Positions 1 to 64,000 of a stretch of 64,000 nucleotides of DNA are shown one piece after another; positions within the stretch are counted from its first letter, which is position 1; the number at the start of each line of letters is the position of its first letter. The DNA is from a virus: the IMG/VR virus record IMGVR_UViG_3300020450_001021, positions 1 through 64,000 of that record; one strand, 5' to 3'. The position numbers and the translations under genes were made by a program. Under the pieces are notes generated by a model. That model was not told the origin of the DNA. It saw nothing but the letters and a program-made list of their open reading frames with translations, and did not search any database.

Positions 1-433
1 TAGTGGGCAATCGTCCAAGAGCGACATTATCATAGTTAAGTTGATGTCTGTCAAATGTAGCAAGTTCATATTCTTCAGTGTGTGATAGACAATTTGTTGG
101 GCAATACTCTACACAATTTCCACAGAATATACAAGCACCAAAGTCAATAGAATAATTACGTAATTCTTTTTTCTTGGTTTCTTTATTCATAACCCAATCT
201 ACTACAGGTAGATTGATAGGGCAAACACGTACACATACTTCACAAGCGATACACTTGTCAAACTCGTAATGAATACGTCCTCTATACCTTTCGGATGGTA
301 TTAATTTTTCATAAGGATACTGTACAGTGACAGGTCTCCTTCCCATATGGTCAAGAGTTACTGATAACCCTTGTAACATATACTTAGCAGCATCTTTAAT
401 CTCTGTGAGATATTTAAATGCTTGTTTCATCAT
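1..433 (-). CDS. ndhI: NAD(P)H dehydrogenase-1 subunit I (NdhI), 3' end cut by window
   Basis: This encodes the ferredoxin-like two-[4Fe-4S] subunit that carries electrons through the peripheral arm of the photosynthetic NDH-1 complex to plastoquinone. Two cluster motifs are visible: [13 protein letters not shown] (about residues 60-72) and [13 protein letters not shown] (about 99-111). The flanking sequences [19 protein letters not shown] and [18 protein letters not shown] match cyanobacterial NdhI closely as I remember it. The first 144 codons are present and the rest lies left of base 1. The start is ATGATG at 433/430, inside the 3' end of the ndhP-like gene. It is the last visible gene of the speD operon. 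Identification is firm; activity in the host complex is inferred. Confidence 0.95.
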
Positions 434-563
434 CAATTAATACCTTGTGAGCAGTGCCATGACCATCATAGTCATCACTATCATAATAACCTCCTTTTGT
501 ACCCATGTAAAGTGTTAATGTTACGAAGGGTATGCTTATAATTAACAAAAATATTCCAAACAT
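414..563 (-). CDS. ndhP: NdhP-like small NDH-1 subunit (49 aa)
   Basis: A 49-residue protein with one N-terminal membrane helix (residues 2-20, [18 protein letters not shown]) followed by a short polar tail, [19 protein letters not shown]. Small single-helix subunits of this design stabilise the cyanobacterial NDH-1 complex, and the tail agrees with what I remember of picocyanobacterial NdhP. Its position directly before ndhI, with a 20 nt overlap, supports that reading. The start is coupled to the upstream stop (TAATG at 565-561). Without a profile search another small thylakoid protein cannot be excluded. Confidence 0.65.
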
Positions 564-862
564 TAATCTCTTTGCCTCCAATCATCTGGTCTTTCTTGAT
601 GAAACCAATCTACGATTTCATCTGGTGATCCGAAACCCCTTTTATGGTTACTTGAATCGGGGTCTCCTATATTCAAGTTATTCAGAAAAGAATCGTTAGG
701 ATTTGTTGCTAACCTTCTTGCTTGATTTAACATACCTCTTGCACTTGTATTTGCTTTAGATAGTTTTTCTGCCCAAATCATATCTGGGAGATCTACTTCT
801 TGTCCTGATGCTATTGCTTTACAAATTCCTTCAAGACGCAAACGATACTGAGTGGATAACAT
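563..862 (-). CDS. conserved cyanophage hypothetical protein (99 aa)
   Basis: I cannot assign a function. The protein is soluble, with a helical N-terminal half (LRLEGICKAIASGQEVDLPDMIWAEKLSKANTSARGML is split here only by eye, not by domain evidence) and a C-terminal end GSPDEIVDWFHQERPDDW. It resembles small proteins often found in T4-like cyanophages near speD, from general recollection. It sits between speD (43 nt downstream of it) and the ndhP-like gene, whose start overlaps its stop, so it is probably cotranscribed and translationally coupled with the NDH genes. Confidence 0.7.
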   Translation of the reverse strand: MLSTQYRLRLEGICKAIASGQEVDLPDMIWAEKLSKANTSARGMLNQARRLATNPNDSFLNNLNIGDPDSSNHKRGFGSPDEIVDWFHQERPDDWRQRD

Positions 863-905
863 GTATTAATATGTAATATTACTATTACTTATACACTTTA
901 TTATC

Positions 906-1259
906 TCATAATACCATGTCAATACCACTTGATCTATCACATGCCCATTTAAAAACTTCCGTTGCATGAAATCTTTCTTTTAAATACTCTACTGCATCTC
1001 TTGGTTTACCATTAGGAGCACATGTAAAGATATCACACTTGGCAATATTATGTTCAGGCCATGTGTGTATACTGATGTGACTATCTTTTAGTAAAGCAAA
1101 ACCAGTTACACCTTGAGGTTCAAACTTATGTGTCTCTACTTTTAAGTAAGGTGACTTAGCAACTATTGCTGCATTTATTAAACTATCCCTTACATATTCT
1201 TCTTCATTCAAAAGATCAACGAAGAGACATCCACGTAAATCAAATAATATATGTTTCAT
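906..1259 (-). CDS. speD: S-adenosylmethionine decarboxylase proenzyme
   Basis: SpeD decarboxylates S-adenosylmethionine to supply aminopropyl groups for polyamine synthesis. The 117-residue length fits the prokaryotic proenzyme. The self-cleavage and active-site block is KDSHISIHTWPE (about residues 58-69), in which the Ser would become the pyruvoyl group, followed by a Cys in KCDIFTC. Bacterial enzymes usually have Glu-Ser at the cleavage point; here it is Asp-Ser. The gene starts at TAATG, overlapping the preceding 43-aa ORF, and lies in the promoter-1652 operon ahead of the ndhP/ndhI genes. speD is a recurrent auxiliary gene in T4-like cyanophages. Confidence 0.93.
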   Translation of the reverse strand: MKHILFDLRGCLFVDLLNEEEYVRDSLINAAIVAKSPYLKVETHKFEPQGVTGFALLKDSHISIHTWPEHNIAKCDIFTCAPNGKPRDAVEYLKERFHATEVFKWACDRSSGIDMVL

Positions 1260-1390
1260 TAGTCCTCAAGTTTCTTTTTTTCATTCTGTTTTACTTTTTT
1301 AGCATAACTAACATCTTGTTTAGTATACCAATCAGGATGTTTTTTGGCAAGTTTTATTAATCGTTTTGCTGCTTTCTTATTTGAAATCAT
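1259..1390 (-). CDS. small basic protein (43 aa)
   Basis: A lysine-rich 43-residue protein starting MISNKKAAKRLIKLAKKHP and ending KKVKQNEKKKLED. There is no signal peptide or membrane helix and I do not recognise a domain. It is translationally linked on both sides: its ATG overlaps the upstream stop (ATGA) and its stop overlaps the speD ATG (TAATG). That arrangement is the main evidence that it is a real gene. Confidence 0.65.
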   Translation of the reverse strand: MISNKKAAKRLIKLAKKHPDWYTKQDVSYAKKVKQNEKKKLED

Positions 1391-1506
1391 ATTAACCCTA
1401 GAGAACCTGCAGTTATTCCTATACCAACAACTAATGCAAATTCTAGTATGCCATGTGAAGCAACTGGGATCTCAGTAAATTTGTAGATTAATTCTTTGGG
1501 AATCAT
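1387..1506 (-). CDS. small single-helix membrane protein (39 aa)
   Basis: A 39-residue protein with a short amphipathic start (MIPKELIYKFTEIPVASHG) and a C-terminal hydrophobic helix, ILEFALVVGIGITAGSLGLI. It is the first gene after the promoters at 1533 and 1652 and overlaps the next gene by ATGA. Its size and shape resemble minor thylakoid complex subunits, and it leads an operon that ends in NDH-1 genes, so a role in a photosynthetic membrane complex is possible. That is inference; I do not recognise the family. Confidence 0.6.
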   Translation of the reverse strand: MIPKELIYKFTEIPVASHGILEFALVVGIGITAGSLGLI

Positions 1507-1532
1507 GACAGTGTAAACTTCTGTAACAAAAG

Positions 1533-1540
1533 TATTTATA
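1533..1540 (-). promoter_or_regulatory. T4-type late promoter motif TATAAATA
   Basis: The minus strand reads TATAAATA 27 nt upstream of the 1506 start codon. This octamer is the T4 late-promoter element recognised by gp55 sigma, and gp55 is encoded at 50327-50791. It would give the speD/ndh operon late expression. Confidence 0.6.
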
Positions 1541-1651
1541 AAACTTTATGTAAAAACAATTCCACTAATCACATCACTATAGTATGTGTATACAAGAAGA
1601 ATACTAATGAAAGCAATATGTTGCATTGTTATGAGTAGAAATACTTACAAT

Positions 1652-1680
1652 ATTATATAGGTATTTATACTCTTTGTCAA
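1652..1680 (-). promoter_or_regulatory. consensus sigma-70 promoter with late motif in the spacer
   Basis: On the minus strand TTGACA (1680-1675) and TATAAT (1657-1652) are separated by exactly 17 bp, a perfect host-type promoter. The spacer itself contains TATAAATA (1669-1662), the late-promoter octamer. It overlaps the 3' end of the upstream 49-aa ORF and would drive the operon from 1506 through ndhI. Confidence 0.75.
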
Positions 1681-1826
1681 CAGTTTTCTTCCTCATAGTA
1701 ATCTAATTTGTCAAGGAGTTTCTTATAATCATTACCTAAATGGTCTGATTGATTAGATACCATACTCTTATAGTATTGGCATGCAGCACGTATGTGCTCT
1801 ATTTCCTTGCTGTTAAAGTGAATCAT
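1677..1826 (-). CDS. hypothetical protein (49 aa)
   Basis: A 49-residue soluble acidic protein beginning MIHFNSKEIEHIRAACQYY and ending LDKLDYYEEENC, probably helical. No family is recognised. It has an in-frame ATG and a poor ribosome binding site, and its stop codon lies inside the promoter that serves the speD/ndh operon. It is the only ORF between the terminator at 1862 and that promoter. Confidence 0.5.
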   Translation of the reverse strand: MIHFNSKEIEHIRAACQYYKSMVSNQSDHLGNDYKKLLDKLDYYEEENC

Positions 1827-1861
1827 TTTTAAAAATGTACTTATCTATTGTAGCATAAAAA

Positions 1862-1885
1862 AAGAGGGGTTGCGACCCCCCTCTT
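1862..1885 (-). terminator. rho-independent terminator
   Basis: The stem AAGAGGGG/CCCCTCTT is followed on the minus strand by a run of seven T. It lies directly after the stop of the DUF4278-like peptide gene (1890) and closes that riboswitch-controlled transcript. Confidence 0.85.
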
Positions 1886-1889
1886 AATT

Positions 1890-2033
1890 TTAACTGCAAG
1901 GCGATGCCTTACTGTTAACTTTTATACCACGATACATTAGTTCGTGACGATTACGCTGTGCTGCTTCTTCAAGCACCATTGCGTTGTATTCTTCAGTGTC
2001 ATATTCGACACCACGATAAGTGACTTTTGCCAT
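1890..2033 (-). CDS. DUF4278-like small peptide under riboswitch control (47 aa)
   Basis: A 47-residue peptide beginning MAKVTYRGVEYDTEEYNA, with a second YRG in LMYRGIKVNSKASP. The YRGxxY pattern is that of the short DUF4278 peptides widespread in marine cyanobacteria and their phages; their function is unknown to me. It is a single-gene transcript: promoter at 2183-2210, two glutamine-riboswitch-like elements at 2063-2160, this ORF, then a terminator at 1862-1885. The class of RNA named Downstream-peptide lies ahead of exactly such peptides, which suggests a role in the nitrogen response of the infected cell. Confidence 0.8.
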   Translation of the reverse strand: MAKVTYRGVEYDTEEYNAMVLEEAAQRNRHELMYRGIKVNSKASPCS

Positions 2034-2062
2034 TGGTTTTTCCAAAGTAGTAGGGATTTTTG

Positions 2063-2110
2063 CCCCGTTCCTTCAGTCAACATTTGCGTCCTTCAAAAAG
2101 GATGAACGAA
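2063..2110 (-). promoter_or_regulatory. putative glutamine riboswitch, copy 2 (Downstream-peptide type)
   Basis: Read on the minus strand this copy has CGTTCATCC, then GGACGCAA, then GAAGGAACGGGG; the outer CGTTC and GAACG pair. It is the ordered signature I know from the glutamine-binding glnA / Downstream-peptide RNAs of cyanobacteria and cyanophages. The inner core reads GCAAATG rather than GCAAGTA, so ligand binding by this copy may be weaker. The element ends about 30 nt before the peptide start codon at 2033. Confidence 0.7.
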
Positions 2111-2111
2111 T

Positions 2112-2160
2112 CCGTTCCTAGTTTGACTTACTTGCGTCCCCATTTCAGAGGATGAACGTT
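2112..2160 (-). promoter_or_regulatory. putative glutamine riboswitch, copy 1 (Downstream-peptide type)
   Basis: On the minus strand it reads AACGTTCATCCTC, then GGGGACGCAAGTAAG, then AGGAACGG. The core GGACGCAAGTA is closer to the remembered consensus than in copy 2. It starts at the end of the palindrome 2161-2176 and is followed after 1 nt by copy 2, giving a tandem arrangement. Confidence 0.75.
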
Positions 2161-2176
2161 GTGTTAATATTAACAC
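2161..2176. repeat. perfect 16-bp palindrome at the transcription start
   Basis: GTGTTAATATTAACAC is a perfect inverted repeat. It lies 7 nt downstream of the -10 box at 2188-2183, so it covers the expected +1 and could be an operator or a 5' hairpin of the riboswitch transcript. Confidence 0.7.
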
Positions 2177-2182
2177 ATTCAT

Positions 2183-2210
2183 ATTATATAGTCAAGTGAA
2201 ACTGTTACAA
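2183..2210 (-). promoter_or_regulatory. sigma-70 promoter of the riboswitch-peptide unit
   Basis: The minus strand has TTGTAA (2210-2205), a 16-bp spacer and TATAAT (2188-2183). The predicted start falls at the palindrome directly ahead of the tandem riboswitch. Confidence 0.65.
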
Positions 2211-2220
2211 CAGATACATT

Positions 2221-2898
2221 TTAATCTAATTCTGGTTCTATATTTAATTGTACTACTTCTTCCTCAGTTTTATATGCCCACTCATCTGTGTGTCCTACAG
2301 ACCACCACTTAGGTAATGTTTCTACTGCATAGTTTTGCGTACATACCTTGAAGTCAGGTTGTTTTAAGTTATCATTATCTACTAAACTATTATCAAAGAA
2401 CTGACATCTATTGTTTGGTTGTGCTGCAAATTGTCCGTTGTCTAATGCAATAATATTAAATGTTTTATGTTCTGGATCATGTTCAGAAAAATTTACATCC
2501 AATACAGAAAAATCAGGATGTGCAGTATCAATAGTAAATTCATACTCACCAGGATGCATCTTCTTATCCTTACCAAAGAAAGAACATCTACCTAGTATTG
2601 GTTTTTCTACAACTGTAATGTTATAGTCAAAGCAATCCCATAGTTCTAATACATCTAATGGCAATTGATTATCCCAATCAATATCTGGTTTCCATACGAA
2701 TGCACTTAATGGTAGTTTATCAAAGAGTGCACCATAGTCAGTCAGTAATGTCTCAAAGTATAATGCTTTTGCCTGTATACTTCTTACTGAAATCCAAATA
2801 CCAGGTGTTAGTTCTCCATGTCCTTTTTCTAAATCATAGAGATATTCTTTTTTAACCCATACTTTTCTAGGTGGTAAGGGATGAACTAAGTATGCCAT
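2221..2898 (-). CDS. conserved cyanophage hypothetical protein (225 aa)
   Basis: A 225-residue soluble protein with no recognised domain. It begins MAYLVHPLPPRKVWVKKEYL and is rich in aromatic and acidic residues, ending QLNIEPELD. From recollection similar proteins are common in T4-like cyanophages. Its ATG overlaps the stop of the 56-aa membrane ORF (TAATG), so it belongs to the talC-downstream run 3797 to 2221. The riboswitch promoter lies directly after its stop. Confidence 0.75.
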   Translation of the reverse strand: MAYLVHPLPPRKVWVKKEYLYDLEKGHGELTPGIWISVRSIQAKALYFETLLTDYGALFDKLPLSAFVWKPDIDWDNQLPLDVLELWDCFDYNITVVEKPILGRCSFFGKDKKMHPGEYEFTIDTAHPDFSVLDVNFSEHDPEHKTFNIIALDNGQFAAQPNNRCQFFDNSLVDNDNLKQPDFKVCTQNYAVETLPKWWSVGHTDEWAYKTEEEVVQLNIEPELD

Positions 2899-3068
2899 TA
2901 ATCCTCCTCATCCCATACGTTACGTGCCATGTACATCATTTTCTTTAATTTTCTTGCTGTCTTTTTAACAGGTCTAAGGAAATCTATTAATACAAAAACA
3001 CCCCATACTGCTGTAGCACCTAATGCTACTAAAGCAATCATGAGGATTTCCATGTTAGTTTCATTCAT
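2898..3068 (-). CDS. small membrane protein (56 aa)
   Basis: A 56-residue protein with one membrane helix (about residues 7-29, EILMIALVALGATAVWGVF) and a basic then acidic tail, LKKMMYMARNVWDEED. Not recognised. Its start overlaps the end of the 112-aa gene by 4 nt and its stop overlaps the next ATG, supporting expression. Confidence 0.65.
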   Translation of the reverse strand: MNETNMEILMIALVALGATAVWGVFVLIDFLRPVKKTARKLKKMMYMARNVWDEED

Positions 3069-3403
3069 GTTCTTACAACAATGTCTCCATCGTCATCGTC
3101 ATCGTCTTCATCATCAAGTTCATCTAATCTATTGTTGAGTGATTTTCTAAGATAACGATCACTAAATTCTTCATCAGGTGTAAATTTTAAATCGACTGTT
3201 CCCTCTACATCTAGTTCGGGTTTAAATTTTACAACCATTAATTCATCACCATCTTTTACGTTCTCTAATTCTGGATGTTGATATCTTTTTATTGGTTTAT
3301 TCATATCATTAATGCTTCTAATATTTGACCACATAAGGGCAAATGATGCACTTGCTAGGCACACTAACGCAGAAAGATATAGTAATGGAAGAAAAGTTTC
3401 CAT
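3065..3403 (-). CDS. membrane-anchored hypothetical protein with acidic tail (112 aa)
   Basis: An N-terminal hydrophobic segment (LPLLYLSALVCLASASFALM, residues 5-24) is followed by a charged region. Near the C-terminus there is an almost pure acidic stretch, DELDDEDDDDDDGD. No family is recognised. It sits in a row of small coupled membrane-protein genes after talC. Confidence 0.65.
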   Translation of the reverse strand: METFLPLLYLSALVCLASASFALMWSNIRSINDMNKPIKRYQHPELENVKDGDELMVVKFKPELDVEGTVDLKFTPDEEFSDRYLRKSLNNRLDELDDEDDDDDDGDIVVRT

Positions 3404-3405
3404 AT

Positions 3406-3486
3406 TTAATGTGGATTATATTTGTATAAAATAATTACAGATGCTATTAGTATAATAACAATCGAAGTCAAAATAAGATGAATCAT
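3406..3486 (-). CDS. tiny membrane peptide (26 aa)
   Basis: A 26-residue hydrophobic peptide, MIHLILTSIVIILIASVIIL plus YKYNPH. Its ATG overlaps the stop of the 104-aa gene (ATGA at 3486-3483) and its stop lies just ahead of the next start. It resembles other one-helix micro-ORFs in this window. The overlap pattern is the only evidence of expression. Confidence 0.5.
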   Translation of the reverse strand: MIHLILTSIVIILIASVIILYKYNPH

Positions 3487-3797
3487 AATCTAGGTAATTT
3501 ATTTAGGATAGGAGATAAATCAGTTTCTACCATAGTTTTAGTTTTATCTGCTATATCATCTAATATATTAACATCAATATGCATAAATGGTGGAATAATT
3601 CCTAAAATTCTTAACAATCCATCTATAAACAATGCAAGAGTAGTAAAACCTAATATCATACTAATGATAGTTGCTTCACGATTATGCTTTGCCATTGATT
3701 CTTCATCTATTCTTCTTGCTTCTTCTACTGCTGCAGCAATTAAAATATCAACTTCGTCTTTTGTATAAGCATATTTTTTAATTTGTTCTTCAACCAT
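3483..3797 (-). CDS. hypothetical protein with central membrane helix (104 aa)
   Basis: A helical charged N-terminus (EEQIKKYAYTKDEVDILIAA) is followed by a hydrophobic segment, IISMILGFTTLALFIDGLL (about residues 44-62). The C-terminus is amphipathic. Function unknown. It overlaps the end of talC by 8 nt and is therefore probably cotranscribed with it. Confidence 0.65.
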   Translation of the reverse strand: MVEEQIKKYAYTKDEVDILIAAAVEEARRIDEESMAKHNREATIISMILGFTTLALFIDGLLRILGIIPPFMHIDVNILDDIADKTKTMVETDLSPILNKLPRL

Positions 3798-4470
3798 TTG
3801 ATTGTTTCTCCTTAGTTAACTGAACGGATTGCCAATCCCTTTCAAATATATCAACTCCAACATCAGTTAAAATATGATTATACATACCATTAAATATTTT
3901 AGGGGGCATGGTAACTATATCAGCACCCATGGCAAATGAATGTTCTACATCACCAACTGATCTTATAGATGCAGATAATATCTCAGGATTATTATACTGT
4001 GCACAAATATGTACAGGTAATACCTCTCTTATTCTTTTAATTAAATTACACCCACCAAACCTCTGATCGTCTACACGACCTACAAAAGGTGATAGGTATC
4101 TTGCACCTGCTTTGACCGCTAGGATCGCCTGAGAGACGCTAAAGATAAGAGTTACGTTTACACGTATACCAAACTGTACCAAATCATAACATGCTTTTAA
4201 ACCATCTGGTGTACAAGGTACTTTGATAGTTGCTATATCACCAAAACCACCACTCAATTTTCTTCCTTCTCTTACCATCTCAGATGCATTACCAACTACT
4301 TCCATACTGATATCAGTAAGACCAATAGTTTCTAATTCCTTATAAACATCCCAAGGATTACGACCACTCTTCATAATGAGAGTAGGATTGGTGGTGATAC
4401 CATCAATCAATCCTGATTGGAAATGCTTAGAAATTAATGCAGTATCTGCAGTATCTAAGAAAAGTTTCAT
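3790..4470 (-). CDS. talC: transaldolase, small phage/MipB-TalC type
   Basis: This 226-residue enzyme transfers a dihydroxyacetone unit in the non-oxidative pentose phosphate pathway. The start MKLFLDTADTALI, the segment DGITTNPTLIMKSGR and the Schiff-base lysine in ATIKVPCTPDG (about residue 83) are diagnostic of the short TalC/fructose-6-phosphate aldolase-like subfamily. In cyanophages talC is thought to favour NADPH and ribose supply for phage DNA synthesis. It has its own sigma-70 promoter at 4497-4525, plus a late motif at the end of psbD. Confidence 0.95.
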   Translation of the reverse strand: MKLFLDTADTALISKHFQSGLIDGITTNPTLIMKSGRNPWDVYKELETIGLTDISMEVVGNASEMVREGRKLSGGFGDIATIKVPCTPDGLKACYDLVQFGIRVNVTLIFSVSQAILAVKAGARYLSPFVGRVDDQRFGGCNLIKRIREVLPVHICAQYNNPEILSASIRSVGDVEHSFAMGADIVTMPPKIFNGMYNHILTDVGVDIFERDWQSVQLTKEKQSNG

Positions 4471-4496
4471 TGTTGTTTTCTATATGTATAGAAATA

Positions 4497-4525
4497 ATTT
4501 TATCAAATACAAGTTAGGTTGTCAA
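4497..4525 (-). promoter_or_regulatory. sigma-70 promoter of talC
   Basis: The minus strand has TTGACA (4525-4520), 17 bp, TAAAAT (4502-4497), ending 27 nt before the talC ATG. It lies just after the psbD terminator, so talC can be transcribed independently. Confidence 0.75.
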
Positions 4526-4540
4526 GTCCTAATTAAAAAA

Positions 4541-4558
4541 AGACCCCCGAAGAGGTCT
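4541..4558 (-). terminator. psbD terminator
   Basis: On the minus strand AGACCTC-TTCG-GGGGTCT forms a 7-bp stem with a TTCG tetraloop and is followed by seven T. A second weaker stem (GAGAC/GTCTC) lies between it and the psbD stop. Confidence 0.85.
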
Positions 4559-4600
4559 GTAAGTTCCGAGTTGTAGAGACGCACGAAAAGGTCTCACTCT

Positions 4601-4608
4601 TATTTATA
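4601..4608 (-). promoter_or_regulatory. late promoter motif overlapping the psbD stop
   Basis: TATAAATA on the minus strand spans the psbD stop codon. It would give a late transcript into talC, although a terminator at 4541 lies between them. Confidence 0.4.
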
Positions 4609-5680
4609 ATGCATTACCACGTGGTAATACTTCCTCTGGGAACACGAAGTTCTCATGAGGTTGGTCAACAGATGACATCCATGCTCTCATACCTTCATTA
4701 AGAAGAATGTTCTTAGTGTAGAAGGTCTCAAACTCTGGGTCTTCTGCTGCTCTTATCTCTTGAGATACAAAATCGTATGCTCTTAAGTTAAGTGCTAGAC
4801 CTACGATACCTATAGATGATGTCCACATACCCATGACAGGTACAAATAACATAAGGAAATGTAGAAATCTTTTGTTTGAGAAAGCAATACCAAATATCTG
4901 AGACCAGAATCTGTTTGCTGTAATCATACTATAAGTTTCCTCATCCTGTGTTGGGTCAAATGCTCTGAATGTAGAACTTTGAACCTTACCATCACTATAA
5001 ATTGAACTGTCTTCATACAAAGTGTTCTGTACTGTTGCACCGTGAATGGCACATAGTAATGCTCCACCTAATATACCTGCTACACCCATCATATGAAATG
5101 GATTGAGAGTTATGTTGTGGAAACCTTGAATGAATAAAATATAACGAAAGATTGCTGCTACTCCAAACGAAGGAGCAAAGAACCAACTGTGTTGCCCTAG
5201 TGGGTAGATTAAAAATATACTTGTGAAGACCGCTATTACTGCTGAGAAAGCAAGAGCATTGTAAGGACGTATCCCAACAAGACCTGCAATTTCAAACTGA
5301 CGAAGCATGAAACCTATGAGACCAAAGACACCATGTAATGCTACGAAGTTCCAGAGTCCACCGATTTGTAACCAACGAACAAAAGAACCCTGTGCTTCAG
5401 GTCCCCAAAGAAATAGCAAACTATGTCCCATTGCATCACCAGGTGTTGACACTGCTGCTGTTAGGAAGTTTGCTCCCTCAAGATATGAGGATGCTATACC
5501 ATGTGTATACCAACTTGTAACGAATGTGGTTCCTGTGAACCAACCACCAATTGATAAAAAGGCACAAGGTAAAAGTATAAGACCAGACCATCCGATAAAC
5601 ACAAAACGATCTCTCTTTAACCAGTCATCAAGTACATCAAACCAACCCCTTGTAGGTGCTTGTAAGGTAGATGCTACCAT
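4604..5680 (-). CDS. psbD: photosystem II reaction centre protein D2
   Basis: A 358-residue D2 protein, full length for the family. The start [20 protein letters not shown] is divergent and phage-like. Downstream the sequence is canonical: the histidine ligand regions [11 protein letters not shown]-like [33 protein letters not shown] and [13 protein letters not shown] are all present. D2 pairs with D1 in the thylakoid membrane to carry out charge separation. It lies 58 nt after psbA, separated by a strong hairpin, and is followed by talC. Phage copies replace damaged host D2 during infection. Confidence 0.97.
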
Positions 5681-5697
5681 TATTTTCTCCTATGAAA

Positions 5698-5717
5698 AAG
5701 GCACCCGAAGGTGCCTT
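5698..5717 (-). terminator. terminator between psbA and psbD
   Basis: A perfect 8-bp stem AAGGCACC/GGTGCCTT has the loop TTCG on the minus strand and is followed by five T. It lies right after the psbA stop and would cap psbA mRNA while allowing partial read-through into psbD, for which I see no separate promoter. Confidence 0.85.
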
Positions 5718-5738
5718 GATTTAATTGTCAGTTATAAA

Positions 5739-6827
5739 TTAACCGATTGCAGGTGCTGTTAAAGCAACTGTTGTTGACTCTGCTGAAGCAAGGTCAAGTG
5801 GGAAGTTGTGTGCATTTCTCTCATGCATAACTTCCATACCTAGGTTTGCTCTGTTAAGAACGTCACCCCATGTAGGAACAATCTTACCGTTTGCATCTAC
5901 AACTGATTGGTTGAAGTTGAAACCGTTAAGGTTGAATGCCATTGTACAGATACCCATAGAGGTTAACCATACACATACCACAGGGAACACTGCTAGGAAG
6001 AAGTGTAGTGATCTGGAGTTGTTGAATGAAGCATACTGGAAGATAAGACGACCAAAGTAACCATGAGCGGCAACAATGTTGTATGTTTCTTCTTCTTGTC
6101 CAAATTTGTAACCATAGTTCTGTGACTCTAAACCTGTTGTCTCTCTAATAAGAGATGAAGTTACGAGTGAACCATGCATTGCTGAGAATAAAGATCCTCC
6201 GAACATACCTGCTACTCCTGCCATATGGAAGGGGTGCATTAGGATGTTGTGCTCTGCTTGGAATACAAACATGAAGTTGAATGTACCAGAAATACCTAGT
6301 GGCATACCGTCAGAGAAAGATCCCTGTCCGAATGGGTAAACCAAGAACACAGCAAATGCTGCTGATACTGGTGCTGAATAAGCAACACAGATCCATGGTC
6401 TCATACCTAATCTGTATGATAGTTCCCATTGTCTTCCCATGTATGCTGAGATACCGATAAGGAAGTGGAAGATAACCAACTGGTAAGGACCACCATTATA
6501 CAACCACTCATCTACAGTAGCTGCTTCCCAGATAGGGTAGAAGTGTAGTCCGATAGCGTTTGATGATGGAACAACTGCACCAGAGATGATGTTGTTACCA
6601 TATAAGAAAGAACCCGCTACTGGTTCTCTGATTCCGTCGATATCGACTGGAGGTGCTGCTATGAAAGCAACGATAAAGCATGCAGCTGCTGCTAACAGGC
6701 ATGGGATCATGAGTGTACCAAACCAACCAACGTAGATTCTGTTGTTTGTTGAGGTAACCCATTCGCAGAACTGAGGCCAGCCTGCTAGTAGACCATTCTG
6801 TCTACCTTGTTTTGAAAGAGTTGTCAT
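5739..6827 (-). CDS. psbA: photosystem II reaction centre protein D1
   Basis: A 362-residue D1 protein with all five membrane segments. The motif [17 protein letters not shown] carries Gln at the position equivalent to residue 130, the form associated with low-light-type D1. Histidine ligand regions [19 protein letters not shown] and [16 protein letters not shown] are intact. The C-terminal extension after LDLA ([15 protein letters not shown]) would be removed by CtpA. There is no intron. Phage D1 replaces the rapidly turned-over host protein in the thylakoid. A promoter with a nested late motif lies 180-215 nt upstream, giving a long leader. Confidence 0.98.
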
Positions 6828-7006
6828 TAGTAAGACGTTTTAAATAGGGCTTCAAGGGTAGAAGCGATATTTATTTCCAGCAATCCCTCACTACTGGATA
6901 AAAGACGAAGTATTATACTGCCTATAGGTCTTGGTTTAAGAGCAGTTTGTAGTCAGGGTTACGATTGTTTCGAGTCCTTCCTAATGTGTTGGTTTCCCAA
7001 CTGATC

Positions 7007-7040
7007 TATTTATATTAACAAAACTTTACAGAAAAGTCAA
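7007..7040 (-). promoter_or_regulatory. psbA promoter with nested late motif
   Basis: On the minus strand TTGACT (7040-7035) is followed after 17 bp by TAATAT, which overlaps a perfect TATAAATA (7014-7007). The result is an untranslated leader of about 170-180 nt. A second TATAAT lies within the leader near 6913. No ORF was found between 6828 and 7057. Confidence 0.65.
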
Positions 7041-7057
7041 TAAGTATATATACTTAC

Positions 7058-7252
7058 TTACAATTCATGTCTTTTAACAGAACCTGTTAACTCGTTCTCT
7101 TTTAAAAATGCTTTAGCACCTCTTTGGGTGTCAAAATATTTGGCAAATCTAGGATCTAAATCCCATGAGGTAGGAGATATAAGATACTCTGTTCTACCTT
7201 CAACCTTCCTAGTTACTTTCCAAATCACATTATTTTGTTTATCTGATGACAT
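7058..7252 (-). CDS. hypothetical protein (64 aa)
   Basis: A small soluble protein, MSSDKQNNVIWKVTRKVEG through KENELTGSVKRHEL, containing TEYLISPTSWDLDPRF. Function not recognised. I chose the ATG at 7252 instead of 7273 because the late motif at 7275-7282 would otherwise leave no leader. The psbA promoter starts just downstream of its stop. Confidence 0.65.
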   Translation of the reverse strand: MSSDKQNNVIWKVTRKVEGRTEYLISPTSWDLDPRFAKYFDTQRGAKAFLKENELTGSVKRHEL

Positions 7253-7274
7253 AATTTTAATAATTGACTTCAAT

Positions 7275-7282
7275 TATTTATA
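7275..7282 (-). promoter_or_regulatory. late promoter motif TATAAATA
   Basis: A perfect late octamer on the minus strand, 22 nt ahead of the 7252 start codon and just before the stop of the upstream 84-aa gene. Confidence 0.5.
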
Positions 7283-7285
7283 TGT

Positions 7286-7540
7286 CTATTCACTTGATCT
7301 CCTATCAACATCAGACATAGTTTGAGTAGACATGAAATATTTCTTGATCACATCTATTTGATCTTGATACTTTGCAATGATATCTATTTCTTTTTCTATA
7401 GATTCTAAAATGTCAGTGTGTTCACCAACACCTGCAGGATGTTCTAAATAAATTTCAATGTTTGCTTTGTGCTTTGCAATATCACCTTGAGCATGTGCTA
7501 TCAATGCTCTTAGTATTTGCTCACGCATATGTAATGCCAT
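7286..7540 (-). CDS. conserved hypothetical protein (84 aa)
   Basis: An 84-residue, largely helical protein with heptad-like spacing (EQILRALIAHAQGDIAKHKA, then ESIEKEIDIIAKYQDQIDVI). It may form a coiled coil. I recall comparable short helical proteins as common in T4-like cyanophages, without function. It follows a 37-aa membrane ORF after 20 nt. Confidence 0.7.
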   Translation of the reverse strand: MALHMREQILRALIAHAQGDIAKHKANIEIYLEHPAGVGEHTDILESIEKEIDIIAKYQDQIDVIKKYFMSTQTMSDVDRRSSE

Positions 7541-7560
7541 TGTAAAAATTGTAACTGTAG

Positions 7561-7674
7561 TTATATATTAGCATATGCTACCGACGGAGCGATAGTAATT
7601 GCTGCAAAAATTAACACAAACAACCACCATGATCTATGGAGATATTTAATTTTAAAAATGTTATCTTTGTTCAT
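7561..7674 (-). CDS. small membrane or signal-peptide-like protein (37 aa)
   Basis: A basic start MNKDNIFKIKYLHRSW is followed by one hydrophobic helix, WLFVLIFAAITIAPSVAYANI. APSVAYA looks like a signal-peptidase site, leaving almost no mature protein. The start overlaps the 67-aa gene's stop (ATGA), which supports expression. Confidence 0.55.
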   Translation of the reverse strand: MNKDNIFKIKYLHRSWWLFVLIFAAITIAPSVAYANI

Positions 7675-7874
7675 AATAGTGAACCTAATTGACGTACGTA
7701 ATCTAAACCTGATTCATTAGTACACCTATCAATAAAATGAGGATGCCCTTGAAGAAAAGGTACATCCTCTATAGCGTGTTCTATTGCTTCGTAAGAATCT
7801 TTTGCGTACTCGCAAATTTCAAAGTGATGCTGATCAGCATCATGGTATCCAATTGAGTAATGAGAAAGGGGCAT
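7671..7874 (-). CDS. hypothetical protein (67 aa)
   Basis: A soluble acidic protein with histidines early (SIGYHDADQHHFEICEYAKD) and the end LDYVRQLGSLL. No domain recognised. It is the first gene after a perfect sigma-70 promoter at 7904-7932 with a leader of about 25 nt. Confidence 0.65.
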   Translation of the reverse strand: MPLSHYSIGYHDADQHHFEICEYAKDSYEAIEHAIEDVPFLQGHPHFIDRCTNESGLDYVRQLGSLL

Positions 7875-7903
7875 GATCTTTCAATCCCTAAACTACATTA
7901 CTA

Positions 7904-7932
7904 ATTATATTCGGACAACTTTGAATTGTCAA
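7904..7932 (-). promoter_or_regulatory. consensus sigma-70 promoter
   Basis: The minus strand has TTGACA (7932-7927), exactly 17 bp, and TATAAT (7909-7904). It drives the leftward small-gene run 7874 to 7058 and possibly on into psbA. Confidence 0.8.
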
Positions 7933-7944
7933 GTATGTGTGGAC

Positions 7945-8112
7945 TCATACACCAGAATATGAATATACTGGTGTCATTATTCCACCTTCTGGATCGTCAT
8001 CATCATCATCATCTCTTCTTAAAAACAACTCCAACCCTACAAGTAATGCTACTGGATAAAAACACCATAGTATTGCCATGAAGGGTGAGATGTTTGATGC
8101 TTCAGCGATCAT
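7945..8112 (-). CDS. small membrane protein with poly-Asp segment (56 aa)
   Basis: A single membrane helix (FMAILWCFYPVALLVGLELF, residues 11-30) is followed by LRR and a run of eight Asp, then a short tail. Its start overlaps the upstream 32-aa ORF by ATGA. It ends the hli operon. The membrane helix plus acidic run is similar to the 112-aa protein at 3065. Function unknown. Confidence 0.65.
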   Translation of the reverse strand: MIAEASNISPFMAILWCFYPVALLVGLELFLRRDDDDDDDPEGGIMTPVYSYSGV

Positions 8113-8207
8113 ACGAATACGTTAGTAGTAGTGCTTGCAATCACTGCTAACATAAAAATGTATGGTACAAACTTAAAGGGAACTGGTTGTCTCTTTAATG
8201 AATTCAT
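8109..8207 (-). CDS. tiny membrane protein in the hli operon (32 aa)
   Basis: A 32-residue protein, MNSLKRQPVPFKFVPYIF and then MLAVIASTTTNVFV. Its ATG overlaps the stop of the last hli gene (TAATG) and its stop overlaps the next start (ATGA). It lacks the Hli chlorophyll-binding motif. Possibly a thylakoid peptide; not recognised. Confidence 0.55.
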   Translation of the reverse strand: MNSLKRQPVPFKFVPYIFMLAVIASTTTNVFV

Positions 8208-8338
8208 TATACAATACCTGGAATGATTTGACCTGTTGTTAGGTAAGCACCTACTGCTGCTATTAGACCAAGCATAGCAAATCTGCCATTGATCTTTTCT
8301 GCAACTAATTTTTGTTTTTCGATTGTTTTGTTAGACAT
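8207..8338 (-). CDS. hli: high-light-inducible protein, copy 5 (43 aa)
   Basis: A single-helix chlorophyll-binding stress protein of the thylakoid. The motif AEKINGRFAMLGLIAAVGAY carries the chlorophyll-ligand N and R. The end TGQIIPGIV is typical of phage Hli. It is the last gene of a five-gene tandem array and overlaps both neighbours by one base. Confidence 0.9.
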   Translation of the reverse strand: MSNKTIEKQKLVAEKINGRFAMLGLIAAVGAYLTTGQIIPGIV

Positions 8339-8451
8339 TATACAATACCTGGAATGAGTTGACCTGTTGTTAAGTAAGTTCCACATAGGAGAATAAATCC
8401 TAACATTGCTGGACGACCTACTGCTTTTTCAAAAATATCTTTATTATTCAT
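8338..8451 (-). CDS. hli: high-light-inducible protein, copy 4, degenerate motif (37 aa)
   Basis: The shortest member of the array. The core reads EKAVGRPAMLGFILLCGTY, so the usual ExxNGR Asn is Val although Glu, Arg and AMLG remain. The end is TGQLIPGIV. Loss of the Asn ligand may change pigment binding. TAATG overlaps on both sides. Confidence 0.85.
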   Translation of the reverse strand: MNNKDIFEKAVGRPAMLGFILLCGTYLTTGQLIPGIV

Positions 8452-8558
8452 TAGAAGATACCTGGAATGATTTGACCTGTGAATGTATAAGCACCAACTG
8501 CTGCTACGAAACCTAGCATTGCTGCCCATCCATTGAATCTTTCTGCTTCTGGTGTCAT
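8451..8558 (-). CDS. hli: high-light-inducible protein, copy 3 (35 aa)
   Basis: A 35-residue Hli with AERFNGWAAMLGFVAAVGAY and the end TGQIIPGIF. The usual Arg after NG is Trp here, another departure from the ligand motif. It overlaps the next gene by one base. Confidence 0.87.
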   Translation of the reverse strand: MTPEAERFNGWAAMLGFVAAVGAYTFTGQIIPGIF

Positions 8559-8559
8559 T

Positions 8560-8667
8560 TTAAAATACTCCTGGTAAAATTTGTCCTGTTACAGCATATG
8601 ATCCTAGTGCTGCTATGATGCCGAGCATTGCCCAACGTCCGTTTTGTAATTCTGCGTTCTCGTTCAT
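8560..8667 (-). CDS. hli: high-light-inducible protein, copy 2 (35 aa)
   Basis: A 35-residue Hli with a canonical core, AELQNGRWAMLGIIAALGSY, and the end TGQILPGVF. The ligand residues E, N and R are all present. It is separated by one base from copy 3 and by 56 nt from the first copy. Confidence 0.92.
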   Translation of the reverse strand: MNENAELQNGRWAMLGIIAALGSYAVTGQILPGVF

Positions 8668-8723
8668 TGTTCTTAGATTTAATAAGGGTTAGAATTGAGC
8701 GATAGTTAAGAGACCTTTAGTTC

Positions 8724-8939
8724 TTAAGCTACGCCAGGTATTACCCATCCGAAGACGGTGTAATTGAAGAATAGAGCAACCAAACCGATCATTGCTAAAC
8801 GACCATTTGTTATCTCTGCATTCTTCCAATAGTCATAGTTACTGTCAACTTGAACTTGTGGTTCTGAAGGGAAAATGTTCTGTCTTCCACCACTTTCAGT
8901 AGTTGTGTAACGATTTAAGTTGCGTGTTGATGAACTCAT
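8724..8939 (-). CDS. hli: high-light-inducible protein, copy 1, long N-terminus (71 aa)
   Basis: The first gene after a perfect sigma-70 promoter. A 40-residue polar N-terminal extension (SSSTRNLNRYTTTESGG) precedes the Hli helix AEITNGRLAMIGLVALFFNY and the end GWVIPGVA. The E, N and R ligands are present. It differs from the four short copies and is closer to host-type Hli in length. Confidence 0.92.
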   Translation of the reverse strand: MSSSTRNLNRYTTTESGGRQNIFPSEPQVQVDSNYDYWKNAEITNGRLAMIGLVALFFNYTVFGWVIPGVA

Positions 8940-8967
8940 GTTAACTTTTGTTAAGAAGTGTTACATT

Positions 8968-8996
8968 ATTATATAGCAAATATAAAACTTTGTCAA
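8968..8996 (-). promoter_or_regulatory. consensus sigma-70 promoter of the hli cluster
   Basis: The minus strand has TTGACA (8996-8991), exactly 17 bp, and TATAAT (8973-8968), 29 nt ahead of the first hli start. It points away from the plus-strand gene at 9098; a plus-strand TATAAT-like box lies at about 9067-9072. Confidence 0.85.
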
Positions 8997-9097
8997 CTTT
9001 TTCATTGTTCGGGTATCAGAATCTCTATAAGAGGAAGCAATAAGTGGCATAAGTGGTACTTATATGGTATAATTAATTAAGTGTATTAAGAAATGTA

Positions 9098-9694
9098 ATG
9101 AAGGTAACAAGTCAATACTTATTTCCACAACAGGTAGCGTTTGGTAATATAGAAAATTTTGAAGAGATACAAGAGAGTATAGTGGAATGGATGTACCATT
9201 ATAAAAAGAGTAATAAAGGAATAGCAAAAATATCTAACAAAGGTGGATGGCAAAGTGAATCCAAATATGTATATGAAGATAAAGGATTTGAACTAATTCA
9301 GAAACCTATAGTAGATTCAATAGCAGAGGTTAGTCAAGCATTTAAACTATTTGGTACTACAACTATAGTACAGATGTGGTTGAATATTAATGGTCCTAAT
9401 TCATACAACGTATGTCATAGACATCCTGGTTCTCATTTGTCTGGTGTACTATGGGTAAAACAAAAACCAGAACAAGGTAGATTTATTTTTGATAATATTG
9501 ATAATAGAAATATGATATTGATATCTAAAACAGATCAAAATCATTTAATAAAAAACAATATGATGCCTGAGTTATTACCACCATACCAAGATGGTACTGT
9601 ATTGTTATTTCCTTCTGAGATGTCTCATAGAGTAGAAATTAATGAAACTAATGAAGATCGTTTATCTATCTCTTTTAATATGACTGTAACCTAA
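9098..9694 (+). CDS. 2OG-Fe(II) oxygenase family protein
   Basis: A 198-residue protein of the putative 2OG-Fe(II) oxygenase group common in cyanophages. Seen are CHRHPGSHLSGVLWVK (metal-ligand His region followed by SGV), the turn DGTVLLFPSEMSHRVEIN (distal His) and RLSISFNM (2-oxoglutarate-binding Arg). It is the only plus-strand gene in the left 32 kb, divergent from hli. Its stop overlaps the convergent collar gene by 4 nt. Substrate unknown. Confidence 0.8.
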   Translation: MKVTSQYLFPQQVAFGNIENFEEIQESIVEWMYHYKKSNKGIAKISNKGGWQSESKYVYEDKGFELIQKPIVDSIAEVSQAFKLFGTTTIVQMWLNINGPNSYNVCHRHPGSHLSGVLWVKQKPEQGRFIFDNIDNRNMILISKTDQNHLIKNNMMPELLPPYQDGTVLLFPSEMSHRVEINETNEDRLSISFNMTVT

Positions 9695-10305
9695 GTTACT
9701 CTTATCAAATAACACAGTGCAAAGTAGGCAGATCTAATATCAATATTACTACCACTACCTTTATCTTGAATAGTTATTCCTGTACTGTTACTATTAATAG
9801 TAATACCAGTTGAATCACTTGTGTTAGCATTGCTAAAGTTTTCATTGGCATTTCTATAACCAACTGTATAACCTTGACCAGAACCAAGTGTTATTCCAAC
9901 CCCACCAAACACACTGTTTAGTGATAAACCACGACCTTGGTGAGTGTGACTATCATTACTAACACCATGACTATGATCAGGATCAGTAAGATCATGGTTA
10001 TGTGATGGCATTTGTGCTTCAGATAACTGAATAGAATTAGAACCACCTTCTTCATTAACTGTTGCAGTAGAAGTATGACCAGCAGTATTGCTACCAACAC
10101 CTAGTACAAACTTATCTCTTAGATCTGGTGTACCATTTTGTCCGTCGCAAATTGACCAGTTAGTTAATGCTTCTGCATCTGCAATACTTCCAGACCACAT
10201 TATAATACCACCAATGGGTACAAATGAATTGACTAGATTAGAAGAAAGTTTACTTGCTTCTATTTCATTATCTGCTATTGCTTCTTGTGGTAATTTAAAA
10301 ACCAT
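9691..10305 (-). CDS. tail collar domain protein (paralogue A)
   Basis: A 204-residue structural protein. The N-terminal half carries the collar signature FVPIGGIIMWSGSIAD followed by WSICDGQNGTPDLRDKFVLG; the C-terminal part is glycine/serine/asparagine-rich with HNHDLTDPDHSHG and SHTHQG, and ends AYFALCYLIRVT. Collar domains occur in short tail fibres and baseplate adhesins (gp12-like). It is a tandem copy of the gene at 10305 and is coupled to it by TAATG. Confidence 0.85.
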   Translation of the reverse strand: MVFKLPQEAIADNEIEASKLSSNLVNSFVPIGGIIMWSGSIADAEALTNWSICDGQNGTPDLRDKFVLGVGSNTAGHTSTATVNEEGGSNSIQLSEAQMPSHNHDLTDPDHSHGVSNDSHTHQGRGLSLNSVFGGVGITLGSGQGYTVGYRNANENFSNANTSDSTGITINSNSTGITIQDKGSGSNIDIRSAYFALCYLIRVT

Positions 10306-10946
10306 TATAGAACCCTAATAATGAACGCTAATGCATAATATGGTGGTAAGTTTTTATTCGTTACTGATTCACCCCTACTGTCTACAGAAACACCTGTTGA
10401 TATACTATTTGTTCCATGAGTGTGTTCAGCATTTATACTAAAACTACCAGATGCACTTGAATCAACACGACTTGGAGTATTTGATGAATTTTCATTTACT
10501 CCTTTTGTAAAGATTCCATTTGCATACCCACCACCACTAGCATAAGTTTCTGAAATTTTTCCGACTGTTCCTGTTAAAGTTTTAGATGTCGAATTAGTAC
10601 TATGACTATGACCAGATTCAGTTGTATCATGATCATGGGAAGGGACAATTGCATCTTTATTACCACCCTCAATTTTATTTGAACCCTCTACATCAGTATG
10701 TGCCTTAACATCATTACCTACTGTAGCATCTACAGATGCACCTATAACAAACTTATCTCTCAGATCTGGTCTACCATTTAGTCCGTCACACAATTCCCAT
10801 GCTGTTAGATTAGTAATATCTGCTATTGTACCAGACCACATTATAATACCACCAACAGGAACTAAAGCATTCTTTACATCATCTGCAAGTAATGCTTGAG
10901 TAACGTTTGATGGTTCTATCGCTGCTGTTGGTAATTTAAATACCAT
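10305..10946 (-). CDS. tail collar domain protein (paralogue B)
   Basis: A 213-residue relative of the downstream gene. It shares VPVGGIIMWSGTIAD, WELCDGLNGRPDLRDKFVIG, the histidine-rich HDHDTTESGHSHS segment and the end YYALAFIIRVL. The middle regions diverge, as expected for a receptor-facing part. It is probably a fibre or adhesin component; whether the pair forms a hetero-oligomer is unknown. Confidence 0.85.
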   Translation of the reverse strand: MVFKLPTAAIEPSNVTQALLADDVKNALVPVGGIIMWSGTIADITNLTAWELCDGLNGRPDLRDKFVIGASVDATVGNDVKAHTDVEGSNKIEGGNKDAIVPSHDHDTTESGHSHSTNSTSKTLTGTVGKISETYASGGGYANGIFTKGVNENSSNTPSRVDSSASGSFSINAEHTHGTNSISTGVSVDSRGESVTNKNLPPYYALAFIIRVL

Positions 10947-10969
10947 ATCTTCAACGTTTTATTATACTT

Positions 10970-11392
10970 CTATTTAGATACTTTTTTATCAAAGATAAAA
11001 GGACCGTTTTCAGATCCCCAAACTTGTTTACCGTTCTTATCAATACCACCATCAATAACCACATAGTAATTAGATCCTAACTCTACTCTACTAACAAGTT
11101 CAGCACCTTTTACCATAACACCAGGTTTATTGACTCCTCTATAAACGTTTTTCATCTTCTGAAAGATTAAATCATTGACAGGATTTTGTACTAAGATAAC
11201 ATCACCTTTAGGAACTATGACAATATCTTTTGATCTATATGGTTCTTCCTCATGACTATATCTTTGTTCACAATGAAAAGAGAACTCACCAGTTCTCTGA
11301 TGAGTTAAAAATATATGGGCAAATGATGTAGGGTTTGAAGATGCTTGTGCCCAGTTGTCATACTCACCTTCAAACCATTCTATAAATTCCAC
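10970..11392 (-). CDS. cpeT: CpeT/CpcT-like phycobiliprotein lyase family protein
   Basis: A 140-residue protein of the CpeT/CpcT chromophore-lyase fold. Seen are FIEWFEGEYDNWAQASS, SFAHIFLTHQ, FSFHCEQRYSHEEEPYRSK and VIVPKGDVILVQN, in family order. The start is GTG at 11392 overlapping the upstream stop (TAGTG); no ATG fits. Phage CpeT proteins lie in the same pathway as the pebS pigment enzyme at 43017. Whether it attaches, stores or displaces bilins is not shown by the sequence. Confidence 0.78.
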   Translation of the reverse strand: MEFIEWFEGEYDNWAQASSNPTSFAHIFLTHQRTGEFSFHCEQRYSHEEEPYRSKDIVIVPKGDVILVQNPVNDLIFQKMKNVYRGVNKPGVMVKGAELVSRVELGSNYYVVIDGGIDKNGKQVWGSENGPFIFDKKVSK

Positions 11393-12429
11393 TAGAATAT
11401 AAACGTAACAATAAAAGCATAACCTATCAGGAGAGCACACATACCACTCAGTACCTTATAGTATTTCTTTATAGGTGTACCGAAGTATTGTTGACCAATC
11501 ATCAAACATTTATGTGCAGGAGATAATAAATATCCTGAGTATTCAGTTGCTAAGAACCATACCAGATACTGTTGACCAAATATTAACACTAATGCAGAAG
11601 TCATACCTGCATACTTACCTGATGATCCCATGATCCATGCTGCTATCATACCAACGATAGTTACAGGTATGATCATAGTTGGATCTGCTGACTTAAGATA
11701 TACCATAACAGGTTCTTTTATCATACCAACTACACCACCTAGTGCTAAAACTATTGTAGATATAATTGCAAACTGTTTATTAATATACCTACCCCATCTC
11801 CAATCTTTACATAACCATGCATAGTAACAACACATAGCAGCAAACCAAGGGAAAAATAATATAGCACCTGCCTTACCTACACATAATAAGAACCATATCG
11901 TTGCTATAAATGGTGCCCAACCTCGTAGTGCACTTTTCCAGTTAAACTCTCTAACATTACCAAGAGATGGAACAACACTATAAGGATCTACCTTGGTAAA
12001 AATATACCACCATGTATATCCAAGACATATAAGGAGAGGTATAAATGTATAACTTAACATCTCTCTATAAGTTATACCCAATGCTGCCATGGGAAGAATG
12101 ATTGTCTTCTCTAATGGTGACCACCAGTAGTAATGATGTGTGGAAAGATAATCTATGATGCCATAGTTGCTTCTATCTTTTTTAGAAGGTGGTGCAATGG
12201 CATCTAGAAGAGGTGCTGACAATGCAACTCTACCTGGTATAGGTAGCACTCCACCAAAAATTGAAGTAACGATAATCATCAAACGATTATCTTTTATGTA
12301 ACTTTTTGCTAATGAATATACATCATCAAGAACTCTATACTCTCTGATGTATCCTCCAAGAATCATAATACCAAAAATGTAACCCATGTAGAGTTCTTTT
12401 TGTAGTATTGATTCAATAATTTTAATCAT
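11392..12429 (-). CDS. DUF401-like integral membrane transporter
   Basis: A 345-residue polytopic membrane protein, perhaps 9-10 helices. Motifs resembling DUF401 / ion-transporter superfamily proteins are GGVLPIPGRVALSAPLL (about residues 60-75) and the late repeat-like EYSGYLLSPAHKCLMIG, with GSSGKYAGMTSALVLIFG between. The substrate is unknown. It is coupled to a 2OG oxygenase upstream (ATGA) and the cpeT-like gene downstream (TAGTG). A full-length transporter is unusual in a phage. DUF401 assignment is from remembered motifs. Confidence 0.7.
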   Translation of the reverse strand: MIKIIESILQKELYMGYIFGIMILGGYIREYRVLDDVYSLAKSYIKDNRLMIIVTSIFGGVLPIPGRVALSAPLLDAIAPPSKKDRSNYGIIDYLSTHHYYWWSPLEKTIILPMAALGITYREMLSYTFIPLLICLGYTWWYIFTKVDPYSVVPSLGNVREFNWKSALRGWAPFIATIWFLLCVGKAGAILFFPWFAAMCCYYAWLCKDWRWGRYINKQFAIISTIVLALGGVVGMIKEPVMVYLKSADPTMIIPVTIVGMIAAWIMGSSGKYAGMTSALVLIFGQQYLVWFLATEYSGYLLSPAHKCLMIGQQYFGTPIKKYYKVLSGMCALLIGYAFIVTFIF

Positions 12430-12941
12430 AATAAATTGAATGATATGATAGTCCTAGGGACATCTGATTTATTTATGGGTGCTTCATGTAAGATAAATGA
12501 TGGGAACATGAAGAGATCACCTTCCTTTACTTTAGGATTGAATATGGGTGGAACCACATCCATTGGTGCAGGATATGGTCTATAAAATGTAGTTGATCTA
12601 TGTACCTCAGGATCAAACTGAGCATAGAATACTGCTGACCAACCTTCCATACCATGATCATGTGCAGTATGGTAATCACCTGAGTTTGCTGTCTGCCACC
12701 ATAACCTAGTTATTCTTTCAACACCCATCTCTTTTGTAATAGGAGCAATATATGGGTGAAGCATATTTAAAAATTCAATATGGTCATTGTAATCAAAATT
12801 ATCCCAGTAACTTGTGATTACAGAATCATCAGTATTTTTTGGTACCTTTGAAGGATCTTTTACATTTAAATTAGAAAGGACAGAACTTTTATGATCTGCC
12901 CACTTGTCTATATTAAGAAAATAATATGGAACTTTAAACAT
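12426..12941 (-). CDS. 2OG-Fe(II) oxygenase family protein
   Basis: A 171-residue putative oxygenase. The ligand motif is YHTAHDHGMEGWSAVFYAQ (His-x-Asp/His type, about residues 91-110), the distal His is in FMFPSFILHEAPIN, and the 2-oxoglutarate Arg is in PRTIISFNLL. The organisation parallels the plus-strand oxygenase at 9098 but the two are diverged. It leads the block oxygenase, transporter, cpeT. Substrate unknown. Confidence 0.75.
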   Translation of the reverse strand: MFKVPYYFLNIDKWADHKSSVLSNLNVKDPSKVPKNTDDSVITSYWDNFDYNDHIEFLNMLHPYIAPITKEMGVERITRLWWQTANSGDYHTAHDHGMEGWSAVFYAQFDPEVHRSTTFYRPYPAPMDVVPPIFNPKVKEGDLFMFPSFILHEAPINKSDVPRTIISFNLL

Positions 12942-13119
12942 TATCTATTTCTTTTAAACGATCTTCAAGATAATTTATTAACTCCTCTCTCCACATCATT
13001 AATTCTTCATAGCATCCTTGATTATAAGCACAACCACGTAACTTACTATCTGGTTTGTGGAGAGATTCTAATAAGATAATCAATCCATCTTTACGTTTTT
13101 GTTCTGAACTTTTAGTCAT
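12934..13119 (-). CDS. hypothetical protein (61 aa)
   Basis: A charged 61-residue helical protein, starting MTKSSEQKRKDGLIILLESL and ending INYLEDRLKEIDNV, with two Cys in RGCAYNQGCYEE. It overlaps both neighbours slightly. No function recognised. Confidence 0.6.
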   Translation of the reverse strand: MTKSSEQKRKDGLIILLESLHKPDSKLRGCAYNQGCYEELMMWREELINYLEDRLKEIDNV

Positions 13120-13547
13120 TCTGTTGTGAAATGGAAATAATCTTTACGGTAATACCTACCTAGTATATTTGAATTATAGTATGCAGGTGTACCATCTGTC
13201 AAGCTTTCGGTTAACACACCATGATTAAATAACAAACGTGTCTCTTCGTAGTTTGTTTTACCTAGAGTAGTATGTAAACTTAAAATTTCTCTACTGAAAT
13301 GTTCTTTACCTAGTTTCTTTATATCTTCCTTTAACTCTGGGCATGAACCATAATACTTTTTCCAATCAGATTCTTGTTTTGATTTTCTTTTATGTCCTTT
13401 CTTCTTTCTAAAACTCCAGAAATACTTTCTACCGATATATTTTTTAGACGTTGCACTATTTGTTATACAGTAAACAAATCCATAGTAACCATTGATATCT
13501 TCTTCATTAAAAATTTTATCTTTATACCACCATGGATTGTCGTACAT
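13116..13547 (-). CDS. GIY-YIG-like endonuclease family protein
   Basis: A 143-residue protein whose N-terminal part matches the GIY-YIG layout: YGFVYCITNSATSKKYIGRK, i.e. GFVY, about ten residues, then KYIGRK, followed by a basic stretch (FRKKKGHKRKSKQ) and an acidic-residue-containing segment, NYEETRLLF. Related Arg/Glu residues could complete the active site. Such proteins can be homing-type or repair nucleases. It has no obvious insertion scar; start ATG with ATGA coupling to the next gene. Confidence 0.65.
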   Translation of the reverse strand: MYDNPWWYKDKIFNEEDINGYYGFVYCITNSATSKKYIGRKYFWSFRKKKGHKRKSKQESDWKKYYGSCPELKEDIKKLGKEHFSREILSLHTTLGKTNYEETRLLFNHGVLTESLTDGTPAYYNSNILGRYYRKDYFHFTTE

Positions 13548-13566
13548 AATAACACTATCACTGTGG

Positions 13567-13770
13567 TTATTTAGCTCGAACTACACCACCTGTTTTAGTT
13601 TCTAACAATTCATTTCTGACTGCATCACGTATCATAATTTTTAATTGTTCTTCTTTCTCTCTTCCTATCTTATCACTCCATCCTGAGAACTCTACCCAAC
13701 CAAGAAGACCCCACCAGAATATTGCAGTAGCACCACCAATGATAGCAAACAAATTAATAACTTTCTTCAT
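13567..13770 (-). CDS. small membrane-anchored protein (67 aa)
   Basis: One N-terminal helix (FAIIGGATAIFWWGLLGWVEF, residues 8-28) and a charged cytosolic tail, IGREKEEQLKIMIRDAVRNE. Not recognised. Coupled by ATGA to the upstream 54-aa gene. Confidence 0.6.
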   Translation of the reverse strand: MKKVINLFAIIGGATAIFWWGLLGWVEFSGWSDKIGREKEEQLKIMIRDAVRNELLETKTGGVVRAK

Positions 13771-13931
13771 GTTTCTATATCATATGTAATAATAATTTTC
13801 TTCCACTTTATGCCAGTTTTTTCATCAAGGCATGTGGATCTTTCTAACTCCCCACCTAACATACGTGTAAGTGTCATCATTTCAGAGATGATATCTTCAT
13901 CATTTTTCTCTGGTTGTATTACTACTTCCAT
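13767..13931 (-). CDS. hypothetical protein (54 aa)
   Basis: A 54-residue soluble protein starting MEVVIQPEKNDEDIISEMMT and ending KKIIITYDIET. An AGGTAAG-like sequence precedes the start. Function unknown. Confidence 0.55.
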   Translation of the reverse strand: MEVVIQPEKNDEDIISEMMTLTRMLGGELERSTCLDEKTGIKWKKIIITYDIET

Positions 13932-13961
13932 CACTTACCTCCATACATGTTTAGTATATAG

Positions 13962-14036
13962 TCATGGATCAAATGCCCCAAATGCTAAGATGATAAGAAC
14001 AAAAATAGTAAGATAAACTATTGCGTGATAGATCAT
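13962..14036 (-). CDS. tiny membrane peptide (24 aa)
   Basis: A 24-residue hydrophobic peptide, MIYHAIVYLTIFVLIILAF plus GAFDP. Its start overlaps the stop of the next upstream micro-ORF by ATGA, which is the main evidence. Confidence 0.45.
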   Translation of the reverse strand: MIYHAIVYLTIFVLIILAFGAFDP

Positions 14037-14134
14037 ATCATTCCAAAAAGTATTAATCCAAAAGCAACAAACACCATAATCCCCATTGAGATTACAGTGT
14101 TATAGAACCATTTAGGTATCTTGTCATTCGTCAT
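14033..14134 (-). CDS. tiny membrane peptide (33 aa)
   Basis: A 33-residue one-helix peptide, MTNDKIPKWFYNTVISMG then IMVFVAFGLILFGMI. It overlaps the 62-aa gene by 11 nt and the next micro-ORF by 4 nt. Two successive one-helix ORFs in this arrangement recall small membrane-complex subunits. Confidence 0.5.
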   Translation of the reverse strand: MTNDKIPKWFYNTVISMGIMVFVAFGLILFGMI

Positions 14135-14312
14135 GATCAATAGGAGGTATAAAAAGACGACCCTCCATAGTTTTGTTTCTGATAACTATCTTATTGTTTT
14201 CATAGTCAGCAACAAACTCTAAGACATCTTCATTACCCCAACACAACTCTTCATATAGTGCATTGAGTTTTGACATATCTTGCCAAAGATCATTTGGTAT
14301 TTCATTATCCAT
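14124..14312 (-). CDS. hypothetical protein (62 aa)
   Basis: An acidic 62-residue soluble protein, MDNEIPNDLWQDMSKLNALY through IPPIDHDE. It overlaps the end of the 75-aa gene by 8 nt. No domain recognised. Confidence 0.6.
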   Translation of the reverse strand: MDNEIPNDLWQDMSKLNALYEELCWGNEDVLEFVADYENNKIVIRNKTMEGRLFIPPIDHDE

Positions 14313-14532
14313 GTTTAGAAAAGAATTCTTTTAATGATGATTGATAGTCACCCCTTGGAGGTTCCTTTATTCCTTTCATTGCTTTCCACTCGTTGTGCAT
14401 TGCTTGAAGGATCCACGATTGAGCTAGGGAATGTGCACCCTCTTTCAATAGTATTTTCTGTGATTGAGATAGACCAACCTTGCTCTCCAAATACTCCTGT
14501 CTCCACGATTTTTGGTTTTTGTTTTGAGTCAT
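14305..14532 (-). CDS. hypothetical protein, possible C-terminal half of a frameshifted gene (75 aa)
   Basis: A 75-residue ORF with a convincing protein-like composition: SWRQEYLESKVGLSQSQKIL, HSLAQSWILQAMHNEWKAM, KEPPRGDYQSSLKEFF. It lies wholly in the +1 frame of the 3' part of the 14348-14746 ORF for 185 nt. Joining the first ~82 residues of that ORF to this one within the A-rich stretch near 14510-14530 would give a single sensible protein of about 155 aa. It may instead be translated on its own from the internal ATG. Confidence 0.65.
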   Translation of the reverse strand: MTQNKNQKSWRQEYLESKVGLSQSQKILLKEGAHSLAQSWILQAMHNEWKAMKGIKEPPRGDYQSSLKEFFSKHG

Positions 14533-14746
14533 CTTCTTCCCATTTTTGTCTCATAAGTTCAGTTTGTACATCAACATTTGCCATAGTATTATATATTTTA
14601 GCATCAATCCATTTTTCTTTCAACCATGCAATTGTTCCCAAAAGAACATATGAAATAGGATAACGTTGTTTCTTTGCCCATCTCTCTGCTTTAGCATACC
14701 AAGGGTCAACTCCTTTTCCAAATTGTTTTTCAAACCCAATCTTCAT
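14348..14746 (-). CDS. hypothetical protein, N-terminal half of probable frameshift pair (132 aa as read)
   Basis: Residues 1-82 look like a real soluble protein (FGKGVDPWYAKAERWAKKQR, then NTMANVDVQTELMRQKWEE). The last 50 residues (SISITENTIERGCTFPSS, SSNAQRVESNERNKG) are low quality and coincide with the coding frame of the 75-aa ORF at 14305. The true product is therefore either truncated here, frameshifted into that ORF, or broken. Function not recognised. Confidence 0.55.
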   Translation of the reverse strand: MKIGFEKQFGKGVDPWYAKAERWAKKQRYPISYVLLGTIAWLKEKWIDAKIYNTMANVDVQTELMRQKWEEDDSKQKPKIVETGVFGEQGWSISITENTIERGCTFPSSIVDPSSNAQRVESNERNKGTSKG

Positions 14747-14927
14747 GGTACGGATGTTGTAAATGTTTTCTTTCTAATTCATTCTTTAATTGTCTCTCAA
14801 ATTCAGATTCCATTATTATAAGATTCTCTTTTAGATTCTTTTCAAATGGATTGTCTTCAATGAGATCATGTAAGTGTGCTACATGATTCAATGCATACAT
14901 TAATTTTGTTTGCAAATTCATAACCAT
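14730..14927 (-). CDS. hypothetical helical protein (65 aa)
   Basis: A 65-residue helical protein, MNLQTKLMYALNHVAHLHD and then ENLIIMESEFERQLKNELER, with a His-rich end. ATG at 14927 or 14921. It overlaps the next gene by 17 nt. Function unknown. Confidence 0.6.
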   Translation of the reverse strand: MVMNLQTKLMYALNHVAHLHDLIEDNPFEKNLKENLIIMESEFERQLKNELERKHLQHPYHEDWV

Positions 14928-15031
14928 TGTCCTCTCCTTTTAAGGTGTTCAATTTTTTCATCTATAGTACGTAGGTCTAAAGGAGGAAAGTATTTTACAA
15001 CTTTCCTAGTATCAAACGTTATTACAAGCAT
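14918..15031 (-). CDS. hypothetical protein (37 aa)
   Basis: A 37-residue ORF, MLVITFDTRKVVKYFPPLDL then RTIDEKIEHLKRRGQWL. Its stop overlaps the next start region by 10 nt. Supported only by packing and amino-acid composition. Confidence 0.45.
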   Translation of the reverse strand: MLVITFDTRKVVKYFPPLDLRTIDEKIEHLKRRGQWL

Positions 15032-15054
15032 GGTATATATGTAAGGGAAAGACA

Positions 15055-15231
15055 TTATCCACCTGCCATATCATTATAGTTAATGTCTTCAGCATCAAGG
15101 ATTGCTTGCATCATCTCTTCGGTGCTATCAACTAAACCTTCCTTCTCTAATTTCTTGTAGTTATAACAACTACCTAAAGGAGCAATTTTAGGTTTAGAGT
15201 TTGAATCCTGAGAAGGTGTCTTTTTTGACAT
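15055..15231 (-). CDS. hypothetical protein after nrdB (58 aa)
   Basis: A 58-residue protein, MSKKTPSQDSNSKPKIAPLG, with YNYKKLEKEGLVDSTEEMM and an acidic end. I chose the ATG at 15231 because longer starts lie deep inside nrdB. It overlaps nrdB by 38 nt and is likely cotranscribed. Function not known. Confidence 0.6.
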   Translation of the reverse strand: MSKKTPSQDSNSKPKIAPLGSCYNYKKLEKEGLVDSTEEMMQAILDAEDINYNDMAGG

Positions 15232-16324
15232 CTTGTTTGATTCCTCCAACGACATAACTTTCGACCTCCGTTTCTTGTGGTGCAACCTGTAGACCTTTGG
15301 ATGATATCCAATGAGCAGTCCATGGTAATGGATTGTTCTTAGCAGGCACATCATAAATTGGTTTGATACCTATCGCTTTCATACGACGGTTAGCAATCCA
15401 TTCAACATAATTGTGTAGTAATTTTTCATTCAGACCTATCATAGATCCTTTGTTAAACAAATAACCTGCCCATGCTTTCTCTTCATCTACACATTTTTTG
15501 AACATTGCAATTACGTTTTCCTCTTCTTCTCTAGCAATTTCTGCAAACTCTGGGTCATCCCCATTGCTCCATTTATTAAGGATGTTCTGCGTGATAACAA
15601 GATGTTGGTTTTCATCTCTTGCGATGAGAGAGATAATTTTAGCGGATCCCTCCATAAGTTTGAGTTCGCCAAATGCAAACGAGCAAGCGAACGAGACATA
15701 AAACCTAATACCTTCGAGGATGTTGACATTGGCGACTGCACGATAAAGTAAACGTTTAAGATGCTTCATTTCATAAGAAGCAAGGAAAGAACCTTTGTGT
15801 CCTTCTTTCCATAGGTTACCGTTATCCCACGTATGTGCAGCGTTTATGAAATTATCGTAAGATTCTGTAACACTTTCTGCTCTTTGCAGAATGTTAGGAT
15901 CAGTTAAAATAGTATCAAAAACTTCTGCTACATCAGGGTATACGTTTTTTATTATATATGTGTAAGATCTTGAATGTATCATCTCCATAAAAGACCAACA
16001 CTCCATACATGCTTCCAGTTCTGGAAGAGAACAATATGGTATGAATGCCATACCAGGTGCTCTACCTTGAACAGAGTCAAGCATGATCTGATATTTCAAG
16101 TTAGAAGTAAAAATATGTTTCTGTTCTGGTCTTAGATCTTTGAAGTCACCAAAATCTTTTTGTAATGATACCTCCTCTGGTCTCCAGAAATATCCTAACT
16201 GTGTCTTTGTAAGACGTTCAAATATAGGATACTTAAATTCATCATATCGTTGAACTCCTAATGGTTTACCAAAAAACATTGGTTGTTTCTTAGGGTCATG
16301 TACTTCGGTATTAAATACCGTCAT
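15194..16324 (-). CDS. nrdB: ribonucleotide reductase class Ia, beta subunit
   Basis: A 376-residue subunit that houses the di-iron/tyrosyl radical cofactor. The iron-ligand helices are ELEACMECWSFMEMIHSRSY and LIARDENQHLVITQ, with NVNILEGIRFYVSFACSFAF between. I chose the ATG at 16324 (MTVFNTEV), 10 nt after the nrdA stop, over the GTG at 16354 inside nrdA. Together with NrdA it reduces ribonucleotides for phage DNA synthesis. The pair is adjacent and in the usual T4-like cyanophage order. Confidence 0.93.
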   Translation of the reverse strand: MTVFNTEVHDPKKQPMFFGKPLGVQRYDEFKYPIFERLTKTQLGYFWRPEEVSLQKDFGDFKDLRPEQKHIFTSNLKYQIMLDSVQGRAPGMAFIPYCSLPELEACMECWSFMEMIHSRSYTYIIKNVYPDVAEVFDTILTDPNILQRAESVTESYDNFINAAHTWDNGNLWKEGHKGSFLASYEMKHLKRLLYRAVANVNILEGIRFYVSFACSFAFGELKLMEGSAKIISLIARDENQHLVITQNILNKWSNGDDPEFAEIAREEEENVIAMFKKCVDEEKAWAGYLFNKGSMIGLNEKLLHNYVEWIANRRMKAIGIKPIYDVPAKNNPLPWTAHWISSKGLQVAPQETEVESYVVGGIKQDVKKDTFSGFKL

Positions 16325-16334
16325 TCCTTCTAGT

Positions 16335-18665
16335 TTAGATTGCACAGGATTCACACTCCTCTTCTGATTCTAGGTCTGCTAATAAAGATTCTACCTTGTT
16401 AGGTGTTTCTGGTACATTATCATGCCATCCAACTGTATGTGTTGGTTCTTCTATCTCATCACTCTTCATGTCATTTGTATTTTGATAGTAAGATGTCTTC
16501 CAACCATATTTGTATGTGGTTAAAAGATCTTGTGCCATTACACTGACTGGAACTTCATTGTTCTCATAGTTAACTGGATTATAACTCCAGTTTCCTGAGA
16601 TTGCTTGATCAAAAAATTTCTGCATAACAGCAACAACGTTAATGTATCCAGTATTACTAGGCATATTCCATAGTAATGTGTAATTTGATTTAAGAGATCC
16701 AAATGATGGAACTATTTGTTTAAGAGGTCCTTTCTTTGACTTCTTTATTGAGAGGTAATCTCTGGGCGGTTCAATGCCATTAGTTGCATTAGAGACAACG
16801 GATGAACTCTCGGAGGGCATTTGTGCAGATAAGGTACTGTGTCTGAGACCATGTTCAAGTATGGATGATCGCAAAGTTTCCCAATCGTAGTTAAGTTTGT
16901 TCGGTACAATGTCATCTACATCTTTTTTGTAAGTATCTATTGGTAATATACCATCTGAGTATTTGGTACGTGAGAAGTTTCCACATGCTCCTTTTTCTTT
17001 TGCAATGTTATTGCTTGTTTGTAGGAGATAGTATTGGAATGCTTCAGTTAAATCATGAACTGATTGCCATGCTTCTTGGTCATCATACTTGTGTCCATTC
17101 TTAGCAAGATAATGTGCTAACCCTATAAAACCTACCCCAAGTGATCTTCGGGTCTTTGTAGCGTGTTCTGCTGCAGCTACAGGGTATCTTTGATAGTCAA
17201 TCAACTCCTCTAAAGCACGTACAGATAAATCACATAGTTCTTTCATCTCATCTAATTTATTAATCTTACCTACATTGATAGCAGATAAAATACATAAAGC
17301 AATCTCACCGTTAGCATCATCTATATGATGTATAGGTTCAGTAGGTAAAGTAATCTCTTGACAAAGGTTACTCATATGTACTGGATCTTTAAAGGATGAG
17401 TGAGAGTTACAATGATCAATATTCATAATGTAAATACGACCTGTCTCTGCTCTCTCCTTTAATAAATCAAGAAATAATTCTTGACCACCTATTGTTTTTC
17501 TAGGTATTGATTTATCATTTTCATATTTTAAATATAGTTCATCAAAAGATTCTGATCCAAATGCATCATACAAACCTGGTACATCATGGGGAGAAAATAA
17601 ACTAATATCTTCTGCTGTCATAAATCTTTCATAAAACAATTTACTTATTTGTATACTGTAATCTAATTTTCTTACACGATTGTCCTCAGTTCCTTTATTA
17701 TTTTTAAGAACTATAATATCCTCTATCTCTTGGTGCCAGATGGGGAAGTGGACAGTCGCTGATCCACCTCTAATGCCATTCTGAGTGCAACATCTGACAG
17801 TTGCTTCAAACTTCTTGAGGAAAGGTACAACACCTGTGTGTTGAACTTCTCCACCTCTGATTTTGCTGTTGATACCCCTGATCCTACCTGCGTTGATACC
17901 GATGCCAGCCCTTTGAGCGACATACTTACCAATGGCCATATCACTACTAAAAATACTATCCAAGGTGTCGTCAATATCAACGAGAACACAAGACGCAAAC
18001 TGCCGAATGGGTGTTCGGACTCCTGCCATGATTGGTGTTGGGATGTTGATTTTGTGTCTTGAGATTGCGTCATAATAGCGTTTAATGTAGTTTATACGAT
18101 TATCAGTAGGATAGTTTTGAAAGATAGTTATTGCTATCAACATATACATGAACTGAGGAGTTTCATATATCTCCCCTGTACTTCTGTCTTGAACTAAGTA
18201 CTTATCAACAACTTGACGTAAACCTGCATAGGTAAACATAAAGTCACGTTCATGATCTAGGTACTCACCTAAATGTTCTATCTCTTTTTGAGTATAGTTA
18301 TCTAGTACTTCTGAATCATAGACCCCATCCTCTACACACTTGGTGATATGAGCAAAAAGTGTAGGGTGATCCCACTGAACACCGTACAATTGTTTTCTTA
18401 AAGAAAATAATAATAAACGTGCAGCAACAAACTGATAGTTTGGTGATTCAAGATCAATTAAATCTGAAGCAGATCTAACTAATATCTCTTGTATTTCTTT
18501 TGTAGTAATACCATCATATAACTGTAATCCAGATTGTATTTCAACCTGACTAGCAGAAACACCTGCAAGACCATCACATGCTTGCTCTACCATAACATGC
18601 ATTTTCTCTAGGTTTAATGGTTGTATTGATCCATTTCGTTTAACGACTTTAGTTCCGTTACTCAT
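16335..18665 (-). CDS. nrdA: ribonucleotide reductase class Ia, alpha subunit
   Basis: A 776-residue catalytic subunit. The N-terminal ATP-cone-like region (VVKRNGSIQPLNLEKMHVMV) is present, so allosteric activity control may be retained. The active-site barrel shows FASCVLVDIDD (redox Cys), HMSNLCQEITLPT and LSAQMPSESSSVVSNATNG. The C-terminus ends EECESCAI, a redox-active Cys pair that passes electrons from thioredoxin or glutaredoxin. It overlaps the primase gene by 4 nt. Confidence 0.96.
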   Translation of the reverse strand: MSNGTKVVKRNGSIQPLNLEKMHVMVEQACDGLAGVSASQVEIQSGLQLYDGITTKEIQEILVRSASDLIDLESPNYQFVAARLLLFSLRKQLYGVQWDHPTLFAHITKCVEDGVYDSEVLDNYTQKEIEHLGEYLDHERDFMFTYAGLRQVVDKYLVQDRSTGEIYETPQFMYMLIAITIFQNYPTDNRINYIKRYYDAISRHKINIPTPIMAGVRTPIRQFASCVLVDIDDTLDSIFSSDMAIGKYVAQRAGIGINAGRIRGINSKIRGGEVQHTGVVPFLKKFEATVRCCTQNGIRGGSATVHFPIWHQEIEDIIVLKNNKGTEDNRVRKLDYSIQISKLFYERFMTAEDISLFSPHDVPGLYDAFGSESFDELYLKYENDKSIPRKTIGGQELFLDLLKERAETGRIYIMNIDHCNSHSSFKDPVHMSNLCQEITLPTEPIHHIDDANGEIALCILSAINVGKINKLDEMKELCDLSVRALEELIDYQRYPVAAAEHATKTRRSLGVGFIGLAHYLAKNGHKYDDQEAWQSVHDLTEAFQYYLLQTSNNIAKEKGACGNFSRTKYSDGILPIDTYKKDVDDIVPNKLNYDWETLRSSILEHGLRHSTLSAQMPSESSSVVSNATNGIEPPRDYLSIKKSKKGPLKQIVPSFGSLKSNYTLLWNMPSNTGYINVVAVMQKFFDQAISGNWSYNPVNYENNEVPVSVMAQDLLTTYKYGWKTSYYQNTNDMKSDEIEEPTHTVGWHDNVPETPNKVESLLADLESEEECESCAI

Positions 18666-19654
18666 ACTTTTTTCCAGTCCTTTAATTTAAGAGTTGCTTC
18701 TAATTTTTTATAGGTATTTGATTCTAGCAGATTTTTAACATTATGTCCACTAAGAACCATATCGTTTATGTCCTTTTGCTGAACATACTTTGGCCATATA
18801 ATTACCTGATCTCCTCGATCAATGGTTCTCTCGATTCTGTTAACGATTTCTCTGTTACGAGGTTCGTTATCATAAACCCAAATATAATTGCTCCAACCAA
18901 ACGACCTAGGATCAAGGTCGCTCCCACACATCGCCACGGAATTTTCCACGAAGAGGGAGTCAAAAGGACCTTCGATAATATAAATCGGTTTGTTTTCATT
19001 AACTTTATTTAATCCATATATTTTGGGTTTGTCTTCATCTAACATCACAGTAATATAACGTAATGATGAAGGACCTAATGCTCTGCCCTGATAACCAAAG
19101 ACACCATCCTTATCTTTCAAAGGAATAATTATTCTTGACTCATCAAATCTAGTGTCAGTAAAAGTTTTCTTTTGCTGATTAGTCCACTCTTTAAATTTTG
19201 GGCAGAAGTATAACTCTCTGAAAGAAGTGCTTGGTAATTGGCGGTTAGCAAGCATCTTTCTAGCAGGATGTGTAGTATTTAGATCAGAGATTTTCTCTAG
19301 ATTTGAAAACAAATCTTTCTTAAAAGATGGTTTCTCAAACTTCAAATCAGGCAAAGGGATCTTGGTTCCTTTACCTGTATTTCCCTCTCTATATGCTTCT
19401 AACACATACTCGCCATAGAGATCTGGATCTTGATCTTTTAAAAAATTAGACAAGGTTCTACCAACACCACAGTTGTGGCATTTGTATATGAACGATCCTT
19501 TATGGCGATAAAAATAACCCCTTGCTCGATTCTTGTTCTTCTGAGAATCGCCACAATAGGGGCATCTAAAATTGAATAAATTTTCGTTCTTTCTTGTAAA
19601 CTTTTCTAGTTTTCCTGATACTAAAGAAATGTATTTGGAATCAACGTAGATCAT
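18662..19654 (-). CDS. 61: T4 gp61-like DNA primase
   Basis: A 330-residue primase for lagging-strand RNA primers. The N-terminal zinc-binding domain shows FRCPYCGDSQKNKNRARGYF and CHNCGVGRTLSNFL; the toprim core includes YIIEGPFDSLFVENSVAMCG and IWVYDNEPRNREIV. I chose the ATG of MIYVDSKY at 19654 over a TTG at 19663. It works with helicase gp41 (24859). The start overlaps the previous gene by 14 nt. Confidence 0.92.
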   Translation of the reverse strand: MIYVDSKYISLVSGKLEKFTRKNENLFNFRCPYCGDSQKNKNRARGYFYRHKGSFIYKCHNCGVGRTLSNFLKDQDPDLYGEYVLEAYREGNTGKGTKIPLPDLKFEKPSFKKDLFSNLEKISDLNTTHPARKMLANRQLPSTSFRELYFCPKFKEWTNQQKKTFTDTRFDESRIIIPLKDKDGVFGYQGRALGPSSLRYITVMLDEDKPKIYGLNKVNENKPIYIIEGPFDSLFVENSVAMCGSDLDPRSFGWSNYIWVYDNEPRNREIVNRIERTIDRGDQVIIWPKYVQQKDINDMVLSGHNVKNLLESNTYKKLEATLKLKDWKKV

Positions 19655-20045
19655 GAACTGCAAGCTCTAAGCTTCGTTCAATCATAGCAGTGTTTGATCC
19701 ATTTGTCAACATAGGTTTTATAATTCTTTGTCCGACTGGAGACACGAGGAAAGATATAATAGAAAGAGCACCAAATATGCTCCACATTTTCTTTTCCATG
19801 ACTCGGAGACGGTCATCGACTTTACGTATGTCTCTTTCACAACCTTTCTTTATCTCCTCTGCTCTACGGTTTACTTCACGGTGTACGCTATCTACCTTTT
19901 CAAATAAAATATCATCAATACGATCTTGCTTATCTAACTTCTCATTATGAACAGCAAGAAGTTGTCCCATCTTTACAGAGTTTTCCTGTAAGGTTGAGAC
20001 AACTTTCTCTAATCTTTCTAGTATTGCTGTGTTAATATCAGACAT
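19641..20045 (-). CDS. hypothetical coiled-coil membrane protein (134 aa)
   Basis: The N-terminal 90 residues are a predicted coiled coil (LERLEKVVSTLQENSVKMGQ, RRAEEIKKGCERDIRKVDDR). A membrane helix follows, MWSIFGALSIISFLVSPVGQ. The layout resembles small phage proteins of the holin/spanin or host-membrane type, but no family can be named. ATG at 20045 preferred over the GTG at 20048. Confidence 0.65.
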   Translation of the reverse strand: MSDINTAILERLEKVVSTLQENSVKMGQLLAVHNEKLDKQDRIDDILFEKVDSVHREVNRRAEEIKKGCERDIRKVDDRLRVMEKKMWSIFGALSIISFLVSPVGQRIIKPMLTNGSNTAMIERSLELAVHDLR

Positions 20046-20676
20046 CACCTATAAATTTATTAAGGATTTCAATACCATTTTCTTCACCAAGTATGTATAA
20101 CATTTGTTTTTGATTTTCTTCACTAAGTTCCATCCATGTAAATAACATTGCTTCCTGTTCTTCTTGTTTCAACTCTTTAAATCTATCATTGATTTGAGAG
20201 AATGTTGATTGCCAATCAAAACTTTCATTTTTGTCTTTTTTGTTTATATCTTTAGAGATCTTCTTTTGACGATCACCTGCTTTTCTTTGATAGTCCTTTG
20301 CTTTTGCTTTGGATAACTGTTGAATCTCTTGCTTACGATTAGCAGCACGTTTCTCACGCTCTTGCTTCTTATTCATCTTACGTTTCTGTTGGATGAAACG
20401 CATAGTAGCACTCACCTCATTGCTTCCACCACCTGATCCAGTTTTTTCGTCGGATGAGTATTCTTTGATAGTAGTTTGGTTTTCCATAGTTTGTTCTTTG
20501 ATCCTAGAGTTTCTTATCCTCTGAAATATATCTATACCCATTTTATTTTTCCTCTTCTTCTTACGAACAGGAGGTTCGTCTGGGGGTAGTCCAGCAATTG
20601 CACCAGAACTGGCACTATTAGTAGGCACCTCTTCAATCACAACGTGACCATTCTTTTTAAGAGTGAGAACCTTCAT
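20038..20676 (-). CDS. lysine-rich hypothetical protein (212 aa)
   Basis: A strongly basic, low-complexity middle (KKKRKNKMGIDIF; KKQEREKRAANRKQEIQQLS; RKAGDRQKKISKDINKKDK) sits between a short N-terminal sequence, MKVLTLKKNGHVVIEEVPT, and a more ordered C-terminus, MLYILGEENGIEILNKFIG. It may bind nucleic acid or be a virion component. No family recognised. Confidence 0.65.
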   Translation of the reverse strand: MKVLTLKKNGHVVIEEVPTNSASSGAIAGLPPDEPPVRKKKRKNKMGIDIFQRIRNSRIKEQTMENQTTIKEYSSDEKTGSGGGSNEVSATMRFIQQKRKMNKKQEREKRAANRKQEIQQLSKAKAKDYQRKAGDRQKKISKDINKKDKNESFDWQSTFSQINDRFKELKQEEQEAMLFTWMELSEENQKQMLYILGEENGIEILNKFIGDV

Positions 20677-21035
20677 AACTTTTGCAGTTCAGATAAACAG
20701 TATTGATCTACCATGACGGTATCCTTAGCATACTCTGGGTATCTACTCATGTATAGCATGAATGCTTTTAGTATAGACCAGTACTCAGATGATATTTTGT
20801 AAAATAATAAAGGGGTAGCCGCTTCACCAAAAACATTGTATATGATGATTAAGTGATTCAGTATCAAGTGAAGTTTTAATACTCCACTATTTAAATACGT
20901 CTTCAACAATCTCTTAAGATATTTAAATCGTTTGAGATCATCATAGAAATCCTCCTTCGTTACCGCTTGAGGATTATTATAATGTTTTATAGCAAAGAAT
21001 AGATAATTGTCTTCATTCAATTCATCAAATTTCAT
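20673..21035 (-). CDS. conserved hypothetical protein (120 aa)
   Basis: A 120-residue all-helical protein, KFDELNEDNYLFFAIKHYNN and FKYLKRLLKTYLNSG, LHLILNHLIIIYNVFGEAA. I recall homologues in T4-like cyanophages next to structural genes, without function. It lies 7 nt after the 195-aa virion-like gene and overlaps the next by ATGA. Confidence 0.7.
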   Translation of the reverse strand: MKFDELNEDNYLFFAIKHYNNPQAVTKEDFYDDLKRFKYLKRLLKTYLNSGVLKLHLILNHLIIIYNVFGEAATPLLFYKISSEYWSILKAFMLYMSRYPEYAKDTVMVDQYCLSELQKL

Positions 21036-21042
21036 TTACATA

Positions 21043-21630
21043 TTAAGCGATACTTAGTGTTTTGTCTGTGCCAGAACCACCTGCTCCACGTACGTCGCCA
21101 GTAGCGATAGTAACGTCAGCAACTTGTGCTCCTTTATCTTTGATAGTAGAACTACCTGCTAGAGTAATGGATTGTGCTCCAATACTTAGAGTTTCTGTTT
21201 GTGATGGAACAGTGAAATCAAACTCTAAACGGTTTAATCCTGTACCACGTGCATAGGTTGCAGTAACTGCACCTGTTGTAGATCCTGTAACAACCAGTGT
21301 AGGGTTGGAAACAGCAACATCAACAAGTTCGTTATATACCACAACAACAGTACCAGTGTCACCTTGTGAAAGAGATTCTTGCTCAAAGAATACTCCAGTA
21401 ATATTTGCAGCACCAAGACCTTCAGTAGTTGATGCACCACCTGCTAGACCACCAATAGAAACTAAGATTTCATCCCAGAATCTTGCAGTGTTTTTGTCGC
21501 TACCTTTGTAGTGACGTAGAACCCATCCTTGCTCAGTTGCAAAGCAATCCTCAGCAAGACCGTTCTTATTTACGTTGTCGAGATATTTGGGTTTCGACTC
21601 GTCTGATGTAGTTTTTCCCCAGAGAGGCAT
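21043..21630 (-). CDS. putative virion structural protein (195 aa)
   Basis: Begins MPLWGKTTSDESKPKYLDNV and has the segment ATEQGWVLRHYKGSDKNTAR, a start pattern I know from cyanophage virion proteins. The rest is a beta-rich Ig-like sequence with VVVYNELVDVAVSNPTLVV and TIKDKGAQVADVTIATGDV. It follows a late promoter (21670) and a terminator. Likely a head or tail decoration protein. Confidence 0.72.
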   Translation of the reverse strand: MPLWGKTTSDESKPKYLDNVNKNGLAEDCFATEQGWVLRHYKGSDKNTARFWDEILVSIGGLAGGASTTEGLGAANITGVFFEQESLSQGDTGTVVVVYNELVDVAVSNPTLVVTGSTTGAVTATYARGTGLNRLEFDFTVPSQTETLSIGAQSITLAGSSTIKDKGAQVADVTIATGDVRGAGGSGTDKTLSIA

Positions 21631-21669
21631 TGATTTACTCCGTAATTATACAAAATTAATTTCTGTAGA

Positions 21670-21677
21670 TATTTATA
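21670..21677 (-). promoter_or_regulatory. late promoter motif TATAAATA
   Basis: A perfect late octamer on the minus strand, 40 nt upstream of the 195-aa structural gene and immediately after the terminator at 21684-21701. Confidence 0.7.
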
Positions 21678-21683
21678 AAAAAT

Positions 21684-21701
21684 AGGAGGGTCACCCCTCC
21701 T
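21684..21701 (-). terminator. rho-independent terminator
   Basis: The minus strand forms AGGAGGGG-TGA-CCCTCCT followed by a six-T run. It closes the 64-aa gene transcript directly before the next late promoter. Confidence 0.85.
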
Positions 21702-21712
21702 GTTGCTAGTAA

Positions 21713-21907
21713 CTAGCGTGTTTTTAATGCACCTTTAACTGCTTCTAATAGTTTATCATCTGCGGTAGTTTTGGTCAACTTAACTGCCTTCTCCAGAACT
21801 ATGATACAAATGTCGATGAGTTTCTCACCTAACTCTGCGTCATCTGGAATCTTATTTACTGCATCTGATACTATTTTTTTAGCAAAAGGTAATAGAAATG
21901 ATAACAT
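21713..21907 (-). CDS. hypothetical helical protein (64 aa)
   Basis: A 64-residue protein, MLSFLLPFAKKIVSDAVNKI, then DAELGEKLIDICIIVLEKAV and a basic end. Mostly amphipathic helix. A late motif (21931-21938) and a terminator frame it as a single-gene unit. Function unknown. Confidence 0.6.
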   Translation of the reverse strand: MLSFLLPFAKKIVSDAVNKIPDDAELGEKLIDICIIVLEKAVKLTKTTADDKLLEAVKGALKTR

Positions 21908-21929
21908 GATCTAAAAAATAAAGTCATTT

Positions 21930-23096
21930 CTATTTATAACCCATTTTCTTTTTTTTCTTTCCGTACCCTTCATACATCTTTTCCACTCTCTCTTTGTAAC
22001 GTGCTCTAAGTTCATCCAAATGATCTCTTAGTTGCTCATTAACTCCGTCAGCATATTTCATACCTTTCTGCTTTTTCTTTTGATGTACGTGTCCTGTATC
22101 AACCTTATCAACCTTTTCCTCTTCCTTAACACAGTTTGGTACTTCTTTACCACCTTTTTTCTTTGTACCTTTTGCTTTGTACCCATCCCAACAAGTAGAT
22201 GCACCAACGTTTTTACGTGCTTGTTTTAAACCCTCTACATTAAGTGTCTTAGGATAGTCCTTGTCACCTTTCTTTGCAGGTTTCTCTCCTCTCTTTCTCT
22301 TTGCATGGATATTATCCCAGAGACCTTTCTTACCTTCTTCTACATTAGATGGTGTACCGTCACCATGCTCAAGTACTTTACCATCTTCATCTTTCTGATG
22401 ATGTTCTTTCTTAAGACCTTTCTTCTTTGCCATCGCTTTTTTGATAGCTTTATCTCTGGATCCAAAATACTCATCCTTACCAGATTCTATTTTACCATCA
22501 CCATCATGGTCTTTGGTTGCCATTTTTTCATCAAGAACTTCTTCCTTAACTGCTTTATTAGCACCTTTAAGTTTCTTGTTCTTGTCAAATACCTGATCCA
22601 TAGGGTCAGTATTGTCTTTAATTTGTGGTGAAACTTCCACAAACTTAGATGTTTTCTCTGATAATTCAGATCTCCAATTTGAATACATTTTTTCTTCGGT
22701 ACTCCTATGATTATTATTTAGCATTTCTTCAATGCCTTTGTCTTTGTCAGTTTTTGGTATATAATTACCCTCTTTCCACATGTCATACTCAGATCCACGT
22801 GCCATATCTTTAGTAAATTGTCTGAATCTATCAGTTCCTACTAGACGATGTTTTGCACTTCTACCTTGACCTTTACCTAGTCCATTATATTTATTAGCAA
22901 TGTTTACTTCAGTAATGTCTTGTGCCCATGCTCTAAACATATCACCATCATCAGTGACAGCAATAACATAATTAGGACCACGACGATGAACTTTACCTAC
23001 CTTATCTCCATATTGGACATAAGATCCTTCTTCAAATAGATTTCCGTGTCTATAATGAGTACGTTTTGCCTCACTATTAAAGTTAGAAAATTTCAA
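21930..23096 (-). CDS. putative virion protein with EF-hand-like and WDGY motifs (388 aa)
   Basis: A lysine-rich protein. The N-terminus has a beta domain (GSYVQYGDKVGKVHRRGPNY). In the middle is DHDGDGKIESGKDE, a calcium-binding EF-hand-like loop, followed by GSRDKAIKKAMAKKKG. Later come LWDNIHAKRKRGEKPAKKGD and CWDGYKAKGTKKKGGKEVPN, sequence blocks that I recall from cyanophage virion proteins. A late octamer overlaps its stop at 21931. Function unassigned. Confidence 0.7.
   Translation of the reverse strand: MKFSNFNSEAKRTHYRHGNLFEEGSYVQYGDKVGKVHRRGPNYVIAVTDDGDMFRAWAQDITEVNIANKYNGLGKGQGRSAKHRLVGTDRFRQFTKDMARGSEYDMWKEGNYIPKTDKDKGIEEMLNNNHRSTEEKMYSNWRSELSEKTSKFVEVSPQIKDNTDPMDQVFDKNKKLKGANKAVKEEVLDEKMATKDHDGDGKIESGKDEYFGSRDKAIKKAMAKKKGLKKEHHQKDEDGKVLEHGDGTPSNVEEGKKGLWDNIHAKRKRGEKPAKKGDKDYPKTLNVEGLKQARKNVGASTCWDGYKAKGTKKKGGKEVPNCVKEEEKVDKVDTGHVHQKKKQKGMKYADGVNEQLRDHLDELRARYKERVEKMYEGYGKKKKKMGYK
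21931..21938 (-). promoter_or_regulatory. late promoter motif TATAAATA
   Basis: A perfect octamer on the minus strand, 24 nt ahead of the 64-aa ORF at 21907 and overlapping the stop region of the 388-aa gene. Confidence 0.55.
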
Positions 23097-24229
23097 ATTT
23101 CTTGATTATTCCTTCCCTCTATATATGCTTCTGGAAATATACCACCCCTGACACCACTTACGGTATCAGTCATGTATCTTACTGATCTGGTAGATTCTCC
23201 TCTTCTAGCACCAAGAACAGGTCTATAACCTGTCCTATCTAATTGATTAATATTATTTCTATGTACGTTTTTACTATTAAATGATATGATTAGTAATGCT
23301 CTACTACTTACATTTTTCTTTGGTCTTGTTCTAGAGATAGTAACATTACCTTGCATGAAGTGAGTACAACTATTATGCCCTACATTACCACTATCATAAT
23401 CAGGACCAAATATTGCTTTACTTTTTAATTCTTTCTTGTCAATTTTTCTTGAGAAGGATTGATTTTTAAAGTCATCTGTATTTTTACTAGCAATTACTTT
23501 TCTAAAATCTTCTACTTCTGAATCATTATGTATGTTACTACCTGCAGCAATTGATATACCAGAGTATTGTTGAAACTGTTTAGGACTAGTACCTTTTTTA
23601 TGTGATATAAAACATAGTTCATTTAGATCTTTATCTATACCAACAAAATCTGCATGCTTTCCAGTTTCACCTGGTATAAATCCAATAATATTTTTATAAA
23701 CATTGTTTGGTTTAAGAATAATATCTACTGGTGATTCGTTTCCTAATTTGTATATGTTTTGATTGATATGATATAGTATACCATGCTCTTCAGATGTATC
23801 TGGTGATCTATTTTTATATCTTTTTGACCATTTTTTCTCATCCATTAATGGATTAGTATATCGTAAAGATCTAAATGCATTAATGTTTTTATATTTTACT
23901 ATAATATAGTATGTTATCTTATCCTTAGTAAATTGTACATGTCCCATACCAGATAAATTACTATTAACTAGGTGTTTAGGATTCATTTTTGATTTAGAAA
24001 GAGCAGTATATATCTGTTGCATCAAATCATATCTACTAGAATTAGATACAAATTTAAAAGTAATTGTAGTTTTATATTCTTTTTTATTATACTTCTTAGA
24101 TGTCCCTTTATTATAGTAAATAGTATACTCTCTTGCAGGTAACTTACTATTAAAAACACTCCGAACCTCATCAATAGAAGAGTTCAAAGTGTTTATTTTT
24201 TCTTCAGTTTTTTTGGTAGCAGTTACCAT
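23093..24229 (-). CDS. hypothetical protein, possible nuclease-like core (378 aa)
   Basis: A 378-residue basic protein without a confident family. A central segment, GKHADFVGIDKD then LCFISHKKGTSPKQFQQYSG, has the D-(~10)-x-x-K spacing seen in PD-(D/E)XK-like folds, but the catalytic Glu is not evident. Other segments: EYTIYYNKGTSKKYNKKEYK and GNVTISRTRPKKNVSSRALL. It is coupled by ATGA to the 388-aa gene. Could equally be structural. Confidence 0.6.
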   Translation of the reverse strand: MVTATKKTEEKINTLNSSIDEVRSVFNSKLPAREYTIYYNKGTSKKYNKKEYKTTITFKFVSNSSRYDLMQQIYTALSKSKMNPKHLVNSNLSGMGHVQFTKDKITYYIIVKYKNINAFRSLRYTNPLMDEKKWSKRYKNRSPDTSEEHGILYHINQNIYKLGNESPVDIILKPNNVYKNIIGFIPGETGKHADFVGIDKDLNELCFISHKKGTSPKQFQQYSGISIAAGSNIHNDSEVEDFRKVIASKNTDDFKNQSFSRKIDKKELKSKAIFGPDYDSGNVGHNSCTHFMQGNVTISRTRPKKNVSSRALLIISFNSKNVHRNNINQLDRTGYRPVLGARRGESTRSVRYMTDTVSGVRGGIFPEAYIEGRNNQEI

Positions 24230-24245
24230 GACCTTTTATTTTTAT

Positions 24246-24458
24246 TTATCTTCGGATCTCTCCTCCTTCATGTCCATGTGCAATACCAAGTTCATGCATT
24301 CTAGCATGTTCTTTTATTTGATCCTTAAGATCTTTACCACCTCTACCAAAGGTAGTGTAGATACCATACCCTAGAAGTGCAAGCACACATACTCCTATGA
24401 ATACTAAGAAGGCAGCACCCCCTTGTAAATTAGCATGTGGTATTAATGTCATTAACAT
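24246..24458 (-). CDS. small membrane protein (70 aa)
   Basis: One membrane helix, GAAFLVFIGVCVLALLGYGI (about residues 14-33), then a charged tail, GRGGKDLKDQIKEHARMHEL. Starts at TAATG on the mazG stop. Not recognised. Confidence 0.6.
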   Translation of the reverse strand: MLMTLIPHANLQGGAAFLVFIGVCVLALLGYGIYTTFGRGGKDLKDQIKEHARMHELGIAHGHEGGEIRR

Positions 24459-24862
24459 TAGCGGTCACCTCTCTTTCTTTTCTCTGATTTATCTATAGAA
24501 AAACTACCACCAGGATATCTTTTCTCTAGTTTTTTAACATTGCCTTTTACTACATCATCAAACTCTACTTCTAATGCAATACACGCTTGTGCTACGTACC
24601 ACATAACGTCACCCAACTCAATAATAAGATGTTCTCTATTGTCGTTGTTCCAAGGTTTGCCTTGAAATACCATCTTCTTAACGATCTCCAAAAACTCACC
24701 ACTTTCAGCAGCAAGACCAACACCAGCAGTGGTAAGACGTTCAATATTGGCACCTTGTCTGTCAAGATCACCCAAACGTTCAGCAAGATCGACAAAATTC
24801 TTACTGGAATCGGATGTGACACCATCCACGAATAGAAGATACTTATCAAAATCTATTGTCAT
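24458..24862 (-). CDS. mazG: MazG-type nucleotide pyrophosphohydrolase
   Basis: A 134-residue all-alpha NTP pyrophosphatase. The metal-binding motifs are AAESGEFLEIVKK (ExxE part) and IIELGDVMWYVAQAC (ExxD part), with NVKKLEKRYPGG as the usual end. Cyanophage MazG is thought to hydrolyse (d)NTPs, and an effect on ppGpp has been proposed. It overlaps gp41 by 4 nt. Confidence 0.92.
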   Translation of the reverse strand: MTIDFDKYLLFVDGVTSDSSKNFVDLAERLGDLDRQGANIERLTTAGVGLAAESGEFLEIVKKMVFQGKPWNNDNREHLIIELGDVMWYVAQACIALEVEFDDVVKGNVKKLEKRYPGGSFSIDKSEKRKRGDR

Positions 24863-26259
24863 ACTTTTAAGTTTTTAAACTTTTGAAATTTAGATAGAAT
24901 ACTCGGTTTAACTTCATCAGAACTAACCTTTGTAATAACTGTTGTACTAATAGGTTGTTCTATGATGTCATCTTGAGCACTTTGTTCTACATCATACAGC
25001 TTCATTTTAGATCTGTCAACCCCTACAGCAAAACGTTTATTCATAGTAGGATCGTTGTATCTATTCTTTAACTGTTTGACTAAAATTTGTCCTAGTTGTT
25101 CTGATTCCTCAGTAGAAATAAGAGCGAACATAAAATCAGCAGTTGCAGGAAGACCAAATGATTCAGAGGTATCGGTAAGATCAACATCACTACTACCGTA
25201 ACCACTACGAGTAGTTTGAGTTGCACTAATAATCGGAACATTCGTCTCGACAGCGAGACCTCGAAGTTCTTCAGCAATTGCTTTAACATAAGTATAGGAG
25301 TTAACAACAGCACCTTTAAATCTTTGTGATGCACAGATATTTAGATAGTCAACGAATATAAGATCAGGTTTAAAACTTGTTTTTAATGTTAGTTCATTTA
25401 GTAATGCCTTAAAATGTCCTACATGTGCAGATGCAGTAGGGTATTCTTTAATGATTAACTTTCCTTGTGTTTTTTTCATTAACTTATTTACCTTACTCTC
25501 AAATATTTGCTTAGGTAAATCAGCAATCTCTTGTATATTAACACCCAATAAGTTAGCATCTATTCTCTCTGCAATCTTTTCTTCAGACATTTCACAAGTA
25601 ATATACAATACATTCTTACCTTGTAGTAATGTTGCTGCAGCAACGTGACACATGAATAAAGATTTACCAACACCTGTACCTGCAAGTGCTACATTCAATG
25701 TTTTATTTGATAATCCACCCTTAGTAATCTTATTGAACATAGTAAGATCAAAAGGTATCTTCTCTTCTATTTTATTATAGAATTCAAATCTTTCTTTATA
25801 GTTAGAAAAGTAATCATGACCTATACGATTATCAAATGAAACAGCAATAGCATCTGAAAGTATAGATGGTATAGCACCTTTATCTTTTTTAGGATCTTTA
25901 CCATCTGCTATTTGTATACTCTCTAATAATGACAGATATATTGCTCTATTTCTACACCATTCTTCTGTAGAATCTACTAACCATTTTTGATCTAGTTTTT
26001 CATTAGTAACTTTATCAATAGATTCAAGAGAAGATTTAAACTGTTGATCAGTTAAACTACTACTGTTCTGTAAATCAATTGCTAATGATTCTTTAGTAGG
26101 ACATTTCTCATACTTATCAATAAAATTTGATATCAATCCAAATAATAATTTATTAGGTTCTTCTTCAAAGTATTCTTTCTTTAGATATGGAAATGCCTGA
26201 CGACGAAATTGATCATTCGTCACCAAGTTATTCAATATTGTAAATTCAAGTGAGTTCAT
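24859..26259 (-). CDS. 41: T4 gp41-like replicative DNA helicase
   Basis: A 466-residue DnaB-family hexameric helicase that moves 5'-3' on the lagging strand. Walker A is LAGTGVGKSLFMCHVAAATL, Walker B is PDLIFVDYLNICAS, with VPIISATQTTRSGYG and KNRYNDPTMNKRFAVGVD as later conserved motifs. It sits between the 2OG oxygenase gene and mazG and works with primase gp61. Confidence 0.95.
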   Translation of the reverse strand: MNSLEFTILNNLVTNDQFRRQAFPYLKKEYFEEEPNKLLFGLISNFIDKYEKCPTKESLAIDLQNSSSLTDQQFKSSLESIDKVTNEKLDQKWLVDSTEEWCRNRAIYLSLLESIQIADGKDPKKDKGAIPSILSDAIAVSFDNRIGHDYFSNYKERFEFYNKIEEKIPFDLTMFNKITKGGLSNKTLNVALAGTGVGKSLFMCHVAAATLLQGKNVLYITCEMSEEKIAERIDANLLGVNIQEIADLPKQIFESKVNKLMKKTQGKLIIKEYPTASAHVGHFKALLNELTLKTSFKPDLIFVDYLNICASQRFKGAVVNSYTYVKAIAEELRGLAVETNVPIISATQTTRSGYGSSDVDLTDTSESFGLPATADFMFALISTEESEQLGQILVKQLKNRYNDPTMNKRFAVGVDRSKMKLYDVEQSAQDDIIEQPISTTVITKVSSDEVKPSILSKFQKFKNLKV

Positions 26260-26789
26260 TAAATGTAATTAAGGTAGGTGCTAAAGATATATTTGTCCTC
26301 CGATATAGTAGGTTGACCTTGGTGTGGAACCATCCATAATGGAGGAAATATTATTCCTCTTCCCCTCTTTGGTTTTAGTTTCTTATTGATGCCTAGAAAG
26401 TTGGTCTCTCCACCCTCTTCAACATCATTTAAATACACTAAAAATGCTAAGAATCTTTTTGCAGAAGCATGATCTCCTACATCTACATGAGGTGCAAATT
26501 GATCTTCAGTATTTTTATAATACTTTTTGATTCTAGCAAACTCCCAAGAGAATTTCTGTGGTAACCATTGTTCACAACCAACCGTTTTAACATACTTATC
26601 CAAGAATGGAGCAACTCTCCATATCATTAGTTCCATCATTGATTCTTCAAATTCAATCTGATGAAATCTAGGTTTATTATCGTTGTTTTTAAATTCTGGT
26701 TTACCTTTGTTAAAGTAATCTATTAGTTCTTGACAGTATTCATCATCAAATATGTCATACACTCTAATAAAATCTTCAACTGTCTTCAT
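26259..26789 (-). CDS. prolyl 4-hydroxylase-like 2OG-Fe(II) oxygenase
   Basis: A 176-residue P4H-type oxygenase. Metal ligands are HVDVGDHASAKRFLAFLVYL (HxD) and WMVPHQGQP (distal His), with FLGINKKLKPKRGRGIIFPP between. The C-terminus lacks the usual Arg/Lys-rich stretch; EDKYIFSTYLNYI supplies the Lys. Such genes lie between uvsX and gp41 in many cyanophages. Substrate unknown. Confidence 0.85.
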   Translation of the reverse strand: MKTVEDFIRVYDIFDDEYCQELIDYFNKGKPEFKNNDNKPRFHQIEFEESMMELMIWRVAPFLDKYVKTVGCEQWLPQKFSWEFARIKKYYKNTEDQFAPHVDVGDHASAKRFLAFLVYLNDVEEGGETNFLGINKKLKPKRGRGIIFPPLWMVPHQGQPTISEDKYIFSTYLNYI

Positions 26790-27799
26790 TGGTCATACTT
26801 AAATTCTTTAGAAGCAACTTCATCTAGTGCTTGCATTATTTCTTTCGTGAAATATTTGTTAGGATCGGCAAGAATAGCAGAAGGATAAACGGAAGATTCG
26901 CCAACAATAATCCTGTTACCTTTACGTTGGAAGATTCCATGCTTCTCACCCAATTCCAATAACCCATAATATTCGTCCAGTCCCCTTGAGTCAAAAAATA
27001 ATCGTGTTGCAATTTGAGTGTTCTCCTTTGTTAAACGTGATTTGTATGTTTTAACCTTTATAATATTACCAATAATCTCTCTACTACTATCCTTTTCTTT
27101 TGACTTTGTTAGAGTCATAATAGTAGATGCTGCATATTTTAAACCACTACCACCACCCATATCAGTTGGGTCTCCATAAGGATTCATCGTTTTATATGTA
27201 TGATTTGTCACTATCATAGGTATTTTTAACTTACCTAATTTACTAGTGATAATTCTAAACACAGATTTAATTGTCTGTGATTTAGTCATGTCTCTAACTT
27301 GTTTATCATCCATTGCATCTTGTAATTCTTTTTGAGATGCAAGCATACCAAGAGAATCTAATATGATTAGAAGTGGTTTCCTATCTTTCTCATTTGTTTT
27401 AAGAAGATTATCAAGAATACGTATCATTTGAGTACGAAATTCTTCAATGGTATCTATTGGAAAATGCCATACCCTAGAAGGATCTAGACCACGATCTTTA
27501 AATAAATCTGGTGTTGCAGCTGCCTCACTATCAAAGTAAAATACTGCACCATCAGGGTGATCATTAAGAAAAGTACTAGCAATACCTATAGCATAAAAAG
27601 TTTTACCTGTTGCTTGTTCACCTGCTATAGCAGTTACTCTATTGTTTGGTATACCACCATAAATACTGCCACTTAATTGTGCATTTAATATGTAAGAACC
27701 TGTACCTATAAACCCTTGTTTATCACCAGACGTTGACTCTGATACAAGTTTTGCATAATCATTTTGTGCTTCTTTAGCAAGTGTGTCAAAAATACTCAT
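26786..27799 (-). CDS. uvsX: UvsX recombinase (RecA family)
   Basis: A 337-residue RecA-like strand-exchange protein. Walker A is AIAGEQATGKTFYAIGIAST; Walker B region is PLLIILDSLGMLASQKE; L2-like IVTNHTYKTMNPYGDP and DMGGGSGLKYAAS follow. It promotes recombination-dependent replication with UvsY (52822), UvsW and gp46/47. ATGA couplings link it to the flanking genes. Confidence 0.96.
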   Translation of the reverse strand: MSIFDTLAKEAQNDYAKLVSESTSGDKQGFIGTGSYILNAQLSGSIYGGIPNNRVTAIAGEQATGKTFYAIGIASTFLNDHPDGAVFYFDSEAAATPDLFKDRGLDPSRVWHFPIDTIEEFRTQMIRILDNLLKTNEKDRKPLLIILDSLGMLASQKELQDAMDDKQVRDMTKSQTIKSVFRIITSKLGKLKIPMIVTNHTYKTMNPYGDPTDMGGGSGLKYAASTIMTLTKSKEKDSSREIIGNIIKVKTYKSRLTKENTQIATRLFFDSRGLDEYYGLLELGEKHGIFQRKGNRIIVGESSVYPSAILADPNKYFTKEIMQALDEVASKEFKYDQ

Positions 27800-30315
27800 A
27801 CGAATAAAAACTCCAAATTACTTTCTTTTTTTGTTTTCCATCCTATTACATCAAGGATGTTTTTAAGAGGTGTGATAAATGATTTTTCAAATTGTGTTTT
27901 GTAATCTATTTGATCACTTACCTTTGGTATTTCTCTAGGAAATTGTTGAATGAATGACATAACATTTTGTCCTAGTACATTAGGTTCTTTCAAGTATACA
28001 TACTTGATTTTCTCACCCTCTTGAATAATAGGATATTTATGTGTCAACCTATTAATTTTAAGTTGATGATTATACAAGAGTGCTCCTCTTACATGAATAG
28101 GACAACTTTTCTTATACAGAGTAACAGGATCTGACCATTTTGTCAACCCATTCACACTCCTAGGAAATGATATATCCTCAGGTGGCATACTATAAAACTC
28201 TGCTCTAAAATCATCTATAAATTTTATAAGATCTTCATTCTCTTGTGTCATTATAATATTAAGAGCATCTTTAATCATCTTTCTACATGGTGCAGGTGTA
28301 GATGATTTAATTGCTTCAATACCCATCATCTTTAACTTTGCTTCTTCATATCTAACACCTTCACTATCCCATACATTAAGAATGTATCTCTTCTTAGCAG
28401 TCCATATACCTTTATCGGCAATGTTCTCCCTTTTCATAACCATTTTTTGATCATACGCAGATACGTACGTCGCCAACTCCTGATAACAGGTGTCAATGTA
28501 CGGTTCCAATTTGTCTTGGCAGATCTTATCCAATATGGAAACAATCTTTGTTTTGTCACTAGACCTATCACTAAAAAATTTATCAACAAGAGGTCCAAGG
28601 TTAAGATAGATTGAGTCGGTGTCAGATGCAATGACATAATCTTCTCCTTCTGTTTTGAGAACTTTATTAAGATACTCATTCATCTTATTTTCTATCCAAC
28701 GAATAGAAACTTGACCAGATAAGGTTATTGCTTCAGCGTTTACTACTTTATAATATCTAAAGTATTGATTACCGATAGCACCATAGGCAGAGTTAAGAGA
28801 AATCTTCTTTGCCATTTGAATATTATTACAACGAGTTATTTCTTTATCCAATTCTTCAGTTGGATTCTTTTCGTACTGTTGTTTTGCTTGTATCATTTTC
28901 TTTTTAAAAATGACACGTTCATCATAATACTTTTGCATTAGTTCTGGTAAGAACCCCCTTTGTGTGGTGTCATATAAAGCACCATTAGCACAAACAGTTG
29001 TATTATCTAAATCACTAAAATCTATTTCCTTATCTAATATTCTATCTACAGTTGCTGATGAATGTCTATTGGGCATCAATGTCTCAGGTGAGATATTGTA
29101 TTGCATTATAAGATGTGGGTATAGTGAATTTAAATCAAAGTTAACTACCCAATCATATAATCCTGGTTTTGGTTCCTTTACATATGCACCTGCATACTGA
29201 GTATTTTTATCTGACCTTTCTATTGGTGGAATTACTATACCTTTCTTTTTAAGAAAATTGTATATAATACTATCCCATGTACGTACTTGAGAATATACAT
29301 CATCATAGTTAACTTTAGCATCATATGCCATAGTTAAAACTAATTCAATTAATTTCATCTTGTCTTCCAGACGGTCAACAAGTTCTACGTCATGTATATT
29401 ATATTCTACAAATTTTTGCCAATCATTATTATAAAATTCTTTGAAAGTATCATACTCTGTATGTTCAAGTTTCTTTTGACCTAACTCTTGCTGTGCTATG
29501 TAATCTAACCTGTAAGATTCTTGTGCTTTATATGTAAATTTCTTATAAAGATCAAGATAATCTAAGACACTTAGACCAATAATATCATAGTATATATGAT
29601 TCCTACCTCGTATCTCTATCTCTTTTTCATACACTCTGTTCCATGGAGACATAGATCTTTGATGTTTAGAAGATAAAACTCTTTCTATTCTTCTACACAT
29701 ATACGGTATATCAAATAATTTTACATTCCATCCTGTAATAATATCTGGAGTATTCTCTGCCCACCATGCTAAGAAATCTTTAAACATATCTGCTTCATTC
29801 CAGAAGACACGGTACTCAGTATCCTTAGGAGTAAACTCTCTAGTACCCCATGTAATAATTTTCTTAGTAGTAAAATCTTTTATAGAAAAACACAAAATTT
29901 CCTCTGAGGTCTCGGCAACATTTGGAAAACCGTTCTCAGAGGTTGTCTCTATATCAAGAGTGTATATTTTTAATTGTGATGGATCATATTCCATCTGTTC
30001 CTGTGGGAACTTAGAACTTATAAACTGATATAAGAATCTATCATTACCATATATTTTAAAATTATCAACATACTTATACTCATCAATAAATTCTCTAGCA
30101 TCTTTAACACCAGAAAATTTTATCTCTTTAACATAATGACCTTCTAAGGTTTTGTAATTTGTCTTTTCATTGCATCTAGCATACAAAACTGGAGAGAAAC
30201 TTTCTTTATATTGAACACGTTTACCGTCTTCATAACCAATATAAAATATTTTATCTCCAGAGAGATATACGTTGCTATAAAAATTCGGATGTCTCTGGGA
30301 CTTCTTCTTCATCAT
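27796..30315 (-). CDS. 43: family B DNA polymerase, T4 gp43-like
   Basis: An 839-residue replicative polymerase. Exonuclease motifs are seen in LKIYTLDIETTSENG (Exo I) and WNVKLFDIPYMCRR (Exo II); the polymerase motifs are NFDLNSLYPHLIMQYNISPE (A), KISLNSAYGAIGNQYFRYY (B) and VIASDTDSIYLNLG (C). KKRYILNVWDSEG and KMMGIEAIKSSTP follow. It is uninterrupted by inteins or introns. The first 41 nt overlap the small 94-aa gene upstream. Confidence 0.97.
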   Translation of the reverse strand: MMKKKSQRHPNFYSNVYLSGDKIFYIGYEDGKRVQYKESFSPVLYARCNEKTNYKTLEGHYVKEIKFSGVKDAREFIDEYKYVDNFKIYGNDRFLYQFISSKFPQEQMEYDPSQLKIYTLDIETTSENGFPNVAETSEEILCFSIKDFTTKKIITWGTREFTPKDTEYRVFWNEADMFKDFLAWWAENTPDIITGWNVKLFDIPYMCRRIERVLSSKHQRSMSPWNRVYEKEIEIRGRNHIYYDIIGLSVLDYLDLYKKFTYKAQESYRLDYIAQQELGQKKLEHTEYDTFKEFYNNDWQKFVEYNIHDVELVDRLEDKMKLIELVLTMAYDAKVNYDDVYSQVRTWDSIIYNFLKKKGIVIPPIERSDKNTQYAGAYVKEPKPGLYDWVVNFDLNSLYPHLIMQYNISPETLMPNRHSSATVDRILDKEIDFSDLDNTTVCANGALYDTTQRGFLPELMQKYYDERVIFKKKMIQAKQQYEKNPTEELDKEITRCNNIQMAKKISLNSAYGAIGNQYFRYYKVVNAEAITLSGQVSIRWIENKMNEYLNKVLKTEGEDYVIASDTDSIYLNLGPLVDKFFSDRSSDKTKIVSILDKICQDKLEPYIDTCYQELATYVSAYDQKMVMKRENIADKGIWTAKKRYILNVWDSEGVRYEEAKLKMMGIEAIKSSTPAPCRKMIKDALNIIMTQENEDLIKFIDDFRAEFYSMPPEDISFPRSVNGLTKWSDPVTLYKKSCPIHVRGALLYNHQLKINRLTHKYPIIQEGEKIKYVYLKEPNVLGQNVMSFIQQFPREIPKVSDQIDYKTQFEKSFITPLKNILDVIGWKTKKESNLEFLFV

Positions 30316-30559
30316 CTTGTGGTGGGACTGTCAATTTATATTTTTCCAGAAGATCTGGATCAGGATCTACAATTGTAGCAATAAAATCAGAATAAAGCAA
30401 GACGTTTCTTTGACCGCCATATTTTGGGAATGATTCTAGGTTTCCATTTACTATTTCCATTGGATCTGCAAGGAAACAAGACGGTTCCATTTCCATCTCT
30501 TGTATATAAGAGATGACATAAGCACCATTCTTAAGTAGTAGGAGTTTTACTGTTTCCAT
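30275..30559 (-). CDS. small protein of a three-member paralogue group (94 aa)
   Basis: METVKLLLLKNGAYVISYIQ at the start aligns by eye with TVKVILMKSGEDVISDAQE of the next gene and TIKVVKLKSGEDIIADVQE of the gene at 31617. The C-terminus contains SDFIATIVDPDPDLLEKYKL, which is also shared. The fold is probably a small beta barrel (Lsm-like by recollection); function unknown. Start at 30559 chosen on this alignment. Confidence 0.65.
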   Translation of the reverse strand: METVKLLLLKNGAYVISYIQEMEMEPSCFLADPMEIVNGNLESFPKYGGQRNVLLYSDFIATIVDPDPDLLEKYKLTVPPQDDEEEVPETSEFL

Positions 30560-30893
30560 CTGTCTCTTCAATGTTGTGTTTTGCCATGTAATCTGTTTTG
30601 ATCTTATCAACAGGTTCGTATATTGTTACTACCCAATCAGATGGTATAACAAATTCTTGCTGTTGAGACATTGGTGCCCAATGTGTATATGAAACTTGGA
30701 ATTTTGTTTTAGGTGTGGGATCTTGACCCTCAACTAATAATTCTGCTTCTTCAACTTCTTTTGTTTGAAGTTGCATTACATATGGATTCTTAAGATGATA
30801 TGCAATAATGCCTTTATTATCTTTATCAATAATTTCTTGTGCATCACTGATGACATCTTCTCCAGATTTCATCAAAATAACTTTAACGGTCAT
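30531..30893 (-). CDS. small protein of a three-member paralogue group (120 aa)
   Basis: Starts MTVKVILMKSGEDVISDAQE and contains HWAPMSQQQEFVIPSDWVVT and IYEPVDKIKTDYMAKHN. Its N-terminus and the WVVTIYEP block are shared with the genes at 30275 and 31617, indicating tandem duplication upstream of the polymerase gene. Function unknown; a role with replication or RNA is only inferred from location. Confidence 0.75.
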   Translation of the reverse strand: MTVKVILMKSGEDVISDAQEIIDKDNKGIIAYHLKNPYVMQLQTKEVEEAELLVEGQDPTPKTKFQVSYTHWAPMSQQQEFVIPSDWVVTIYEPVDKIKTDYMAKHNIEETDGNSKTPTT

Positions 30894-31567
30894 AGCGATA
30901 AATTACGATCCTCTATTGTTCTAATGTATTTGGATAATTTGTCGAGGTATCCACGGTTTCTTAACTCTTTAAACACTAGGTTTTCCAGAGCAAACTCTCC
31001 ACCTCTTTGAATTGCAGATCCTCTCATAGTTCTAATCTTCTCTTTGAGTTTGTTTAGAACAGTGATGTCATCTGCTTGAGTATCTATTAGATCATCAATC
31101 CTCTCCATCATATCACGAACTTTCTGTTTTAGCAAGGGGTCGGAAAAGTCCACGTATTGTTTACGTGGTTCTTGTATCCACCAATTGTTAAGAACTGAGT
31201 AAGTGCCTTGATTTCTAGGAGTTGGATCACTGATATCTTGTGCATATAGTTCTACTGGTTGACCATAGAGTGTTACATCATGTGTTAATGCCCACAATCT
31301 TTTTTTATCTCTAAGGAAATCATCTAAGAAATCTGTTTGACAAGCAGCTATCTCATCCTTATCTACCACCAAATGCAGGTCTAGATCAGAATATTCTGTA
31401 TAATTATAGTTGGCATTACCACCCACTAGAATTATATCTTGTATTGCATTTTGGGGGATCTTAGCAAACTCTGCCCAGATGTATCCTATTTCGAGTAGTT
31501 TATCTCGAACTTCAGTTCTCAATGTAAGTCCGTCCCAGAACTTTACATTGAGATCCTCATGATACAT
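30890..31567 (-). CDS. predicted nucleotidyltransferase (225 aa)
   Basis: The nucleotidyltransferase signature is GGNANYNYTEYSDLDLHLVV (G-G/S-x9-D-x-D), with the downstream acidic residue in YGQPVELYAQD. Related genes occur near gp43 in cyanophages. The C-terminal half is helical (LLKQKVRDMMERIDDLIDTQ). The ATG at 31567 is used; a GTG at 31600 would extend it by 11 residues. Substrate unknown. Confidence 0.8.
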   Translation of the reverse strand: MYHEDLNVKFWDGLTLRTEVRDKLLEIGYIWAEFAKIPQNAIQDIILVGGNANYNYTEYSDLDLHLVVDKDEIAACQTDFLDDFLRDKKRLWALTHDVTLYGQPVELYAQDISDPTPRNQGTYSVLNNWWIQEPRKQYVDFSDPLLKQKVRDMMERIDDLIDTQADDITVLNKLKEKIRTMRGSAIQRGGEFALENLVFKELRNRGYLDKLSKYIRTIEDRNLSL

Positions 31568-31616
31568 TAGGGTTAACCTAAGATCTTGAAAGGACTTCAC
31601 GGAAGTAAATTACTTT

Positions 31617-32003
31617 TTAGTTATTTATCGTGTCCGTAATGCTAAGGTTAGGTTCAGTAACCTCATCACCACCAAATACTGCCTTACCTTCTTCAGATGG
31701 TTTCATAGTTTGACCATATGCTTCCAGTACAGCAAGAATAGGTTCTACTATTGATACGACCCAATCTGGATTGACAGCAATCTCTTCATCTATAGTAAGA
31801 GGTTGCCATCGTTCAAGGAGAATCCTACCATTGTATATTTGATTTCTCTCAGGAACATCAGGTACTAGTTCTTTTTCGATCTTTACCTGATATGCATGAG
31901 TGAAGATGAATGCTTGTCTAGTTTTGGTTTCTTTTTCTTGAACCTCTTGGACATCAGCAATGATATCTTCACCTGATTTTAATTTAACAACTTTAATAGT
32001 CAT
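31617..32003 (-). CDS. small protein of a three-member paralogue group (128 aa)
   Basis: Starts MTIKVVKLKSGEDIIADVQE; the middle has RILLERWQPLTIDEEIAVNP and DWVVSIVEPILAVLEAYG. It is the third copy of the family at 30275 and 30531, separated from them by the nucleotidyltransferase gene. Function unknown. Confidence 0.75.
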   Translation of the reverse strand: MTIKVVKLKSGEDIIADVQEVQEKETKTRQAFIFTHAYQVKIEKELVPDVPERNQIYNGRILLERWQPLTIDEEIAVNPDWVVSIVEPILAVLEAYGQTMKPSEEGKAVFGGDEVTEPNLSITDTINN

Positions 32004-32027
32004 AATATAATGTTACAGACACTCTAT

Positions 32028-32459
32028 TTAGATGTAATCTTTTCGTTGATGATGCTCAGGTATTACCTTACCTAATTCAATAGTAAGTAATCCATCCTCT
32101 AAAGATACTGATCTAATTTCAGTATCATCAGCAAGTGTCCAAGATCTATTAAAATCTCTTTGTGCTAATCCTTGATGAAAATATTCATTATTTGTATCTT
32201 TATTTACTTTCTTTCCTTCTACGTATAGTTTACCATGTTCTGTATAAACATTAACTTCATCTTTTTTAAATCCTGCCAATGCTACTTCTAATCTAGATTC
32301 ATGATTGTTTAATTGAATAAGATTATATGGAGGGTAGTTGTTTGTAGTAGGAAATTGCCAGAAATTTTCTAAGTAATTATCGAATCCTATACTGTTCTTT
32401 GTAATCTTTTCCATTAATTCTGGAAGATCTGAAACAGTGTATCTTTGAATGTTAGACAT
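32028..32459 (-). CDS. hsp20: small heat shock protein (Hsp20 / alpha-crystallin)
   Basis: A 143-residue chaperone. The alpha-crystallin domain starts at PPYNLIQLNNHESRLEVALA and runs through EVNVYTEHGKLYVEGKKVN, FHQGLAQRDFNRSWTLADD and VSLEDGLLTIELGKVIPEH. Common in T4-like cyanophages, near gp43 or structural genes. A good ribosome binding site, AAGGAGAAT, precedes its ATG at 32459. Confidence 0.95.
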   Translation of the reverse strand: MSNIQRYTVSDLPELMEKITKNSIGFDNYLENFWQFPTTNNYPPYNLIQLNNHESRLEVALAGFKKDEVNVYTEHGKLYVEGKKVNKDTNNEYFHQGLAQRDFNRSWTLADDTEIRSVSLEDGLLTIELGKVIPEHHQRKDYI

Positions 32460-32594
32460 AATTCTCCTTTAAAAGCGAGTGTAACGTTTTGTGATCCCCG
32501 AAGGCAATCACTGTTATTTATTTGGGTGTCTATACTTTACCCGAACACTATGGGTGGTACTATCCGTATTAATACCTTTTTAATCCTTTTATGA

Positions 32595-32602
32595 TATAAA
32601 TA
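32595..32602 (+). promoter_or_regulatory. plus-strand late promoter motif TATAAATA
   Basis: A perfect late octamer on the plus strand, 21 nt before the ATG at 32624. It is the only plus-strand late motif I noted and serves the three-gene secreted/virion cluster. Confidence 0.75.
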
Positions 32603-32623
32603 AAACAAGAAACATTTGTTAAC

Positions 32624-33121
32624 ATGATCAAAAAAGTATTGTTACTTGGTATGTTTTTGATGATATCTCCTGCATCAGCAGAGATAGTACATAAAATGAG
32701 TTCTAGTGTACAATTGACAGTAGATTCAGCCGCAAGTCAGGCTACTCGCTTAGGATCAAGTTATACCGTTAGTGGAAATAATTTGAAAGTAAGTGATGGT
32801 GGATCTTTTGGTGGACTAGGAACGTTAACCTCAGGTACAGCAGTTGGTTATACACCGTCAGCTATGGAAGTAAACACTGTAGGCTCAGCATTTAGCTACT
32901 CGGAAACCTATATTGAAGGGGACGATGTAACTTCATCTTCTACCGTATCAGGAGGAGTCGTTGCTGCATTACCATTACTTGGTAGTACAACTACAACATC
33001 TGGAGGAGTAGCAGGTACACTAGCTGGTACTATCACATCTGCTGGTGTGACTACGATTACAGGTGGAGGAGCTGGTACATCAGCTACTGGACAATTTGTG
33101 TCTGAATTGACAATAAAATGA
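32624..33121 (+). CDS. secreted or virion protein, threonine/serine/glycine-rich (165 aa)
   Basis: A clear signal peptide, MIKKVLLLGMFLMISPASAE, precedes a beta-rich, low-charge sequence. The C-terminus is rich in SGGV/GAGT segments (TITGGGAGTSATGQFVSEL). Proteins of this type are typical structural or envelope-exposed proteins of T4-like cyanophages. First gene of the plus-strand cluster; stop 3 nt before the next ORF. Confidence 0.75.
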   Translation: MIKKVLLLGMFLMISPASAEIVHKMSSSVQLTVDSAASQATRLGSSYTVSGNNLKVSDGGSFGGLGTLTSGTAVGYTPSAMEVNTVGSAFSYSETYIEGDDVTSSSTVSGGVVAALPLLGSTTTTSGGVAGTLAGTITSAGVTTITGGGAGTSATGQFVSELTIK

Positions 33122-33124
33122 TAA

Positions 33125-33622
33125 ATGACTTTCTTGACAACTTGGCAGCACATCAATACCAAAAAATCAACCATGAGCAAGATGAAACTTGCTATGGTTG
33201 TGGTTGCGAGTGCCCTTGTGAATGTCCCGACTGTGATGTCTGTTCCTGTTGTGCCTAATTTTACACAAGGCAGTATGAATAGTCACACAGAGACCACCAG
33301 TACTATAACTGAGACGATAAATAGCATGGATTATTCGACAGGTTTTACCTATTCGATTTCTGGGCACGGTATCCAAGTTAAAGAAGATGGTGCATTGACA
33401 CCATCTGATACTACAAGTGCAACTAATACTATAAACGGTGTGAATTCACAATGGACAAATTTAGATTTGACAACAAAACCAGAAATACATTTATCTACAC
33501 CTGGAGGAAGTTTTTCCGTAGTAGAAAGTTATTCTGGAGCTGGGTTGAGGAACCATACAGTAATACAAAGAACAACAACTATAACAAGCGTAACAGACAC
33601 AACAAGTATATTTCAACAATAA
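33125..33622 (+). CDS. secreted or virion protein (165 aa as read)
   Basis: Signal-peptide-like sequence is SKMKLAMVVVASALVNVPTV, which starts at the ATG at 33173; the first ATG at 33125, 3 nt after the preceding stop, would add 16 residues ahead of it. The rest is threonine/serine-rich (HTETTSTITETINSMDYS, TSATNTINGVNSQWTNL). It overlaps the third plus-strand ORF. Related in style to the 32624 gene. Confidence 0.65.
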   Translation: MTFLTTWQHINTKKSTMSKMKLAMVVVASALVNVPTVMSVPVVPNFTQGSMNSHTETTSTITETINSMDYSTGFTYSISGHGIQVKEDGALTPSDTTSATNTINGVNSQWTNLDLTTKPEIHLSTPGGSFSVVESYSGAGLRNHTVIQRTTTITSVTDTTSIFQQ

Positions 33623-34452
33623 CAATATTAACAACAAGTTTGTGTGCTAATTCCATACCATTACGTGCAGAGACGGTGGGAGGAGTTAGTGCAACAGCAT
33701 CGCCAATAGCAAACAGTTCTGGAAGTGTCACAAACCAAGCTATACAGGTGCTTCAAGGACCGTATATAACTAATACTTATGGTGGTGGTATACAATGCCA
33801 AGGACCTACCATGAATGTAACACCGTTTGTAACAGGAGGAGTAACATTCAAAAAACCATTTGAACGATACTATGATGATCCCGTTTATAATGTGCATGAT
33901 GCTGATGATGACGGGCAGATTGACAATCCTGGTGAAATTTTATATTTTGTACCTACTAGAACTGGACAGACAGATAACTATAATTTATCGTTAGGTGTAT
34001 CTGCTACATGGTCTAAACCATTAGATCCAGAACTACAAGAACTATGTAAAAATGCTGCAAATATACAAATGGCAGCAGTTCAACAGAACACCGCCAATAA
34101 ACGCCTTGACTTTGAAATAGCCAGATTAAAAAATTGTGGAGAATTGATGAAAGCTGGTATAATTTTTAAACCAAATACTAAGTACGCCAAGGTATGTGAG
34201 GATGTTATGCTTACAAATCCTCCAGGTGTAGTAGCAGAGCACACACACGTATTATCTAACGTGGTTTCAAAGGAGGAAGACCTTTCTTCTTCCGATACTC
34301 ATTCATACGAACAAGATCACGAGAAGGACGTTGAGGGGTCTTCCCGACGCTGGTTTGAATTTTGGAAATCATCTTCTTCACAGCAGGTTTTACTACCCTC
34401 AAAATCAAATCAGCAAGGGGCTTCGCTAATAAAGCCGATGTCGCTGCCGTAG
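33451..34452 (+). CDS. secreted/virion protein with unclear start (333 aa as read)
   Basis: The mature part (GGVSATASPIANSSGSVTNQ, YITNTYGGGIQCQGPTMNVT, NKRLDFEIARLKNCGELMKA) matches a structural protein I know from T4-like cyanophages. It should begin with the signal peptide KYISTITILTTSLCANSIPL at 33604, but no ATG, GTG or TTG precedes that in frame between 33541 and 33640. The only ATG start (33451) lies deep inside the 33125 gene in another frame. ATT/ATA initiation or a frameshift are alternatives. The last 197 nt overlap a gene on the other strand. Confidence 0.7.
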   Translation: MDKFRFDNKTRNTFIYTWRKFFRSRKLFWSWVEEPYSNTKNNNYNKRNRHNKYISTITILTTSLCANSIPLRAETVGGVSATASPIANSSGSVTNQAIQVLQGPYITNTYGGGIQCQGPTMNVTPFVTGGVTFKKPFERYYDDPVYNVHDADDDGQIDNPGEILYFVPTRTGQTDNYNLSLGVSATWSKPLDPELQELCKNAANIQMAAVQQNTANKRLDFEIARLKNCGELMKAGIIFKPNTKYAKVCEDVMLTNPPGVVAEHTHVLSNVVSKEEDLSSSDTHSYEQDHEKDVEGSSRRWFEFWKSSSSQQVLLPSKSNQQGASLIKPMSLP

Positions 34453-35011
34453 CAGCTATTACTGCTGTAGTTGATGCTACCTGAGTGCTTGGTAGATACT
34501 GTTCAACTGGTGGTATGTCAGTATATAATGTCACACAAATTTTTGCTCCACCAGGATTTTGAGGATTAATTCTTAACTCATGTCCTGATACTTTTTCTTT
34601 TTGGTTTGTTGCTATATCTCCTACTCTTAATGCATTAGGTCCTGGACATGGTGGATCTCCCTCTACCTTAGGTGTCTCAGGAACTTTTGTTTCTGGTACT
34701 GATGGTGGTGCTACCACTGGTAATTGTTGACTCTGTGTTATTAACAGTTGCTCAGGTTCATAGTTCATAGCATTAAAACTAGGAACACCTGCATCACAAA
34801 ATGTTCTAACAGTGCTTGAGTCGTCTTTAATTATCTTATTATTTCTATCACTAAACTCATGTGCTTCTACACAACCAGGTACATTTACAATAGGTGTACC
34901 AATCTCTACAGTAACTGGTTGATATGGTACAAAAGCATGAGGAGTAGGGAACGTGTATACATTGACATCACGAACCCTAATATTGTTTATTCCTATCCCA
35001 CTAATAGGCAC
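34256..35011 (-). CDS. conserved virion-associated hypothetical protein (251 aa)
   Basis: A proline-rich protein, with FPTPHAFVPYQPVTVEIGTP, then PETKVPETPKVEGDPPCPG. The end has a hydrophobic segment, STTAVIAATAATSALLAKPL, and a basic tail, SRDLVRMNEYRKKKGLPPL. It starts at GTG overlapping the previous stop (TAGTG). From recollection comparable proteins are conserved in cyanophages. It converges on the plus-strand gene. Confidence 0.7.
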   Translation of the reverse strand: MPISGIGINNIRVRDVNVYTFPTPHAFVPYQPVTVEIGTPIVNVPGCVEAHEFSDRNNKIIKDDSSTVRTFCDAGVPSFNAMNYEPEQLLITQSQQLPVVAPPSVPETKVPETPKVEGDPPCPGPNALRVGDIATNQKEKVSGHELRINPQNPGGAKICVTLYTDIPPVEQYLPSTQVASTTAVIAATAATSALLAKPLADLILRVVKPAVKKMISKIQTSVGKTPQRPSRDLVRMNEYRKKKGLPPLKPR

Positions 35012-35220
35012 TAGAAAGAAGGAATTTCAAGACCCTTATCAGGTTCTATTGATGGTGATGGTAGTGATGGCATCACTCCACTTCCAATAGAACCCAGTGC
35101 TTTCTCTTTAATAGATTCTATGATTGCATCCTTACGTACATAAACGTAACCAGCAGTGCCAACAACGGTAAGAGATACAACAGCAGACGTAATAGCGAGT
35201 ACATTAATTAATTTTTGCAT
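35011..35220 (-). CDS. small membrane-anchored protein (69 aa)
   Basis: MQKLINVLAITSAVVSLTVV gives a membrane anchor, with a polar tail ending LPSPSIEPDKGLEIPSF. ATG at 35220; a TTG would extend it by 8. It sits between two other membrane-linked genes. Function unknown. Confidence 0.6.
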   Translation of the reverse strand: MQKLINVLAITSAVVSLTVVGTAGYVYVRKDAIIESIKEKALGSIGSGVMPSLPSPSIEPDKGLEIPSF

Positions 35221-35224
35221 GATT

Positions 35225-35620
35225 TTACTTTGAATCAGGGACAATTTTGACAGGACCTTGTTCGATCCTTATGGTTTGTGCAGGTGCAGTTTCAGATGCT
35301 TTAGCAATAAGAAACTCCATATCTTTTTTAGATATGTTAGCACTACTGTCTGCACCATTCTTTTTCTTACCTCCAGCGGACACACCAAAGGTAGCTAAAG
35401 TTCCTGTAAAAACTGAAGCTATGAAAGTTGGATCAATTCTCTCTCCTCTCTCGTAACCTGGTATTTTAACGTAGTTCAAAGTTAAAATTCCTGCGGACCA
35501 CACAAGGACTATCACTCTTATGAGTGTTGCTAGGTATTGAAGTTGCTCTTCTTTATCGTCAACTTTCTCTTTAATTTTACTAAAGAGACCTTTACTTTCC
35601 TCCTTCTTTATTTCTGCCAT
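35225..35620 (-). CDS. membrane protein (131 aa)
   Basis: Two hydrophobic segments, QYLATLIRVIVLVWSAGILT and PTFIASVFTGTLATFGVSAG, follow a charged N-terminus (MAEIKKEESKGLFSKIKEKV). The C-terminus is polar. A late octamer at 35640 lies 20 nt ahead of the ATG. Perhaps a holin-like or virion membrane protein; not recognised. Confidence 0.65.
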   Translation of the reverse strand: MAEIKKEESKGLFSKIKEKVDDKEEQLQYLATLIRVIVLVWSAGILTLNYVKIPGYERGERIDPTFIASVFTGTLATFGVSAGGKKKNGADSSANISKKDMEFLIAKASETAPAQTIRIEQGPVKIVPDSK

Positions 35621-35639
35621 GGTACATTAATATCTGTAT

Positions 35640-35647
35640 TATTTATA
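35640..35647 (-). promoter_or_regulatory. late promoter motif TATAAATA
   Basis: A perfect octamer on the minus strand at the end of regA, 20 nt ahead of the start at 35620, so the three membrane/virion genes downstream can be expressed late. Confidence 0.55.
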
Positions 35648-36074
35648 CAGTTGCTGTTGCTGTTTTCTTTTTACCTATATTATATTTTGATTCTAATTCC
35701 CATTCACCTTTCTCTTTATAGGCGAGGACTTTAATTTGATTTAATGGAGCAATATCTACAATTACATCATCTTTAACTAATGTAACTAAACCCCAATCTG
35801 ATAGTAACTGAGCAATCCTATTACGACGTTGAACATCATTCTGTGTCAGGTTTGCTGTCTTACCATCAAGAGCAAATAATTCTTTAAAATGTACTATGTA
35901 ATATCTACCTTGCTTGTGTAGTATATGACAAGATTGATATAATTTCTTTTCTTTGCGAGAAGCAACACCTATCCTAGATAATGTTTCTCTTACTTTTAGA
36001 AAGTCATCTGGTTGAGAAAGTTTCACCTCCACCATACTATCACGAGTCCACTGAACTTCAGCTACTTGGGACAT
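35643..36074 (-). CDS. regA: RegA translational repressor
   Basis: A 143-residue RNA-binding repressor of phage early mRNAs. The RegA core runs SQPDDFLKVRETLSRIGVAS, LYQSCHILHKQGRYYIVHFK and ELFALDGKTANLTQNDVQRR, with LLSDWGLVTLV. I chose the ATG at 36074 because GGAGG lies 6 nt ahead of it; a later ATG (36035) would match the T4 start. It follows gp62 as in T4. Confidence 0.93.
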   Translation of the reverse strand: MSQVAEVQWTRDSMVEVKLSQPDDFLKVRETLSRIGVASRKEKKLYQSCHILHKQGRYYIVHFKELFALDGKTANLTQNDVQRRNRIAQLLSDWGLVTLVKDDVIVDIAPLNQIKVLAYKEKGEWELESKYNIGKKKTATATV

Positions 36075-36465
36075 TTTTTCCTCCACGGTTTAATTTCGAT
36101 TTCAAGTGATCAAGTTGATCTTTATTTAGGATTTTAAGGATTGCTTGTGCTTTCTCAGTACTATAGTTATAGTAACTTTTGATTGTCTCCAGATCCTCTA
36201 ACTTCACTTTCTTCTCCCAAGGAGAAAAACGCTTTCTTTTCCTAACCGTATTTATATAAAAATCGTATTGAAGTTTGTTTGGAAGGTCATAATATATGTT
36301 CATCTCATTTGCCAGTAATACTGTATCATAATGAGATGCCATGCATTTAGTGATTACCCATGCAGGATATTCCTTTTCCCAACTGGGATCTTCACTATCT
36401 AATAGGTTTTGCTTTGTCTCGTTGATGCTCTTCAAATAGTCCGCTAAGGGATGCCTGTTGTTCAT
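36058..36465 (-). CDS. 62: clamp loader small subunit gp62
   Basis: A 135-residue subunit of the gp44/62 complex. Diagnostic segments: PLADYLKSINETKQNLLDSE, YPAWVITKCMASHYDTVLLA, NEMNIYYDLPNKLQYDFYIN and KRKRFSPWEKKVKLEDLETI. It overlaps the Dam gene by 71 nt and regA by 17 nt. In T4 gp62 directly follows gp44; here a block of about 3-4 kb of accessory genes separates them. Confidence 0.88.
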   Translation of the reverse strand: MNNRHPLADYLKSINETKQNLLDSEDPSWEKEYPAWVITKCMASHYDTVLLANEMNIYYDLPNKLQYDFYINTVRKRKRFSPWEKKVKLEDLETIKSYYNYSTEKAQAILKILNKDQLDHLKSKLNRGGKNVPSS

Positions 36466-37261
36466 AATTTAATAAGAGAAGTTCTTTACGTTTCTTTTGG
36501 TTTGCTGTATAATTTCCAGTTGATCTCATAGTATAGGTTAGATCCCAATCCTTCTGATACCAATTTGGAAATCTTTCTTTTATATACAAATCTGAATTAT
36601 ATGTTATCATGCATTTTTGTTCCGATGCACATGCTTGAGCAGTAAACCATTCATGATCAAATGATTTATGCATATCACCTTTATTACCATACAAGTTATC
36701 TTTAATTGCATATGGTGGATCTAGAAATACAAAATCGTCTTTACCATAAAGCATTTCTTCATAGGAATGGTTAGTAATTCTCCATCCTCTAATCAATTCA
36801 CCAAGAGCAGGTAGTTTATCTATGCCCCTAAAGGTAAAGTTCTGCCTAGATGCTTGCTTACTAAATGAACTATTAGCAGTTAGACCACTAAAAGAACATT
36901 TATTTGCCACATAGAAATTAAATCCTGATTCGTATATATCATTGTTTAATTTATCTTTAGCATTATCAAATGCTATTCTATGTGCATCGTCGCTTTCACC
37001 GAGTTCTGTCTTTAATTCCCTTAGATCATCACATAACTGCTGTCCATGGTCTCTGAGCGTCATCCAGAAGGCATACAGAGGGTAATAGAGATCGTTTACC
37101 CATATATCTGTATTAGGATAAGTTTGAGTGACATACAATGCCATAGAACCACCACCTAAAAATGGTTCTCTATATCTTTCTATCTTAGGTAAGTGCTTTG
37201 ACAAGAACTTAATTGCTCTTGATTTTCCACCAGGATATCTTAGAGGTGTAGTATACTTCAT
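36395..37261 (-). CDS. dam: DNA adenine methylase (Dam, D12 class)
   Basis: A 288-residue N6-adenine methyltransferase. The SAM-binding motif I is LRYPGGKSRAIKFLSKHLPK and REPFLGGGSMALYVTQ; catalytic motif IV is DFVFLDPPYAIKDNLYG. D12-class enzymes often methylate GATC, an expectation not shown here. ATG at 37261 overlaps the stop of the zinc-ribbon gene (ATGA), so the upstream ATG at 37270 is less likely. It lies between the clamp loader halves. Confidence 0.93.
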   Translation of the reverse strand: MKYTTPLRYPGGKSRAIKFLSKHLPKIERYREPFLGGGSMALYVTQTYPNTDIWVNDLYYPLYAFWMTLRDHGQQLCDDLRELKTELGESDDAHRIAFDNAKDKLNNDIYESGFNFYVANKCSFSGLTANSSFSKQASRQNFTFRGIDKLPALGELIRGWRITNHSYEEMLYGKDDFVFLDPPYAIKDNLYGNKGDMHKSFDHEWFTAQACASEQKCMITYNSDLYIKERFPNWYQKDWDLTYTMRSTGNYTANQKKRKELLLLNYEQQASLSGLFEEHQRDKAKPIR

Positions 37262-37419
37262 TGCCAACAACCTCGGTCTTGTTTTGGATAGTAAACTTCT
37301 ACATATGAATCACATCGAGGACAGTGTAGATTTGTCACAAAAGAATATTCCTCTGTAATATCTCTACAGTCATTGTCTCCACCCCAAATGAGTTCTGTAT
37401 CACAGTGCCAACATTTCAT
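37258..37419 (-). CDS. small zinc-ribbon protein (53 aa)
   Basis: Two CxxC knuckles, MKCWHCDTELIWGG and LHCPRCDSYVEVYYPK, in a 53-residue protein: a compact zinc ribbon. The stop overlaps the dam ATG. A DNA-, RNA- or protein-binding role is possible; no family named. Confidence 0.7.
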   Translation of the reverse strand: MKCWHCDTELIWGGDNDCRDITEEYSFVTNLHCPRCDSYVEVYYPKQDRGCWQ

Positions 37420-37655
37420 TGTAGTATAGGCATATTACTATAAGGACTTTCATCTCTTGGGATAAAAGATTCAGTAAGAGTTTCTACAAGTAAATTTATA
37501 TCAGCAGAGATAGCATCGTTTGTATCTGCCATCCTACGATAACCAGAACCAACATAGATCTGACCTACAAATACAGATACAGTTGCTGCACCCCAGAACA
37601 AATAATAAAATCTGGATTTTACTTGTGCTCTCAGTTTTTCACGTTTATTTGTCAT
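37416..37655 (-). CDS. small membrane protein (79 aa)
   Basis: A basic start (MTNKREKLRAQVKSRFYYLF), one helix (WGAATVSVFVGQIYVGSGY) and a polar tail. It overlaps both neighbours by 4 nt. Not recognised, though small helices of this kind are common in cyanophage genomes. Confidence 0.6.
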   Translation of the reverse strand: MTNKREKLRAQVKSRFYYLFWGAATVSVFVGQIYVGSGYRRMADTNDAISADINLLVETLTESFIPRDESPYSNMPILQ

Positions 37656-38284
37656 AATAAAAATTTTGATTTAGTTTTACTTGTTGATGCTAATGTGTTT
37701 ATTAACTCATCCCATTTATCTGCCTGTACATATGAAAAACCAATAGTGGTTCTTAATTTGTCAGTTGAATTATTAGGAGAAGCACCTCTGTGTTGCCAAT
37801 TAGAAGGAATTAAAACTCCTCTATTAGGTAGATATGAGTAACGATAATACTTATCATTATTATAACATATAAATTCTCCACCCCATTCTTGATTCCATTC
37901 CATATTGGTAAAAAGAACAAAAGTCCATACCCAATCTTGTATAAAATCTTTATGAAAGGTAGAGATTTGACCAAAGGTTTGACCATTTACATGAATCTTA
38001 CATAATCTAATATCTTTCTTGATATGCTTTTGTATCTTCATCTTAATGATAGTAGCAGCTTCTAAGAACTGTTGCTTATCATGTTCCCATTTCATTCCCC
38101 AACAAAGATTGTCTTTATATGTGACTCTACTTTTTTCAGGTCCTACCCACATAGTAGGTGGTTTACTGTCAAGAGAATATGATGAATTACATAGTGCCCA
38201 TTCACCATAATACATCTCATCATCTAATCCAAAGAAACAAGATAATGGAAGTACTTCATCATTATAATAAATTGGTACATTCAT
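37652..38284 (-). CDS. 2OG-Fe(II) oxygenase family protein
   Basis: A 210-residue oxygenase of the P4H-like group. The ligand motif is GQISTFHKDFIQDWVWTFVL (HxD), the distal His lies in GVLIPSNWQHRGASPNN, and the 2-oxoglutarate Arg in TDKLRTTIGFSYVQ. WGGEFICYNNDKYYRYSYLP lies between. It is the fourth such protein in the window. Substrate unknown. Confidence 0.85.
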   Translation of the reverse strand: MNVPIYYNDEVLPLSCFFGLDDEMYYGEWALCNSSYSLDSKPPTMWVGPEKSRVTYKDNLCWGMKWEHDKQQFLEAATIIKMKIQKHIKKDIRLCKIHVNGQTFGQISTFHKDFIQDWVWTFVLFTNMEWNQEWGGEFICYNNDKYYRYSYLPNRGVLIPSNWQHRGASPNNSTDKLRTTIGFSYVQADKWDELINTLASTSKTKSKFLL

Positions 38285-38463
38285 TTAGAAGATTTTCTAA
38301 ACCACGCTCTATACAAACCAAATGATGTTGATAATATTACTATTATCGCTATTGATACTGGTAATGTAATATGTGGGTCAGCATTAAAATGTGGAATAAT
38401 AGCATTACATTTTGTCCATGTACCAGGTAGTGTATACACTGGTGGACAAGATAAAAAGATCAT
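38281..38463 (-). CDS. hypothetical membrane protein (60 aa)
   Basis: A hydrophobic C-terminal helix, LPVSIAIIVILSTSFGLYRA, is preceded by MIFLSCPPVYTLPGTWTKCN. It may be a tail-anchored or small two-segment protein. Starts 6 nt after the 165-aa gene and overlaps the next by ATGA. Confidence 0.55.
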   Translation of the reverse strand: MIFLSCPPVYTLPGTWTKCNAIIPHFNADPHITLPVSIAIIVILSTSFGLYRAWFRKSSK

Positions 38464-38469
38464 AATTGA

Positions 38470-38967
38470 TTATACCCAATTTGGTTTTCTGGATTCGTCA
38501 CGAAGATAATTAGATGCAACCCAAGGTTTGCTGCCAATGTAATTCTTGTAAGCAGTAAAAGTGTCAATGCTTGTGTCATGTTTATACTTATCAGGCATTG
38601 CCCTAGTAAATGATGTAGGTGAAGGACAATCTGGAAAGATGATGTCAGCACATTCTATAGTATACTGACAACTATGTGTCTTACCATATCGGTGTGTGTA
38701 CTCTGCACATAAAGCAAGTCCGTGGTCAATTAACCAACGGAAGTTTGTCTGTGCCCAAATTGTACATGGGTGGTTACGAAATGCACCCTTATCTGTTTTG
38801 TATGGTGTGCCATCTACTTTAGGTAGAACACCAAAACCATGACCCCACTTTTCTGATGCTACAATAGATAACATTTGACATGTTTCTAATGGCATCTTGA
38901 CAATGTGTTTGTCGGGTAGAACCTGTGCAGATGCAACAGGGTCTGGATCAGTAACAAAAATATTCAT
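38470..38967 (-). CDS. conserved hypothetical protein (165 aa)
   Basis: A 165-residue soluble protein, starting NIFVTDPDPVASAQVLPDKH and continuing IVKMPLETCQMLSIVASEKW, then CTIWAQTNFRWLIDHGLALC. I recall this conserved protein in many T4-like phages, sometimes annotated as a pyrimidine-dimer glycosylase-like protein; I cannot confirm an active site. Several His, Cys and Asp residues are conserved in appearance. Confidence 0.75.
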   Translation of the reverse strand: MNIFVTDPDPVASAQVLPDKHIVKMPLETCQMLSIVASEKWGHGFGVLPKVDGTPYKTDKGAFRNHPCTIWAQTNFRWLIDHGLALCAEYTHRYGKTHSCQYTIECADIIFPDCPSPTSFTRAMPDKYKHDTSIDTFTAYKNYIGSKPWVASNYLRDESRKPNWV

Positions 38968-38978
38968 AAGAAATTACA

Positions 38979-39125
38979 TTATGTTTTAGGTGTAATTTGT
39001 CTACAAATTAAATAAGGAGAAACCATTTTGCATTGCAATGCTTTATCTTGTCGTAATGACACTATAATAATAGTTAGTTGAACTATTATTGTTATAGGAA
39101 TAGCATACTTGAATACTTTCTTCAT
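38979..39125 (-). CDS. small membrane protein (48 aa)
   Basis: One helix, FKYAIPITIIVQLTIIIVSL, then a polar tail with two Cys (DKALQCKMVSPYLICRQITP). A conventional ATG at 39125. Not recognised. Confidence 0.55.
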   Translation of the reverse strand: MKKVFKYAIPITIIVQLTIIIVSLRQDKALQCKMVSPYLICRQITPKT

Positions 39126-39146
39126 GGTATCATTCTAGCATCAATA

Positions 39147-39443
39147 CTATTCAAAGTCAATGCCAACTTCATCCTTTTGATCTCTATCTAAATCAGGAAG
39201 ATGTGGTTCTACCCAGTGTTCTTTATTGTCAATGCCAGCAGCATCTACATATCTCATGATGTGCTGATCTACTTGACGAAATATATCATGTAGATTTAAA
39301 TCCATGCGAATGTCATGTGCAATTTCTGCTACTTGCTTTTCATCTAAACAATGATCTGGATGCAGAAGATCACAACAAGGAATTCTTCTTTCAATCAACT
39401 CATTTAAGTTGATTCTAATTTCGTAATCTTGGTATACGGGCAT
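39147..39443 (-). CDS. hypothetical protein (98 aa)
   Basis: An acidic, His- and Cys-containing protein: YEIRINLNELIERRIPCCDL, LHPDHCLDEKQVAEIAHDIR. The C-terminus is LPDLDRDQKDEVGIDFE. No domain recognised; the CC...HxxHC pattern may bind metal. Confidence 0.6.
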   Translation of the reverse strand: MPVYQDYEIRINLNELIERRIPCCDLLHPDHCLDEKQVAEIAHDIRMDLNLHDIFRQVDQHIMRYVDAAGIDNKEHWVEPHLPDLDRDQKDEVGIDFE

Positions 39444-39468
39444 AATAATAAGAAACTTATTTTATATA

Positions 39469-39990
39469 TTAAAGAATACGTTCTAATCCATCTAATATAT
39501 CAGAAGCAGTTATACTTTTCTTTGAAGGGGATACATTAGATGCTAGTATTTTATAATCTCCATTTTCAAATTTAACTTTTGCTGCAGGTGATTTGTCAGT
39601 AAAGTATAATCTTTTTTCTACAGTATCCCAATCAGTATAACCAAGAGTCATATTCTCAGTATCTACTAGGAACATATATTCAAATGTTTTATCTACTGTT
39701 TTGTTTTCACTTTGAAAATTTTTAAGAGTAATGGTTTTAGTTGAACCATTCTTGTTAAACATTTTAAGTGTTCCTTTCATTTCATAATGTGTTTGATCTT
39801 CTCCAAGAAAATCAACTCCATCCATATGATCTCCAACATATTTTACTTGTCCATCACTCCACTTAGCAAATGATTTCTCTTGTAAGTATGTTCTAAAGGT
39901 CTTGAAAGTGTTTGATTTCATTTCTTTAGTATTAGTTGCATTAACACAACCAAAGAACTCTTCAAGGTTTACACGTGAGATATCAATCAT
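39469..39990 (-). CDS. putative PD-(D/E)XK-type nuclease (173 aa)
   Basis: In DHMDGVDFLGEDQTHYEMKG the spacing D-(~10)-ExK (Asp in GVDF, then YEMKG) fits the restriction-endonuclease-like PD-(D/E)XK core. The protein continues YMFLVDTENMTLGYTDWDTV and ends SITASDILDGLERIL. This is motif-level inference; no family is named. A Dam methylase lies about 2.2 kb further along the same strand, which makes a modification-linked role worth testing. Confidence 0.55.
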   Translation of the reverse strand: MIDISRVNLEEFFGCVNATNTKEMKSNTFKTFRTYLQEKSFAKWSDGQVKYVGDHMDGVDFLGEDQTHYEMKGTLKMFNKNGSTKTITLKNFQSENKTVDKTFEYMFLVDTENMTLGYTDWDTVEKRLYFTDKSPAAKVKFENGDYKILASNVSPSKKSITASDILDGLERIL

Positions 39991-40171
39991 CTATTAACTC
40001 CAAATCTTCTATTTGATCTGCAGTAACTTCATGGTCTGCAATACGATACCAGTGTTTTGATATTCCCATAGCATCAGGTCTTACTCCTAGATATTCAAAT
40101 TCATCACATTGGTTTTCACGTAACCATGCTTGTAAACGTTTATGCATTAATTCTTCTCTGCTAATTTTCAT
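39983..40171 (-). CDS. hypothetical protein (62 aa)
   Basis: A 62-residue soluble protein, MKISREELMHKRLQAWLREN through DQIEDLELIDD. Its ATG is part of the 20-bp repeat left at the HNH insertion: the start codon directly follows the duplicated gp44 end. Function unknown. Confidence 0.65.
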   Translation of the reverse strand: MKISREELMHKRLQAWLRENQCDEFEYLGVRPDAMGISKHWYRIADHEVTADQIEDLELIDD

Positions 40172-40187
40172 TTAAATTCACACTCCA
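40168..40187. repeat. 20-bp direct repeat, copy at the HNH 3' end
   Basis: The plus strand reads TCATTTAAATTCACACTCCA, identical to 40765-40784. Here it spans the HNH stop and the start of the 62-aa gene. Confidence 0.9.
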
Positions 40188-40768
40188 TTAGTATATTCTC
40201 TTGGTACAGAGAAATAAGGTTTATTATCTCTGTGTAATATATTATTATTATGATCTACCAATTCTAAATTTGAAATATGATTATTAGATCGGTTTTTATC
40301 TTTATGATTTACTTCGTAGGCAGGATTCCAATTCTTAAACCATGCTTCTGCCATTAAACGATGAACTAATTTACCTTCATACATTGCATATCCTTGTTCA
40401 TTTAAATAAAAATTAACGGTTGTATCTTGAGTTGATCTTTTTTTTATTCTCCCATCAAAATAGTATATGTAATTACCAACCATTCTCATGTGAGGTCTAC
40501 ATTCAGAATATGGTGGTTTTACTTTACCATTATTCAATAACCACATTAACCACTGTTTAACTGGTAACCTTGCTTTCGTTGGGAGTTTACCTTTTTCAAA
40601 ATCTTTTCTAAGCATTGATTTCACACTATCATATGCTCTTTCAGTATAATCTTGTGCAAGAGGAATTCCTTGCAAATAATTTTCAAAAGTATATACCTTA
40701 ATACCTTTTGTAACTTTTTTATAGATTTCTATTTCAAATCTATTGTAACCCCTTTTCTTTTTTCTCAT
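40178..40768 (-). CDS. HNH homing-type endonuclease
   Basis: A 196-residue HNH nuclease. The core is HRLMAEAWFKNWNPAYEVNH then NRSNNHISNLELVDHNNNIL, i.e. ExNHKDxxxxNNxxxNLE. The N-terminal part is basic (MRKKKRGYNRFEIEIYKKV). The gene lies between gp44 and the next gene, bounded by a 20-bp direct repeat made of the gp44 3' end, and its start overlaps the gp44 stop. It is a free-standing homing-type insertion. Confidence 0.88.
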   Translation of the reverse strand: MRKKKRGYNRFEIEIYKKVTKGIKVYTFENYLQGIPLAQDYTERAYDSVKSMLRKDFEKGKLPTKARLPVKQWLMWLLNNGKVKPPYSECRPHMRMVGNYIYYFDGRIKKRSTQDTTVNFYLNEQGYAMYEGKLVHRLMAEAWFKNWNPAYEVNHKDKNRSNNHISNLELVDHNNNILHRDNKPYFSVPREYTNGV

Positions 40769-40784
40769 TTAAATTCACACTCCA
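40765..40784. repeat. 20-bp direct repeat, copy at the gp44 3' end
   Basis: Identical to 40168-40187. It encodes the last residues of gp44 (ECEFK and the stop) overlapping the HNH start codon. Confidence 0.9.
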
Positions 40785-41706
40785 CCATTATTTCAGTCAA
40801 TGCTGCTAGTAGATTTATTTCTTGGTCAGCAGCAAATGCTGATTGATATTGATACTTAGCAATAATCAATACTGCCTGTGGAATAGTTGCAGGTACTAGG
40901 TAAGTATATAAACTATCATAGATTGATCTAAAGATATGAGATGGTTCATTATCTAAATTAGAAGCAACCCATTTCTTTACTGTAGTAAATTCTTGTTTCT
41001 TAAGTGATTCAGTTAATTGATTAAATTTAATTTCATTCAAACTTGATAATATACCACTGTCTATAGTACCACCTATAGCATAACGTTGACACTCATTTAA
41101 TGTTCTTCTCCAATCAGGAAAGAATTTAAGTATTAACTGTGGTAATACTTTCTCATCAAAATCAATATCTTCTTTATTTAAAATGTATTTTAAACGTTCA
41201 AAGAATTTTGATGCTACCATCTTTTTATCAGCAGAGGGTATTGTAAAATCTATTACAGTACATCTAGAATGTAATGGTTCTAAAATTTTATTCTTATAGT
41301 TACATGTAAATATAAATCTACAATTACCATGAAATTTTTCTATGTTTGCTCTTAATGCAAGTTGTACATCATTACCAGTATTGTCTGCTTCATCTACTAT
41401 AACAACTTTATGTTGTGAATCAGAAGACAAAGATACAGTAGAAGCAAAGTTAGCAACCTTATTTCTAACTGTGTCAAGATAACGTCCTTCATCAGAACCA
41501 TTGATAATAATATAATCAACTTTTAATTGTTCACATAGTGCTCTAGCAACAGTTGTTTTACCAATACCTGCTGTGCCATGTAAAAGCATATTAGATATTT
41601 GACCTGTTGCTAGAAACGATTTAAATTGATTCTTAATCGTATCAGGTAAAATACAATCTTCAATTTTCTTTGGTCGGTATTTTTCGACCCATACAAAATC
41701 AGTCAT
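40765..41706 (-). CDS. 44: clamp loader large subunit gp44
   Basis: A 313-residue AAA+ ATPase that opens and loads the gp45 clamp. Start ATG at 41706 (MTDFVWVEKYRPKKIEDC). Walker A is LLHGTAGIGKTTVARALCEQ, Walker B is HKVVIVDEADNTGNDVQLAL, and the arginine finger region is LEPLHSRCTVIDFTIP. Ends in ECEFK within the 20-bp repeat, so the insertion of the HNH gene preserved the gp44 end. Partner of gp62 at 36058. Confidence 0.95.
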   Translation of the reverse strand: MTDFVWVEKYRPKKIEDCILPDTIKNQFKSFLATGQISNMLLHGTAGIGKTTVARALCEQLKVDYIIINGSDEGRYLDTVRNKVANFASTVSLSSDSQHKVVIVDEADNTGNDVQLALRANIEKFHGNCRFIFTCNYKNKILEPLHSRCTVIDFTIPSADKKMVASKFFERLKYILNKEDIDFDEKVLPQLILKFFPDWRRTLNECQRYAIGGTIDSGILSSLNEIKFNQLTESLKKQEFTTVKKWVASNLDNEPSHIFRSIYDSLYTYLVPATIPQAVLIIAKYQYQSAFAADQEINLLAALTEIMVECEFK

Positions 41707-41899
41707 TGTTAATAATATAAGTGGGTGGTGTGTGATGATCGTTCCAATGACGAATATTGCCACCAACAATAAAACAGTTAGTAATTACTAGTTGAAGGAA
41801 GATAAGAGTTCTTATCATTGCAACATAATCTGCTTCTCTATTAGATTTACCAGATTTGTCACCTAATGCTTTTGCCCATACCCTCCATATCTTTCTCAC
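41699..41899 (-). CDS. small membrane protein, GTG start (66 aa)
   Basis: A basic start (MRKIWRVWAKALGDKSGKSN), one helix (MIRTLIFLQLVITNCFIVGG) and a polar end. The initiation codon is GTG, overlapping the stop of the upstream 23-aa ORF (GTGA). Overlaps gp44 by 8 nt. Not recognised. Confidence 0.6.
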   Translation of the reverse strand: MRKIWRVWAKALGDKSGKSNREADYVAMIRTLIFLQLVITNCFIVGGNIRHWNDHHTPPTYIINND

Positions 41900-41967
41900 T
41901 TTTTAAACACTCCCAAACTTCTTAATATAAAAATAGTAATTACTGTCCAAAAAATTATATACCACAT
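41896..41967 (-). CDS. tiny membrane peptide (23 aa)
   Basis: MWYIIFWTVITIFILRSLGV plus FKK, one helix. Its ATG overlaps the gp45 stop at 41967 by one base, and its stop overlaps the next GTG start. Two couplings are the evidence for it. Confidence 0.45.
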   Translation of the reverse strand: MWYIIFWTVITIFILRSLGVFKK

Positions 41968-42629
41968 TATCCAAAAGTAGAGTCAGGTTCTAGTGCTATG
42001 TAATACTCTAACTTCAATGAGTTATTACAAAAACGAGCAACTCTTTCACTAATCTCAACATCATATGTACCTGGTATTATCTTTATGTTTTCTATTTTAA
42101 AGTTAAATTTAAATGGAATTTCAGATTCTCCAACTTCATAAGATACTGCATTAGAAGTATCGTTCTCTTTATCCTTAACAACTAAACAAACTTCACCACC
42201 TTCTGATTCTAAACATAAATCTGGTAATTGATATACACGTGCACCTTTCATCAAATGTGATAATGTTTCATTAGTAAACTGAAAACTAAATTGATGTTCT
42301 GGTAATTGTATATCTTTCTCTGGTGGTTTAGCAATTACATCAGGATCAGCAAAGAAATACTTTACTTTAGATCTACCATTTTTAATAGTCATATATGACT
42401 GGTTATCAAAATTGATAGAAGGATTATGGAATAAAGAAACCCCACCTAAGAATTGCCCTAGATCATATATGGCAAATGGGATAGGAAAATCTTCATTAAT
42501 CTCTGCCTTAGCAAAGATGTTGTTAGTTACAGAGATAGTACTAATTGTACTACCACCTTTAAAATAAATTGAGTTGTTTACTGATTGAAAGTTCTTGAGA
42601 ATTTCTTTTGTTTCTTCAGATAGTTGCAT
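41967..42629 (-). CDS. 45: sliding clamp gp45
   Basis: A 220-residue processivity clamp, the ring loaded by gp44/62 that holds DNA polymerase and also connects to late transcription with gp55. Recognised from the start QLSEETKEILKNFQSVNNSI, ISVTNNIFAKAEINEDFPIP, IYDLGQFLGGVSLFHNPSIN and the C-terminal YIALEPDSTFG. Full length. Confidence 0.94.
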   Translation of the reverse strand: MQLSEETKEILKNFQSVNNSIYFKGGSTISTISVTNNIFAKAEINEDFPIPFAIYDLGQFLGGVSLFHNPSINFDNQSYMTIKNGRSKVKYFFADPDVIAKPPEKDIQLPEHQFSFQFTNETLSHLMKGARVYQLPDLCLESEGGEVCLVVKDKENDTSNAVSYEVGESEIPFKFNFKIENIKIIPGTYDVEISERVARFCNNSLKLEYYIALEPDSTFG

Positions 42630-42631
42630 AA

Positions 42632-44746
<2,115 letters not shown>

Positions 44747-44785
44747 TGTTTTTTCTTAATTATGAATTCATTATAAAAGATAAAT

Positions 44786-44802
44786 GTGGTATTTTCTACC
44801 AC
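44786..44802 (-). terminator. hairpin terminator after the VWA gene
   Basis: A perfect 6-bp stem GTGGTA/TACCAC with a GAAAA loop and T-rich tail on the minus strand, between the VWA/metalloprotease gene and cobS. A TATAAT (minus) lies nearby at about 44771. Confidence 0.6.
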
Positions 44803-44825
44803 TTGTGTGACAGTTTATCAACTGG

Positions 44826-47072
44826 TTATGCTACCATGTCGATAAATGATGATAACACTTTTTTATTAGTGTTTTTGTTCTTTAAATTCTTTTTGAATGC
44901 AGAACGTATTTGTGCTTTAGTAGCATTTTCTTTCACTTCAAAAGATTCACTGGCATTTAAATTGTTTGAGGCAAGACCATAAAGAATACTATAACCTGTT
45001 GGTTTTAGGATTGCTGATCTTATCTTACTCCATGACTTTTTATCTTTCTCTGTATACATTTCATCTTCTTTATACTGGTAATGAAATCTACTTACCTCAC
45101 CAGATTGTAATAGACGAATACCTATTATATTAACATTAGGAAAATTATCTTGCAAATTTTGTAACAATGTTTGTGTTATACTGCTTTTCCAGTTCCACTC
45201 ATTACAAGCATTATATACTCTACCAATCTTTCTATCACGTATTTGACAACGATTATGTAAACTAACTCTACCCCATACCTTCTCATCACTATAATATGAA
45301 TCTACCTTATTAACACGTCCGATAGAACATGACTCACCATCAGTTAGTAATACTGTATTTAATTTAGTAACTTGATGTTTTTTAAAGAAGTCAGGTATTA
45401 AAGTACGTAAAGAAATTATACACTCATTTAAAGGAGTACCTGATAAGTTTAATCCATATGGAACATATTCAGAATAACCATACTGTATTGAATGTGATAA
45501 TTTAAATATTGCTTCACAATCTATTTCTAATTCTTTATTACTTCTATTAGATGATAAGAAGTTTAGAAGACGGAAAGAAGGATGACAGTATATGGTATTC
45601 TCTACCATTTTTTGTATCTCTTTTAATCCTATTCTAGAATCTTCAGATCTGTTTTGCCACTCAGGTGCAGAGTCATTTGTAAATCCATAAACTTCAAAAG
45701 GTATATTAACTTTCTTACAGAACCATACTAGATTTAGTAATTGTTTTACTGTGTCATTTATAACATGGTGCATAGATCCAGACCAATCTAATATAAAGAT
45801 TAGTCCATGATTCTTACCCTCTGGTAAAATAGTTACCTTCTTGAAAAGATCCTCGTTGAATTTGTACGTATGGAGTTTCTTTGTGTCCAGTACTCCAGTC
45901 CTAGAAGTAGCAGCACGAGCGTAAGCATCTGCAGATTTTCTACATTCAAATTCCTTAACAAGATAATTGACTCCCTTACTAGATTCCTTTTTATATTTTA
46001 GATACTTTTCTTTAAATTGTCCATCAAGATTACGATATGTAAACGTATCATCAGTTGAATAGTTATATCTAACTTTCTCGTCACTCACTTCTCTCCACCA
46101 TTTTTGTACATAATTACTAAGACGTTTTGAATCAACTAAAATATCATCCATATTTAACTCTGGAAAATCTAGATATATTGTTTCTCTTGCTTCTTCATTA
46201 ATTAATTGCTGTTGATTTGTGTCAAAAGATTCTTGTGTTTGTGATGTAAACTCATCAGGTATATCATTTGAATATCTGCCACCTTCATTAGAATGAGTTA
46301 GTGGTTCTTCATTACTATCAGTATCTTCAGATGATTCTTGTTTTGCCTGAGTGTCATCACCATCACCATCAACAGATTGACCTTGATTATTTTCTTCTTT
46401 TAAATCATGGTCTTCATCTTTTGATACGTTCTCAACATACACTGGTTCAGAATCTTCATTATCACTATTTTTATTTTCTTTATTTGGATGAACTGATATC
46501 TCCTTTAAGTTCATATTCAATTCTTGTGTCTCTTTAAGGTTGTTGTATATACGAAGACATAATTCTAAAACTTCTTCAAAAGTTTCTAGACCTTTACAAA
46601 TATTAACTACAGTTTGTTCATCTTCAGTAAAAGGAATAATTTCAAATGAACCTAATTTAAAATATAAATTGATACGATCAATAAAAGCAAACTCATCAAA
46701 ATCTTTACCATCTATTTCAAAGAAATCTTTTACATGTAATTCTTTATATCCCTTATAGAAACTTTTTGATAAACCACCATATCTTCTTTTCATTAACTTT
46801 TCAATACGTGCATCCTCTATTACATTTACAAATGAAGGAGGAATATCTTTATACTTATCTTTCTTCCATTCTTCTACTGGAGTATATAATGCATGTCCTA
46901 CTTCATGTCCTACGAGCATATCATATACATTTTCTGATACATCCCACATAGGAAGAGTCAATACTCTTGTTTCTACATTGAAACATGCTGTTGGTACTTG
47001 CTTATGTTCTACTATGAGATTCTCAGTAGCAAGAAGTTTAGCAAGATTGTCTTTGACCTCTAAGTTTTTCAT
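44826..47072 (-). CDS. VWA-domain protein with zincin HExxH motif (CobT-like)
   Basis: A 748-residue protein. The N-terminus holds a zinc-protease motif, YDMLVGHEVGHALYTPVEEW. A long acidic linker follows (EDSEPVYVENVSKDEDHDLK, GDDTQAKQESSEDTDSNEEP). The C-terminal von Willebrand A domain shows the MIDAS sequence HGLIFILDWSGSMHHVINDT and TKLNTVLLTDGES. It lies directly ahead of the AAA+ cobS gene, an AAA+/VWA pairing as in CobS-CobT and MoxR systems. Its target is unknown. Confidence 0.82.
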   Translation of the reverse strand: MKNLEVKDNLAKLLATENLIVEHKQVPTACFNVETRVLTLPMWDVSENVYDMLVGHEVGHALYTPVEEWKKDKYKDIPPSFVNVIEDARIEKLMKRRYGGLSKSFYKGYKELHVKDFFEIDGKDFDEFAFIDRINLYFKLGSFEIIPFTEDEQTVVNICKGLETFEEVLELCLRIYNNLKETQELNMNLKEISVHPNKENKNSDNEDSEPVYVENVSKDEDHDLKEENNQGQSVDGDGDDTQAKQESSEDTDSNEEPLTHSNEGGRYSNDIPDEFTSQTQESFDTNQQQLINEEARETIYLDFPELNMDDILVDSKRLSNYVQKWWREVSDEKVRYNYSTDDTFTYRNLDGQFKEKYLKYKKESSKGVNYLVKEFECRKSADAYARAATSRTGVLDTKKLHTYKFNEDLFKKVTILPEGKNHGLIFILDWSGSMHHVINDTVKQLLNLVWFCKKVNIPFEVYGFTNDSAPEWQNRSEDSRIGLKEIQKMVENTIYCHPSFRLLNFLSSNRSNKELEIDCEAIFKLSHSIQYGYSEYVPYGLNLSGTPLNECIISLRTLIPDFFKKHQVTKLNTVLLTDGESCSIGRVNKVDSYYSDEKVWGRVSLHNRCQIRDRKIGRVYNACNEWNWKSSITQTLLQNLQDNFPNVNIIGIRLLQSGEVSRFHYQYKEDEMYTEKDKKSWSKIRSAILKPTGYSILYGLASNNLNASESFEVKENATKAQIRSAFKKNLKNKNTNKKVLSSFIDMVA

Positions 47073-47245
47073 GAGTGTTCCATTAATATATTTCTATTAT
47101 AATAAGAAACCCTCCGCTTGGGAGGGTTGAGTAGACGGTTTATCAACTGTCTACGTCTTTTTTTAGCAGCACGTAATGCTTGAGGTTTCAAGGTACGTTT
47201 CTGTTCTTTTTTAGAGTGATGTTGCCAGTTCGGAAGTTGTGCCAT
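47069..47245 (-). CDS. small basic ORF spanning a hairpin (58 aa)
   Basis: A very basic 58-residue ORF, MAQLPNWQHHSKKEQKRTLK then KKRRRQLINRLLNPPKRR. Its stop overlaps the VWA gene ATG (ATGA) and its start overlaps the gp46 end by 35 nt, which argues that it is real. The hairpin at 47108-47128 lies inside it, so it may be an opportunistic ORF over a terminator. Confidence 0.45.
   Translation of the reverse strand: MAQLPNWQHHSKKEQKRTLKPQALRAAKKRRRQLINRLLNPPKRRVSYYNRNILMEHS
47108..47128 (-). terminator. hairpin after gp46
   Basis: A perfect 8-bp stem AACCCTCC/GGAGGGTT with a 5-nt loop, followed on the minus strand by TCTTATT. It may terminate the gp46-47 transcript. It also lies in the 58-aa ORF. 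Confidence 0.55.
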
Positions 47246-48962
47246 CGTACTGTTTAGGTTTAGAAAAATTCTTGTATTTCTTGAATTCTATCACATTATT
47301 AAACTTATCTACTATCTGTTCACCTTTATGTGAGATAACAAACACATTATTACCATCAGTAATATTGTATAGTATTCTCATAAAGTCCTGTGTACCATTA
47401 CTATCTAAAGAACTATCAAAAATTTCGTCAAGAATAAGGATATTTGTATTAACTGAATTTTTTAATTTAGCAATCTCTCTCCATGTGAAAAGAAGTGCTA
47501 GATCAATTCTCATCTTCTCTCCTTCTGAGAAAGAAGCGTAAGAGAAATCATCTCTAAATCTAGATTTAATTGTTTCATTAAACATCTCATCAAGATTAAA
47601 GTTGACATAAAACTCTAACTTCTGAAGGTATTTATTAATAAGATCATTCATTACAGGTAAGTACTTTCTAATGATAGATGATTTAACACCTCCGTCTTTT
47701 AAAAATTCTGACACCATTTTTAAATCTTCTTGTTTAGTAAGTACTTCTTTTTTTAAAGATTCTTTTTCTCTACCTTGTCCTATTATTTTTAATAACTTAC
47801 TTTTTTCTTTATCAACTGAATCATCATTAGTTTTTATAGATTCAATTTCTTTCTGTATCTCTTTAATTTTCTTGTTCTTCCAGTTTATATCACTCAATAA
47901 TTGTTTTATTTTTATTTGAGATTCTTTAATTAATGTGTGTATACTATTTCTTTCTGATAATTTTTTATTTAACTTTGTATGTTCACTATTAATTTGATCT
48001 AATGCTTCATTTAGTTTAGAAAGTTTACTCTCATCAGTAGTTACCATCTCATCACGTAAAGTTTCTTTTATAATTTGATGACATGTAGGACAACTTGTAT
48101 TGTTACTAAAGAATTTAATTTCTTTCTTTAAATCTTTCATCTTACTATTAAAAGTAACTTTAAAATCCCTTAACTTTTGTATTCTATCAGTTGGATCTTC
48201 AGTTTCTTCTAATTCATATGTTAAACTATCAACTTCTCTCATATCAAGTTCTAAAGATTCTTCAGACCTTTCTATATCTTGCCTTAATGTTTCTATGGAT
48301 TCATTCCAATGTGATACATTACTTTGACTTTGTTTTTTTAAATCCTCTATTAGTGTTTTTTGTACCCGTACTTTATCTTTTAGTAAATACATTGTATTTT
48401 CTACATCCATTACCTCTTCTTTATTAACTTTAATTCTCTCTTTTAATATCAAATTCATAGTAGAGAATATTCTTATATCAAGTATATCTTCTATAACATC
48501 TCTTCTGCCTGGTGCAGATAACTGCATGAATGGCACAAACGTACTTGATCCTAACACAACTATTTGTGTAAAAGATTTATAATTCATTTTTAAAACGTTT
48601 TGTTCTAACCATTTTTGTTGATCATTAATTGCAGATTCCTGATCTAACAAACCATTATTTTTATAGATCTCAAATACATTTGGTTTTATACCTCTAATTA
48701 TTTTCCATGTTATCTTTCCAATTATAAATTCTAACTCTACCTTACAGTCACTACAGTTAGTAGTATTTACTAATTGATTTTTATTAATTTTACGAAATGG
48801 TTTACTAAACAAAGAAAAACATAGTGCATCTAAAATAGTAGATTTACCTGCACCGTTCTCTCCTACGATCAATGTTCTGTTATGACCATTAAGATTTACT
48901 TCAGTAAAGTTATTTCCTGTGCTCAAGAAATTTTTCCATTTTATAGATTTAAATTCAATCAT
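47211..48962 (-). CDS. 46: recombination exonuclease subunit gp46 (SbcC/Rad50-like)
   Basis: A 583-residue SMC-like ATPase. Walker A is NRTLIVGENGAGKSTILDAL near the N-terminus; long coiled-coil arms flank the zinc hook SNNTSCPTCHQIIKE; the ABC signature SYASFSEGEKMRIDLALLFT and Walker B NTNILILDEIFDSSLDSNGT follow. With gp47 it resects DNA ends for recombination-dependent replication and host DNA degradation. Confidence 0.96.
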   Translation of the reverse strand: MIEFKSIKWKNFLSTGNNFTEVNLNGHNRTLIVGENGAGKSTILDALCFSLFSKPFRKINKNQLVNTTNCSDCKVELEFIIGKITWKIIRGIKPNVFEIYKNNGLLDQESAINDQQKWLEQNVLKMNYKSFTQIVVLGSSTFVPFMQLSAPGRRDVIEDILDIRIFSTMNLILKERIKVNKEEVMDVENTMYLLKDKVRVQKTLIEDLKKQSQSNVSHWNESIETLRQDIERSEESLELDMREVDSLTYELEETEDPTDRIQKLRDFKVTFNSKMKDLKKEIKFFSNNTSCPTCHQIIKETLRDEMVTTDESKLSKLNEALDQINSEHTKLNKKLSERNSIHTLIKESQIKIKQLLSDINWKNKKIKEIQKEIESIKTNDDSVDKEKSKLLKIIGQGREKESLKKEVLTKQEDLKMVSEFLKDGGVKSSIIRKYLPVMNDLINKYLQKLEFYVNFNLDEMFNETIKSRFRDDFSYASFSEGEKMRIDLALLFTWREIAKLKNSVNTNILILDEIFDSSLDSNGTQDFMRILYNITDGNNVFVISHKGEQIVDKFNNVIEFKKYKNFSKPKQYDGTTSELATSL

Positions 48963-49213
48963 GCTTTGGGTGGAATAATAATGTCATCAGGGGTAACTAC
49001 ACAATAAGTATATCCATGCTCTTCACATATTTGCATAGCAAGTTCATCTTCTACTTCTATAATTTTCATCTCAGGATAATCTTCTGCCATTAATAAATTA
49101 GCATGTCTAATAGCATCCTCTTCATCTTCAAAAAGATATAGAACATTATTTTTCCCAACGTTGGGTGCATATGCTCCTTCATCTTCTTTACCTGCAACTG
49201 TCAATAAAAACAT
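48959..49213 (-). CDS. hypothetical protein between gp46 and gp47 (84 aa)
   Basis: A small protein, MFLLTVAGKEDEGAYAPNVG, VLYLFEDEEDAIRHANLLMA, EEHGYTYCVVTPDDIIIPP. Short DUF-type proteins of this composition often interrupt the 46-47 pair in cyanophages by recollection. It is coupled by overlap to both neighbours. Confidence 0.75.
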   Translation of the reverse strand: MFLLTVAGKEDEGAYAPNVGKNNVLYLFEDEEDAIRHANLLMAEDYPEMKIIEVEDELAMQICEEHGYTYCVVTPDDIIIPPKA

Positions 49214-50250
49214 TATTCTAATTGAATTGATTCTGCGTATATAGAATTGACAATTGATTTTAAATTGTCTTTGTTAGAGTAATCAAGGTGATCAATGTAC
49301 TTTTCTAAGTATGTTAAAGTACCTTCTATTTCAATATCTCCAGTTTCTGGAACAAATTGAACTGTATTATCAATAATTTTTAAATCATGTATTCCTATAT
49401 TATAGAGTCGATCTATCAAATTGTCAAACTCATAGTAGTTATCTTTCTTCTCAACTATTAGTTTAATAAACTTGTCTTTATACTTTTCAACATTTATAGT
49501 TGCATAATTTGTAGTAGAATCATTATAGAATATTTTCTCAAACATATAGTAAGGATTTTCTATAAATTTAATTCTTTTAGTTTTTGTGTTGTATAAATGA
49601 AATCCTCTTTTTTCAGAGTAATCATTCCAGTACGTTTGATATGGATTACCAAGATAAGTTATATTACCATTAGATGATCTAGTATGAAAATGACCAGAGT
49701 AAACCTTTTTAAACTTATCAAATTTTTCAATACTTAAACCATGATCCATAACAAAACCTTTATGTGCCTCAAATCCTTTAAATTCTAAATGACCCATACA
49801 TATCTGTGCTTTAGTATTGTCTATCTCTTCAAAACTTTCCAACTCATTATCAATACATATCCAAGGAAGAAAACATATATCTAAACCTTCTATATTAAGA
49901 GTAATTGCTTTTTCTATACATTCAACATTATCATAGTGATTCATAAGTAAATCAACTGTGTTAATGTTTAATGTGTTTTTATAATAGGCAGTATGGTTAC
50001 CGACTAAAGAATATATTTTAATACCCATGTCAGAAAGAACATCAAAGTACTTTTCTTTTGCCCAGTTTAATGACCAAAAATCTATTTGTTTTCTATTGTC
50101 AAAAGTATCTCCTAGATCTAACAAAGTTTTAATTTTATTTTCTTTTAAAGTAGGAAAGAATATATCATTATAAAATTTTTCCATATAGTCATGGAACACT
50201 TGACTACCTTTACGTAATCCAAAGTGTTGATCAGTTATAATTCCTATCAT
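49213..50250 (-). CDS. 47: recombination exonuclease subunit gp47 (SbcD/Mre11-like)
   Basis: A 345-residue metallophosphoesterase nuclease. Metal motifs: MIGIITDQHFGLRKGSQVFH, TLLDLGDTFDNRKQIDFWSL, GNHTAYYKNTLNINTVDLL and VYSGHFHTRSSNGNITYLGN. Partner of gp46; processes double-strand ends. Overlaps a 27-aa ORF by ATGA upstream. Confidence 0.96.
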   Translation of the reverse strand: MIGIITDQHFGLRKGSQVFHDYMEKFYNDIFFPTLKENKIKTLLDLGDTFDNRKQIDFWSLNWAKEKYFDVLSDMGIKIYSLVGNHTAYYKNTLNINTVDLLMNHYDNVECIEKAITLNIEGLDICFLPWICIDNELESFEEIDNTKAQICMGHLEFKGFEAHKGFVMDHGLSIEKFDKFKKVYSGHFHTRSSNGNITYLGNPYQTYWNDYSEKRGFHLYNTKTKRIKFIENPYYMFEKIFYNDSTTNYATINVEKYKDKFIKLIVEKKDNYYEFDNLIDRLYNIGIHDLKIIDNTVQFVPETGDIEIEGTLTYLEKYIDHLDYSNKDNLKSIVNSIYAESIQLE

Positions 50251-50330
50251 ATTATTGGTTTACTAAGATTTTTATAAAGAATATATGCACAATAGCATAA
50301 ACTAAACACAAAGAAAATTTTCTCAATCAT
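50247..50330 (-). CDS. tiny membrane peptide between gp55 and gp47 (27 aa)
   Basis: MIEKIFFVFSLCYCAYILYK plus NLSKPII, a single helix. It overlaps the gp55 stop and the gp47 start by ATGA on each side, which links all three genes translationally. Not recognised. Confidence 0.55.
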   Translation of the reverse strand: MIEKIFFVFSLCYCAYILYKNLSKPII

Positions 50331-50791
50331 TGCCTATACCTCTGTTCAAGTGATGTCTTAATACCTTCATACTCTGCTTTGTTTCCATAAGCATCAGCAG
50401 AAAATAGTTCGTTATGTCCTGACTTCTCTATAATTTTAGTTTTTATATCTACTTGTTTCTTTTCCTTTTGTATCCTACGTAAGAATGCATAGTAAATTAT
50501 CTGTGTGAAGTATGCAAAAGGATTTCTAGATTTATTAGGATCAAAGTTATCAATGTATGTAATACAGTTCTCTATGCCATCACCTATCATGTCATCTTTA
50601 AACATATAGTTGACAAAATTAGGTTTATATGATAAATGTTGTGCTATCTTTAAAAAACATGACCCTATGTATTCACCTACAGGAGGTTTCTTCAGTCCTT
50701 TTAACTTAGCAATCTCTACATTATCTTTGTATTCGATGATTGCTGCTAAGAACTCTTTATTGTTAACGTAATGTTCCTTACTTTTAGGCAT
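50327..50791 (-). CDS. 55: late-transcription sigma factor gp55
   Basis: A 154-residue divergent sigma-70 family protein. Region-2-like sequence is seen in LKIAQHLSYKPNFVNYMFKD, DMIGDGIENCITYIDNFDPN and SRNPFAYFTQIIYYAFLRRI. It directs host RNA polymerase to TATAAATA late promoters, with gp45 as the DNA-bound activator. It has its own promoter about 25-60 nt upstream. Confidence 0.93.
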   Translation of the reverse strand: MPKSKEHYVNNKEFLAAIIEYKDNVEIAKLKGLKKPPVGEYIGSCFLKIAQHLSYKPNFVNYMFKDDMIGDGIENCITYIDNFDPNKSRNPFAYFTQIIYYAFLRRIQKEKKQVDIKTKIIEKSGHNELFSADAYGNKAEYEGIKTSLEQRYRQ

Positions 50792-50815
50792 TAAATGTAT
50801 CTATCCCAGATGTGT

Positions 50816-50845
50816 CTATCATAACATATTTTTAGGGACTTGACA
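50816..50845 (-). promoter_or_regulatory. sigma-70 promoter of gp55
   Basis: On the minus strand TTGTCA (from about 50845) is followed after 17 bp by TATGAT (about 50822-50817). It lies 25-55 nt ahead of the gp55 ATG. Confidence 0.6.
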
Positions 50846-50868
50846 AGTGGTTGTAATACGTGTATAAT
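50840..50868 (+). promoter_or_regulatory. perfect sigma-70 promoter pointing antisense
   Basis: The plus strand has TTGACA (50840-50845), 17 bp and TATAAT (50863-50868). There is no plus-strand gene downstream; it points into the 3' end of the minus-strand 154-aa gene. Confidence 0.6.
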
Positions 50869-50895
50869 AACTGTGTCAACGGTTAAGGGATAATA

Positions 50896-51360
50896 CTAAG
50901 CTTTATCTGGATCTTCTTTTTTAAATTCTATACGAAAAACTGTTTCAAGGTACTCTCTCGCTATATCTACTGATCCAATTAATCCAGTTTCTTCATTTAA
51001 TGGAATACGACCTCTTGTTCTCCCTTTAATAACAGGAGGTCTTTTTGTTTGTGATTTTATTTTTTGATACTTCTCTGCTTCTTGTAATTTATTTAATGTA
51101 GTTTCATAGAACTGAGCAACGAAAGAACTCATTTCTTTTATACACAATATATCTTCTCCATACAATGTAAAGGTATTCTCATGAGATACTTTCATCCAAG
51201 GTTTTATCTTTACACCTGACATAAGACCAGGAATGTCTATTTCTTCAACACAAATTGGATTCTCAATAGTAAGAATGTCTTCCTCAGGATATGCTTCCTT
51301 TACAAAGCATAGGATCTCTTCCTCTGATTTAAATTTAATACTAGCGTAAAATGAATCCAT
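50896..51360 (-). CDS. conserved hypothetical protein (154 aa)
   Basis: A soluble 154-residue protein beginning MDSFYASIKFKSEEEILCFV, with PGLMSGVKIKPWMKVSHENT and PPVIKGRTRGRIPLNEETGL. I recall it as a conserved protein next to uvsW in T4-like cyanophages. Function unknown. Confidence 0.7.
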   Translation of the reverse strand: MDSFYASIKFKSEEEILCFVKEAYPEEDILTIENPICVEEIDIPGLMSGVKIKPWMKVSHENTFTLYGEDILCIKEMSSFVAQFYETTLNKLQEAEKYQKIKSQTKRPPVIKGRTRGRIPLNEETGLIGSVDIAREYLETVFRIEFKKEDPDKA

Positions 51361-51362
51361 GT

Positions 51363-52829
51363 TTACTGTTTGAGTTTTATCTTAATAAGTTCATAGTCGA
51401 AATTTTCTTGATTGTATATTTTTACCCTTTCAAATAAGTGATGTAATGTGTAGTTAGGGTTTCTCCCATCATTTGTAGTATCATCAGCAATGTCATAGAG
51501 CACTGCTTTCTTTTTATTATCACCTTTCCTTAGTACTCTACCTATTGACTGAAGATTTCGTACTCTGGATTTTGAGGGCGACGCAAAGATGATGTTATGT
51601 AATCTTTTAATATTAATACCAGTACTAAAAGTCCCATACGAAGCAACGATAATTGCATTTGTTTCATTTTCAGTAATACTCCTTACTTCTTCACGGTCTT
51701 GAGTCGCTACACCCCCATGAACAAAGAATACCTTACGTTCATTGGATGCAGAACTATTTATCAAATTGTAAAGTGGTTCTCCGTGTTTTTCTACGTAGTT
51801 GAATAGCACTAGTGTATTTCCATCAAGATCTAATGTGAGGTTTTTGATAAAGTTATTTCTTCTTTCGTGAGTTACTATCCATTCTATTTCGTCTTGATAA
51901 GTTTCAAATTTAGTATGTGGATGTTTTAATGTAATAATTTTTATTTTTAATCTAGATAAATGTCCTTGTTTAATTAATTCATTAGTATTAGTTACTTTAT
52001 CATGAGGTCCGAATAGTCCTTCTAGTACTAATTTATTTGTTTTACTACCATCTAATGTACCAGTAAATCCTATACGATACTTAGCATGATGTAATTTAGT
52101 AAGTAAATCCGTCAGTGACTTTGCTTTAAAGAGATGTGCTTCATCTCCTATAACAGCAGTAAATGGTTCAAACCATACTTTACTTTGTTTATATACTGAT
52201 TGCCATGTAGTTATAGTAACTGGTTTATCTGATACTTTCTCATGACCTGCATATATTCTATGTACATAATCATCTACACACCATCCATAGGAAAAGAAAT
52301 CTTTATATAATTGTTCTACTAAGGATGTAGTAGGAACAACTATCAATACTTTCTGTTTAGTATCAAATAAAAATCTAACAATAGAATATATCATTAGTGA
52401 TTTACCTGATCCTGTAGGTGATACTATTAACTTTCTTCTTTTACGTAATGCTTCGTAGATAGCAGTGTATTGATAATCTCTTATTTTTAGTGAAGTAAAC
52501 TTATCAACATACCTTTTTACTCCATCGGAAGATATAAGTTCATCCTCTGAATCAGGCATACCAAAATGTTTATTATCAATATATTCATACTGATAACCTC
52601 TCTCATCACAAAAGGTTTCAATATACTCTCTTAAACCTGCATATATTTGACCAGTTGCAGGCGAAAATAATCTTATCTTACCATCCCAGTATCTTTTTCT
52701 ATAGGAATCCATGAACTTTGCTTCTGGCACATCAAATGTGAAGTGATCAGATAATTCATATCCTATATGGGGTGGTACTTTTAGTTGAAGGTATACTTCG
52801 TTTTTCTTTTTAATAAGAACATCACTCAT
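51363..52829 (-). CDS. uvsW: UvsW helicase
   Basis: A 488-residue SF2 RNA/DNA and branched-DNA helicase that resolves R-loops and recombination intermediates. Motif I is LIVSPTGSGKSLMIYSIVRF, motif II AVIGDEAHLFKAKSLTDLL, motif III YRIGFTGTLDGSKTNKL and motif VI RNLQSIGRVLRKGDNKKKAV. Full length; overlaps uvsY by 8 nt. Confidence 0.95.
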   Translation of the reverse strand: MSDVLIKKKNEVYLQLKVPPHIGYELSDHFTFDVPEAKFMDSYRKRYWDGKIRLFSPATGQIYAGLREYIETFCDERGYQYEYIDNKHFGMPDSEDELISSDGVKRYVDKFTSLKIRDYQYTAIYEALRKRRKLIVSPTGSGKSLMIYSIVRFLFDTKQKVLIVVPTTSLVEQLYKDFFSYGWCVDDYVHRIYAGHEKVSDKPVTITTWQSVYKQSKVWFEPFTAVIGDEAHLFKAKSLTDLLTKLHHAKYRIGFTGTLDGSKTNKLVLEGLFGPHDKVTNTNELIKQGHLSRLKIKIITLKHPHTKFETYQDEIEWIVTHERRNNFIKNLTLDLDGNTLVLFNYVEKHGEPLYNLINSSASNERKVFFVHGGVATQDREEVRSITENETNAIIVASYGTFSTGINIKRLHNIIFASPSKSRVRNLQSIGRVLRKGDNKKKAVLYDIADDTTNDGRNPNYTLHHLFERVKIYNQENFDYELIKIKLKQ

Positions 52830-53235
52830 CTAACCCCTTTGTATATTTCATCCAATCAATTGCATTCTTTATTTGGAATGAACGATTGTTAATATTATTT
52901 AGTATCTCTTTGAGCGTTTTTTCATACGTATCGTATAGGTCTAACCGACCCTGTGCCTTATTTAAATCTTCATCTGCATTGAGATATATGGGAACTTCAT
53001 TCTTCATAATTTTTACATCAGGGCATAGATCTTCTCTCCCCATATAAAAACTATACTTCTCTTTATAAAGTTTATGGAATGCATACAGTGCTTCTTTTTT
53101 AAGTAGTTGATATCTCAGATATTTGTCCAACCACTTGGAATGTAGCATGGGTATTTTACGTGATTCATCAAACAAATCATCACCCATTGCAGCGTCTTTA
53201 CGCCACTCATTCATAAATTTTTCATTGACATTCAT
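52822..53235 (-). CDS. uvsY: UvsY recombination mediator
   Basis: A 137-residue helical protein that helps UvsX load on gp32-coated ssDNA. Recognised from EWRKDAAMGDDLFDESRKIP, WLDKYLRYQLLKKEALYAFH and KLYKEKYSFYMGREDL. It precedes uvsW as in T4 and overlaps the tail gene by 4 nt. Confidence 0.85.
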   Translation of the reverse strand: MNVNEKFMNEWRKDAAMGDDLFDESRKIPMLHSKWLDKYLRYQLLKKEALYAFHKLYKEKYSFYMGREDLCPDVKIMKNEVPIYLNADEDLNKAQGRLDLYDTYEKTLKEILNNINNRSFQIKNAIDWMKYTKGLDE

Positions 53236-53762
53236 AATGTTAGTTCTTTGTCATTCTTGTCTAGTAATTTAAAATAGGTATACTTAAAGGTAACATCTGC
53301 AGTTAAATACTGTATGTCATTAGTGTCTACACTAAATGGTAAACTTGTTAGTCCTACAGGAAATGCATCATACAATTTAACTACAGTTTGAGTATTGAAA
53401 CTACTGTTTAATATTTTAAGAGTAAGATCCAATCTTTCAACGTCTGCACCTTGATGTTTTTTCTCCAACATTGCATTGGCAAACTCTCTCCACTGACCTG
53501 CTTTTTGGGGATAAGTTATACCAGTCATCCAATTATGGATAATAGAGTAATTTCTCATGTCCTCATCAATTAGGAAAGTTACAGAAAAGTCCTCATAATT
53601 TAACTTGTCACCTGCTAGTTGAAAGTCATTATAGATGGTTGCTTGCTGTGGTCCTCCCATTGATATACCAGGTATATTTGCTGCATTGCATTGGAACGAT
53701 ACTTCTTTAAAGAAAGGTATGTCCAATTGAAATGCTACTGGTGCTAGAAAGTTATTGCTCAC
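53232..53762 (-). CDS. tail-tube-like virion protein (176 aa), GTG start
   Basis: A virion protein of the tail-tube fold: QCNAANIPGISMGGPQQATI, FQLAGDKLNYEDFSVTFLID and DEDMRNYSIIHNWMTG match the tube domain layout also present in gp19 at 58934. It may be a baseplate tube protein. The start codon is GTG; GGAGG lies 14 nt ahead and no nearer ATG exists. Confidence 0.75.
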   Translation of the reverse strand: MSNNFLAPVAFQLDIPFFKEVSFQCNAANIPGISMGGPQQATIYNDFQLAGDKLNYEDFSVTFLIDEDMRNYSIIHNWMTGITYPQKAGQWREFANAMLEKKHQGADVERLDLTLKILNSSFNTQTVVKLYDAFPVGLTSLPFSVDTNDIQYLTADVTFKYTYFKLLDKNDKELTL

Positions 53763-53798
53763 AATAAATACGGAGTCCTCCCATATTATTTAGACATA

Positions 53799-53827
53799 AA
53801 AAAAGAGACCCCTTAAGGTCTCTTTTT
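53799..53827 (-). terminator. gp23 terminator
   Basis: An 11-bp stem AAAAAGAGACC/GGTCTCTTTTT with loop TTAAGG on the minus strand (AAGG-like), followed by a T run. Lies 18 nt after the gp23 stop. Confidence 0.88.
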
Positions 53828-53844
53828 AAAATATGTAATCCGAA

Positions 53845-55290
53845 TTACATTAAGTTTGCAACAGATACTCTTCTGTAGTAAACGTTTGTACTTAGGTTAC
53901 CAGCTGCCTGTGGATCAGAGTTTGTAAGAGTTGAATCAAATCCTTTAGCAAATGGATTAAGAACTACGCCATAACGTGTCTTAAACCCGATGCGTGGTTG
54001 GAAGTCGTCTTGTCCGACGCTACGTACCATCTGTAGAGGCACATAAGGACAATAGAACAGACCAGCATCATAAGGAGATGAACCCTTGTATCCGATAACA
54101 TAGTACTGATTACCTGAGTTACCTGAGGATGCTGTACCACCACGAGTGATAGTTGCATATGGGTCAATGTAAACTCTGTATCTACCGTTAAGGATACCAG
54201 CGAAGGTATTTCCTGTCTCATCAACCGCTAAACGGTTGTTACCTTCGATTGCAGGAGCGTAATCAAGAGCACCAGCCATTGCTAAAGCAGAAGCAACGTC
54301 AGCAGAGCACATAATCATGTTGCCCTTTCCACGACGAGTTTCTCTTGCAATTGCGTTTGCGTCTCTTTCGATCTGGAACATAAGTCCCTTGAATTTCTCA
54401 ACAGACCAACGACCATTACTATCAACGTCTAAGTCAAATGTACCTGCAGTAGCGGTGTCATGCTGTGCACCACGTTTTGCTGACTTATAAATTGTACGAA
54501 CAATCTCTCTGTTGATTTCAGCAAGGATTTCAGATGAGAGGATGTTTGCCAATTCTGACTCAGCATCAAGACCATGAATAGCACGAAGGTCTTGTGCTAA
54601 TTCAATACTGTACTCTGCCTTTAGAGCTCTGGACTTAGCAGTAACCGAGATCTTCTCGATACTGAATCCCATCTCTCTGAAGTCAGGAGCAGAACCGTCA
54701 CTATCTAATGCCTCAGAGTCCTGTGTGGACATTGGAGCACCGTTGTCATAGTAACCTTGAACTGTTGATTCGTTAGAACCTGTAAATCCGTCGTTAAGAA
54801 CAGCAGGGTTGTCACCTGTTGTTGTAGGACCTGCACCAGTAACGTCGTTAGCACCACCAGTACCTGACTGATTTGGGTTAACTTCGTTAAAGAATGTCTC
54901 AGCATTACCTGTGCCAGGACCGTCGTAACGTGCTCTCATTGCAAAGATTAGTCCAGTAGGACCACTCATTGGTTGAACACCAGCAAGGTCATAAGCAACC
55001 AAGTTAGGCATTGCACGTCTAATCAATGAGATTAGAACTGGGTCAAAACCTGCAACTGATTGGTCACCACCTGAACTAAAACCAGCAGCACCTGTACCAC
55101 CTGGGTCTGTGTTCATTGTAGGAATCGCTTCAGAAAGTATCTGGCGTTCCTGTCTAATTACTTTTTCTTGGTTCTCTAAGAGAATTGAGGTAACAGCTTT
55201 CTTATAGTTATCTGTGATTGGATCAAGATCACTATGGTCGAGAACTGGTGCCCATTTTTCTTGAAGAACCTTTGACATACCTAATGTCAT
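53845..55290 (-). CDS. 23: major capsid protein gp23
   Basis: A 481-residue precursor of the HK97-fold capsid protein. Recognised from RRAMPNLVAYDLAGVQPMSG, PTGLIFAMRARYDGPGTGN, ALDSDGSAPDFREMGFSIEK and KSRALKAEYSIELAQDLRAI. The N-terminal part includes ILSEAIPT, a gp21-type cleavage site (xxE). A GGAG ribosome site precedes the ATG. Terminator follows. Confidence 0.97.
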   Translation of the reverse strand: MTLGMSKVLQEKWAPVLDHSDLDPITDNYKKAVTSILLENQEKVIRQERQILSEAIPTMNTDPGGTGAAGFSSGGDQSVAGFDPVLISLIRRAMPNLVAYDLAGVQPMSGPTGLIFAMRARYDGPGTGNAETFFNEVNPNQSGTGGANDVTGAGPTTTGDNPAVLNDGFTGSNESTVQGYYDNGAPMSTQDSEALDSDGSAPDFREMGFSIEKISVTAKSRALKAEYSIELAQDLRAIHGLDAESELANILSSEILAEINREIVRTIYKSAKRGAQHDTATAGTFDLDVDSNGRWSVEKFKGLMFQIERDANAIARETRRGKGNMIMCSADVASALAMAGALDYAPAIEGNNRLAVDETGNTFAGILNGRYRVYIDPYATITRGGTASSGNSGNQYYVIGYKGSSPYDAGLFYCPYVPLQMVRSVGQDDFQPRIGFKTRYGVVLNPFAKGFDSTLTNSDPQAAGNLSTNVYYRRVSVANLM

Positions 55291-55327
55291 TTTTGTTTTT
55301 CTCCGTTAAAATTAGGGTTTTAATAAT

Positions 55328-56359
55328 TTACTGCCACTGTGAGATAGCATTGACATATGCTGCCATTGCACCTTCTGCAGGTGCTGCTACTTCTCCAGTT
55401 GCTACATCTTCCTTAGGAGCAGAAACCTTTTCCTTGGGGAAATAGTTTTCCTTAAGGGTTGCAAGCTTCTCCTTAAAGGACTCTTCAGATTCATACTCAA
55501 CTGACTCAGCAAGTGAAGCGAGCTTCTCTGCCTGTGTTTGAGCTAAACCTTTAGATACTTCGGCAATTAATGATTCACGAGTACGTGAATTAATTGTTCC
55601 GTTTAGTGAGACGTTCTTATCAATTTGCTCATTGAGCTTCTCTTCCATTTCATCAAGTTTGTTAGTCATCTCATCGAGAACATCATATTTTTCCTCAGGG
55701 ATTGATACATAATTTTCTTCAAAAAGTTTCTTCATGCCATCCATGAAGGAACCATACATTTCTAGTTTGATGCCATTGTGGATTTCGAGTTCATTCTCTT
55801 TCTTCCACTCTTCGGCAACATAAGCAAGGAACTTGTCTACTTTTTCGCTGAGTTCTTCTTTAAACTCATCTACTTGTTTAACTAGTTCTTGCTCAAATAC
55901 TGTTTCTAATCTTTTCTTCTGTTCAGCAATTTTTGCTTTTACAGCAGTTTCAAAGATAGTTTTTGTTTTTGCTTTAAACTCTTCGGATAATTCTTCGCCT
56001 GTTAGAAGTGCTTTAACATCGTCATCGACATTAATTTCTTCTTCAACGATTTCTCCGTCTACTTCTGTTTCTTCCGCTTTGGTGATACCTGCAGGTTTTC
56101 CATCTGGTGCACCAGCGTTTTTGTTAACAGCGTTTCCTTTTATTTGTGATGTGCCTTTGTTGGCAATCTTGGATGAATTGTCATCCTGTTTATAATTTTG
56201 GTTGGTAGGACCTCCCAAATCTTCAATCGAAGCATCTTGCGGTGCAGGGACGGAAACTTTTTCCATACCATCTGCTTTGCCAGCACCATCAGTGACTTGG
56301 CGTTCGGAGAGATTCTCTTCGACGAATGTTTCAAATTTCTGGTCAACTGATGCTGACAT
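55328..56359 (-). CDS. 22: prohead core scaffolding protein gp22
   Basis: A 343-residue acidic, lysine/glutamate-rich coiled-coil protein: TIFETAVKAKIAEQKKRLET, EFKEELSEKVDKFLAYVAEE and YDVLDEMTNKLDEMEEKLNE. The end is VNAISQWQ. It forms the internal core and is degraded by gp21. A late octamer at 56399 lies 40 nt ahead of its ATG. Confidence 0.93.
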   Translation of the reverse strand: MSASVDQKFETFVEENLSERQVTDGAGKADGMEKVSVPAPQDASIEDLGGPTNQNYKQDDNSSKIANKGTSQIKGNAVNKNAGAPDGKPAGITKAEETEVDGEIVEEEINVDDDVKALLTGEELSEEFKAKTKTIFETAVKAKIAEQKKRLETVFEQELVKQVDEFKEELSEKVDKFLAYVAEEWKKENELEIHNGIKLEMYGSFMDGMKKLFEENYVSIPEEKYDVLDEMTNKLDEMEEKLNEQIDKNVSLNGTINSRTRESLIAEVSKGLAQTQAEKLASLAESVEYESEESFKEKLATLKENYFPKEKVSAPKEDVATGEVAAPAEGAMAAYVNAISQWQ

Positions 56360-56398
56360 ATTGATACTCCTTGTAAATAATCTTACTTATTCTGAATT

Positions 56399-56406
56399 TA
56401 TTTATA
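56399..56406 (-). promoter_or_regulatory. late promoter motif TATAAATA
   Basis: A perfect late octamer on the minus strand between gp21 and gp22, for high-level gp22-gp23 expression. Confidence 0.65.
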
Positions 56407-56408
56407 AA

Positions 56409-57053
56409 TTACAGTCCTTTGAGGAACTGTTTAAATGCGGAAACTTTCCGTTCCTGCAAATTATATAGGGTAGCAGCATCAATTCCTTTCTTTATAGAGG
56501 AAATTTCTTGCTCTTTCAGTAACCCATTATCCCAAACCCATTCTTTTCCTTCCATGATACCTTCTACAAAAGCATCAGGGGCAGATGGATCTGCAACAAT
56601 ATCAGCAGCAGTTGCTAACTGATAGTCATCACGAACGTAGTTTGCACCACCCATTTCTCTTAGAGAACCAACTCCTCTAGAAGAAACACCTAATGATACA
56701 CCCTCACCGAGTAAAGATTTTGCAATCTGACCCATTGGTGTATCTAAAATTTTCGCTTTACCAATATAATTGTTTCCTTCTCTTACGAGTGATTCAATTT
56801 TATGTGAAGCTCTATCCAAATTAACCGTAGGTCCTTCTGGATGTCCTAGTTCACCTAAAGCACGATTCTTAGAAATGTTTTGTTCAGTATATCTACCAAC
56901 TTCTCTCTCAAGAATATCAATAGGATACACTCTACCATTTCTATTTTTAATTTCACCTTGCAAAAATACACCTTGAATGTAATGGTTTTTTGTACCATTA
57001 TTATCCTCGGTTAGAAATTTTACTTCCTCTATTTGTTCAGTTATTAGTTTCAT
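56409..57053 (-). CDS. 21: prohead core protease gp21
   Basis: A 214-residue serine protease of the herpesvirus-assemblin-like S77/U9 group. Catalytic region: RALGELGHPEGPTVNLDRAS (His) and GEGVSLGVSSRGVGSLREMG (Ser). It cleaves gp22, gp23 and the small core protein. ATG at 57053 (MKLITEQIEEVKF) is preferred over 57092, which would overlap the core-protein gene strongly. Confidence 0.93.
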   Translation of the reverse strand: MKLITEQIEEVKFLTEDNNGTKNHYIQGVFLQGEIKNRNGRVYPIDILEREVGRYTEQNISKNRALGELGHPEGPTVNLDRASHKIESLVREGNNYIGKAKILDTPMGQIAKSLLGEGVSLGVSSRGVGSLREMGGANYVRDDYQLATAADIVADPSAPDAFVEGIMEGKEWVWDNGLLKEQEISSIKKGIDAATLYNLQERKVSAFKQFLKGL

Positions 57054-57285
57054 TGTCTTCTGGTGAAGGGGGTAACTGTTCATCACTAGCAACAGTTTCT
57101 GGAGATTCAGTTTCTACTTCATCTTCCTCAGGTTCAGATAAATGACTAAACATATCTGCACCAACTTTCTCTTTTTCAAGAGTCAGTATTTCTGCTGCTT
57201 TGTTCATAATGACATCTTTAACCGCATCGGATGCATCTGCAAGATGATCCTTCATAATCATGTCAACGATTTTGGTTGTTTCCAT
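57037..57285 (-). CDS. putative small prohead core protein (82 aa)
   Basis: METTKIVDMIMKDHLADASD then AVKDVIMNKAAEILTLEKEK and a highly acidic C-terminus (EPEEDEVETESPETVASDEQ). It lies between gp20 and gp21 as gp67/gp68 do in T4, and its acidic character fits a core protein. No direct homology visible. Confidence 0.65.
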   Translation of the reverse strand: METTKIVDMIMKDHLADASDAVKDVIMNKAAEILTLEKEKVGADMFSHLSEPEEDEVETESPETVASDEQLPPSPEDNETNN

Positions 57286-57300
57286 ACTAAAACCTCAGTT

Positions 57301-58905
57301 TTATTTAGCGTTTTTATTGCTAGGTGGTAACGGTGGTTGTTTCATTTGATCAATTTGTGCCTTTTGCATTTCTTGTTCTAGATCTGCTGTCTCTTGTTCT
57401 TGACCTAATTGTGCAACTGGATCCATTACTAGACCTTGCTTTATCTCACTATTTATCTGCTTACGCATTTCAGATATTTCTTGTTCTGTAAACTGTAGTA
57501 ACTGACGCATAACATAATCTTGTGAGAAGTATTTTCCAACATAAAGATCAAGTTCATTTAAAACTTCCATCTTTTTCTGGAGCATTTCTAAATCTTTTAA
57601 TTCAGAAAAATGATTATCATACAAATAATCATACTGAATATGCTCTTTCATGTCTTCCCAATCATCAGGTGTAATAACACCTTTTAAAATTAATTGGGTT
57701 CTTAATAGGTCATGAAAAAGATCAGAAAACTTCTTACGGAGACGACCTACAAATTTAGTAAATTTAATTTCATCTCTATTAATCTCCTCTGACTTACCAA
57801 GGTCAAATGATTTGTCACTCTCTAATCTTGATGGTGGTACATTTAATGCTTTGTATAACTGTGATTGGAAATACTTGATATCTGTAAGTTCACCTAAGTT
57901 TTGTCCACCAGGTAAAGTTGTGATTTCAGTTCCTCTACCACCTTCCCTACGTGGTAACCAGAAATCTTCAAGCATACTCATATGTTTTTTGTCGTCACGA
58001 ATTTCGCCAGTATTTGAATCGTATACTAACTTATTTCTGTAACGAGACATAACATCACGAAGATATTGTTCCGCTTTTATTTTTGGAAGATTACCAACAT
58101 CAATGTAAAATATTCTTCTTTCTGGTGCACGTGATAATCTGTATATTACAATACTATCTTCAAGCATTCTTAACTGATTAAGATACTTAATTGCTTTATG
58201 TAAGTGACTTAATACTATATTTTTACCTTGATCTTTTACACCAGATGTAATATATGATATAGCATCATTTGAAATTTTAATGCCTTGATTAGTATTGTTT
58301 ACACCTTTCTCATTATAAATGTAAAATTCTGTAGTTTTACCGTAGTCATATTTCATGAACTGATCGGCATTGATAGGTGGTTTTTCTACAATACGAAGTT
58401 TCTTTATTTTTAGTGGATCAATCCAACGTAACTCTAATATACCCTTACTTGGATCTTCTAAATCTACCACTTTATGATAAAACATTCTACCATCAATAAA
58501 CCATCTTCTGAATATTTGATGAGCACCTTTGTCTACATCTAATAATTTCTTTATATGATCAAACTCGTCTCTAATACTTTTCTTTATTGATGATGATGCC
58601 TGTAAATTAGATAGTTCAAGTTCTACAGGACTATCATCTTTATCAGATACAATTGCTTCATTTGTAATATCTTCGATAGCACTATCAACCTCAGGTTGCA
58701 GTGCCATCTGTCTATAACGACGTATTAAATTTATCTCGTCTCTTTTTTTCGAGTCATCAAGATCCACATAATGACCAAACCACCCACCAAAAGGAGTAAT
58801 GGTGGATGTTGCGTCATTATCTACTGGAGGTACTGGAGAAGCAGCACCTTTTGCTTTAAGTTTGGGGTCTTTATCTTTTATAGAGAACCCAAATAAAGTT
58901 GCCAT
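57301..58905 (-). CDS. 20: portal vertex protein gp20
   Basis: A 534-residue dodecameric portal subunit. Recognised from FGGWFGHYVDLDDSKKRDEI, NLIRRYRQMALQPEVDSAIE, SRAPERRIFYIDVGNLPKIK and YMSMLEDFWLPRREGGRGTE-type segments (MLEDFWLPRREGGRGTEITT). It forms the DNA entry pore with gp17. Standard length for cyanophage gp20. Confidence 0.96.
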   Translation of the reverse strand: MATLFGFSIKDKDPKLKAKGAASPVPPVDNDATSTITPFGGWFGHYVDLDDSKKRDEINLIRRYRQMALQPEVDSAIEDITNEAIVSDKDDSPVELELSNLQASSSIKKSIRDEFDHIKKLLDVDKGAHQIFRRWFIDGRMFYHKVVDLEDPSKGILELRWIDPLKIKKLRIVEKPPINADQFMKYDYGKTTEFYIYNEKGVNNTNQGIKISNDAISYITSGVKDQGKNIVLSHLHKAIKYLNQLRMLEDSIVIYRLSRAPERRIFYIDVGNLPKIKAEQYLRDVMSRYRNKLVYDSNTGEIRDDKKHMSMLEDFWLPRREGGRGTEITTLPGGQNLGELTDIKYFQSQLYKALNVPPSRLESDKSFDLGKSEEINRDEIKFTKFVGRLRKKFSDLFHDLLRTQLILKGVITPDDWEDMKEHIQYDYLYDNHFSELKDLEMLQKKMEVLNELDLYVGKYFSQDYVMRQLLQFTEQEISEMRKQINSEIKQGLVMDPVAQLGQEQETADLEQEMQKAQIDQMKQPPLPPSNKNAK

Positions 58906-58933
58906 AATTAAATTTTATTTACCGTGCTACTAT

Positions 58934-59569
58934 TTAGTTGGTTTGAGAACCGACTACTTGAGAAGATAAAAATCCAGATTCAGTTGAATTAGGACTCTTT
59001 CTACCTGGTGCATTAGCATCAAGGTATTGATACTGAAACTCAACATCAAATTCTTCTAGAGCATCGTTACTATCAAAGGCAACATTAATTGCACCAACTG
59101 AAGTTGGCCATGCACCTACAAGTTTGTAAACTCTAAGAATCTTATTCTTGTCTGATCCACCAGTTTGACCTGCTTGACCTACAGAATCTTTAGATAATTG
59201 TCTTACATAAAGATCTTGAAATAGATTCTCAAATCCACCTGTAACACCTATGTTCTCATCTACTTGGTTACCTAAGTTAACCCATGACTCAAATGCTGCT
59301 CTTAGATTAAAGTCAGCAGTGTTGTAGAAAGTAGCACTCCATGCTTCAAATGTTCTGTCTCCAGGAATCTTAAGAAATCTTCCACGGAATGGAACTTCTA
59401 TAAGTCCTTGTGAATGTGTAGGCAATGAAGTAGATCTACATAAGAACTGTCCTTGTTCTTTTAAGGATACTCTATCACCTGTACCACTAGGGAAGTTGAT
59501 ATCAACTTCATACAGGTTAGGTCTTACTCCACCATTGAGCCTAGATTTAAATTCTATTATGTTAGGCAT
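58934..59569 (-). CDS. 19: tail tube protein gp19
   Basis: A 211-residue tube protein that stacks inside the contractile sheath. Recognised from FKSRLNGGVRPNLYEVDINF, GQFLCRSTSLPTHSQGLIEV, PFRGRFLKIPGDRTFEAWSA and FDVEFQYQYLDANAPGR. Follows gp18 directly, as in T4. Confidence 0.94.
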   Translation of the reverse strand: MPNIIEFKSRLNGGVRPNLYEVDINFPSGTGDRVSLKEQGQFLCRSTSLPTHSQGLIEVPFRGRFLKIPGDRTFEAWSATFYNTADFNLRAAFESWVNLGNQVDENIGVTGGFENLFQDLYVRQLSKDSVGQAGQTGGSDKNKILRVYKLVGAWPTSVGAINVAFDSNDALEEFDVEFQYQYLDANAPGRKSPNSTESGFLSSQVVGSQTN

Positions 59570-59594
59570 TGTTTGTTATTAACTCCTTTGTGTT

Positions 59595-62336
59595 TTAACT
59601 AGCGACTACTTCAGAGAAACTGATACCAGTTCTTGTAGCAACAAATGTCAATGTAATAAAGTTGATAGAACGTGTTGGCTGAATGTAAATATCAGCAACG
59701 AACTCGTTATTATCTATAACAGCAGATGTGTTATTTGATCCATCACACACAACTAAGAAATCGGTAATACCTCTTCTTGATTGAACATTACGTAAGAATG
59801 GTTCAATAATACCTTTAAACACATTTCTTGTGATCTCATCATTGAGTTCAAATAGTTGTGCTTTAGCAGCTTCTTCAATTGCTTTTTCAACAACAATGAA
59901 GAGACGACGAACGTTGATTCTATCAAATGCACTAGGTGTGCTAAGTGCTGTCTTGTCACCAAATAGAACTGCACCTTGACCAGGAAATGTACTGATTGGG
60001 TTAACTCTATTTGCATAAAGTTCATCTCTATCTGTCTTAGTAGGATTCCATGCAAGTTTTGCAAGGTTCCTAATAGCACCTCTAGAGAAACCTGCTGGTG
60101 AGAACCATGGTTCCTGTCTGATTGCTGTATCTGCAACTAATCCTGCAACGTCTGAGTTACATGGAACGTAGCAATACTTTTGATTCCATCTGTCATAAAC
60201 ATACTTGTAGTTACAATCAAGAACTAAGTATGAACTACTTGCAACACTGCCAAAGAAATCTTTAACATTCTTAACGATGTCTTTGTTAGCAAGTGGAAGA
60301 CCAGTAGAAGCAATAATGTTTCCTTTATGTGGAGATCCGAATGCCATGCAATCCTTTCTCTCTGCAGCAATACCTGCAATGTAGTTTAGTTTTTCTCTTG
60401 TTGCTGTCTCAGTAGCAAGACCAGGACCCATTATAAGATACTCAAGATTGATGCTATCAATCTCTCTAAACTCATCATATGCACCATTAAAATCAGCAGC
60501 TGAAAGATCCCATGCTCCACTTGCAAGTGATGTATAATCTGAACCTGCAGTTAGATCATAATTTTTAGAACCTACTGGTTCAAAATCTTGTGTTCTATTA
60601 TTTGTTTCATAAATTGTATCACCTGCAAAAATGAATTTACTTCCGTCTGCAAGAACATTCTTATAGTAGTTAATTCCACCTTGTGGTCCTCTACCATCAG
60701 ATGCTTTTGATAGGTATGTAAATGATTCTATAACTGAATCTTTACTACCAGATACACTTCCATCTTCATCTACAACTGCAACGTGAACTGCATCTCTACC
60801 GTATGCATCGCCTGCATAAAACTCACCATCAGCAGTATTTACTGGACGTGCAGCAACTGAGTTCCAAGTTAAATTAGAACCTTCATAAAGTTTTGCGTAT
60901 GACCACCAAACTGATCCGTCATCTACAGATGCTACAGTACCACTATTAGAACCAATAGTTAATGAATCTCCATTAGCAAAAAGTTGACCTGTAGTTGGGT
61001 TTTCTAAGTATACGTTACTTGCATTATCTACTATTACAACGTGTACATAATGAGTTGTAGTACCACCAGAAGTTACCATTGAGTAATCAATGACCTTACC
61101 TTTTTTAGATCCTGATACTACAAAATCTCCAACATTAACATTACTGATTGCTGAGTCCCCAGATGTAAGAGCAATAGATTGCCTAGGACCATTATCAACA
61201 ATACAAACACGTAACCCATTACCCCATGAACCTGCACTCTTGGCAGCGAATAACCATCCTGTTGTGTTGTCGTTATATTGTGCATCATAGACCTCACTGT
61301 TTTCTATCTTAATTGGATCTGCAGAAACAACTGCTGTACCAACTGCTGTTGTACCTGGAATGGGAATTGTTGGAGAGATACCAACGAAGTTTGTGTAATC
61401 TCCAAAGTTTGTTACCGTAAATCCAGTAATAACTCCAGAAACATTTACATCTGCTGTAGCAGCAAATCCTGTATTAGCAGCACCACCTGATACTGAAACG
61501 TTGTATGTTGCAGTTGGATCGTAATTTGTACCACCAGAAACTAGTGTAATTGCCAATCCAGATGGATCACTAATGTCTATTGTAGGAGCAGATGTATATC
61601 CAGATCCACCAACAACTGCAATACCAGTAATAACACCATTTACTATTGTAGGAGTTACTGTAACGCCAGCAGAACTACCACCACCACCTGAGATTGATAC
61701 AGTTGGATTTGAAGAATAACCAGAACCACCATCTGTAATATTTAAATTACCAGTTAGTGCACCTGCATTAACGTTAGCAAGTGATGCTGTTGCTGTTGCT
61801 GTATCACCTTGGGCAACTGTTGCTTGTCCTGTAACACCGACATCACCAAATGTGACAGTTGGTTGTGAACTGTATCCAGAACCTGAGTTTGTTATAACAA
61901 CTTGTGATACTCTACCATTAGCATCTAAAACTGCAGTACCTGCAGCATTAGATCCTCCTCCACCACTGAATGATACGGAAGGTGCAGAAACATATTTACC
62001 ATTAGTTGTAGGGTTATTAATAGTTATTGATGAAACACTTTGTCCTACACGTGCAACTGCATTTTTCAGTTGATCTGTATTTACTCTAGTTACGGATAGT
62101 GTTCCCCCGTAATTTAAATAGTTTGTTGCTGAGAGAAAGTACTCCGAATTATTTGCTACGGGTTCACCAAATGCTTCTATAAGTCCAGCTTCTGAACTTA
62201 CTGTAACAGGAGAACCTAATTCTCCTTTAGTAAAAGGTGCAGCAAATCCTGCAATATTATTAATTCCAATCTCAGCTCTGCCATTGGTTAAGTCGAGTTC
62301 CTTAACGACGACACCAGGTGAGCGTAAAGTTGCCAT
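59595..62336 (-). CDS. 18: contractile tail sheath protein gp18
   Basis: A 913-residue sheath, much longer than T4 gp18 (659). The start MATLRSPGVVVKELDLTNGR and NNIAGFAAPFTKGELGSPVT, and the C-terminal ARTIQPTRSINFITLTFVAT-like block (YIQPTRSINFITLTFVATRT), are canonical. Residues ~105-340 are a glycine/serine-rich insertion of repeated beta units such as GSGYSSQPTVTFG, GSGYSSNPTVSISGGGG and GSGYTSAPTIDIS. Confidence 0.95.
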   Translation of the reverse strand: MATLRSPGVVVKELDLTNGRAEIGINNIAGFAAPFTKGELGSPVTVSSEAGLIEAFGEPVANNSEYFLSATNYLNYGGTLSVTRVNTDQLKNAVARVGQSVSSITINNPTTNGKYVSAPSVSFSGGGGSNAAGTAVLDANGRVSQVVITNSGSGYSSQPTVTFGDVGVTGQATVAQGDTATATASLANVNAGALTGNLNITDGGSGYSSNPTVSISGGGGSSAGVTVTPTIVNGVITGIAVVGGSGYTSAPTIDISDPSGLAITLVSGGTNYDPTATYNVSVSGGAANTGFAATADVNVSGVITGFTVTNFGDYTNFVGISPTIPIPGTTAVGTAVVSADPIKIENSEVYDAQYNDNTTGWLFAAKSAGSWGNGLRVCIVDNGPRQSIALTSGDSAISNVNVGDFVVSGSKKGKVIDYSMVTSGGTTTHYVHVVIVDNASNVYLENPTTGQLFANGDSLTIGSNSGTVASVDDGSVWWSYAKLYEGSNLTWNSVAARPVNTADGEFYAGDAYGRDAVHVAVVDEDGSVSGSKDSVIESFTYLSKASDGRGPQGGINYYKNVLADGSKFIFAGDTIYETNNRTQDFEPVGSKNYDLTAGSDYTSLASGAWDLSAADFNGAYDEFREIDSINLEYLIMGPGLATETATREKLNYIAGIAAERKDCMAFGSPHKGNIIASTGLPLANKDIVKNVKDFFGSVASSSYLVLDCNYKYVYDRWNQKYCYVPCNSDVAGLVADTAIRQEPWFSPAGFSRGAIRNLAKLAWNPTKTDRDELYANRVNPISTFPGQGAVLFGDKTALSTPSAFDRINVRRLFIVVEKAIEEAAKAQLFELNDEITRNVFKGIIEPFLRNVQSRRGITDFLVVCDGSNNTSAVIDNNEFVADIYIQPTRSINFITLTFVATRTGISFSEVVAS
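61317..62024 (-). repeat. gp18 GSGY-type repeat insertion
   Basis: Protein residues ~105-340 hold at least three imperfect copies of a G-S-G-Y-S/T-S-x-P-T-[VI] unit spaced 49-95 residues, with glycine-rich loops, not present in T4 gp18. Confidence 0.75.
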
Positions 62337-62421
62337 TTGTATCTCCTGAGGTGATTAGTCATATATCTGCAAATATTTATTATTTTCTACTTTTTCATTG
62401 GGGAAACAATGCATGAACACA

Positions 62422-62664
62422 TTACCAATCAGGATAATCTGCTAGGTATGGAGGTAAAGGTCTAGGTCTATTTTTCTTCTTTCTTTTAGATGTTATTCTT
62501 TTAATTGTACAGGTCTTACATTCATATGAATATGCTGAAGGATATCCTTTTCTACTTTTACGAGTAAGATAGAAATCTTCTATCAAATTTTTTCTTGTAT
62601 TACATACCCTACAAACTCTTTCTTTGAATAAGACCTTATCTAGACCAAATCCAAACTCATCCAT
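62422..62664 (-). CDS. small zinc-finger (HNH-like) protein next to the terminase (80 aa)
   Basis: Two CxxC pairs, ERVCRVCNTRKNLIEDFYL and YECKTCTIKRITSKRKKKN, in a basic 80-residue protein: a compact zinc finger or HNH-like fold. Its position between gp17 and gp18 suggests a packaging-related role, as some phages carry an HNH protein beside the terminase. Start overlaps the gp17 stop. Confidence 0.7.
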   Translation of the reverse strand: MDEFGFGLDKVLFKERVCRVCNTRKNLIEDFYLTRKSRKGYPSAYSYECKTCTIKRITSKRKKKNRPRPLPPYLADYPDW

Positions 62665-64000
62665 TACCTATACTCCCACAAAGAACTTAGTTCACCATAC
62701 TCATCTCTAGGACTTTCACCTTCATACCATCCTTTGTTATCTGCAACCACCCATACATTACCTTCTTGATCTTTTTCTTTTTCATATGTACCTAGACCAT
62801 CATCAATAAAACCAAATGGTGCCATGTCTTGTTCTATTTGATTCTTTTGTTCTTCATAAATTCTACTTCTTATATCATTATCAGTCATCTCTTTGAAATA
62901 ATCCTGAGCAACTAACCATCCAAAAATAACAAGACACATTGCTAAGTCATCATGACAACCATCATCAGCTTCAAACGATTGTCTTTTTTGAATAAAAGTA
63001 GTAAGTTCAGCAATAATATCATAGTCATTAATTAAAACTTTATCTGTCTCTACTAACTGTTTAAGGTTTGAGCATCCTATTTTCTTAACTGTAGTACTCA
63101 TCTTAACACCTAACTGTGTCTTAGTACCAGAGAATCCTTGTCCTACAACCTGACCTGCACGTCCTCTCATAGCACACATAAGCACGTTCTCATTCTCAAG
63201 ATCGTACTGTAGTATAGATGCTACTTGATCTCCAATATCATTTACCTCACATAGAATGTATGCTTGATTATACTGTACTGAAATTTGATTTATGATATTA
63301 GGAAATACCATAGGTTTAACTTCGTTATTCTTATAGATACCAACAATTTTATAAGGTACAGTTGTTATATCATATAATATAAATGCTGAGTAATCATTAT
63401 TAACACCACGAGATACATCAACAGTCATTAAATATTCATGTTTTTCCTGAGGTCTTTCGTATATTTTTAAACCACCACTTGTATGTAAAGGTTCATCATA
63501 TGACAGTGATCTTAATTTAGCTGCCGAAATTAATGTATCAACAGATCCTAAAAACTCACACTCAAATTCTTGAGTGAACTGTCGTTCAGATGTGTTGGCA
63601 ATAGTTTGTTCTTTCCACTTCTCGTCTCTGCCAGGTACCTGACTCCAATGTACTTCTGTAGTCGTATACTCATTTCTACCAAGTTCGGCATCATGCCATA
63701 ACTTGTAGAACATATTCATTCCGTTGGGGGTGGAAATGATGATGACTTTGGTTGACTTACCAGATGATATAGTAGGATAAACACTGGCAAAGAACTGCTC
63801 TGCAATATGATTAGGTATGAACGCAAATTCATCCAAGAAGATGATGTTAAATGACATACCTCGGACAGCAGATGCTGAAGTAGAAGAAGCGAGAATCTTG
63901 GATCCATTTTCTAACTCCATACTACCTTTGTTCCATGCTATGATTCCTTGCTGTAACCAAGTAGGTAGATTCTCATATGCTAATTGTAATCTTCCAAGCA
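62664..64000 (-). CDS. 17: terminase large subunit gp17, 5' end cut by window
   Basis: The packaging ATPase and nuclease. Visible are Walker B FNIIFLDEFAFIPNHIAEQF, the coupling motif KVIIISTPNGMNMFYKL, the nuclease Asp YLMTVDVSRGVNNDYSAF and QSFEADDGCHDDLAMCLVI. The reading frame is open to base 64000 (GRLQLAYENLPTWLQQGIIA), so the gene starts outside the window and Walker A is not seen. Confidence 0.96.
   Translation of the reverse strand, partial: LGRLQLAYENLPTWLQQGIIAWNKGSMELENGSKILASSTSASAVRGMSFNIIFLDEFAFIPNHIAEQFFASVYPTISSGKSTKVIIISTPNGMNMFYKLWHDAELGRNEYTTTEVHWSQVPGRDEKWKEQTIANTSERQFTQEFECEFLGSVDTLISAAKLRSLSYDEPLHTSGGLKIYERPQEKHEYLMTVDVSRGVNNDYSAFILYDITTVPYKIVGIYKNNEVKPMVFPNIINQISVQYNQAYILCEVNDIGDQVASILQYDLENENVLMCAMRGRAGQVVGQGFSGTKTQLGVKMSTTVKKIGCSNLKQLVETDKVLINDYDIIAELTTFIQKRQSFEADDGCHDDLAMCLVIFGWLVAQDYFKEMTDNDIRSRIYEEQKNQIEQDMAPFGFIDDGLGTYEKEKDQEGNVWVVADNKGWYEGESPRDEYGELSSLWEYR

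Follow-up and report, generated by a model that had tools for sequence, protein, structure and literature searches.

Do two glutamine-riboswitch-like elements that stand in a row ahead of a small viral gene act as two aptamers or as one? This question is raised by a locus on the minus strand of IMG/VR virus record IMGVR_UViG_3300020450_001021. The window analyzed here is a stretch of 64,000 nucleotides (positions 1 to 64,000) of this record. The initial annotation described tandem glutamine-riboswitch elements ahead of a short peptide gene and suggested that such a pair could give a sharper or graded response. We propose instead, with a probability of roughly 0.8, that these elements form a single composite leader of the glutamine-I riboswitch type, in which two interlocked copies have a common P3 helix and which would most likely work as an ON switch of a DUF4278 gene. 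We computed the composite fold, the obligate pairing of its halves, the open reading frames (ORFs) embedded in it and the presence of DUF4278 genes downstream.

The source virus is a cyanomyovirus, because its 84,640-base viral record includes genes that we take to be psbA, psbD and talC, an S-adenosylmethionine decarboxylase gene, and a PhotoRC-II RNA leader (59.4 bits, window positions 6863-6961, minus strand) that precedes the psbA-like gene.

Two glnA-type elements and their surroundings

The two glnA-type elements lie head to tail on the minus strand (2160-2111 and 2110-2062). Both follow the order CGTTCATCC ... GGACGC ... GGAACGG. The covariance-model check of the annotation assigned both copies to Rfam family RF01739. 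The downstream copy scores 37.2 bits against the gathering score of 35; the upstream copy scores 33.2 bits in cmscan and 41.9 bits, above the cut-off, in a search of the whole record. That search of all 84,640 bases gave no RF01739 match besides the two copies. Both copies are real RF01739 elements, and such elements are not rare: one pattern scan of viral contigs returned at least 120 matches.

A canonical glutamine-I aptamer has the order CGUUC-A-P2-CGNAAGUA-P3-GAAG-GAACG, and its loop E is made of AGUA and GAA (PMC6316151). The second copy had been described as having a divergent core; indeed, it carries CGCAAAUG in place of CGCAAGUA and ends in GAAGGAACG, and the replacement is systematic. 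The first copy is divergent too, which had been missed: it has CGCAAGUA and lacks GAAG before GGAACG. Thus the copies complement each other's missing core half. Below, D1 designates the core of an upstream copy (with AAGUA), D2 the core of a downstream copy (with GAAG), and Dc a self-contained canonical core.

The three-way junction P1/P2/P3 of RF01739 is present in the composite, with P3 formed between the copies. By sequence, loop E is found only in the outer junction of the composite, where copy 1 supplies AGUA and copy 2 supplies GAA; neither copy has both. The pair does not qualify as two independent tandem aptamers, D1 being devoid of GAAG and D2 of AGUA. The tandem description holds for the family and the phage context and fails for two self-standing aptamers, as neither core is complete alone.

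The 47-aa gene with the YRGxxY motif, annotated as DUF4278-like, does belong to this family (PF14105) by the Pfam gathering cut-off (26.4 vs 25.3 bits). An intrinsic terminator follows it, as had been noted. In nearly all of 245 loci the composite is followed by a YRG gene of the DUF4278 type: 173 loci, plus 66 with its MNTL type. The parts of the window locus are listed in Table 1.

Table 1. Elements of the composite leader and its neighborhood in the window
Positions	Strand	Element	Basis
2162..2195	-	Promoter-like TTGACT-17-TAATAT, the -10 inside inverted repeat TGTGTTAATATTAACACA	
2154..2158	-	U1 CGUUC, 5' side of outer P1 (partner 2066-2070)	Sequence, MFE fold, RNAalifold
2137..2152	-	P2 hairpin of the outer junction (UCCUC/GGGGA)	Local P2 pairing in relatives, MFE fold
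2129..2136	-	D1 core CGCAAGUA, holds the AGUA half of loop E	Sequence, cluster comparison
2123..2128	-	P3 5' strand AGUCAA, partner UUGACU (2075-2080) of the other copy	Cross-copy pairing, MFE fold
2104..2117	-	Inner P1' hairpin: GAACG (2117-2113), loop GAUU, CGUUC (2108-2104)	Linker length, RNAalifold, MFE
2089..2102	-	P2' hairpin of the inner junction; ORF within this loop in many relatives	Local P2' pairing
2081..2088	-	D2 core CGCAAAUG, without AGUA	Sequence, cluster comparison
2075..2080	-	P3 3' strand UUGACU	Cross-copy pairing, MFE fold
2066..2074	-	GAAG (second part of loop E), then GAACG as 3' strand of outer P1	Sequence, RNAalifold, MFE
2053..2066	-	P4 hairpin GGGG..UCCC, adjoins outer P1, one G in common	P4 pairing in relatives
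2041..2046	-	Likely Shine-Dalgarno region UUUGGA	Sequence
1890..2033	-	47-aa DUF4278 protein gene (PF14105; phrog_5049)	Pfam, PHROG
1860..1885	-	Intrinsic terminator	Sequence analysis

An inverted repeat with a -10-like center lies at 2162-2179 (minus strand). Of 223 unique composites, 173 have such a repeat 0-6 nt ahead of U1 (mean of shuffles 19); its arms vary among composites, while the symmetry is preserved. If its center is a -10 box, transcription would start at U1, which is where the start site predicted from the promoter-like element of the window would fall.

Pairing between the copies

The proposed fold consists of two back-to-back three-way junctions with a common P3. The outer P1 joins CGUUC of copy 1 with GAACG of copy 2, and the inner P1' joins GAACG of copy 1 with CGUUC of copy 2 over a loop of 3-4 nt. 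P3 joins the stretch that follows AAGUA in copy 1 to the stretch that precedes GAAG in copy 2, in the same register as in the canonical aptamers' own P3. The window carries the simplest form of the composite, free of embedded ORFs.

The halves occur together. The first set of clusters comprised 116 D1-D2 clusters, with Dc single in 70 cases and one apparent Dc-D2; after more scans the enlarged set had 260 D1-D2 clusters and Dc single in 67, and the Dc-D2 calls listed there overlap one and the same element. Among 140 complete loci fetched with no condition on D2, this half is present in 139. Only L379 deviates: its second half, read by eye, is divergent (GAGAUAUG/CAUAUCUU, 8/8 pairs), and counting it gives 140/140.

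Compensatory changes in the helix between the copies were seen in many sequence types among 262 viral loci. P3 is AGUCAA/UUGACU in the window and AUUCG/CGAAU in P-RSM4. Other types are AGUCG/CGACU, AGUCA/UGACU, AGCCGACU/AGCCGACU, AGCCGACA/UGCCGACU, AGUUGACU/AGGCAACU, GGACGACG/CGCCGCCC and GGACGG/CCGCCC; among phage variants, S-CREM1 has G-C at position 8 and S-PM2 has U-A. Over 53 distinct pairs of strands, 228 of 265 positions pair, compared with 198±3.4 for shuffled partners (maximum of 5000 shuffles 213), a statistic that related sequences inflate. Pairing amounts to 255/295 in register and does not exceed 138/295 when the partner is slid, a control that preserves relatedness. A mismatch is conserved at position 3, which is frequently C.A or A.C.

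Would each copy be able to form an aptamer with a P1 of its own, so that two independent glutamine-I aptamers in tandem give a sharper or graded response, as was originally suggested? Each copy does match RF01739 separately, copy 1 of the window could form a local P3 of 3 bp (AGU/ACU), and Weinberg et al. (PMC2864571) described such RNAs as tandem and suggested digital control. On the other hand, a local P3 in the canonical register (3/3 pairs) is found in only 1/32 unique D1 and 0/26 unique D2 (a good number of these are not long enough for it); 38/55 unique canonical elements have their own P3 in this register. Given also the incomplete loop E of both copies, the covariation of P3 across the copies and the folding energies given below, we regard independent aptamers as improbable.

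P2 and P2' are local hairpins, and each covaries within its own copy. In relatives, local pairing is 149/160 for P2 (shuffled 99±4.9) and 100/105 for P2' (shuffled 78±3). The P1 strands are invariant across the loci, so no covariation is possible for them, and the exchange of P1 strands is argued from nesting, energy and the linker. P3 nests with the outer P1 (U1 with D2) and the inner P1' (D1 with U2); with local P1 helices it would form a knot. The linker from GGAACG to CGUUC measures 3-4 nt, the size of a hairpin loop, in 255 of 262 loci. For 60 natural sequences, the unaided choice of RNAalifold was the outer P1, the inner P1' and both P2 helices; P3, with its frequent C.A or A.C at position 3, was not drawn. 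When the composite structure is named in advance, 95.8% of the cells are paired (85.3±0.5 in shuffles), and there are 143 cells with double changes against 37.5.

The minimum free energy (MFE) structure of the window element is the composite including P3, at -23.0 kcal/mol; the fold with two separate aptamers reaches -14.3 and is thus 8.7 kcal/mol worse. The composite is lower in energy than the separate fold in 107 of 107 cases. The window fold is not significantly more stable than those of shuffled sequences (z -0.76); therefore, covariation carries the argument. Once the coding sequence downstream is added, the MFE structure of the element has a broken outer P1.

In some relatives the pair is also read as a unit. 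In L102 Rfam itself reads one aptamer across both copies (40.2 bits), and in S-CREM1 a glnA feature of 99 nt covers the composite. A covariance model of the composite gives 92.7 bits for S-PM2 and 77.8 bits for S-CREM1, both outside its training set. Taken together, the cross-copy covariation, the energies and the obligate pairing of the halves indicate that, in the modeled structures, a complete canonical core would arise only when the copies interlock via the common P3 and exchanged P1 strands.

A leader might also use both folds, with strand exchange between the interlocked state and two local aptamers serving as the switch. Either copy's CGUUC and GAACG can substitute for those of the other, both folds contain P2 and P2', and the exchange would couple the two copies. 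Yet the separate state is much less stable, it rebuilds no complete loop E, and no covariation specific to it was detected, which makes such a switch unlikely, albeit less so than independent aptamers.

The least probable alternative, which we would give hardly any weight, is a circularly permuted aptamer, in which D1 and the following CGUUCAUCC constitute the unit and P2 is opened. It is suggested by ORF-bearing loci, where the first CGUUC is about 200 nt upstream and D1 is adjacent to the following CGUUC. But almost every locus has this remote CGUUC ahead of the ORF, and P2 pairing of D1 with U2 shows no excess over shuffles, apart from a weak one in loci with both loops short (186 vs 172.6±4.1). 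The local P2 covariation is very strong and speaks against a permutation via P2.

Reading frames in the aptamer loops and a putative mechanism of switching

In about 60% of relatives, a whole small ORF fills the loop of P2 and/or P2'. A long outer P2 loop is found in 60 loci, all of them with an ORF (60/60), and a long inner P2' loop in 116 loci, 115 of them with an ORF. The ATG of the embedded ORF is usually 10-14 nt past the start of CGTTC. The stop of the inner ORF mostly falls within D2 (GACGCAAACGAC-TGA/TAA-AGG), and its position there accounts for why GAAG varies between G and A. In 100 of 116 loci P2' takes up one or more bases of the start codon. Representative embedded ORFs match phrog_504 and phrog_6471, whose function is not known in PHROGs; in P-RSM4 the embedded ORFs are annotated as T4-GC 430 and 429. 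The 49-aa inner ORF of P-SSM2 (L477, 2603-2752) is absent from the annotation of AY939844.2 and annotated in GU071092.1. As a separate observation, many composites (L288, L348, L366, L289 and others) have one and the same hairpin, ATTCGCTATTCGCAAATAGCGAA, as their P2', and a similar sequence is found in L020; this hairpin could be repetitive or mobile.

Crystallography of glutamine-I places glutamine in contact with the junction and with the first pair of P1 (PMC6698751), and glutamine riboswitches associated with DUF4278 genes were reported to behave as ON switches (PMC6316151). In the composite, glutamine is the presumed ligand by membership in the family. The outer junction (U1, P2, AAGUA, P3, GAAG and the outer P1) would draw on both copies to restore the full canonical pocket for glutamine. 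The inner junction (the inner P1' hairpin, P2' and CGCAA) may be either a second pocket or a structural cap. It retains CGUUC, CGC and GAACG and is devoid of loop E, so a second glutamine site is no more than possible.

The direction and mechanism of switching are the weakest part of the model. Most likely, glutamine would stabilize the outer P1. This would weaken P4, which also uses the last guanosine of P1, and thereby free the Shine-Dalgarno region, so that DUF4278 would be translated at high glutamine (an ON switch). When the composite is forced, the predicted openness of the Shine-Dalgarno region is 0.50 vs 0.42, a small difference, and it is higher in 83 of 106 cases; such opening fits the ON behavior reported in PMC6316151. 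The P4 signal itself is modest (3.68 vs 3.44±0.044). Another candidate mechanism has the leader pair with AAGUA (UACUU) or P4 as an anti-Shine-Dalgarno element. This was seen by eye in many leaders; since others lack it, the mechanism was rejected.

In relatives with an ORF in P2', the same fold would bury the start codon of this ORF, and the inner ORF and DUF4278 would therefore be regulated in opposite directions. An extended version can be put forward only tentatively. In it both junctions would bind glutamine via the common helix, giving built-in cooperativity, and the inner ORF and DUF4278 would be translated reciprocally: the fold would hide the inner start codon, and ribosomes translating the inner ORF up to its end in the aptamer core would break the fold. 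The sharper response suggested in the initial annotation might still occur.

Relation to known riboswitches and occurrence in phages and hosts

Earlier work has established tandem glnA RNAs and their association with DUF4278, as well as the presence of glutamine riboswitches in cyanophages. The composite resembles glutamine-I (glnA, RF01739) of cyanobacteria in its parts, loop-E halves, three-way junction and downstream DUF4278 gene (PMC6316151). It differs from the inspected host examples, in which one copy usually stands alone and has space to form a P3 hairpin by itself: in the phage composite P3 forms between the copies, P1 strands are exchanged, and the P2/P2' loops can bear ORFs. Weinberg et al. 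(2010; PMC2864571) described tandem glnA RNAs and suggested digital control. The likeness extends to two glnA-like elements in a row in cyanobacterial or marine sequence, and those RNAs probably include the phage elements studied here; the passages of that paper that we consulted do not describe an interlocked fold or embedded ORFs. Our literature search, incomplete in coverage and so leaving an earlier description possible, revealed no account of the interlocked fold or of loop-filling ORFs.

Glutamine-II (Downstream-peptide, RF01704) has a similar CGUUCA-P2-GGCGCA strand and is likewise associated with DUF4278 genes. Membership in it was rejected: the scores are 31.0 bits (copy 2, just under the threshold) and 17.8 bits against 33, and the downstream helix of the model is not formed, with non-pairs in the alignment, while the composite uses the common P3.

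The tandem glycine riboswitch consists of two aptamers, each complete, which dock through tertiary contacts. The composite is similar in having two related aptamers in one leader with possible cooperativity, and different in that the secondary structure itself is common to both halves. If the model is true, this is a riboswitch architecture with two aptamers built of each other's strands and a secondary-structure route to cooperativity, in which protein-coding ORFs fill aptamer loops and aptamer bases serve as stop codons. Nitrogen sensing during infection would become testable in S-PM2, P-SSM2, P-RSM4 and P-TIM68. Annotation is affected as well: none of the five ORF-bearing examples scanned has an Rfam gathering match, and short composites can be read as two separate matches.

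The composite is widespread in cyanophages of the dominant marine picocyanobacteria and is present in ten isolated or deposited cyanophages. Its covariance model (R1) matched only 1/201 genomes of the Prochlorococcus (picocyanobacterial) family under strict filters that could miss weak matches, whereas RF01739 matched 33/101 genomes. No second nearby copy was seen in most host elements inspected, and one of them, L489, read in sense orientation, has its own local P3. A pattern scan of a collection of 84,980 genomes gave 11 matches, several of them unrelated to cyanobacteria by title.

The single genome match of R1 is on a 189-kb contig that matches cyanomyovirus genomes and is also the source of L475 (QCLS01000003.1). 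Composite-type motifs were also noted on other contigs filed, like that of L475, as Prochlorococcus or marine MAGs (L466, L467, L469, L472 and L474); these five may be phage contigs binned with cells.
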